This document shows positions 1 to 32,303 of a DNA stretch of 32,303 bases, piece after piece. Within the stretch, counting starts at the first letter, position 1. Every line of letters starts with the position of its first letter. This DNA comes from Pseudonocardia sp. GTDB lineage: Bacteria; Actinomycetota; Actinomycetes; Mycobacteriales; Pseudonocardiaceae. A program made the position numbers and the translations under genes. A model generated the notes under the pieces. The model saw only the letters and a program-made list of their open reading frames with translations. It did not search any database and was not told the DNA's origin. The DNA is taken from the NCBI GenBank assembly GCA_016794615.1, contig JAEUJO010000241.1, forward strand, positions 1 through 32,303, written 5' to 3'.

Positions 1-461
1 CCGCCGCCTGCCCACCGCCCACCCGCCGTCTGCGCCGCACGCAGCACCGCGGGCACCAGCACCTGCGCCGCGCCGGGCCGCACGTCGGCACCGGAGGAGC
101 GCAGTCGGCGCGGGTCGTCGCCGACGACGACATGCAGGGTCGCGGCGGCACCCCGTCCGGCGGCGGCGCGCACGGGATGGTCGCGGAGCATCACCGCGTG
201 GGCGGTGACGACCAGCGCCGCCGCGAGCGCGCAACCCCCGGTCGCGACGAGCACGGCGCGGCGGCCGAGGAGCCCGGTGAGCAGCAGGCCACCCGCCAGG
301 GCGGCGCCGACGACCCCACCGACCGGCCCGGTGTGCAGGCCGAGCAGCACGACCGCCCACGCGCCGCCGGCCGCGGGAACCAGCCGCAGGTCCGGCGGCC
401 GGGTGGGCTCGGCGTCGGCTCCGGGCGGGCGCCCGTGAAGGCCGGGGCGCGGCGCGGTCAC
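1..461 (-). CDS. comEC: ComEC/Rec2-type DNA uptake channel protein, N-terminal part (runs off left edge)
   Basis: Only the first 153 codons or so are present; the gene continues beyond base 1. I start it at a GTG at 461-459 that overlaps the comEA stop as GTGA, so translation is probably coupled. The reading frame begins with a proline-rich cytoplasmic tail and then hydrophobic helices (for example AWAVVLLGLHTG and a following GGLLLTGLLG segment). It then enters a soluble stretch with VVVGDDPRRLR, as expected for the N-terminal domain of ComEC before the competence domain. In the known family ComEC forms the membrane channel that carries single-stranded DNA into the cytoplasm, working with ComEA. 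The comEA-comEC order supports the call more than the sequence itself. In actinobacteria these genes are widespread although transformation is rarely shown. Confidence 0.8.
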   Translation of the reverse strand, partial: MTAPRPGLHGRPPGADAEPTRPPDLRLVPAAGGAWAVVLLGLHTGPVGGVVGAALAGGLLLTGLLGRRAVLVATGGCALAAALVVTAHAVMLRDHPVRAAAGRGAAATLHVVVGDDPRRLRSSGADVRPGAAQVLVPAVLRAAQTAGGRWAGG

Positions 462-1276
462 ACCCGCACCAGCTCACGCAGCTGCCCGAGCCGCCGCTCG
501 CCGATGCCCTCGATCTCGCGCAGCTGCTCCACCGTCGCGAAGCGGCCGTTGCGGGTGCGCCACTCGACGATCCGCTGCGCCGTGACCGGGCCGACCCCGG
601 GCAGAGCGTCGAGCTGCTCGACCGTGGCTGCATTCAGGTCGAGCGGCCCGGCCGGGCCACTGCCACCGGTCGCCGGGACCGACCCGGTGTCCAGCGCCGG
701 GGGCACCCCGATCGCCACCTGCTCACCATCGCCCACCTTCCGGGCGAGGTTCAACCCGCTCAGGTCGGCGTCGGGGAGGGGACCCCCGGCGGCCTGGAGC
801 ACGTCCGCCACCCGGGACCCCGGCGCGACACGCACCAGCCCGGGCCGCCGCACCTTCCCGGCGACGGCGACGACGAGGCTCTCGGGCTCGACCGCGGTCG
901 CGGCCGACGGCACAACGGCAACGCCGGTCGTCACCTGCACGGGCAGGTCCACCACCGGCTCCGCCCGGGGAGCCTCCCGCCAGACGCCGACCGCCGCGAC
1001 CACCGCGGCGAGGACCCCCACCAGCACCACCGCGAGCGCTCCGGGCCGGCCGGGGTCGATCCGGACGTCGCGCCAGGACCTCGGCAGCCACCGGTCGGTG
1101 AACCGTCGCGCACCGCGCCCCGGGCACCGTGCGACCGGACGCGGCGGGATCGGCTGCACGGGGATCGGAACCGTCGGCGAGTCGTCGGCGGGCACGCCGG
1201 CCTCCGGGAGGTCCGGACGCGACACCAGCACCGCGGCCAGCCGCCCGGATCCGGGGTACGAGGTCCGACGTGCCAT
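458..1276 (-). CDS. comEA: ComEA-type helix-hairpin-helix DNA-binding protein
   Basis: The protein is 272 residues if it starts at the ATG at 1276; a GTG nine codons upstream is possible. Domain order: a basic cytoplasmic N-terminal region, one transmembrane segment (ALAVVLVGVLAAVVAAVGVW, roughly residues 85-105), an SLBB-type domain (VAGKVRRPGLVRV... VADVLQAAGG), a short linker, and a C-terminal ComEA helix-hairpin-helix domain (LNAATVEQLDALPGVGPVTA and GIGERRLGQLRELVRV). ComEA binds double-stranded DNA outside the membrane and hands it to ComEC, whose gene overlaps by 4 bases. A TAGCGT hexamer 7 bases before the ATG and no Shine-Dalgarno sequence suggest a leaderless mRNA, which favours the ATG start. 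Confidence 0.92.
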   Translation of the reverse strand: MARRTSYPGSGRLAAVLVSRPDLPEAGVPADDSPTVPIPVQPIPPRPVARCPGRGARRFTDRWLPRSWRDVRIDPGRPGALAVVLVGVLAAVVAAVGVWREAPRAEPVVDLPVQVTTGVAVVPSAATAVEPESLVVAVAGKVRRPGLVRVAPGSRVADVLQAAGGPLPDADLSGLNLARKVGDGEQVAIGVPPALDTGSVPATGGSGPAGPLDLNAATVEQLDALPGVGPVTAQRIVEWRTRNGRFATVEQLREIEGIGERRLGQLRELVRV

Positions 1277-1283
1277 GCCGACG

Positions 1284-1289
1284 ACGCTA
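1284..1289 (-). promoter_or_regulatory. Candidate -10 element of a leaderless comEA transcript
   Basis: TAGCGT (matching TANNNT) reads toward comEA and ends 7 bases before its ATG. No purine-rich ribosome-binding site lies between. The spacing places the transcription start at or next to the start codon. I see no clear -35 element. Confidence 0.5.
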
Positions 1290-1403
1290 GGACCGCGCCC
1301 CACCGTGCGACGCCGGTTCGCCGGATCTGTGGATGCCCGGACCCCGATGGGGACAACCTGCCCGCAAGCCCCCGTTGAGCAGCGGAACCGTCGGCCGGTC
1401 CGG

Positions 1404-2267
1404 CTATCGTCGTGCGCCGTCGCGACGCGGCACGACCACGATGCCCAGCAGTCCGGTCCCCGCGTGCGCGCCGATCACCGCTCCTACCTCGGACACCAGC
1501 AGCCGCGCCACGCGCGGCAGCCGCTCCCGCAGGCGTTCGGCCAGCTCCTCGGCCCGCTCCGCCGCTCCCAGGTGATGCACGGCGAGGTCGGCGGGCCCGT
1601 CCCCGGCGGCCCGGACCGCGAGCTCCACCATCCGCTGGGCTGCGCGCGCCGTCGTCCGCACCTTCTCGAGCGGCACGATCCGCCCCTGTGCCACGTGCAG
1701 CAACGGCTTGACGGCCAGCGCGCTGCCCACCAGCGCCGCCGCGGCCCCGATGCGGCCGCCCCGACGCAACCGGTCCAGGGTGTCGACGCAGAAGAACACG
1801 CGGCAGCGGCCGGCGACGTCTGCGGCGGCCTCCTCCACTGCCACCGCGTCACCCCCCTCTCCGGCCGCGTCGGCGGCCGCGAGCACGGCGTAGCCCAGGC
1901 CCATCGCGGTCGCGCGCGAGTCGACCACCCGCACGCGCCCCGAACCGACCTCCTCCGCCGCGAGTCGCGCCGCCTCCCACGTTCCCGAGAGCTCGCGCGA
2001 CAGGTGCACCGACACCACCTCGGTGGCGCCGTCGGCGAGCCGTGCCCGGTACGTGGAGGCGAACTCGGCGGGTGCCGGGCGGGAGGTCTGCACGACGAGG
2101 TGCCGGTCGGCCAGCGCAGCCGAGACCGCCGCGGCGTCGATGTCGACGCCTTCCCGCCCGACCCGCGTGCCCAGCCGCACCTCGAGGGGCACGACGCTGA
2201 TCCCCCGACCGGCGGCCATGCCGACGGGAAGGTAAGCGGTCGAGTCGGTCACGACGGCCACAGCCAC
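1404..2267 (-). CDS. DegV family fatty-acid-binding protein
   Basis: 287 residues, the usual length for DegV. The N-terminal VVTDSTAYLP motif, the TSRPAPAEF segment that lines the fatty-acid pocket, the HLSRELSGTWEAA motif, VVDSRATAMGLG and the CVDTLDRLRRGGRIG motif all match the family. DegV proteins bind a long-chain fatty acid; in Firmicutes some present it to a fatty-acid kinase, but I see no kinase gene here and the role in actinobacteria is not settled. The GTG start at 2267 is supported by a TACTGT hexamer six bases upstream. degV beside the gpgP-like, rsfS and comEA genes matches the order known from mycobacteria. Confidence 0.93.
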   Translation of the reverse strand: MAVAVVTDSTAYLPVGMAAGRGISVVPLEVRLGTRVGREGVDIDAAAVSAALADRHLVVQTSRPAPAEFASTYRARLADGATEVVSVHLSRELSGTWEAARLAAEEVGSGRVRVVDSRATAMGLGYAVLAAADAAGEGGDAVAVEEAAADVAGRCRVFFCVDTLDRLRRGGRIGAAAALVGSALAVKPLLHVAQGRIVPLEKVRTTARAAQRMVELAVRAAGDGPADLAVHHLGAAERAEELAERLRERLPRVARLLVSEVGAVIGAHAGTGLLGIVVVPRRDGARR

Positions 2268-2273
2268 GTCGAG

Positions 2274-2279
2274 ACAGTA
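2274..2279 (-). promoter_or_regulatory. Candidate -10 element of a leaderless degV transcript
   Basis: TACTGT (TANNNT) ends six bases before the degV GTG, exactly the spacing expected if transcription begins at the start codon. No Shine-Dalgarno sequence is present. Confidence 0.5.
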
Positions 2280-2312
2280 GCCATCCCACCTGTGGAAAGG
2301 CGTGGGGGCCGC

Positions 2313-2936
2313 TCAGGCTCCGATGTTGTAGCCGGCGAGCCGCCAGCGCGGGTGGTCGTCGCGTCGTGCCAGGACCGCCCAGCGGCAGTTGCCCAACCCG
2401 CCGAACGACGGCCACACCGGCGTCGGCAGGGCCATCAGGCCCGTCACGAGCCCGGCGATCAGACCGCCGTGCGCCACCAGCAGTGCCGTCTCGGACCGGT
2501 TGTCGGAGTCGGCGAACTCGGCCTCCAGCTCGTCCACCACCGGCCGTGAGCGCGTCACCACCGCGACTCGTGACTCGCCCGCGGGCGGAGCCCACTCCGG
2601 ATCCGATCGCCACTCGGCGATCGCGCCCGGATACTCGCGGTCGATCTCGGCGACCGTGTGCCCCTGCCAGCGTCCGAGGTGGGTCTCCCGCAGCCGCGGG
2701 TCGCATTTCACGGGTAGCCCGCACGCCGCACCGACGAGCTCGGCGGTGTCGACCGCGCGGCGCAGGTCCGAGCTGACCAGCCGATCCGGCGCCAGCTCCG
2801 CCAGGACCGGGGCGGCCGCGGCGGCCTGCTCGTGGCCGGTCGGGGTCAGGTGCGAGTCGAGATGGCCCTGCATGCGGCCCGCGACGTTGTAGTCGGTCTG
2901 CCCGTGACGCAACAGGATGATCCGGCGCAGCGTCAT
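2313..2936 (-). CDS. gpgP: Histidine phosphatase (phosphoglycerate mutase-like), probable glucosyl-3-phosphoglycerate phosphatase
   Basis: 207 residues of the histidine phosphatase superfamily. The catalytic RHG triad is at residues 10-12 (LLRHGQTDYN), the second-site arginine is in SSDLRRAVDTAE (about 56-66), an RETHLGRWQGHT segment follows at 83-94, and the second catalytic histidine is in LLVAHGG (156). The ATG overlaps the rsfS stop by 4 bases (ATGA), so the two are co-transcribed. In Mycobacterium the gene in this position after rsfS is gpgP, which dephosphorylates glucosyl-3-phosphoglycerate in the methylglucose lipopolysaccharide pathway. The name rests on that synteny. The mycobacterial octanoyltransferase gene that follows gpgP is missing here, so a general phosphatase role cannot be excluded. 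Confidence 0.85.
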   Translation of the reverse strand: MTLRRIILLRHGQTDYNVAGRMQGHLDSHLTPTGHEQAAAAAPVLAELAPDRLVSSDLRRAVDTAELVGAACGLPVKCDPRLRETHLGRWQGHTVAEIDREYPGAIAEWRSDPEWAPPAGESRVAVVTRSRPVVDELEAEFADSDNRSETALLVAHGGLIAGLVTGLMALPTPVWPSFGGLGNCRWAVLARRDDHPRWRLAGYNIGA

Positions 2937-3322
2937 GGGCGCTCGTCACCTGCCGCGGCCACGCGGGCCTCGGCGAACTCCACGCGCGGGCAGTCCTTCC
3001 ACAGCCGCTCCAGGCCGTAGAACCCGCGCTCCTCGTTGTGCTGGACGTGCACGACGACGTCGATGAAGTCGAGCAGCACCCAGCGACCCTCCCGCGCACC
3101 CTCGCGACGCACCGGCTTCACGCCGCGCTCGCGCAGCTTCTCCTCGACGGCGTCCACGATCGCCTCGACCTGCCGCTCGTTCGGCGCCGAGGCGATCACG
3201 AAGCAGTCGGTGATCACCAGCTGCTCCGAGACGTCGAGCACCACGATGTCGTGCGCCTTCTTGTCGGCGGCCGCCGCAACGGCCACCCGGGCCGTCTCCA
3301 ATGCCTGTTCGGTTGCGGTCAC
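2933..3322 (-). CDS. rsfS: Ribosome silencing factor RsfS (Iojap family)
   Basis: 129 residues with the Iojap/RsfS fold: AADKKAHDIVVLDVSEQLVITDCFVIAS in the N-terminal half, then NERQVEAIVDAVEEKL, WVLLDFIDVVVHVQ and the FYGLERLW motif near the end. RsfS binds ribosomal protein L14 and blocks joining of the subunits when nutrients are short. The GTG start at 3322 is preceded by a good ribosome-binding site (GGAGGG, about 5 bases upstream). It overlaps the gpgP-like gene by 4 bases. In related genomes nadD lies close upstream; here they are about 4.3 kb apart, separated by accessory genes. Confidence 0.95.
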   Translation of the reverse strand: MTATEQALETARVAVAAAADKKAHDIVVLDVSEQLVITDCFVIASAPNERQVEAIVDAVEEKLRERGVKPVRREGAREGRWVLLDFIDVVVHVQHNEERGFYGLERLWKDCPRVEFAEARVAAAGDERP

Positions 3323-3388
3323 CGCGTTCCCTCCACCCGTTAGAACGCTTCCAGTGTCCCAGGCGGGCTCCGCCGAGGGCTCGCAGGC

Positions 3389-4576
3389 CTATGCCGGTGC
3401 CGTACCGAGGTCCGGCGGAAGGTTCTTGCGCAGGCGGTTGAGCGCCCGGTGCTGGGCCACCCGGACCGCACCCGGGCTGGCCCCGACGATCTCCGCGGTC
3501 TCCTCCGCCGACAGCCCGACGACGATACGCAGCACGAGGATCTCGCGCTGCTTCTCGGGCAGCGTGTCGAGCAGGTCGCGCAGCCGCCCCGACAGCTCCC
3601 CGCGCAGCGCCCGTTGCTCGGGACCCGCTCCGGTTTCGACGGCGTCCGGGACGTCCGCGACGGGGTCCGTCCGCCCTCGGCTGACCGACCGGTGCGCGTC
3701 GATCACCTTGTGTCCCGCGATCCCGTAGACGAACGCGAGGAACGGTTTGCCCTGCACCCGGTAGTTGGGCAGGGCGGTCAGGACGGCAAGGCACACCTCC
3801 TGCGCCACGTCGTCCGCGGAGAGGAACGAGCGGTCGACGGGCCCGAGCCGGCCGCGGCAGTACCGCGCGACCAGCGGGCGGATCACCTCGAGCAGCCGCG
3901 CGACGGCGTCCCGGTCGCCCGCCATCGCCGCGGTGACCAGCTCGTCCGGCACCTGGGCGGTCGGCCGGCGCGCCGTGGCGGCATCCGGCACCGACGGCAC
4001 GGCAGTGGGCCGCCCGTCGTCGTTCGCGGCGACGAGCGCGAGCCCCCCGTCGATGTCCATCCCGCCCGCGACCCCGGCCACCAGGTCCTCGTAGGCCTGC
4101 TGCACCTCGCGCCCGTCGAGGTGGCTCCGGAGCGCGACCGCCCCGGCGTCGACGGCCGTCTGCACATCGTCCACGCCGATCTGCAGCACCAGCGCGATGT
4201 CTTCGGGAGGAAGGTGGTCCAACGACGCCGCCAGCACGTGCCCCTGCCTGCCCGGAAGCTGCACCAGGCCGGTCAGGACGGCGCCGTGCTGCGTCTGCTC
4301 GGGAAAGCGGAGCGCCGCCGGCGCGACGACCTCCGAGCGCGCCCGCCGCATCCCCCGGACGACGAGCAGGTGTGCGTACGTGCGCGGCGTTCCGGGCAGA
4401 TCCGTCCATCGACGCCACACCGTGGTCAGGGTCTCGTGCGCGAGTGCGGCCGCCCGGTCACCCGCCGCACCGAGCGCCATGGCGAACACCGCCAACCGCG
4501 GTGCGTCGGTCCGGTAGAGCTCGCCGAACTCGCTCCACCCCGATGCCGGCCCCCCCGACACCGCACTCACCCCCAT
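3389..4576 (-). CDS. SigD-like sigma-70 family factor with an extra ECF-like N-terminal half
   Basis: 395 residues, about twice the usual size. The C-terminal part (about 211-395) resembles mycobacterial SigD: an AGDRDAVARLLEVIRPLVAR start, region 2 with SADDVAQEVCLAVLTALPNY and PFLAFVYGIAGHKVIDAHR, and region 4 with LDTLPEKQREILVLRIVVGL, ETAEIVGASPGAVRVAQHRA. The first 160 residues look like a second, degenerate sigma factor: FGELYRTDAPRLAVFAMALG and ALAHETLTTVWRRW resemble region 2 of SigE-type ECF factors, and LDHLPPEDIALVLQIGVDDV resembles a weak region 4. If translation instead began at the internal Met173, a normal-sized SigD of about 223 residues would result. No anti-sigma gene is adjacent. 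SigD is normally found elsewhere (near guaB/groEL in mycobacteria), so its position here is unusual. Confidence 0.85.
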   Translation of the reverse strand: MGVSAVSGGPASGWSEFGELYRTDAPRLAVFAMALGAAGDRAAALAHETLTTVWRRWTDLPGTPRTYAHLLVVRGMRRARSEVVAPAALRFPEQTQHGAVLTGLVQLPGRQGHVLAASLDHLPPEDIALVLQIGVDDVQTAVDAGAVALRSHLDGREVQQAYEDLVAGVAGGMDIDGGLALVAANDDGRPTAVPSVPDAATARRPTAQVPDELVTAAMAGDRDAVARLLEVIRPLVARYCRGRLGPVDRSFLSADDVAQEVCLAVLTALPNYRVQGKPFLAFVYGIAGHKVIDAHRSVSRGRTDPVADVPDAVETGAGPEQRALRGELSGRLRDLLDTLPEKQREILVLRIVVGLSAEETAEIVGASPGAVRVAQHRALNRLRKNLPPDLGTAPA

Positions 4577-5025
4577 TTGGACTTCGCAGACGGCTCAGCG
4601 CCGACGACCCCCCGGCGCCGCCGCATGCCGCGGCGGTGTCCCCCTGAGCTCGGTGTCGACGTCATCTCCACCTTTCGTCCCACGGCGAGCGCCGTCACGA
4701 GAGCACGGTGCCGCCGCGCCGATACACCGGACAAGCCGCATCCACCGCGCAACCGCGGTATCGCCCCTCATCGTGGCGTACCGACCCGGGTCGGTCGCAC
4801 CGGCTTCCCCCTCCACGCAGGTGTGGCCAGTACCACCCTGCGGTGCACCCCCGCCCCCCCGATCGCGCCCCTCCCCTCACAATCTGCACACAGCTTGCCG
4901 TATCCCGGCGCGGTGAAACGAGGGGGGTAGCGCAGATTGGGAAGGGTTGACACGGTGCCGCCCACTCGACGTCGTACCGCGACGGGCCGGTCGCGGGCAC
5001 TCGCGGCTGCAGGCGCGCCGGGAGC
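4577..5025. other. 449-base intergenic region between the sigma factor and arsR
   Basis: No convincing gene. Short open frames on both strands lack domain features and look like GC-rich noise. The part at about 4860-4960 is less GC-rich than its surroundings and includes a TTGACA on the plus strand (4947-4952) with no gene downstream on that strand. A hairpin at 4977-4996 lies just after arsR. I found no clear promoter for the sigma gene. Confidence 0.6.
4977..4996 (-). terminator. Hairpin downstream of arsR, candidate terminator
   Basis: CCGCGAC and GTCGCGG form a perfect 7-base stem around a 6-base loop, 30 bases past the arsR stop. There is no U-tract, which is common for actinobacterial terminators but keeps confidence low. 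Confidence 0.4.
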
Positions 5026-5391
5026 CTACGCGGGTACGCGGTTGGGCACGAGGGCGTCGGACACCGCGTCCAGCGCGCCCGGTACGGCTCGGTAGTAGAT
5101 CCAGGTACCGCGCCGATCACCCTCGATCAGCCCGGCCTCGCGCAGCACCTTCAGGTGGTGGGAGATGGTCGGGCCGGACACCTCGAAGCCGGCGGTCAGC
5201 TCACATACGCATGCCTGGCCCCCCTCGGCAGCGCCGATCATGCTGAGCAGCCGCAGCCGCACGGGGTCGGCGAGAGCCTTGAACACCCGCGCCAGCGCGA
5301 CAGCCCGTGCCTCCGACAGCGCGGCTCCGGTCACCGGGGTGCAGCACTCTCCAGCAACGATGCCTGCGCCTTGTCCAGCATGCTGAGACAC
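5026..5391 (-). CDS. arsR: ArsR/SmtB family metalloid-responsive repressor
   Basis: 121 residues from a GTG at 5391; an in-frame ATG at 5433 would add 14 residues but would put the ribosome-binding region inside the operator. The winged-helix core is clear: VFKALADPVRLRLLSMI, then the metal-site helix with ACVCEL (Cys61 and Cys63), then the recognition helix in SGPTISHHLKVLREAGLI and the wing GTWIYYR. A second cysteine pair (Cys16-Cys17, GECCTP) near the N terminus could complete an As(III) site. In the family, As(III) or Sb(III) binding releases the repressor from DNA. The gene diverges from arsM with a palindrome between them, so it probably represses both genes. Confidence 0.92.
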   Translation of the reverse strand: MSQHAGQGAGIVAGECCTPVTGAALSEARAVALARVFKALADPVRLRLLSMIGAAEGGQACVCELTAGFEVSGPTISHHLKVLREAGLIEGDRRGTWIYYRAVPGALDAVSDALVPNRVPA

Positions 5392-5436
5392 ACATCCATC
5401 TTGACGTGGATCGAAGTAGGGCGCAAGCTTCATGTC

Positions 5437-5450
5437 TTGATGAGCATCAA
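5437..5450. promoter_or_regulatory. Inverted repeat, probable ArsR operator between arsR and arsM
   Basis: TTGATG-AG-CATCAA is a perfect 6-base inverted repeat in the arsR-arsM gap, and another CATCAA half-site follows at 5462-5467. On the plus strand a TTGACG at 5401-5406 with a weak -10 (AAGCTT, 5425-5430) would place the operator at the arsM transcription start. ATCAA/TTGAT half-sites are typical for ArsR-family operators. Confidence 0.6.
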
Positions 5451-5477
5451 AACAGTCGGGACATCAAGGAGAATGCC

Positions 5478-6359
5478 GTGAGCCCGCGAACAGACGACCT
5501 GCGCAACCGCGTCCGGGACCGCTACGCCGCCGCCGCAACGGCGGCCATCAACGGGACCAGCGCGACCTGCTGCGGGGTGAGTGCCGATGGCGAGGCGCAG
5601 GAGATGGGCATCAGCGGGGGGTTCGGTGCCGAGCTGTACACCGGAGAGGACCGCGACAGTCTGCCCGCGGACGCCCTCGCCGCGAGCCTGGGCTGTGGTA
5701 ACCCGCTCGCCGTCGCCGAGCTGAACGACGGCGAGACCGTGCTCGACCTCGGTTCCGGTGGCGGCATCGACGTCCTGCTGTCCGCCCGCCGGGTCGGGCC
5801 GACCGGGACGGTGTACGGGGTGGACATCACCGACGAGATGCTGACGCTGGCGCGGGCCAATGCCGTGAAGGCGGGGGCGAGCAACGTCGAGTTCATCAAG
5901 GGCACCATGGAGGCCGTCCCGCTCGCGGACGAGTCGATCGACGTGGTCATCTCCAACTGCGTGATCAACTTGTCGACCGACAAGGCCGCCGTGCTCGCCG
6001 AAGCGCACCGCCTGCTGCGGCCCGGCGGTCGGTTCGGCGTCTCCGACGTCGTCGCCGATGACCACCTCGACGCAGCGCAGAGAGCCGAGCGAGGCAGCTA
6101 CGTCGGCTGCGTCGCGGGGGCGTTGAGCATCGGCGAGTACCGCGACGGGCTCACCGCCGCCGGGTTCACCGACATCAGCATCACCCTCACACACCACGTC
6201 GCCGACGGCATGCACTCGGCGATCGTGCGAGCCCGCAAGCCCGGCTCGGACGCCTGCTGCGGAGTCACCGCCTGCTGCACGCCCACCGAGCAGGCCGTCG
6301 ATCGCACCACCACGATTGGTGCCTCCGAGATTGCCGGCGGCTGCGGTTGCGTCTCCTGA
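5478..6359 (+). CDS. arsM: Arsenite S-adenosylmethionine methyltransferase
   Basis: 293 residues from the GTG at 5478, chosen because AAGGAG lies 6 bases upstream. The SAM-binding motif LDLGSGGGID is at 89-98 and the acidic end of strand 2 in GVDITDEM at 114-121. Cysteines expected for As(III) methyltransferases are present: the Cys31-Cys32 pair, Cys73 in LGCGNP, Cys161 in ISNCVINLS and Cys211 in YVGCVAG. The C-terminal tail has extra cysteine pairs (260-261, 266-267) and Cys289/Cys291, probably metalloid-binding. ArsM methylates arsenite to less toxic or volatile methylarsenicals in the cytoplasm. No arsenite pump or arsenate reductase gene is in the window. Confidence 0.95.
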   Translation: MSPRTDDLRNRVRDRYAAAATAAINGTSATCCGVSADGEAQEMGISGGFGAELYTGEDRDSLPADALAASLGCGNPLAVAELNDGETVLDLGSGGGIDVLLSARRVGPTGTVYGVDITDEMLTLARANAVKAGASNVEFIKGTMEAVPLADESIDVVISNCVINLSTDKAAVLAEAHRLLRPGGRFGVSDVVADDHLDAAQRAERGSYVGCVAGALSIGEYRDGLTAAGFTDISITLTHHVADGMHSAIVRARKPGSDACCGVTACCTPTEQAVDRTTTIGASEIAGGCGCVS

Positions 6360-6723
6360 CTTTCGACCGCGCACGTCGCGACCCCGAACGGGGAGGAGCG
6401 GATCACCGCGCGCGGTGCTGGACGCATCGGACACGTGGAGGTACCGAGCGATCTTGCTACGGCTTCCGCCGCTGTTCAGGGCTTCGTCGGCCGGTACAGG
6501 TTGCGCTTGGAGATGTTGTGCCGCTGGGCGAACGTCGACCAGGGCGGCCCCTTCGCAAGATCCCTGTTACCTGCGAGAAGGCCAACCGATGAGCCCGGTC
6601 CCGCCACGCGGCCTCGAAGGCCAGATCAACCTTCACCTTGTCCGGGGGCAGTTCGGTGCAGCCCAAGAGGAGGAGCCCCAGCGCAAGACCTTGGGATACT
6701 GCCTTGCGTTGGCGAGCTGTGAG
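6360..6723. other. 364-base region after arsM holding the distal nadD-end repeat
   Basis: No intact gene. It contains a 14-base palindrome (6404-6417, CACCGCG/CGCGGTG) after arsM and the repeat of the nadD 3' end at 6465-6516. On the minus strand a short stretch reading GCTELPPDKVKVDLAFEAA (about 6608-6666) and, one frame over, AKGPPWSTFAQRHN leading into the nadD-like end, may be fragments of a lost gene that I cannot identify. Confidence 0.5.
6465..6516. repeat. Direct repeat of the nadD 3' end, candidate attR
   Basis: Matches 7604-7655 at 46 of 52 bases, with 6492-6516 identical to 7631-7655. Read on the minus strand it encodes [12 protein letters not shown] and a stop, against [12 protein letters not shown] and a stop in nadD. 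Similarity ends abruptly at 6516, as expected where element DNA begins. Confidence 0.75.
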
Positions 6724-6951
6724 CTATGCAGCGGGGACGGTGACGGCTTCGATGGCGCGCGGCTCAGGGACCTCGTCCCCCCGTTCGCGCAGGACGTCGA
6801 TGTAGAGGGCGATGGCCTCGCGCATCTCGTCGACGCACTCCTCGATCGTGTCACCGAGGGCAATGCAGCCGGGCAGGTCGGGCGACCACGCGCCGTAGCC
6901 GCCGTCGTCGGCCTGTTCGACGATGACCGCATAGCCGATCATGTCTGTCAC
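6724..6951 (-). CDS. hicB: HicB family antitoxin
   Basis: 75 residues with the HicB-like fold: YAVIVEQADDGGYGAWSPDL, then PGCIALGDTIEECVDEMREA and the helix AIALYIDVLRERG. It lacks a separate DNA-binding domain beyond this core, as in many short HicB proteins. HicB binds and blocks HicA and usually represses the operon. It overlaps the hicA stop by 4 bases, so the toxin gene comes first and the two are coupled. It lies between the two nadD-end repeats, so it is probably cargo of the former integrative element. Confidence 0.9.
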   Translation of the reverse strand: MTDMIGYAVIVEQADDGGYGAWSPDLPGCIALGDTIEECVDEMREAIALYIDVLRERGDEVPEPRAIEAVTVPAA

Positions 6952-7139
6952 CTCAACCCCGCTTGCTTGCGGATGCTGCGCTCCGTACCCAGCGGCAGAT
7001 CTCTGCCGAGCTTACCGGGAACGACCACGATCCCGGGCTTCGCCGGATGGCTGTAGACCCGGTGGCTGCCGCGGGTGCGCTCCCACACCCAGCCGTCCGC
7101 CTCCAGGGTCTGGATCATCTCTCGGACCTTGATGGGCAC
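6948..7139 (-). CDS. hicA: HicA family toxin (mRNA interferase)
   Basis: 63 residues, a typical HicA size, with the double-stranded RNA-binding-like fold. It starts KVREMIQTLEADGWVWERTR and carries the catalytic histidine in GSHRVYSHP (His26), followed by IVVVPGKLGRDLPLGTERSI. HicA toxins cleave mRNA and tmRNA independently of translation until bound by HicB. The GTG start at 7139 has no strong ribosome-binding site. The active-site region is intact, so the pair may be functional, unlike the integrase relic beside it. Confidence 0.9.
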   Translation of the reverse strand: MPIKVREMIQTLEADGWVWERTRGSHRVYSHPAKPGIVVVPGKLGRDLPLGTERSIRKQAGLR

Positions 7140-7361
7140 GCGGGCTCGTTTCGGTCGCTGTCGGCGGCGAGCGCAGTCAACCAGACCGTTCCATCGGCCG
7201 CCTTCCGACCTGTTCCGGGAGACAGGGCTGCCGTACCGGTCGTGGTTCGGAGCACCGCTCTCCTAACGCGAACCGAGCATGATCAGGACCTGCACGATCT
7301 TGTCAGCACCGCGGATCAGCTGCCCGTTCACTGCCACCTCGTGACGGCTGGTGACGGGCCA
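7140..7361. other. Non-coding stretch between hicA and the integrase relic
   Basis: I see no intact gene. Given the integrase remnant that follows on the plus strand, this is probably decayed upstream integrase or element DNA, but no recognisable recombinase motifs remain here. It must also contain the hicAB promoter, which I could not place. Confidence 0.4.
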
Positions 7362-7565
7362 CTCCACGAGATGCGCTCGTGCGGGGTGAGTGGCGGTCCA
7401 CAACGGGGCCTCGGTCAAGACCGTGCAGCTCGCCTTGGGCCACAGTACCCGATGATCACGCTCAACACCTACGCCCATGAGTGGCCGGACGCGCTCGATC
7501 GCACCCGCACGCTCGTGGACGCCGCGCTCGGCGGGAAGGCAGCCGATACGGCGCGGCCGGGCTGA
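7362..7565 (+). pseudogene. Relic of a tyrosine recombinase (phage-type integrase), C-terminal part
   Basis: Three pieces of an integrase catalytic domain lie in order but in shifted frames. LHEMR (7362-7376) fits the HxxR box. HNGASVKTVQLALGHS (7399-7446, +1 frame) fits the segment with the conserved LGH. PMITLNTYAHEWPDALDRTR and on to the stop at 7563-7565 contains the nucleophile tyrosine in NTYAHEW. About one base is missing near 7446-7449, and a further shift with a small deletion lies at about 7377-7398. No N-terminal part is recognisable, so the gene is dead. It ends 38 bases before the nadD-side repeat, as expected for an integrase beside its attachment site. Confidence 0.8.
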
Positions 7566-7603
7566 CTTGTACCCGATCGGTACCCGACTGCCCCGCTCAC
7601 ACC

Positions 7604-7655
7604 TCCGCCGCTGGTCAGGGCTTCGCGTCGCGGTACAGGTTGCGCTTGGAGATGT
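7604..7655. repeat. Direct repeat within the nadD 3' end, candidate attL
   Basis: It covers the last 14 codons or so and the stop of nadD plus 11 following bases, and matches 6465-6516. The identical core is 7631-7655. Identity stops at 7655 toward the nadD interior. Confidence 0.75.
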
Positions 7656-8208
7656 ACTGCACCACGCCGTCCGGCACGAGGTACCAGACCGGCCTGCCCG
7701 CGGCGACGCGCGTGCGGCAGTCCGTCGACGAGATCGCCATGGCCGGTACCTCGATCAGCGTCACGGATCCCTCCGGCAGGTGGTCGTCGCCGAGTTCGTA
7801 GCCGGGGCGGGTCACGCCGACGAAGTGGGCGTACCGGAACACCCGGTCGACGTCGCGCCACGACAGGATCTGGGCCAGCGCGTCCGCACCGGTGATGAAG
7901 AACAGCTCGGCGTCGGGGGTGGCGGCGTGCAGGTCGGACAGCGTGTCGATGGTGTAGGTGGGGCCGCCGCGGTCGATGTCGACGCGGCTCGCCGAGAACC
8001 GCGGGTTCGACGCCGTCGCGATCACCGTCATGAGGTAGCGGTCCTCAGGCAGGCTGACCTCGCGCTCCACCTTCTGCCAGGGCTGACCGGTCGGCACGAA
8101 CAGGACCTCGTCCAGCGCGAACCGGTCGGCGACCTCGCTGGCCGCGACCAGGTGCCCGTTGTGGATCGGGTCGAAGGTCCCGCCCATGATGCCGATCTTG
8201 CGGTGCAC
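7615..8208 (-). CDS. nadD: Nicotinate-nucleotide adenylyltransferase
   Basis: 197 residues, the normal length. The nucleotidyltransferase motif is [11 protein letters not shown] at 9-19 (HxGH at 16-19) and the second motif is ISSTDCRTR (about 165-173). [10 protein letters not shown] and [14 protein letters not shown] are also typical of NadD. The enzyme makes deamido-NAD from nicotinate mononucleotide and ATP in the cytoplasm. The GTG start at 8208 has a TAGGCT hexamer 6 bases upstream and no Shine-Dalgarno sequence, suggesting a leaderless mRNA. The last codons form one of two direct repeats left by an integrative element; the C terminus (NLYRDAKP) may therefore be element-supplied. Confidence 0.96.
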
Positions 8209-8214
8209 GGGCGC

Positions 8215-8220
8215 AGCCTA
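8215..8220 (-). promoter_or_regulatory. Candidate -10 element of a leaderless nadD transcript
   Basis: TAGGCT (TANNNT) ends six bases before the nadD GTG. No ribosome-binding site is present between. Confidence 0.5.
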
Positions 8221-8354
8221 AAGGAGATCGGCGCCCGACGGACACGTCACGACGTGCGGTTCCGTCGGGCGGCGCGGCACCGGCCCGTGCACAGGTCATG
8301 CGCGCATCCGCGCCCGAACGCCGAACTGTCGGGGGTGGGGATCACGATGGACGG

Positions 8355-10448
8355 GTGACGACGACCGAGCTGCCCGACACCGCACTCCGCGACCGCGCCG
8401 AGGAGGTGCTGCGCACACTCGCGGGATCCCGGGCGCGCCTGCGCGACGACCAGTGGACTGCGATCCACGCCCTGGTCGTCCAGCGGCGGCGGGCGTTGGT
8501 CGTGCAGCGCACGGGATGGGGCAAGTCCGCCGTGTACTTCGTGGCCACGGCGTTGCTGCGCGCGGGGGGTGCGGGGCCCACGGTCATCGTGTCCCCGCTC
8601 CTCGCGCTGATGCGCAACCAGATCGACGCCGCTGCCCGCGCGGGTGTGCGCGCGGTGACGGTGAACTCGGCGAACACCGGCGACTGGGAAGCCACGTACA
8701 CCGCGATCGACGCGGGCGAGGTCGACGTCCTGCTGGTGAGCCCGGAGCGGCTGAACAACCCCGACTTCCGGGACCGGGTGCTCCCCCGGCTCACGGCGAG
8801 CACGGGCCTGCTGGTGGTGGACGAGGCGCATTGCGTCTCCGACTGGGGGCATGACTTCCGGCCCGACTACCGGCGCCTGCGGGCGCTGATCGCCGAGCTG
8901 CCGCCGGGGATCCCGGTGCTGGCCACCACGGCGACGGCGAACGACCGGGTGGTTCGGGACGTCACCGAGCAGCTGGGGCTCGCATCAGGAGAGCCGCTCG
9001 TGCTGCGCGGCTCGCTGGACCGGGAGAGCCTGCGCCTGTCCGTGGTGCGGCTGCCGACGCCCGCGCGGCGCCTGGGGTGGCTCTCCGCGCATCTGGCGGA
9101 GCTGCCGGGGGCGGGCATCGTCTACACGCTCACGATCGCCGCCGCGGAAGAGGTCGCGGAGTTCCTGCGGGAGCGCGGCGTGCCCGTCGCCTCCTACACC
9201 GGCAGGACCGACCCGGAGCAGCGGCTGGCCGCGGAGGCGGACCTGCTGGCGAACCGGGTGAAGGCACTGGTCGCCACCAGCGCGCTCGGGATGGGTTTCG
9301 ACAAGCCGGACCTCGGTTTCGTCGTTCATCTCGGCGCTCCGTCCTCGCCTGTGGCGTACTACCAGCAGATCGGGCGCGCAGGCCGGGCGGTCGAGCGGGC
9401 CGAGGTGGTGCTGCTGCCCGGAGCGGAGGACCGCGACATCTGGGCGTACTTCGCCTCACTCGCGTTCCCGCCCGAGCCGCTCGTGCGCCGGACGCTGGAC
9501 GTGCTCTCGGAGCGCCCGATGTCGACGGCGTCGATCGAGACCCGGGTGGACCTGTCACGGACGCGCCTGGAGATGCTGCTGAAGGTGCTCGACAGCGACG
9601 GTGCCGTGCGGCGGGTGAAGGGAGGCTGGGTCTCGACCGGGCTCCCGTGGACCTACGACGAGGACCGGCACCGGCGGATCGCCATCGCCCGCCAGGCCGA
9701 GCAGCGGGCGATGCTGGCCTATCTCGACACGCCGGAGTGTCGCCTCGCGTACCTGCGCGGCCAGCTCGACGACGATTCCGGGCAGCCCTGTGGACGCTGC
9801 GACACCTGCACCCGCACCGTGTGGGAGCCGTCCGTGGACGCCGAGGCCGAGGCCGCCGCGCAGGAGCGGATCACCCGTCCCGGCTCACCGGTGCCGCCGC
9901 GCAAGCAGTGGCCGTCGGGCATGGCGGAGCTGGGTGTTCCCGTGTCGGGCCGGATCGCCGCCGGTGAGCTCGCGGACGAGGGCCGGGTGATCGGGCGGCT
10001 CTCGGACATCGGCTGGGGCACCCGGCTGCGCGAGCTGGTCGCGGGCGACGACGTCCCGGTACCGCCGGAGGTGCTCGACGCCTGTGTGAAGGTGCTCGCC
10101 GGCTGGACCTGGGCGGCGCGGCCGGTGGGAGTGGTCGGGGTCGGGTCGCGGACCCGGCCGCACCAGCTCGCACACCTGGCCCGGCGCATCGCCGAGATCG
10201 GGCGGCTGCCGCTGCTGGGCACCGCGGAGCCGGCCGGTCCGCGTCCCGCGCCGTCGGCGAACTCCGCGCAGCGGCTCGCGGCGGTGTGGGACGGCTTCAC
10301 GGTTCCCGATCTCACAGCCGTGCGCGGTCCGGTCCTGCTGGTCGACGACGTGCTGGACAGTGGATGGACGGCCACGGTCGTCGCCCGCCTGCTGCGCCGG
10401 GCCGGTGCTCCCGCCGTGCTGCCGTTCGCGTTGGCCCTCGCTGCATGA
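8355..10448 (+). CDS. RecQ-type DEAH helicase fused to a C-terminal phosphoribosyltransferase-like domain
   Basis: 697 residues from a GTG at 8355; an upstream start at 8298 is possible but lacks support. The first half is a superfamily 2 helicase of RecQ type: Walker A QRTGWGKS (51-58), DEAHCVSDWGHDFRPDY near 154, TATAN, and motif VI in QQIGRAGRA. A RecQ-type zinc cluster follows (ECRLAYLRGQ ... PCGRCDTC, about 460-486). There is no HRDC domain. The last part contains GPVLLVDDVLDSGWTAT (about 656-672), the PRPP-binding signature of type I phosphoribosyltransferases. DNA unwinding in repair or recombination is likely; the role of the fused domain is unknown. It is one of the few plus-strand genes here and is convergent with the methyltransferase gene. 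Confidence 0.9.
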   Translation: MTTTELPDTALRDRAEEVLRTLAGSRARLRDDQWTAIHALVVQRRRALVVQRTGWGKSAVYFVATALLRAGGAGPTVIVSPLLALMRNQIDAAARAGVRAVTVNSANTGDWEATYTAIDAGEVDVLLVSPERLNNPDFRDRVLPRLTASTGLLVVDEAHCVSDWGHDFRPDYRRLRALIAELPPGIPVLATTATANDRVVRDVTEQLGLASGEPLVLRGSLDRESLRLSVVRLPTPARRLGWLSAHLAELPGAGIVYTLTIAAAEEVAEFLRERGVPVASYTGRTDPEQRLAAEADLLANRVKALVATSALGMGFDKPDLGFVVHLGAPSSPVAYYQQIGRAGRAVERAEVVLLPGAEDRDIWAYFASLAFPPEPLVRRTLDVLSERPMSTASIETRVDLSRTRLEMLLKVLDSDGAVRRVKGGWVSTGLPWTYDEDRHRRIAIARQAEQRAMLAYLDTPECRLAYLRGQLDDDSGQPCGRCDTCTRTVWEPSVDAEAEAAAQERITRPGSPVPPRKQWPSGMAELGVPVSGRIAAGELADEGRVIGRLSDIGWGTRLRELVAGDDVPVPPEVLDACVKVLAGWTWAARPVGVVGVGSRTRPHQLAHLARRIAEIGRLPLLGTAEPAGPRPAPSANSAQRLAAVWDGFTVPDLTAVRGPVLLVDDVLDSGWTATVVARLLRRAGAPAVLPFALALAA

Positions 10449-10478
10449 GCCCGTCCGGAGGAGGGTCTCCCCGTGATG

Positions 10479-10501
10479 CGCCGGCCGTCACGCGGCCGGC
10501 G
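10479..10501. terminator. Bidirectional hairpin between convergent genes
   Basis: CGCCGGCCG and CGGCCGGCG form a perfect 9-base stem with a 5-base loop. The methyltransferase stop codon lies in the loop, and the helicase stop is about 30 bases upstream. It could end transcripts from both sides. No U-tract is seen. Confidence 0.6.
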
Positions 10502-11732
10502 GGCAGACGAACACGCGGCAGTGTCCCTGGTCGACGACGATCGCACCGGCCCCCGGCGGCGGCGGGAGTCCGTCGGGGACGACGGTCAGCCGCAGGTCCT
10601 CCGGCGCGGGCCGACCGGCGTCCACCCAGGCCGCGGCCGCGGCGAGGACACGATCGGAGAGGGCCTCCCCCGCCGGGCCGAAGGCCCGCACGCGCACCGG
10701 CCACGGCCCTCGGGTCACGGGGTTCGCGGCCGGATCGAGGACGACGGCGGCGAGACCGGGACCCGCCGGGGAGTCGGCGAAGATCCCGATGCTCGCCGCG
10801 TGGTCCCGCACCGGCAGCAGTTCGGCAGGAAGGCCGTCCGGATCCGGGTCGTCGGGGTCGACCCGCCCACCCAGGAGCCGACACGCTCCCGGCTCGGTCA
10901 GCGCCAGCCACATCCCGAATCCGTCCCACAGGTCCCCTGCGCCTAGTGGCTCCGGTACGTGCCGGACCGGACCGGGCGCCGCCAGGGCGGCCCGGACGAG
11001 TGCCGGATCGACACGGCTGTCGGCCGGGAGCACCGACACGCCGCCGTCCACGGTCGTACCCGCCTCGGACACGGCGCCGACGCCCCGCAACCGGACGAAC
11101 GAGCACCGGCGGACCGACGCGCTGCGCAGTGCACCGTCCGCGCCGAGATCCAGCGCGACCGACACCTGGGTACCCCGCAACCCCAGGGGCAGCAGCAACC
11201 GGCCGCCCGGCACGAGCTGCCCGACCCACTCCGGCCGGACGTCGCCGCTCCCGACGGTGAGGACGATCCGGTCGTAGGGTGCGCCGGGCGGGTGGCCGAG
11301 CGCACCGTCGCCACACACCAGTTCGACCTCGCCCACCTCGGCGGCTGCGAGGTGGCGCGCCGCACCGTCGACGAGGTCGGCGTCGATGTCGACGCTCACC
11401 ACGTGTCCCTGCGGCCCGACGAGGCGCGCCATGAGTGCGGCGTTGTAGCCCGTCCCGGCCCCGATCTCCAGGACGCGGTGCCCGGGGCGCAGGTCGAGTT
11501 GCGCGAGCATGATCGCCATCATCGACGGCTGGGAGGCCGAGCTCGTCGTGACGCCGTCGACGGACTGGGTGGCGACGGCCTCGTCCGCGTACGCCCGTTC
11601 GAGCGGCACCCTGGGCAGGAACAGGTGCCGCGGCACGGCTCTGAAGGCCTCCTCGACCGCGGGGCTGCACAGTCGCCCGACGTCGCGCATCCCGTCGACG
11701 AGCCGCGCGCGGGCCCGGTCGGCCGCACCCAT
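10488..11732 (-). CDS. Protein-L-isoaspartate O-methyltransferase-like SAM methyltransferase with a C-terminal extension
   Basis: 414 residues from the ATG at 11732; a GTG at 11768 is an alternative. The N-terminal 210 residues match the PCMT family: RHLFLPRVPLERAYADEAV, a SSASQPSMMAIMLAQL segment near the active site, the SAM motif VLEIGAGTGYN (about 86-96) and VGSGDVRPEWVGQLVPGGRL. The remaining 190 residues or so are an extension that I do not recognise. Classical PCMT repairs isoaspartyl residues, but forms with long C-terminal extensions also serve in peptide natural-product modification. No precursor peptide or lanthipeptide gene is nearby, so the substrate is unknown. It follows proB by about 40 bases and may be co-transcribed with obg-proB. 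Confidence 0.85.
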   Translation of the reverse strand: MGAADRARARLVDGMRDVGRLCSPAVEEAFRAVPRHLFLPRVPLERAYADEAVATQSVDGVTTSSASQPSMMAIMLAQLDLRPGHRVLEIGAGTGYNAALMARLVGPQGHVVSVDIDADLVDGAARHLAAAEVGEVELVCGDGALGHPPGAPYDRIVLTVGSGDVRPEWVGQLVPGGRLLLPLGLRGTQVSVALDLGADGALRSASVRRCSFVRLRGVGAVSEAGTTVDGGVSVLPADSRVDPALVRAALAAPGPVRHVPEPLGAGDLWDGFGMWLALTEPGACRLLGGRVDPDDPDPDGLPAELLPVRDHAASIGIFADSPAGPGLAAVVLDPAANPVTRGPWPVRVRAFGPAGEALSDRVLAAAAAWVDAGRPAPEDLRLTVVPDGLPPPPGAGAIVVDQGHCRVFVCPPAA

Positions 11733-11772
11733 GCGCCGAGTCTGGTCCCCCGCCCGTTCCGCCGCCACTGTG

Positions 11773-12894
11773 CTACAGCGTGTGCACGGGGACGAGGTCG
11801 TCGGCGTGGACGACCTCGCGGCGCTGCGCGGAGGGGAGCTCGTGGCTGCTTCGGCCGATCAGGTCCGGCAGCTCGGTGGCGTCGAACCCGACCACGCCGC
11901 GGGCGACCACGGTGCCGTCCGGGTCCACGAGGTCCACGACGTCGCCCGCGACGAAGTCGCCCGAGACACCACGGATGCCGGCGGCGAGCAGCGAGCGGCG
12001 ACGGTGCACCACGGCAGTGGTCGCGCCGCGGTCGAGGTCGAGACGGCCGCGGACGTCCGCGGCGTGGCGGAGCCAGAATCGTCGCGCCGACATCCGGCGC
12101 CCTGACGGGCGGAACGCCGTGCCGACCTTCGGCCCGTCGCCCGCCGTGTCCAGGGCGGCGGCGACGTCCGCGGCGGCGGCCAGCAGCACCGGGATCCCCG
12201 CAGCCGACGCCATCGCCGCCGCGGTGATCTTGGTGGCCATCCCGCCGGTACCGAGGCCGCCGCCGGAGCGGGCGATCGTCACCTCCGCCAGATCGGCGGT
12301 GTCGTCGACCTCGGCGATCAGCCGGGACCCGGCCCGGCGCGGATCGCCGTCGTGGAGCCCCTCGACGTCGGAGAGCAGCACCAGCCCGTCCGCGCCGACG
12401 ATGTGCGCGACCAGCGCCGCGAGCCGGTCGTTGTCGCCGACGCGGATCTCGTCGGTGGCCACGGTGTCGTTCTCGTTCACCACGGGCAACACGTCCAGCC
12501 CGAGCAGGCGCTCCAGGGTGCGCTGGGCGTTGCGGTAGTGCGCACGGCGGATCATGTCGTCCGCGGTGAGCAGCACCTGCCCGATCCGCTGACCGTGCCG
12601 CGCGAACGACGCCCCGTAGGTCTGGGCGAGCTGCAGCTGGCCGACGGCCGCGGCCGCCTGCTGGGTGGCGAGGTCGCGCGGGCGGCGGACCAGCCCGAGC
12701 GGGGCCAGGCCCGCCGCGATCGCGCCGGACGACACCAGCACGACCTGGGTGCCCGTCGCGCGCCGGGCGGCGAGCGCGTCGACGAGGGCGTCGAGTCGCT
12801 CGGGGTCCAGCCCGCCGGTGAGGCTGGTCAGCGAGGACGACCCGACCTTGACCACCACCCGGCGCGCCACCCCGAGCTGCGCCCGGGCACTCAC
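11773..12894 (-). CDS. proB: Glutamate 5-kinase
   Basis: 373 residues with the amino-acid kinase domain (KVGSSSLT near the start, [31 protein letters not shown] for glutamate and nucleotide binding, [12 protein letters not shown]) and a C-terminal PUA domain (about 280-365). It phosphorylates glutamate, the first step of proline synthesis, and is normally feedback-inhibited by proline. The ATG overlaps the obg stop by 4 bases (ATGA), the standard obg-proB coupling in actinobacteria. proA, the next pathway gene and often close by, is not in this window. Confidence 0.97.
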
Positions 12895-14372
12895 GTGTCG
12901 CCCTCCGGGGCGACCCCGTCGTCAGCGCCGAAGAGCTCGTCGTCGGTACGGGTCCGGCGCCGCTCGACCCGGGCGGCCAGCCGGTCCGCCGCCGACGCGC
13001 GGGAGCTCTGCTCCAGCCGCCGGTCCGTCCCGCGCCCGGACAGCATGACCGCGACCCCCGCGGGCGTCGACGGCTCCCAGTCGAACGTGACGTCGCCGAT
13101 CGTGACCGGGCAGCCCGGCACCGCCCCGGCCTCGGCCAGCGCCTCCTCGACCCCGAGCCGGGCCAGCCGGTCGCCCAGGTAGCCGACGGCCTCGTCGTTG
13201 TCGAAGTTCGTCTGCCGGATCCAGCGTTCGGGCCGCGCGCCGCGCACGATGAACCCGCCCGGAAGCTCGGGGTCCGGCACGACGGTGAAGCCGGCGTCGT
13301 CGACCGCGACGGGCCGCAGCACCACGCGGGTCGGCTCGGCGACGGGCTGCGCCGCACGGTGGGCGCGCACCTGCGCGGCCATCGCGAACGTCAGCTCGCG
13401 CAGTCCCTCGCGGGTGGCCGTGGAGATCTCGAACACCGGCCAGCCGAACCGCTCGGCCAGCTCGGAGCGCACCAGCTCGGCGAGGTCCCGGGCGTCCGGA
13501 ACGTCGATCTTGTTCAGCGCCACGAGCCGGGGCCGGTCGGCCAGCACCCCGCCGAGCGCCGGGGTGTAGCGGGCGAGCTCGTCCTCGAGCGCCTGCACGT
13601 CCGAGACGGGGTCGCGACCGGGCGCGAACGTCGCGCAGTCGACCACGTGCACCAGCACCGAGCACCGCTCGATGTGTCGGAGGAAGTCCAGCCCCAGGCC
13701 GCGGCCCTCCGAGGCGCCCGGGATCAGCCCCGGCACGTCGGCGACCGTGAAGACCTCCTCCCCCGCGGTGACCACCCCGAGCTGCGGGACGAGCGTGGTG
13801 AACGGGTAGTCCGCGATCTTCGGCCGGGCCGCAGACAGCGCCGCGACCAGCGACGACTTGCCGGCCGAGGGGAACCCGACCAGGCCGACGTCGGCGATCG
13901 AGCGCAGCTCCAGCACGAAGTCACCGGTCTCGCCCGGCTCGCCGAGCAGCGCGAAGCCGGGGGCCTTCCGCGCGGTCGAGGCGAGCGCCGCGTTGCCCAG
14001 CCCCCCGCGGCCACCCGCGGCGGCGACGAACCGCGTGCCCGGCCCGACGAGGTCGGCGAGGACCGCACCGTCCGACGCCATGACGACGGTGCCGTCCGGC
14101 ACGGCGAGCTCCAGGTCGTCCGCGTTCGCGCCGGCCTTGAACCCGCCCTGGCCCTGCTTCCCGTTGCGGGCCGCCGCGTGCGGCCGGTGGTGGAAGTCGA
14201 GCAGGGTGTGCACGCCCGGGTCGACGACGAGCACGACGGAACCGCCGCGGCCCCCGTTCCCCCCGTCCGGGCCGCCGAGCGGTTTGAACTTCTCGCGGTG
14301 CACCGAGGCGCACCCGTTGCCGCCCGCACCCGCGGTGGCGTGCACCACCACCCGATCGACGAACTTGGGCAC
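12891..14372 (-). CDS. obg: Obg family GTPase (CgtA), ribosome assembly
   Basis: 493 residues, the long actinobacterial form. The glycine-rich Obg fold occupies 1-158 (for example [12 protein letters not shown] and AGGRGGLGN). The GTPase domain follows, with the P-loop GFPSAGKSS at 166-174, switch TT in [13 protein letters not shown] at 212-215 and NKID near 290. A C-terminal OCT domain follows ([17 protein letters not shown] and on), then a basic/acidic tail. Obg binds the 50S subunit and couples its maturation to nucleotide levels and (p)ppGpp. The GTG start at 14372 has AGGAG about 7 bases upstream. A strong hairpin separates it from rpmA, so it may have its own promoter. Confidence 0.97.
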
Positions 14373-14394
14373 GAGCCGACTCCTGACAAGAGGA

Positions 14395-14427
14395 ACGGCG
14401 GGCCTGCCCTCAGGGGCGGCCCGCCGT
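14395..14427 (-). terminator. Strong hairpin between rpmA and obg
   Basis: A perfect 10-base stem (ACGGCGGGCC with GGCCCGCCGT) encloses a further 4-base GCCC/GGGC stem and a TCAG loop. It lies about 120 bases after rpmA and 23 before obg, so it can end or attenuate the rplU-rpmA transcript. Confidence 0.7.
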
Positions 14428-14547
14428 CCGGTGTGCTTGTGGCGCTCGGCGGAGCCGAACGCGGTGAGCAGGCCTCAGACCTGCGGCGGCGGGGCCTGGG
14501 ACCGCGGCCGCCAGACCGAGGTGAGACCTTCGCCGTGTCCCGCGGTC

Positions 14548-14805
14548 TCAGACTCCCGAGGGGATGACGTTGACGACCTTGCGGCCCTTCGTGTACCCGA
14601 ACTCGACCGAGCCCTCGACGAGGGCGAACAGCGTGTCGTCGCCACCGCGACCGACGCCCTGCCCCGGGTGGAACTTCGTGCCGCGCTGGCGGACCAGGAT
14701 CTCGCCCGCGTTCACGGCCTGGCCGCCGAACCGCTTGACACCCAGCCGCTGCGCGTTCGAATCGCGCCCGTTGCGGGAGCTGGACGCACCCTTCTTGTGA
14801 GCCAT
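14548..14805 (-). CDS. rpmA: 50S ribosomal protein L27
   Basis: 85 residues, the usual length. It begins [20 protein letters not shown] and carries [40 protein letters not shown] and VVNVIPSG. L27 reaches the peptidyl-transferase centre with its N-terminal tail. There is no Firmicutes-type cleavable prepeptide. A GGAGACC ribosome-binding site lies 4 bases before the ATG at 14805. It follows rplU by 11 bases in the same operon. Confidence 0.98.
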
Positions 14806-14816
14806 CGGCCGGTCTC

Positions 14817-15125
14817 CTACTTCGCGATCTTGATGACCTGGACCCGCGTCAGCGGCTGACGGTGCCCCTGACGTTTGTGGTACCCGGTCTTGTTCTTGAA
14901 CTTGTGGATGCGGATCTTGGGACCCTTGGTGTGCTCGACGACCTTGGCGGAGACGGTCGCCGACGCCAGCGCGTCCGCAGCGGTCGTGAGGTCTTCGCCG
15001 TCGACCAGCAGCACCGGCACGAGCGAGATCTCGTCGCCGGGAGCGCCGTCGATCTTCTCGACGGTGACCACGTCGTCGACGGCCACCTTGTACTGCTTGC
15101 CGCCGGTCTTGACGATCGCGTACAT
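14817..15125 (-). CDS. rplU: 50S ribosomal protein L21
   Basis: 102 residues with the L21 signature: [20 protein letters not shown] at the start, then [20 protein letters not shown] and [17 protein letters not shown] at the end. L21 binds 23S rRNA domain I. It leads the rplU-rpmA operon. The 143-base gap from rne presumably carries the promoter, but I could not identify it with confidence. A purine-rich GGAGC lies about 10 bases before the ATG. Confidence 0.98.
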
Positions 15126-15268
15126 GGACGCACTGCTCCAAAGCTCAGGGGACGTGGTGAGGTCCCGTCGTGGGTGGCCTGGTCGTCACGGCCTCGTGCC
15201 GCAGCTCCCGGATAGGTGGAGCGGAGCGCGGCGCAGGCCTCCAGCGTACGGAACGGTTTTCGCGAGGG

Positions 15269-18200
15269 TCAAACCGGGTCTCCCGGCGTTGCGGCGTCCG
15301 GGGCGGGCGGGCCGGCCGGGCGCGACGCGGCCCGGCGCGCACGGCGAGCGCGCGGCGCGACCACCGGCTCGGGAGCGGGCGGTGTGGCAGCGGCGCCTGC
15401 ACCGGGCTCCTCGGCGTGCTCCCCGGCCGGGCGCGCGCTGGGCACGGTGACGACCCCGACCGTCGGTGCGTCGCCCGTGGTCACCGTCGGTGCGCCGACG
15501 GTACGGGTCACGCGGCCACGCCTCCGTCGACCCACCGGTTCCGGCCTGTCGACGGTCTCCGACCCGGGCGTGACAGCCCCGTTGGTTCCGCTCTCTGCGG
15601 TCGGCAGGCCCGGCGTCGCCGTGTCGATCCGGCCGTTCGGTGCCGAGCGCCGGTCGCGCTCGGCGGCCAGCGCCTGCTCGACGACGATCTCCTCGACGTC
15701 GTCGCGCACGGTCTCGACGGTCGCGGGGACCACCGCCGACGCCGTGGGCTCCGGCTCGACCGGCTCCGGTGCGCCGACGTCCGAGCCGGCCTCGCCGCGG
15801 TCCGGCTCGACCGGCACCACCTGGCCGTGCCCCGCCTCGTCCGGCCCCGCCTCGTCCGGCCCCGCCTCGTCCGGCACGGTCTCGTCCGGCACGGTCTCGT
15901 CCGGGGCCGCAGGTGAGGCCTCCTCCGAGGCCGCGGGCGCGAGCGCCGACAGATCCGGTACCAGGGCCGCGGGGAGGCGCCGGCCCCGGTCTCCGTTCGC
16001 CTCGTCGCGCCGTCCCCGGCCGCGACCGCGCCGCCCACCGGTGTCGCCGTTGCGCTCGCGCTCCCCCCGGTCGCGCCCGTTCGGCTCGGTCACAGGCCCG
16101 GTCGCGACGATCACGCCACGGCCTCGGCAGTGTTCGCACGGTGTCGAGAAGTGCTCGAGCAGACCGCCGCCGACCCGTTTGCGGGTCATCTGGACCAGAC
16201 CCAGCGACGTCACCTCGGCCACCTGGTGCCGGGTGCGGTCGCGGGCAAGGCACTCGGTCAGCCGCCGCAGCACCAGGTCGCGGTTCGCCTCGAGCACCAT
16301 GTCGATGAAGTCGATCACGATGATGCCGCCGATGTCACGCAGCCGCAGCTGGCGCACGATCTCCTCGGCCGCTTCGAGGTTGTTGCGGGTGACCGTCTCC
16401 TCGAGGTTGCCCCCGGAGCCGGTGAACTTGCCCGTGTTGACGTCGATGACCGTCATCGCCTCGGTGCGGTCGATCACCAGCGTGCCGCCCGAGGGCAGCC
16501 ACACCTTGCGATCCAGCGCCTTGAGCAGCTGCTCGTCGATCCGGTACTCCTCGAAGACGTCGCGCGGGCCGATGTGGCGATGCAGCCGGCCCGTGAGCTC
16601 GGGCGCCACGTGCCCGACGTAGTTGGCCACCGTCTCCCACGCGTCGTCGCCCGCGATGACGAGCCGGGAGAAGTCTTCGTTGAACTGGTCCCGCACAACC
16701 TTGATCAGCATGTCCGGCTCCTCGTAGAGGAGCACGGGTGCCTTGGGCCTGTTCGGGCCGGTCTTCTCGGCCTTCTCCTTGACGACCTCCCACTGTGCCT
16801 GCAGCCGGCGGACGTCGCGCTCGAGAGCCTCCTGCGTCACCCCTTCCGAGGCGGTACGGATGATCACGCCCGCCTCGCTCGGCACGATCTCGCGCAGCAG
16901 GTCCTTCAGCCGCTTGCGCTCGATGTCCGGCAGCTTGCGGCTGATCCCCGCCGCGCCGCCCGAGGGGACGTAGACCAGGAACCGGCCGGCGAGGCTGATC
17001 TGTGTGGTCAGGCGGGCCCCCTTGTGCCCGACCGGGTCCTTCGTGACCTGCACGAGAACGCTGTCGCCGCTGGACAGCGCCTGCTCGATGCGGCGCGCGC
17101 GGCCGCCGAGCCCGGCGGCGTCCCAGTCGACCTCGCCCGCGTAGAGCACGGCGTTGCGGCCGCGCCCGATGTCGACGAACGCGGCCTCCATGCTCGGCAG
17201 CACGTTCTGCACGCGGCCGAGGTAGATGTTGCCGACCAGGGAATTGGTGGCCGAGCCCGAGCCGCCGGCTCCATTCGTGACGAAGTGCTCGACGAGCACG
17301 TGGTCTTCGAGGACGCCGATCTCGACCCGGTCGCCGCGCTCACGAACCACCATCGACCGCTCGACGGACTCCCGGCGCGCCAGGAACTCGGCCTCGCTGA
17401 GGATCGGCACCCGGCGGCGGCCGGCGTCGCGCCCGTCTCTGCGGCGCTGGCGCTTGGCCTCCAGGCGGGTCGAACCGCGGACGCTCTGCACTCCGTCGCC
17501 GTCGGCGTCGTCGGGCCGCTCCCGCGGAGCCCGGACCTTGACGACCGTGTGCGGCGGGTCCGACTCGTCGTCCGCGGAGGGGTCGTCGCCCGACCCGCGG
17601 CGACGGCGACGGCGACGGCGACGGCGCGAGGCACCGGCCTCGTCGTCGGTCTCGTCGGCGACCGCACCCGGCTCCTCGACGGCCGTGTCGGCGCCGTCGG
17701 TCTCGTCGGCATCGCCCTCGTCGGCATCGGTGTCCGAATCGGCCTCGGTGCCGTCGCCCTCGCCACCCCGCCCGCGACCCCGCCCGCGGCGCCCGCGGCG
17801 ACGCCTGCGGCGCGCACCGCCCTCGTCGGAATCGTCGTCCGCCCGGTCGTCGTCGGTGTCGGCCGGGCCCGCGGCCTCGTCGGTCGGCGGTTGGTCGGCC
17901 ACGGCATCGAGTGGTGACCCCGGCGCGGCGGCCTCGGCCGCGGCGCGGCCGGGCTGACCACGGCGGCGGGTGCGGCGGACCGGCTCGTCCGCGGCGGGCT
18001 CGGTGGCGGTCTCGGTCGCGGGCTCAGTGGCGGTCTCGGTCGCGGGCTCGGCGGCGGGCTCGGCGGCACGACGCCGGCTGCGCCGGACGGGCGGCTGGAA
18101 GACGGGCGCGGGCGGCGCGAACAAGGGCGCCAGCACGGCCGGCTCGTCGGCCGGGCCCGCGGGCTCGTCGACGACGCCCGGCTGCTCCCCGGCGAGCAGG

Positions 18201-18463
18201 ACGTCCTCCGCCGGAGGCGCGGGCGCCGCGGCCAGCTCCGGCACCAGCAGGACCGCGACCTGCTCCGCCGTCTTGCGGTTCACGCTGGACTGGACGCTGC
18301 GGGCGGCGAACCCGAGCTCCAGCAACGCGGCCATCACCTCCCGGCTCGTGCGACCGAGGAGCTTGGCCAGCGCGTGCACCCGCAACTTCTCGGGCAGGTC
18401 GTCGAGGCCGGATAGGGTGACCGGCCCGCCGGTGGGACCGGCGGGCGAATCGCTGTTCGTCAT
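15269..18463 (-). CDS. rne: Ribonuclease E/G family endoribonuclease with IF2-N-like N-terminal domain
   Basis: 1064 residues. The start at 18463 has GGAGGA upstream. Residues about 25-70 (VHALAKLLGRTSREVMAALL, ELGFAARSVQSSV) resemble the IF2 N-terminal domain. Next comes a disordered acidic and arginine-rich region to about 400, with runs of arginine and TETATEPA repeats. The S1 domain begins near 410 (NIYLGRVQNVLPSMEAAFVD). The DNase I-like catalytic domain has its metal-binding aspartates in VIDVNTGKFTG (about 674) and VIDFIDM (about 717), and the zinc link in CEHCRGRG (about 776). The C-terminal tail is again low-complexity, with five DEAGP/DETVP repeats. The enzyme starts mRNA decay and processes rRNA; the disordered flanks probably bind RNA and partners. 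The position before rplU-rpmA is standard. Confidence 0.95.
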   Translation of the reverse strand: MTNSDSPAGPTGGPVTLSGLDDLPEKLRVHALAKLLGRTSREVMAALLELGFAARSVQSSVNRKTAEQVAVLLVPELAAAPAPPAEDVLLAGEQPGVVDEPAGPADEPAVLAPLFAPPAPVFQPPVRRSRRRAAEPAAEPATETATEPATETATEPAADEPVRRTRRRGQPGRAAAEAAAPGSPLDAVADQPPTDEAAGPADTDDDRADDDSDEGGARRRRRRGRRGRGRGRGGEGDGTEADSDTDADEGDADETDGADTAVEEPGAVADETDDEAGASRRRRRRRRRRGSGDDPSADDESDPPHTVVKVRAPRERPDDADGDGVQSVRGSTRLEAKRQRRRDGRDAGRRRVPILSEAEFLARRESVERSMVVRERGDRVEIGVLEDHVLVEHFVTNGAGGSGSATNSLVGNIYLGRVQNVLPSMEAAFVDIGRGRNAVLYAGEVDWDAAGLGGRARRIEQALSSGDSVLVQVTKDPVGHKGARLTTQISLAGRFLVYVPSGGAAGISRKLPDIERKRLKDLLREIVPSEAGVIIRTASEGVTQEALERDVRRLQAQWEVVKEKAEKTGPNRPKAPVLLYEEPDMLIKVVRDQFNEDFSRLVIAGDDAWETVANYVGHVAPELTGRLHRHIGPRDVFEEYRIDEQLLKALDRKVWLPSGGTLVIDRTEAMTVIDVNTGKFTGSGGNLEETVTRNNLEAAEEIVRQLRLRDIGGIIVIDFIDMVLEANRDLVLRRLTECLARDRTRHQVAEVTSLGLVQMTRKRVGGGLLEHFSTPCEHCRGRGVIVATGPVTEPNGRDRGERERNGDTGGRRGRGRGRRDEANGDRGRRLPAALVPDLSALAPAASEEASPAAPDETVPDETVPDEAGPDEAGPDEAGHGQVVPVEPDRGEAGSDVGAPEPVEPEPTASAVVPATVETVRDDVEEIVVEQALAAERDRRSAPNGRIDTATPGLPTAESGTNGAVTPGSETVDRPEPVGRRRRGRVTRTVGAPTVTTGDAPTVGVVTVPSARPAGEHAEEPGAGAAATPPAPEPVVAPRARRARRAASRPAGPPAPDAATPGDPV
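15834..15908. repeat. rne: Five 15-base tandem repeats inside rne
   Basis: Five copies of a 15-base unit resembling GCCTCGTCCGGCCCC encode DEAGP three times and DETVP twice in the C-terminal tail of RNase E/G. The unit is a multiple of three, so copy-number change keeps the frame. Confidence 0.9.
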
Positions 18464-18483
18464 GCAACTCCTCCGCCCCCGGG

Positions 18484-18546
18484 CGCCTCATCGGGAGGCG
18501 GCCGCGCGGGGGCCCGTGCGTCTCTCCCCGAGCGGTGCGCGGGGAG
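18484..18546 (-). promoter_or_regulatory. Two stem-loops in the rne leader region
   Basis: CGCCTC/GAGGCG with a 5-base loop (18484-18500) lies just upstream of the rne ribosome-binding site. CTCCCCG/CGGGGAG with a 9-base loop (18524-18546) lies further upstream. They could shape the rne 5' leader, or the outer one could be the terminator of the preceding DUF2344 gene. Confidence 0.5.
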
Positions 18547-18600
18547 CAATCCTGTGCCGCTGTATTCGTGCGCGACGCCGCGCCATCCCTCCGGCGTCGG

Positions 18601-19371
18601 TCAGGATCGGGTGGTAACCCGGTCCGGGCCGAGCGGATCGGTGAGGCGGCCCCGGTCGTCGAGCAGGCCCTGCGCCATCCGGGTCGCCTTCGCGGGAGCC
18701 GGCAGCTTGAGACCTGCGACAACATCGAGCGCGCCCAACACGTCGTCGGGCCGAACGGCGGGTGTCGTCTGCCGCACGACCGCGGTCATTATCGCACAGT
18801 CCGTCGTGCCGGGGGCGGACCTCGACGCCGGTGCCGACACGATCACGCCGACGAGCGCGCCGCGCACGTCGATCCGGCGCCGCCCCGAGGGCGTCACCCG
18901 CTCCACGACGACGGCGTCCGCCCCCTCCACCGCGACGACCGCGCGGCGCAGGTCGTCCGGGCTGACTCCGGGCAGCTCGATGCGCCATCTGCTCGCGTCG
19001 ATCCGCTCGGCCAGCGGTGTGCCCTCAGCCTCCGTGGCCGCGAGCACGTCCAGCCCGGCGGGCAGCGCGGCGTCCAGTGCGGCAGCGAGGTCCGCGGGAT
19101 CCAGCGGGCGGATGAGCCCGATCTCCATGTACTCGGCCTCGCTCGCGGCGCCGGTGGGCGCGGCCCCGATCCACGACAGCCGCGGGTGGGGGGAGAACCC
19201 GTGCGAGTGCGCGACGGGAATGCCGGCCCGGCGCACGGCGCGCTCCACGCTGCGGGCGACGTCCCGGTGGGACAGGAACCGCAGCCGCCCGCGTTTGGCG
19301 AACCGGACGCGGATGCGCTGGACCGTCGGAGGTGCCGGATTCGCCGCCTCACCGGGCCGCACACGCGCCAT
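18601..19371 (-). CDS. TIGR03936 / DUF2344 radical-SAM-associated protein
   Basis: 256 residues from the ATG at 19371; a start 10 codons upstream is possible. It contains the DUF2344 motifs VRFAKRGRLRFLSHRDVARS, ERAVRRAGIPVAHSHGFSPH and EAEYMEIGLIRPLD. The family is nearly always next to TIGR03960 radical SAM proteins and can be fused to them; its biochemical role is unproven, but the conserved pairing with rne and rplU suggests a link to RNA or tRNA modification (inference). A TACGCT hexamer 7 bases before the ATG suggests a leaderless mRNA. A GNAT gene separates it here from its radical SAM partner. Confidence 0.9.
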   Translation of the reverse strand: MARVRPGEAANPAPPTVQRIRVRFAKRGRLRFLSHRDVARSVERAVRRAGIPVAHSHGFSPHPRLSWIGAAPTGAASEAEYMEIGLIRPLDPADLAAALDAALPAGLDVLAATEAEGTPLAERIDASRWRIELPGVSPDDLRRAVVAVEGADAVVVERVTPSGRRRIDVRGALVGVIVSAPASRSAPGTTDCAIMTAVVRQTTPAVRPDDVLGALDVVAGLKLPAPAKATRMAQGLLDDRGRLTDPLGPDRVTTRS

Positions 19372-19378
19372 GGCTCGC

Positions 19379-19384
19379 AGCGTA
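19379..19384 (-). promoter_or_regulatory. Candidate -10 element of a leaderless DUF2344 transcript
   Basis: TACGCT (TANNNT) ends 7 bases before the ATG at 19371. No ribosome-binding site is seen. It falls within the longer alternative reading frame, so it also argues for the shorter start. Confidence 0.45.
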
Positions 19385-19440
19385 CGGGGTGGCACGACCA
19401 CCTCAGGACCCAGCGGATCTGCCGACCGGACGCCGCGACC

Positions 19441-19935
19441 TCAGTCGGCGACGGCCAGCGGGTCGAGCACCAGCAGCGACTCCCCCGCCGGCCGGAACCC
19501 TGCGCGCATGTAGAACGAGGCGCTGCTGCCGGTCGGGGCGAGCACGAGGCGCCGGTACCGCCGCTCCCGCGCGTGCTGGACGGCGCGGGCCAGCAGCGCG
19601 CCCGCGATACCGCGATCGGCGAAGGCGCTGAGCACGAACGCGCTGCCGACCTGCCCGATCCGCCCGCTGCGGGCGCCCGGGCGGGGCATGTGCACGATCT
19701 CGACCACGTTGATCGAGCCCACCGGCGTCCAGCCGCCGCGTTCCGAGCCCGCCTCGGCCAGCCAGAACGTCCGCCGAGGCAGCTCGAGACGCCACCACTG
19801 CGCGAACGCGGCCTCGAACCCCGGATCGTCGACGGGACGCCCGGCGCGTTCCTCCAGCCAGGCGCGGCGCAGCGCGGCGAGAGCGGCCTCGTCGCGTGCG
19901 TCGGCCACCCGTACGACGAGGTCCGGCTCAGCCAC
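19441..19935 (-). CDS. GNAT family N-acetyltransferase
   Basis: 164 residues covering a single GNAT domain: VRVADARDEAALAALRRAW at the start, VGSINVVEIV for the central strand, then the acetyl-CoA loop QVGSAFVLSAFADRGIAGAL and a C-terminal SSASFYMRAGFRPAGESLLV. The acetyl-CoA loop is somewhat unusual (ADRGIAG rather than RGxGxG/A). The substrate is unknown. Its start overlaps the end of the radical SAM gene by 8 bases, so it is translated from the same mRNA. Confidence 0.88.
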   Translation of the reverse strand: MAEPDLVVRVADARDEAALAALRRAWLEERAGRPVDDPGFEAAFAQWWRLELPRRTFWLAEAGSERGGWTPVGSINVVEIVHMPRPGARSGRIGQVGSAFVLSAFADRGIAGALLARAVQHARERRYRRLVLAPTGSSASFYMRAGFRPAGESLLVLDPLAVAD

Positions 19936-21913
19936 CCGGTCGGGGCCCGGTGCTCGCCCGAAGTGCGGTCACCGGGATCAGCGGCAGCAGGGTGGTGCCG
20001 CTCGGCCCGACCTCGATGTCCGTGCCCGTCGACGGGCACACGCCGCAGTCGAAGCAGGGCGTCCACCGGCAGTCGTCCTGCTCCCGGCCGGCCAGCGCGT
20101 CCTGCCAGTCGTCCCACAGCCAGTCGCGCTCCAGCCCGGAGTCGAGATGGTCCCAGGGCAGCACCTCGACACGGTCGCGCTCACGCGTGGTGAACCAGTC
20201 CAGCGAGACCCCGAGCGGCTCCAGCTCCGCGGCGCAGGCGTCGACCCACCGCTGGTAGGAGAAGTGCTCGGTCCACCCGTCGAACCGGCCGCCCGCACGC
20301 CACACCCGCTCGATCACCCGACCGACCCGCCGGTCGCCGCGGGCGAGCAGGCCCTCGATCAGCGAGGGCTGCCCGTCGTGGTAGCGCATGCCGACGTTGC
20401 GGCCCAGCTTGCGGTCCGCGTTGACGGCCTCGCGCAGCGCGCGCAGCCGCCTGTCGACGACGTCCGGATGCGCCTGTGCCGCCCACTGGAACGGCGTGTG
20501 CGGCTTGGGCACGAACCCGCCGATGGAGATCGTGCAGCGCACGTCGTTGCGTCCCGAGGCGGCCCGCCCGGCGCGGATGACGTTGTGCGCCATGTCCGCG
20601 ATCTGGACGACGTCGCTGTCCTCCTCGGTGGGCAGGCCGCACATGAAGTAGAGCTTGACCTGGCGCCAGCCCTGGGCGAACGCCTCGGAGACGGTGCGGA
20701 TGAGGTCGTCCTCCGACACCATCTTGTTGATCACCCGCCGGATCCGCTCCGACCCGCCCTCGGGGGCGAACGTGAGCCCGGAGCGGCGGCCGTTGCGGCT
20801 GATCTCGTTGGCGAGGTCGATGTTGAAGGCGTCGACGCGGGTGCTCGGCAGGCTCAGCGACGTGTTCGTGCCCTCGTAACGGTCGGCGAGGCCCTTGGTG
20901 ATCTCGGCGATCTCGGAGTGGTCGGCCGACGACAGCGACAGCAGCCCGACCTCGTCGAACCCGGAGGCGCGCACCGCGGCGTCCACCATCTCGCCGATCC
21001 CGCGAAGCGACCGCTCCCGGACGGGGCGGGTGATCATCCCGGCCTGGCAGAAGCGGCAACCGCGCGTGCAGCCGCGGAAGATCTCCACGCTGGCCCGCTC
21101 GTGCACGGTCTCCGCCATCGGCACGAGCGGCGTCTTCGGGTAGGGCCAGGTGTCGAGGTCGACGGTGGTGCGCTTCTGCACGACGCCGGGAACACGGGCC
21201 TCGCTCGGCACGACCTCGGCGATCGCGCCGTCCGGACCGTAGGAGACCGCGTAGAGCGACGGCACGTAGCAGCCCGGCGTCCCCGCCAACCGCAGGAGGA
21301 GCTCGCGGCGTCCCCCGGGCCGCCCGGCGGCCTTCCAGTCGCGGACGACGTCGGTGATGTCGCCGACGACCTCCTCCCCGTCACCGATCGCAGCGACGTC
21401 GACGAAGTCCGCGATCGGTTCCGGGTTGAACGCGGCGTGCCCGCCCGCCACGACCACCGGGTGGTGCTCGCCGCGGTCGACGGCGTGCAGCGGGATGGCG
21501 GCCAGGTCGAGCGCGGTGAGCAGGTTCGTGTAGCCGAGCTCGGTGGAGAAGCTGACCCCGAGCACGTCGAAGGCCCCGAGCGGGCGGTGCGCGTCCACGG
21601 TGAACGCGGGCACCCCCGCCGCACGCATCAGCGCCTCGAGGTCCGGCCACACCGCGTAGCAGCGCTCCGCCAGCGCGTCGGCCCGCTCGTTCAGGATCTC
21701 GTAGAGGATCTGGATGCCCTGGTTGGGCAGGCCGACCTCGTAGGCGTCGGGGTACATCAGCGCCCACCGGACCAGCGCGCCGTCCCACGGCTTGATCCGG
21801 GCGTTCAGCTCACCGCCGACGTACTGCACGGGCTTCGCGACCCGCGGCAGCAACGCCTCGAGGGCGGGGAAGACGGACGGGGCCGCCCCGGTGGTGCTCA
21901 GGTCGCCGGTCAC
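19928..21913 (-). CDS. TIGR03960 family B12-binding radical SAM protein
   Basis: 661 residues from the GTG at 21913, chosen because a TACGCT hexamer lies 8 bases upstream and the family's conserved N terminus (LLPRVAKPVQYVGGELNARI) begins soon after; the open frame extends further upstream without family support. The N-terminal third is a cobalamin-binding-like domain (VLGVSFSTELGYTNLL, VVAGGHAAFNPEPIADF, GDGEEVV). The radical SAM domain has the CxxxCxxC cluster motif in RGCTRGCRFCQAG. The C terminus has further cysteines (CFDCGVC), which may bind another metal cluster. Function is unproven; it pairs with DUF2344. Confidence 0.93.
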   Translation of the reverse strand: MTGDLSTTGAAPSVFPALEALLPRVAKPVQYVGGELNARIKPWDGALVRWALMYPDAYEVGLPNQGIQILYEILNERADALAERCYAVWPDLEALMRAAGVPAFTVDAHRPLGAFDVLGVSFSTELGYTNLLTALDLAAIPLHAVDRGEHHPVVVAGGHAAFNPEPIADFVDVAAIGDGEEVVGDITDVVRDWKAAGRPGGRRELLLRLAGTPGCYVPSLYAVSYGPDGAIAEVVPSEARVPGVVQKRTTVDLDTWPYPKTPLVPMAETVHERASVEIFRGCTRGCRFCQAGMITRPVRERSLRGIGEMVDAAVRASGFDEVGLLSLSSADHSEIAEITKGLADRYEGTNTSLSLPSTRVDAFNIDLANEISRNGRRSGLTFAPEGGSERIRRVINKMVSEDDLIRTVSEAFAQGWRQVKLYFMCGLPTEEDSDVVQIADMAHNVIRAGRAASGRNDVRCTISIGGFVPKPHTPFQWAAQAHPDVVDRRLRALREAVNADRKLGRNVGMRYHDGQPSLIEGLLARGDRRVGRVIERVWRAGGRFDGWTEHFSYQRWVDACAAELEPLGVSLDWFTTRERDRVEVLPWDHLDSGLERDWLWDDWQDALAGREQDDCRWTPCFDCGVCPSTGTDIEVGPSGTTLLPLIPVTALRASTGPRPGG

Positions 21914-21921
21914 GCTGCACC

Positions 21922-21927
21922 AGCGTA
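21922..21927 (-). promoter_or_regulatory. Candidate -10 element of a leaderless radical SAM transcript
   Basis: TACGCT (TANNNT) ends 8 bases before the GTG at 21913; no Shine-Dalgarno sequence is present. Confidence 0.45.
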
Positions 21928-22035
21928 GCCCCGCTGTCGCCCGGCGCCGCATCGCGCCCTGCTGGTCACGTGCCGGTGTCGACGACGGGTGCACCGGGTG
22001 GGACGCTGACCGAGCCACCTCCCGAGGAGCTCGTG

Positions 22036-23583
22036 ATGAGCACGCCCGACCCCGCCGCACGTCGGTGGGCCGTGCTCGACGTCGCGGCGCCTGCGACGCT
22101 CGCCGCGGTGGCGGCCGCCGCAACTGCGCTGCCGTGGTGGCAGGCGGACCGGGGCGCCGTGCTCCTCGGCACGGGACCGGTGACCGAGCTGCCGCCGGAC
22201 ACCTGGACGGGCGTCGAGATGATCGGGCCGTGGGCCGTGGCGGTCGCGGTACCTGCGGGGATCGCGGTGCTGGCGGCCGCTCTCGCGATCCTCGGATCCG
22301 TTCGGGCCGCGCGGCCGGCGGCGCCGTCCCGATGGGCGGCGTGGGCCGGGTCGTTCGCGGCCGCCGCACGGTGGGCGGCGGTTGCGGCAGGTCTCGCAGC
22401 CGTCGCCGGCGCGGGGCGCGTGCTCCTGGGGTGGGGCGCGTCGGGGGCGGCCGGGGTGTGGTCTGCGCTCGCGGCCGGGCTCGCGGCGGGGGCCACCGCG
22501 CTTCCCCGGAGCGCGGCGGCCACCGGCACGCCGAGCGACCCCGCCCGCCCAGGTGCGCGTTCCGGCACGGCGGATTTCGCGTTCCGGCTCACGCCGTCGC
22601 GGGCCGCCGCGACCCTGGCGCTGGTCGCTGCGGTCGGCCTCCCGCTCGCCGTGGACCAGGCAGGCGTCCGGCCGCACCGGGACGCGGCCGCACCGTTCGT
22701 CCCGGTCGCCGCAGTCGGCGCGTTCCCCCTGCGCAGCGGCGCGGCCGGGCTCGCCGCGGCGGACGACGTGTGGCCGGTGCTCGCCGATGGCTCGCCGGGG
22801 GTGGTCAGCCGGACAGGTATCGTCGTCGCGGGCCCGGACGGCCGGGCGCGCGTGCTCGCCCGGACCGATCGTGGTGCGCCTGCGCCGATCGGGGTGGTCG
22901 GCGACCGGGTCGTGCACTGGACCGCGTCCGACGTCATCACGATCACCCAGCTGCAGGCGGGTTCACCGCTGGAGGTCGTCCTGCGCGACGTCACCGAGGC
23001 GGGGACGCTCGGCGCCGACGGCTCGCTGTGGCTGCGTTCGGACGCCGACCCGGTGGGCACCGTCCGCCGCCTGGACGTCGCCGCCCTCGACGGACAGCAA
23101 CGAATCGCGGTCACCTACCTCCCGGTCGTCACGATCCAGGAACCCGACCCACCCGTCGATCTCCGGACCGTGCTGCCCGTTCCGGGTGGGGGCCTGCGGA
23201 CCGTCTCCGGAGGCGGGCGGCTGGAGATGTTGACCGGCACCGCCGCGGGGATCGCCACGACCCCGCTGGCCGGGTCCCGCTGCGGCGCGGCCGGGACCGC
23301 CGGCCTCGATCACGCCGTCGCCGACGGGTCGGGGATCTGGTTCGTGCTCGCGGGCGCCGACGGCGACCGGCTCGCCCACCTCGACCCGAACGCGGGGAGC
23401 ACGGTCCGCACGGTCCCGGCCGTGCTGCCGGGAGCGGTGACGGCTCTGACGGCGCCGGGCGACGGCTCGCTGCTCTTCGTGGCCCGGGACGAGCGGGGTG
23501 CGGCGCTGTGGCGGCTGCCTGACGCCGACGAGGCGCTGGACCCGGCCGCTGCCGCGCCGGTGACCTGCCCGCCGGGACCCTGA
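22036..23583 (+). CDS. Unrecognised membrane protein: about five helices plus a large extracytoplasmic domain
   Basis: I do not recognise this family. It has 515 residues from the ATG at 22036, which has GAGGAG 6 bases upstream. About five hydrophobic segments lie at residues 14-34, 62-88, 108-128, 138-156 and 188-206. A soluble region of about 300 residues follows, predicted outside the membrane. It is rich in short beta-strand patterns such as GPDGRARVLARTD, GADGSLWLRSD and GDGSLLFVARDE, suggesting a beta-propeller-like or repeat fold (inference). Two cysteines (in GSRCGAAG and at PVTCPPGP) could form a disulfide. It diverges from the radical SAM gene and converges on the TspO-like gene. 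Confidence 0.8.
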   Translation: MSTPDPAARRWAVLDVAAPATLAAVAAAATALPWWQADRGAVLLGTGPVTELPPDTWTGVEMIGPWAVAVAVPAGIAVLAAALAILGSVRAARPAAPSRWAAWAGSFAAAARWAAVAAGLAAVAGAGRVLLGWGASGAAGVWSALAAGLAAGATALPRSAAATGTPSDPARPGARSGTADFAFRLTPSRAAATLALVAAVGLPLAVDQAGVRPHRDAAAPFVPVAAVGAFPLRSGAAGLAAADDVWPVLADGSPGVVSRTGIVVAGPDGRARVLARTDRGAPAPIGVVGDRVVHWTASDVITITQLQAGSPLEVVLRDVTEAGTLGADGSLWLRSDADPVGTVRRLDVAALDGQQRIAVTYLPVVTIQEPDPPVDLRTVLPVPGGGLRTVSGGGRLEMLTGTAAGIATTPLAGSRCGAAGTAGLDHAVADGSGIWFVLAGADGDRLAHLDPNAGSTVRTVPAVLPGAVTALTAPGDGSLLFVARDERGAALWRLPDADEALDPAAAAPVTCPPGP

Positions 23584-23608
23584 TCCCGGTCGGCGTCGTC
23601 CGTGGCGC

Positions 23609-24400
23609 TCAGCCCCAGGCGGCGCGGCGCGGGTCACCGGACGTGCTCACCCGTCGGGCCGTCGCGGACAGGACGACGACGGCGGCGACGGCGGCAGCGA
23701 CCCCGACGGCCGCGACCGGCGCGTTCAGCGCGATGCCCACCAGCGCCCAGACCGCGGCCACCGCATACCCGACGACGGCCGTCGCGTAGGTGACCACGCT
23801 CGCGACGATCCCCGCAGCGACGAGCAGGATCAGCACGGCCGCGATATCGGCGAGCGCGCCGTCGCCCGGCAGGCCCAGCCGGACCCCGGTCGCCGCCGTG
23901 CCGACCACCACGGCCAGGGAGACCCATCCGGTGTAGACCGCCACGGGCAGGCGCAGCGCCACTCGCTCCAGCGTGTTCGCGGCCCGTTCGCGACTCAGCC
24001 GGCCGTACACCCGGGCCAGCACCCCGAGCAGCGCGAGGAGCAGCACCTCCGCGAGCAGGACGTGGCGTGCCGAGAACGCGCTGACCCACCCCGTGCTGAG
24101 CACCGCCGACACCGCGAGCCACCAGCCCGTGGCCCGGTGCACCGCACGCATCCGCTGCGTCGGCAACAGCTGGTAGACGGCATAGCCGACGAAGGCGAGG
24201 CAGATCACCCCCCAGATGCCGAACGTCCAGCCCGCGGGCAGCACGGGCGTGGGGTAGGAGCGGGCGACGGTGCCGACGTCCTCCCCCAGCACGCCGCTCC
24301 CGGCCATGCCGACGACCACGATCTGGATCACCGCGAGCACCGCTACCGCGAGGTTGCGCGCGAGATCGGTCGACGTCGAGGGTCGGGCGGTGACCGGCAT
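23609..24400 (-). CDS. TspO/MBR-like (tryptophan-rich sensory) integral membrane protein
   Basis: 263 residues from the ATG at 24400, with about eight predicted helices. It resembles the longer proteins annotated as tryptophan-rich sensory proteins: PAGWTFGIWGVICLAFVGYA with YQLLP, GWWLAVSAVLSTGW, and LPVAVYTGWVSLAVVVG. Classical TspO is about 160 residues with five helices and binds porphyrins or cholesterol; the extra helices make the ligand uncertain here. It sits 60 bases after the ABC permease gene and could share its transcript. Confidence 0.75.
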   Translation of the reverse strand: MPVTARPSTSTDLARNLAVAVLAVIQIVVVGMAGSGVLGEDVGTVARSYPTPVLPAGWTFGIWGVICLAFVGYAVYQLLPTQRMRAVHRATGWWLAVSAVLSTGWVSAFSARHVLLAEVLLLALLGVLARVYGRLSRERAANTLERVALRLPVAVYTGWVSLAVVVGTAATGVRLGLPGDGALADIAAVLILLVAAGIVASVVTYATAVVGYAVAAVWALVGIALNAPVAAVGVAAAVAAVVVLSATARRVSTSGDPRRAAWG

Positions 24401-24460
24401 GGGCCCATTGTCGGCCCGCGCGGCAAGCACTGCCCACTCGACGTTCCGCTCCCGGAGTGA

Positions 24461-25321
24461 TTATTTCAGGAGCAGGATGTCGAGCCGCCTGCCGGCGACC
24501 ACGAGCCCCCCGGCGATCATCACCAGGAAGTACCCGAGGTGCCCGAGCAGGCCGATGTGCACCGCACCGGTGGTCAGACCGCGCATCAGCTCGACTCCGT
24601 GGAACAGCGGCAGGGCCTCGACGACGAACTGCAGCCACCGGGGGTAGACCGACAGCGGGTAGAAGGTGGTGGCGAACAGGAACATCGGCAGGATCGCGAG
24701 CGTGACGAGGTCGAAGTCCTGCCACGAGCGCATGTACGTGGTGGCCGCCATCCCGACGGCCGCGAAGCCGAACGCGACGACCAACGCCGCGGGCAATGCC
24801 AGCAGCGCCCACGGTGACAGGAGCAGACCGAAGCCGCCCATGACCGCGAGAAAGGCGAGCGCGTACATCCCACCGCGGATCAACGCCCACGCGATCTCGC
24901 CCAGCGCGATGTCGAATGGCCCCAGCGGCGTCGCCAGCACCGCGTCGTAGAGGCGGTTGTACTTGAGCTTGAAGAACACGTTGAACGTGGAGTCGAACAC
25001 CGCGCCGTTCATGGCGGCCGCGGCGAGCAGCCCCGGGGCGATGAAGGCCGCGTAGGAGATCGGCGTGCCGTCCGGCCCGGGCAGTGCCCCGATCAGCGAC
25101 CCGAGCCCCTGCCCCATCGCGACCAGGTAGAACACCGGCTCGAAGACCCCGGAGACGATCGCGAGCCAGGTGCGCCGCGCCGCCGTCGCGGACCGCCGCA
25201 CCAGCGCCCCGGGCCGGCCGGCGTAGCTGCCCGCCGGGAGCAACCGGGCGAGCAGCGGCAGCGGCGGCGGCACCACCTCCGCCCGACCTGCCCCGGCGGT
25301 GCCGAGACCGCGTTCCGTCAT
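24461..25321 (-). CDS. ABC-2 type transporter permease (NodJ/DrrB-like), second permease
   Basis: 286 residues with six helices. The start at 25321 overlaps the stop of the preceding permease gene as ATGA. The motifs FDSTFNVFFKLKYNRLYDAV and TPLGPFDIALGEIAWALIRG are typical of ABC-2 export permeases of the NodJ group, as is the C-terminal YPRWLQFVVEALPLFHGVEL. With the other permease it would form the channel of an exporter. No substrate clue lies nearby; drugs, lipids or polysaccharides are common for this class. Confidence 0.9.
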   Translation of the reverse strand: MTERGLGTAGAGRAEVVPPPLPLLARLLPAGSYAGRPGALVRRSATAARRTWLAIVSGVFEPVFYLVAMGQGLGSLIGALPGPDGTPISYAAFIAPGLLAAAAMNGAVFDSTFNVFFKLKYNRLYDAVLATPLGPFDIALGEIAWALIRGGMYALAFLAVMGGFGLLLSPWALLALPAALVVAFGFAAVGMAATTYMRSWQDFDLVTLAILPMFLFATTFYPLSVYPRWLQFVVEALPLFHGVELMRGLTTGAVHIGLLGHLGYFLVMIAGGLVVAGRRLDILLLK

Positions 25322-26139
25322 CGGTACAACCTCCGCCGAAAGCGCACGACGGCCAGCGCCGTCCCTGCCGCGACCAGCGCCACGAGTACCGCCGCATGCC
25401 CGACGGCGGGCAGTGCGGCCCCGCCGCCGAGCGCCGCCGCGCGGGCCAGCTCGGTGCCGTGCCACAGCGGTGACACCCACGTGACCCGCTGGATCGCGGC
25501 CGGTAGCCGGTCGACGGGGAAGAACGTGCCGGAGAACAGCGTCATCGGGATCAGGACCAGCCGGAACAGCACGGTGAACGCCGATCCCTCGTCCTCGACT
25601 CCCGCGGTGAAGGCGGTGACGAGGGCCCCCGTGGCCGCGCCGGCGAGCATCGCGATCAGCAGGGCCAGGATGATCCCCGGTGACCGCACGCCCCCGAACA
25701 CCGCGATGACCGCGACATAGACCGCTCCGCAGCCGCCAATCTTGATCATCATCCAGGCCAGGTGCCCGGCCACCACCTGGCCCGGCCCGATCGGCGTGGC
25801 CGTCATCGCGAGGTAGTGCCGCTGCCACTTCAGGCCCGAGAGCACCGGATACGTCGAGTCGAACACCGCCGTCTGCACCGCGGAGACGCAGAGCAGGGCC
25901 GGTGCGAGCCAGACGAGGTAGTCCAGACCGCCGGTGGCCTGCGCGGCGCGGCCGGTGCCGTCGATGAGGGTGCCGAACCCGACGCCGAACGCGAGCAGGA
26001 ACAGCAGCGGCTGCAGGATCGACGAGACGGCCGTCGCACGCCAGTTGCGCCGGTACCACGTCCAGTGGTGCTCGACGACGAGCAGCACCCCGCCCAGCGG
26101 GCCGGTGGCGCGGCCGGTGGCGGCGCGGGTGAGTGCCAT
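25318..26139 (-). CDS. ABC-2 type transporter permease (NodJ/DrrB-like), first permease
   Basis: 273 residues with about six helices. The ATG at 26139 is preferred because GGTGGAG lies 5 bases upstream; a GTG at 26145 overlapping the ATPase stop as GTGA is possible. Motifs match the second permease: FDSTYPVLSGLKWQRHYLAM and TATPIGPGQVVAGHLAWMM, then LIPMTLFSGTFFPVDRLPAA. The two permeases are homologous, so the transporter is probably a heterodimer in the membrane with an ATPase dimer. The protein is intact despite the frameshift in the ATPase gene upstream. Confidence 0.9.
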   Translation of the reverse strand: MALTRAATGRATGPLGGVLLVVEHHWTWYRRNWRATAVSSILQPLLFLLAFGVGFGTLIDGTGRAAQATGGLDYLVWLAPALLCVSAVQTAVFDSTYPVLSGLKWQRHYLAMTATPIGPGQVVAGHLAWMMIKIGGCGAVYVAVIAVFGGVRSPGIILALLIAMLAGAATGALVTAFTAGVEDEGSAFTVLFRLVLIPMTLFSGTFFPVDRLPAAIQRVTWVSPLWHGTELARAAALGGGAALPAVGHAAVLVALVAAGTALAVVRFRRRLYR

Positions 26140-26141
26140 CG

Positions 26142-27064
26142 TCACTCCACCAGACTCCGGCCGGTGAGCCGCAGGAACACATCTTCCAGCGACGAGCGAC
26201 GCACGAGCGCGGACAGCGGCTTCACCCCCCGGTGGGCCAGCTCGGCCGCCAGGTGCTCGCCGTCCCCGGTGTAGAGCAGGAGCCGGTCCGGCAGGACCTC
26301 GACCCGGTCCGCCAGCGGCTCCACCACGTCGGTCGGCGCCGCGGTGCCGCCTGCGAACCGCAGTTCCAGCACCTCGCGCGTGGAGTGGTGCGCGATCAGC
26401 TCGGCGGGCGAGCCCTCGGCCACGATCACCCCGCCGTCCATCACCACCAGCCGATCGCACAGCTGCTCGGCCTCGTCCATGTAGTGCGTGGTGACGATCT
26501 GGGTGACGCCCTCGCCCTTGAGCCGGTAGAGCCGGTCCCACAGCAGGTGGCGGGCCTGCGGGTCCAGGCCCGTGGTCGGCTCGTCGAGCAGCAGCAGCTC
26601 GGGGTCGTTGACCAGGGACCGGGCGATCGTCAAACGGCGCTTCATACCCCCGGACAGCGACTCGACGGCGGCGTCCGCCCGGTCCCCGAGCTGCGCGAAG
26701 CCCATCAGCTCGACCGCCTTGCGCCGCACGTGCGTGCGGGAGAGCCCGAAGTACCGCCCGTAGATCTCCAGGTTCTCCGGACCGTCAGCTCCGTGTCGAG
26801 GTTGTCCAACTGCGGCACGACGCCGATCCGGGCGCGGATCCGCGGACCGTCGATATCCGGATCCATGCCCAGGACCTGCAGGAAGCCCCCGGATCGCGGC
26901 GACACGCAGGCGATCATCCGCATCGTGGACGACTTGCCCGCGCCGTTCGGACCCAGGAAGCCGAAGATCTCACCGGGTGCGACGTCCACGTCCAGACCGC
27001 GCACCGCCTCGGAACTTCCGAAGCTCTTGCGCAGGCCACGAGCCTGAACGAGTCCGTCCCCCAT
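26142..27064 (-). pseudogene. ABC transporter ATP-binding protein with a one-base frameshift
   Basis: The gene should encode about 307 residues from the ATG at 27064, but the frame breaks near 26776-26780. Before the break: Walker A GPNGAGKSS (38-46) and the Q-loop region VVPQLDNLDTELTV. Restoring one base (probably a lost G or C in the GTCCGG run) gives VRENLEIYGRYFGLSR, leading without a gap into the rest: signature SLSGGMKRRL, Walker B LLLLDEPTTGLD and switch THYMDEAEQL. Nothing else is damaged and the span is one base short of a multiple of three. A sequencing error is therefore as likely as a recent mutation. It resembles NodI/DrrA ATPases and heads the exporter operon. Confidence 0.88.
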
Positions 27065-27071
27065 GCCCGGC

Positions 27072-27077
27072 ACGCTA
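27072..27077 (-). promoter_or_regulatory. Candidate -10 element of a leaderless ABC exporter transcript
   Basis: TAGCGT (TANNNT) ends 7 bases before the ATPase ATG. An AT-rich GATAAT lies 16 bases further upstream (27094-27099) and is an alternative -10. Confidence 0.45.
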
Positions 27078-27129
27078 ATCCTGCGCACCGACAATTATCG
27101 CGGACGAGGCCCTCGGGAGGCCCGGCGCC

Positions 27130-27540
27130 TCAGAGGTTCGGGAACCAGAGCTTGATCTCGCGGGCGGCCGACTCGGGGCCGTCCGACCCGTGGACGAGGT
27201 TGGACTGGGTCTCGAGGCCGAAGTCGCCGCGGATCGTGCCCGGCGTGGCCTTCTCGACCGGGTCCGTGCCGCCGGCGAGCTGGCGGAACGCGGTGACCGC
27301 CCGCGGGCCCTCGACGACGGCCGCGAGCACGTTGCCCGAGGTGATGAACGCCAGCAGAGACTCGAAGAACGGCTTGCCGTCGTGCTCGGCGTAGTGCTGC
27401 TCGGCGAGCTTGCGGTCCACGGTGCGCAGCTCGAGCGCGACGATGTCGAGCCCCTTGCGCTCGATCCGGGACAGGACCTCGCCGATCAGCTTGCGCCCGA
27501 CACCGTCGGGCTTGACCAGGACCAGAGTGCGTTCAGTCAC
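27130..27540 (-). CDS. ndk: Nucleoside diphosphate kinase
   Basis: 136 residues, the standard length. It begins [20 protein letters not shown] and carries [18 protein letters not shown], the nucleotide-binding [17 protein letters not shown] and the phosphorylated histidine in [17 protein letters not shown]. It transfers the gamma phosphate from ATP to other nucleoside diphosphates. The GTG at 27540 fits the family N terminus and has TACAGT 6 bases upstream. The folC-DUF4233-ndk order is conserved in actinobacteria. Confidence 0.97.
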
Positions 27541-27546
27541 CCGGGA

Positions 27547-27552
27547 ACTGTA
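27547..27552 (-). promoter_or_regulatory. Candidate -10 element of a leaderless ndk transcript
   Basis: TACAGT (TANNNT) ends six bases before the ndk GTG, with no Shine-Dalgarno sequence. Confidence 0.5.
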
Positions 27553-27636
27553 TCGACGGCCCCTCGCCGGGCCCGGGGCCCCCACCGTCACGGTGCCACG
27601 GCGCGGCCGTGTCCGAGGCCCGGCACCCGGGGCGGG

Positions 27637-28134
27637 CTACGGCAGCGGCTCGCCTTCGGCCGCCGCTCGGTCGGCGGCGTCGGGCGCCGCCGCCGCTCGG
27701 TCGGCGGCGTCGGGCGCCGCCGCCGCTCGGTCCGCGGCGTCACGCGCCGCGACCTGGGCAGGCAGCTCGCCGCGCACGTACCGGCGACGCACGTCGCGCA
27801 CCATGAGCAGGATGCCCGCCCAGACCGCCGCGAAGATCAGGCCGACCAGCGCCAGCGCGGGGACCAGCAACCCGCACGCGATCGTCGCGACCTGCAACGC
27901 CAGCGCGACGCCCAGGCCCCATGGCCTGCGCTGCACGCCGGCCGCCAGCACCATCGCGACCGCCAGCCCGCCGATCAGACCGACGCCGAGGGGTGTCGCC
28001 CCCGCTCCGAACTTGGGCAGCACGAGCAGTGCGAGCCCGACGACGATCGCCTCGAGGACCAGCACTGCGGCGTACACCGCACGCGGCCCCTTCGTCGGGT
28101 CGGGGGTCTCCGGAACCGGCCGCGGCTCACTCAC
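27637..28134 (-). CDS. DUF4233 family membrane protein
   Basis: 165 residues with about four helices: AVYAAVLVLEAIVVGLALLV, LGVGLIGGLAVAMVLAAGV, LGVALALQVATIACGLLVPA and LALVGLIFAAVWAGILLMV. DUF4233 proteins of this size lie between folC and ndk in most actinobacteria; their function is unknown. The ATG overlaps the folC stop by 4 bases. The C-terminal tail is unusual: about three copies of a ten-residue AADRAAAAPD repeat from a 30-base tandem repeat. Confidence 0.9.
   Translation of the reverse strand: MSEPRPVPETPDPTKGPRAVYAAVLVLEAIVVGLALLVLPKFGAGATPLGVGLIGGLAVAMVLAAGVQRRPWGLGVALALQVATIACGLLVPALALVGLIFAAVWAGILLMVRDVRRRYVRGELPAQVAARDAADRAAAAPDAADRAAAAPDAADRAAAEGEPLP
27661..27750. repeat. Three 30-base tandem repeats at the 3' end of the DUF4233 gene
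   Basis: Copies at 27661-27690 and 27691-27720 are identical; the third (27721-27750) differs at three bases. They encode the AADRAAAAPD repeats in the cytoplasmic tail. The exact identity of two copies suggests a recent expansion. Confidence 0.9.
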
Positions 28135-29651
28135 GACGGCTCCAGACCGAACAGCCGCCGCGCCTCCCCCGCCGTGACCACCGAGCCGGTGACGACGACT
28201 CCGGTCCCGGAGGTGCCCTCCTCCTCGGCCAGCTCCCGGGCCTGCTCGATCGCCTGCGCGAGCACCGGCTCGACGCTCACCCGCTCGGAGCCGAACACCG
28301 ACACCGCGAGCGCGCCCAGCTCGTCCGGGTCCATCGTCCGCGACGACGAGTTCGCCGTGACCACGATCTCCGCGACCGCCGGCTCGAGCTCGGCCAGGAT
28401 CCCGCGGACGTCCTTGTCGCGCATCGCCGCGACGACCGCGATCAGCCGGGTGAACCGGAAATCCGTGGTCAACGCCACGGCGAGCGCACGGGCACCGTCC
28501 GGGTTGTGCGCGGCGTCGACGAGGACGGTGGCGACGTCCGCCCCAGCCGCGACCCGCTCCAACCGGCCGGGTGAACGCACCGACGCGAAGGCTGCCCGCA
28601 CCGCGTCCGGATCCAGCGACGACCGCGGCCCGGCCCCCACCAGGGCCTCGGCCGCGGCGAGCGCCAACGCGGCGTTCGACGCCTGGTGCTCCCCGTGCAA
28701 CGGCAGGAAGATGTCGTCGTACGCGCCGGACAGGCCCTGCAGGACGATCCGCTGTCCCCCGACGGCCAGCTCGCGGTCACGGACGCCGAACTCGGCGCCC
28801 TCGCGCGCGACCTGCGCGCCCACCTCGACGCAGTGCTCGATCAGCACCTCGGCCACGGCCTTCCCCTGCGTGGCCAGTACCGCGACGGCGCCCGGCTTGA
28901 TGATCCCGGCCTTCTCCCGGGCGATGCCGAGCACATCGGCGCCCAGGTACTCGGCGTGGTCCAGCCCGATCGGTGTGACCACCGCGACCGTGCCGTCCAC
29001 GACGTTCGTGGCATCCCACCGGCCGCCCAGGCCGACCTCGACGATCCCCGCCTCCACCGGGGCGTCCGCGAACGCGGCGAACCCCATCGCGGTGAGCACC
29101 TCGAACTTGCTCAGCGGAATCCCGGCATCTCCTGCGCCGTGCCGCGCGTCGACGAGGTCGACGAACGGCGCCACGTCGCGATAGACCTCGACATAGCGCT
29201 CCGGCGTGATCGGTCGGTTGTCGATGTTGATCCGCTCGACGGCGCTCTGCAGGTGCGGACTGGTGTACCGGCCGGTGCGCAGCCCGATCTCGCTGAGCAG
29301 CGCGTCGACCATCCGCGCTGTGGAGGTCTTGCCGTTCGTGCCCGTCAGGTGCACCACCGGATAGCCCCGCTGGGGGTCGCCCAGCAGCTCGACGAGGTCG
29401 CGGATCCGGTCGAGCGACGGCTCCATCCGCGTCTCCGGCCAGCGCTTGTCCAGCACCGCCTCGACCGCGAGGAACTCCGCGAACCCGGCCACCGAGGAGC
29501 CGGCAGGCACCACGTCCGGGCTGTCGTCGCCGCGGACGGCGTCCAGGACGTGGCGCAGGACCGCGTCCTGGGCGGCGTCCGCGGGATCGGGCACCCAACC
29601 CGCTCCTTCGGGCCCCTCCCCCTCGGGCACGTCGTCGCCGGGCCGGGTCAT
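28131..29651 (-). CDS. folC: Bifunctional folylpolyglutamate synthase / dihydrofolate synthase
   Basis: 506 residues from the ATG at 29651. The Mur ligase-like ATP-binding loop is LTGTNGKTS (102-110), followed by GRYTSPHLQSAVERI, VEVGLGGRWDATNVV, TPIGLDHAEYLG and EKAGIIKPG. The C-terminal domain has LVDAAHNPDGARAL and VVAAMRDKD. FolC adds glutamate to dihydropteroate and to folates. The N-terminal 50 residues or so are an acidic extension of the family core. It follows valS by 13 bases, so the two form an operon. Confidence 0.96.
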   Translation of the reverse strand: MTRPGDDVPEGEGPEGAGWVPDPADAAQDAVLRHVLDAVRGDDSPDVVPAGSSVAGFAEFLAVEAVLDKRWPETRMEPSLDRIRDLVELLGDPQRGYPVVHLTGTNGKTSTARMVDALLSEIGLRTGRYTSPHLQSAVERINIDNRPITPERYVEVYRDVAPFVDLVDARHGAGDAGIPLSKFEVLTAMGFAAFADAPVEAGIVEVGLGGRWDATNVVDGTVAVVTPIGLDHAEYLGADVLGIAREKAGIIKPGAVAVLATQGKAVAEVLIEHCVEVGAQVAREGAEFGVRDRELAVGGQRIVLQGLSGAYDDIFLPLHGEHQASNAALALAAAEALVGAGPRSSLDPDAVRAAFASVRSPGRLERVAAGADVATVLVDAAHNPDGARALAVALTTDFRFTRLIAVVAAMRDKDVRGILAELEPAVAEIVVTANSSSRTMDPDELGALAVSVFGSERVSVEPVLAQAIEQARELAEEEGTSGTGVVVTGSVVTAGEARRLFGLEPS

Positions 29652-29664
29652 CACCGCTCGCCCA

Positions 29665-32271
29665 TCACGCGAGGGCCGCCAGCCGCGCCGTGACCCGCTC
29701 GATCTCCGTGACCGCCGTATCCCGGCGCGCCCGGATGCCGTCGACGACCGCCACGGGCGCCTTCTCCACGAACTTCGGGTTGCCCAGCTTCTTCTCGGCG
29801 GTGTCGAGCTCCTTGCGCGCCGCGGCCAGGTCCCGCCCCAGCCGGGCACGCTCGGCGGCCACGTCGATCGCGCCCGAGGTGTCGAGCTCGACGCGCACGG
29901 GGCCGCCCGACAGCACGACCTCCACCGTCGCCGTCGGCGCGAAACCGGCGCCCGGAGCGTCCAGCCGGGCCAGCGACTGCAGGGCCGTCCGAGACTCCGC
30001 CGACGAGACCCCGACGACCCGGGCGACGACCCGGCGGCTGTCCGGGAGGCCCTGCTCCGTGCGGAACCGGCGGACCTCGGTGACCAGCTTCTGCAGGTCG
30101 ACGATCCGGGCCGCCGCGGCGGCGTCGACCGGCGCGCCCACCTCGACCGGCCACGGGGCGACGACCACCGACTCGCCGCCGGTCAGCGCCGTCCACAGGG
30201 TCTCGGTGATGAACGGGGCGACCGGGTGCAAGAGCTTGAGCAGCGCATCCAGGACATGCCCGAGCACCGCCCGGGTGCCGTCCGCCGGGCCGGCGCGCAG
30301 CTGCGCCTTGGCCAGCTCGACGTACCAGTCGCAGAGCTCACCCCACGTGAAGTGGTAGAGCGCCTCGGTGGCCTTGGCGAACTGGAAGTCGTCGAGCAGC
30401 GCGTCGACCTGCTCGCGGACCTCGCGGAGGCGCCCGAGAATCCAGCGGTCCGCATCGGTCCGCTCCGCCTCGTCGGGCAGCTCCCGCTCCAGCGTCGCGC
30501 CGTTGGCCAGCGCGAACCGGGTGGCGTTCCACAGCTTGGTGGTGAAGTTGCGCGCGGCGAGGACGGCGTCTTCCCCGAGCGGCATGTCCGTGCCCGGGTT
30601 CGCGCCGCGGGCCAGCGCGAACCGCACCGCATCGGTGCCGAACCGGTCCATCCAGGCGATGGGGTCGACGGTGTTGCCCGCCGACTTCGACATCTTCTTG
30701 CCGTGCTCGTCGCGCACCATGCCGTGCAGCGCGATGGTGTGGAACGGCGGCGTGCCGCCCGTCGCGTACAGCCCGAACATCATCATCCGGGCGACCCAGA
30801 AGAACAGGATGTCGTAGCCGGTGACCAGCACGGACGTCGGGTAGTAGCGGCGCAGGTCCGGCGTGTCGTCCGGCCAGCCCAGCGTGGAGAGCGGCCACAG
30901 CCCGGAGGAGAACCAGGTGTCGAGGACGTCGTCGTCCTGGACCCAGCCGGCCGGTGGCTCCTCGTCCGGGCCCACGCACACGGCCTCACCGGCGGGGCCG
31001 TACCAGACCGGGATGCGCTGCCCCCACCACAGCTGGCGCGAGATGCACCAGTCGTACATGTTGTCCACCCACGCGAACCAGCGCGGCTCCAGTTCCGGCG
31101 GATGGACGGTGACGCGCCCGTCGCGAACGGCGTCGCCCGCGGCCTTCGCCAGCGGCCCGACCTTGACGAACCACTGCATCGACAGGCGCGGCTCGATCGG
31201 CTCGTGCGGCCCGCGCTGGTTGTGCCCGACGCTGTGCCGGTACGGGCGCTTCTCCGCGACGATCCGGCCCTGCGCGCGCAGCGCCTCCCGCACGGCGACC
31301 CGCGCCTCGAACCGATCCATGCCGTCGAACCGGGTGCCGGTGCCGGTGATGACACCGCTCTCGTCCATGATCGACGGCATCGGCAGGCCGTGCCGGCGGC
31401 CGATCTCGAAGTCGTTCGGGTCGTGGGCGGGCGTGACCTTCACCGCTCCGGTGCCGAACGCCGGGTCGACGTGGTCGTCGGCGAGGATCGGGATGCGGCG
31501 CCCGACCAGCGGCAGCTCGATCTCGCGGCCGACGAGGTGCCGGTACCGCTCGTCGTCGGGATGCACGACGACCGCGGTGTCGCCCAGCATCGTCTCGACC
31601 CGGGTGGTGGCGACGACGATCGCGTCGTCCCCATCGCCGTAGCGGATCGAGACCAGCTCGCCGTCGACCTCCTTGTGCTCCACCTCGATGTCGGAGAGCA
31701 CGCTGCGCAGCGCGGGCGACCAGTTGACCATCCGCTCGGCGCGATAGATCAGACCGTCGTCGTAGAGACGCTTGAACATGGTGCGGACGGCGCGGTTGCT
31801 GCCCTCGTCCATCGTGAAGCGCTCGCGCGTCCAGTCGACGCTCTCGCCGAGCCTGCGCATCTGCGAGAGGATCGCGCCGCCGTGCTCGGCCTTCCACTCC
31901 CACGTGCGCTCGAGGAACGCCTCGCGACCCAGATCGCGGCGGCTGGTGCCCTCGGCGACCAGCGCCTTCTCCACCAGCGCGTGCACGGCGATCGACGCGT
32001 GGTCCATGCCCGGCAGGTACAGGGCGTCGTACCCCTGCATCCGCCTGCGGCGGATCAGAAGGTCGATCAGCGTGTGCTCGAACGCGTGCCCGATGTGCAG
32101 GCTGCCGGTGACGTTCGGCGGCGGGATGACGATCGAGAACGGCGGCTTGTCGCTCTTCGGGTCGGCCTCGAAGTAGCCGCGATCGACCCACCGCCCGTAC
32201 AGCCCGGCCTCTACCTCGCCCGGGACGAACTGGGCGGGCAGATCGGGACGCGTGGCGGGGGTGCTGGTCAC
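29665..32271 (-). CDS. valS: Valyl-tRNA synthetase
   Basis: 868 residues, complete. HIGH is at 59-62 ([11 protein letters not shown]), the KMSKS loop is in [11 protein letters not shown] near 527, and the editing CP1 domain lies between ([33 protein letters not shown]). The anticodon-binding domain follows and the C terminus is a coiled coil ([20 protein letters not shown]), as in ValS. It charges tRNA-Val and clears mischarged threonine. The GTG start at 32271 has TAGACT 7 bases upstream; I see no T-box leader within the 32 bases available. Confidence 0.97.
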
Positions 32272-32278
32272 AGCCTCA

Positions 32279-32284
32279 AGTCTA
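32279..32284 (-). promoter_or_regulatory. Candidate -10 element of a leaderless valS transcript
   Basis: TAGACT (TANNNT) ends 7 bases before the valS GTG; no ribosome-binding site is apparent. The -35 region would lie at or beyond the right edge of the window. Confidence 0.5.
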
Positions 32285-32303
32285 CGAGCCGGGTACGACA
32301 GGT

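Follow-up and report, generated by a model that had tools for sequence, protein, structure and literature searches.

A Pseudonocardia double sigma factor in which a degenerate SigE-type domain and a linker motif precede an intact ShbA/SigD-type sigma factor

In a stretch of 32,303 nucleotides of Pseudonocardia sp. DNA, hereafter called the window, one uninterrupted open reading frame of 395 codons encodes two sigma-factor-like halves in a row: an N-terminal half that looks like a degenerate SigE-type ECF domain, a short linker motif, and a C-terminal half that is an intact ShbA/SigD-type sigma factor (Table 1). We are highly confident that the sigma-like domain, the motif and the ShbA part make up a functional unit, and we give about even chances to the further proposal, drawn from sequence, of a three-part protein whose N-half would gate its C-half in cis. 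As the survey of relatives described below shows that both parts belong together, the N-half probably regulates the C-half. The earlier sequence-only reading of this gene knew of no described double sigma factor of this type, and our literature searches agree with it: no description of an ECF-ECF fusion was found in the open-access papers searched.

Table 1. Position of the double-sigma gene, its parts and its conserved neighbours in the window.
Feature	Coordinates	Strand	Remarks
Double-sigma gene	3389..4576	minus	395 aa, read 4576->3389; ATG at 4576; GTG codons 3 or 6 are alternative starts
N-half (residues 12-155): SigE-type ECF sigma-like domain, degenerate, with regions 2 and 4	4112..4543	minus	TIGR02983, AlphaFold2 model, 5uxx
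Place of region 2.3/2.4 (-10 recognition), residues 61-97	4286..4396	minus	least conserved part of the N-half
Recognition helix of N-half region 4, residues 135-152	4121..4174	minus	basic residues lost
Putative docking motif YEDLVAGVAGGMDIDGGLA, residues 162-180	4037..4093	minus	partner-trained HMM; two predicted helices
Met173, proposed internal start	4058..4060	minus	motif position L or M in the alignment
C-half (residues 206-386): ShbA/SigD-type ECF sigma factor, intact	3419..3961	minus	NF007230, 273.8 bits
rsfS-like gene, conserved neighbour directly downstream of the double-sigma gene	2933..3322	minus	same order in G018
nadD, conserved neighbour upstream	7615..8208	minus	immediately upstream of the double-sigma gene in G018

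A second fusion was found in the Pseudonocardia metagenome-assembled genome (MAG) C_No_T20_C_bin.45 (G018), also between nadD and rsfS, its N-half being 49% identical to that of the window and its C-half 83%. Conservation between the two proteins begins at residue 3, and translation may start at ATG1 or at GTG3/GTG6. Within the genus, rsfS was detected in 60 of 62 Pseudonocardia genomes, and among the best 30 of these 60 rsfS loci only the genome of the window and G018 carry the fusion upstream, the same two being the only ones of the 62 genomes with close N-half matches. As the sequence-only reading had noted, no anti-sigma gene adjoins the double-sigma gene, which is directly followed by rsfS and preceded by an arsR-like gene. 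Positions 5026-6359 of the window, between nadD and the double-sigma gene, hold a divergent pair of an ArsR-like regulator (minus strand) and an ArsM-like arsenite methyltransferase (plus strand), which is missing at the G018 locus, where nadD lies directly upstream of the fusion. A plasmid search found none.

Outside Pseudonocardia, searches with the N-half profile, verified by reading the DNA, led to another genus of the same family (g15), in which 24 genomes carry a fusion of the same layout and a further 13 carry the two halves as two adjacent genes. In most of these split pairs the stop of the sigE-like gene overlaps the start of shbA by 4 nt (GTGA, once ATGA); others have an ATG no more than about 10 nt further on, often behind a purine-rich stretch. 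Being fused in some genomes and split yet coupled in others is a classical sign of products that interact. All 60 sampled g15 genomes have a ShbA match above the cut-off, with a copy of canonical length in most, and a class-wide search of 395 genomes returned no additional ShbA fusions. At one further locus (L245, in G483) the SigE-like and ShbA-like parts are adjacent in different frames with no clear stop separating them, which points to either a frameshift or a third kind of arrangement. The survey also disposes of the suspicion that two genes were merged by a sequencing or assembly error: the assemblies behind the two Pseudonocardia copies are fragmented, that of G018 being a MAG, but fusion, frame and neighbours are the same in these two separate assemblies and several of the g15 fusions come from single-contig genomes, so that an artefact is refuted in practice and its probability is negligible.

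The C-half leaves little room for doubt as to its class. It matched the NCBIfam model NF007230 'ShbA' at E=7.7e-82 (curated cut-off, 209 bits) and keeps 83 of the 88 residues that are invariant in 20 ShbA-type sequences, namely 19 canonical ones and that of Dietzia. Its dN/dS between the window and G018 is 0.15. On its sequence, it should be able to load RNA polymerase. A canonical ShbA is present elsewhere in both fusion-bearing Pseudonocardia genomes (in the genome of the window, G000:C210); the G018 copy has the gene of the anti-sigma factor RsdA (PF16751) directly behind it. The C-half does not occupy this canonical place. Since rsfS rather than RsdA follows the double-sigma gene, and the canonical copy lies elsewhere, with RsdA beside it in G018, we regard the C-half as a ShbA-type paralogue and not as the ShbA orthologue. 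More ShbA-like paralogues of about 245 bits, on long branches, were seen in this and other Pseudonocardia genomes (G000:C126:13348-13890, L081, L082), and the window's own genome also has two ECF sigma genes side by side on the same strand (G000:C364:1791-2853; L084, L146).

The N-half is far less typical. Residues 1-173, searched alone, matched TIGR02983 'SigE family' over nearly the full profile (residues 15-155, E=2e-8) at 34.3 bits, below the curated cut-off of 141.55, and the Pfam matches to region 2 (E=0.04) and region 4_2 (E=0.18) were both under cut-off as well. An AlphaFold2 run with 19 relatives gave a model with a mean pLDDT of 89 and a pTM of 0.84, in which the predicted helical domains of region 2 and region 4 are both present, and the best solved fold was the ECF sigma factor of RpoE:NepR (5uxx, Z 16.6 over 147 residues, 15% identity). 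The proposal of a weakened ECF half ahead of a complete SigD thus holds and goes beyond chance resemblance, and the outcome that would have refuted it, a predicted N-half devoid of a sigma-like fold, did not occur. The top structures were ECF sigmas held by an anti-sigma factor or by their own extension (RpoE:NepR, CnrH, SigW, SigG1), followed by the sigma-like domain of PhyR (Z about 10-12). Sigmas bound to RNA polymerase aligned only with very large rmsd or over a single domain, the model being in the closed arrangement.

What has decayed in the N-half is the part that would touch DNA. Identity between the window and G018 falls to 19% over residues 61-97 compared with 67% over residues 1-60, and in the recognition helix of region 4 a single basic residue is left, with a net charge of -2, as against 3-5 basic residues and +3 in the free-standing relatives and +5 in the protein's own C-half. 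Because the -10 and -35 parts have decayed in one half and the invariant residues are kept in the other, DNA reading appears to be lost in the N-half and retained in the C-half. The g15 N-halves have a better region 4 (31.7-38.6 bits, above the Pfam cut-off) and may therefore still touch DNA. This is the one observation that would favor two working sigmas on one chain, a bispecific polymerase subunit; however, region 2 is weak in every N-half examined and the recognition helix of the window protein is acidic, and we consider such a subunit highly improbable.

Low profile scores, a long N-half branch and the almost unconserved residues 61-97 could also be read as signs of a passenger, a fused sigma gene drifting to loss next to a ShbA that alone is functional. 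Against this stands the mode of evolution of the N-half: its dN/dS of 0.43 (bootstrap 0.26-0.61, the latter being the 97.5% bound) between the window and G018 indicates less constraint than in the C-half, but the alignment of the two species has zero gaps and zero stops, and the N-half has been repeatedly retained in g15. Judged by these substitutions the N-half is under purifying selection, and we hold the decaying passenger to be unlikely.

The segment between the halves provides the remaining part of the protein. The decisive motif HMM was built solely from the partners of free-standing N-half relatives, that is, from other proteins, and it matched the linker of the window protein (10.2 bits), of G018 and of all fused and split g15 forms tested, with 0 of 1000 shuffles reaching the score in each case; by the same model the motif is absent from canonical ShbA. 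In six-frame ORFs comprising 2.2 million residues the model was nearly specific, nearly all high matches being partners or double sigmas; one clear false positive, in antisense, scored above 10 bits. The copy in the window protein is short and scores modestly. With a PSSM and with an HMM from g15 only, the window linker did not beat its shuffles (for G018, 0 of 2000 shuffles did as well under the g15-only model), and some partners are without a clear motif. AlphaFold2 predicts helices at 158-172 and 175-185 in this part of the protein.

The free-standing relatives themselves, from other genera and orders, in most cases overlap the next gene by 4 bases (ATGA/GTGA), and most of these overlapping partner genes encode one or two N-terminal copies of a motif like LVxxLxxxLDVEAGLAxI, followed by C-terminal parts that vary among pentapeptide repeats, VWA, a cold-shock domain and unclassified helical repeats. 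Such SigE-like/partner pairs, with an overlap of about 4 nt, were observed at L003/L247, L004/L248, L178/L249, L180, L182, L250, L252-L257, L259 and L261, the partners there having the N-terminal motif LDVEAGLxxI and those with helical repeats ending in RWSxxTRWP. The small SigE-like ECF and its motif-bearing partner have the look of a modular pair not described before. SigE-family genes from other subclades, taken as controls, show coupling too, but to genes of proteins that resemble membrane anti-sigma factors and are without the motif. It is from this pattern of coupling and motif that we infer a docking role for the linker. ECF-like effectors are described in two papers on conflict systems (PMC7159879, PMC8195603), and a term search of both did not turn up the SigE-like/partner pair. 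The RsdA of G018 (L162) carries ELVDLDTAVAAVL (ELVDLDTAV), which faintly resembles the motif and was not significant in the models tried.

The motif also bears on the suggestion of the sequence-only reading that Met173 could yield a normal-sized factor from the same gene. If translation began there, or at a near GTG, the product would be an ordinary ShbA and the long form would be minor, and it is true that Met is found in both Pseudonocardia copies and that a G-rich stretch precedes it in the window. Met173, however, falls inside the conserved motif, at a position that is Leu in g15, and the ShbA genes of the split genomes begin upstream of the motif, so the internal start is unlikely; we would put it well behind the decaying passenger.

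With regard to origin, the C-half of the window groups, inside Pseudonocardia, with the canonical ShbA proteins of the two fusion-bearing genomes, and a single clade of all fused and split C-halves was rejected (AU p=0.006). In the N-half tree, where the window sits on a long branch, a single clade was not rejected (p=0.195), and the common linker motif ties the N-parts together. It follows from the C-half tree that ShbA was captured more than once or that the C-half of an old pair was replaced by the resident shbA; either way, the pairing of a sigma-like domain with ShbA is favored.

These observations lead us to the following scheme. The degenerate SigE-type domain (part 1) and the linker motif (part 2) would be the module that is encoded elsewhere by a coupled gene pair, one gene for a sigma-like protein and the other for a motif-bearing partner, and in the window protein the place of the partner's variable C-terminal part would be taken by the ShbA-type sigma (part 3). 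By docking in cis onto the helix of the motif, the N-half would gate the C-half, most likely keeping it off until a signal or a partner displaces it, in which case N-half and motif would stand in for the RsdA-type anti-sigma factor that controls canonical ShbA. We rate inhibition in cis, as judged from sequence, a little short of an even bet, since these data would suit a decoy or an activating role as well; the full-length AlphaFold2 model is weak (pLDDT 65, pTM 0.44), so the interface between the halves cannot be read from it. The idea of a built-in inhibitor or partner-binding module gains indirect support from the coupled split genes, the shared motif and the purifying selection on the N-half. 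More broadly, and with still more reserve, there may exist in actinobacteria a widespread modular system built on a small sigma-like adaptor, whose translation is often coupled to that of its partner. The adaptor would dock on the short motif at the N-terminus of proteins whose C-terminal parts are interchangeable, the ShbA sigma factor being one such part, and in this system the Pseudonocardiaceae would have fused the adaptor to a sigma effector and so brought it under control in cis.

The strongest competitor of gating in cis is mimicry in cis after the manner of PhyR: the N-half would act as a decoy, binding an anti-sigma factor (RsdA, the one of canonical ShbA, or some other) so that sigma activity is released. 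The PhyR domain ranks high among the folds matched by the N-half and is itself an ECF fold that has degenerated in promoter and core binding (PMC8103513), and an RsdA gene does adjoin canonical shbA in G018. On the other hand, the double sigma has no receiver domain, the motif of the coupled partners indicates an internal ligand, and RsdA is not an obvious ligand for an N-half that is SigE-like and not SigD-like. We therefore think a decoy rather doubtful, though the most plausible of the alternatives, and retain gating in cis as the preferred reading.

The fused and two-gene versions found in relatives constitute a natural set with a sigma-fold extension, which allows the regulator to be put in or taken out by genetic means, and the docking motif may be the hallmark of a family of sigma-like adaptor pairs not described so far. 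In Streptomyces, ShbA transcribes hrdB, the principal sigma gene, and its own gene (PMC9205884); as ShbA-type factors drive hrdB there, regulating a ShbA paralogue could have effects right down to the core of transcription.

The nearest described systems are extended ECFs, PhyR mimicry and SigO-RsoA (PMC8999054, PMC8103513). By sequence, the C-half is a full member (NF007230) of the group that comprises the ShbA of Streptomyces, which controls hrdB, and the SigD-RsdA systems of Mycobacterium and Corynebacterium. Regulatory extensions substitute for anti-sigma factors in many ECFs (PMC8103513, PMC8999054), and the double sigma resembles them in having a conserved extra domain on an ECF and no adjacent anti-sigma gene; their extensions, however, are mostly C-terminal and not sigma-like, whereas here a sigma fold stands at the N-terminus, and for N-terminal ECF extensions mechanistic information is stated to be lacking (PMC8103513). 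SigO-RsoA of Bacillus subtilis likewise joins two sigma-related polypeptides in one unit, but there regions 2 and 4 are divided between the subunits and here each half has both. PhyR, the alphaproteobacterial anti-anti-sigma factor with an N-terminal sigma-like domain, also puts to regulatory use an ECF fold whose promoter-reading parts are degraded and which is joined to another domain; that other domain is a receiver in PhyR and a ShbA sigma in the double sigma, which has, in addition, a SigE-like origin and a docking motif.
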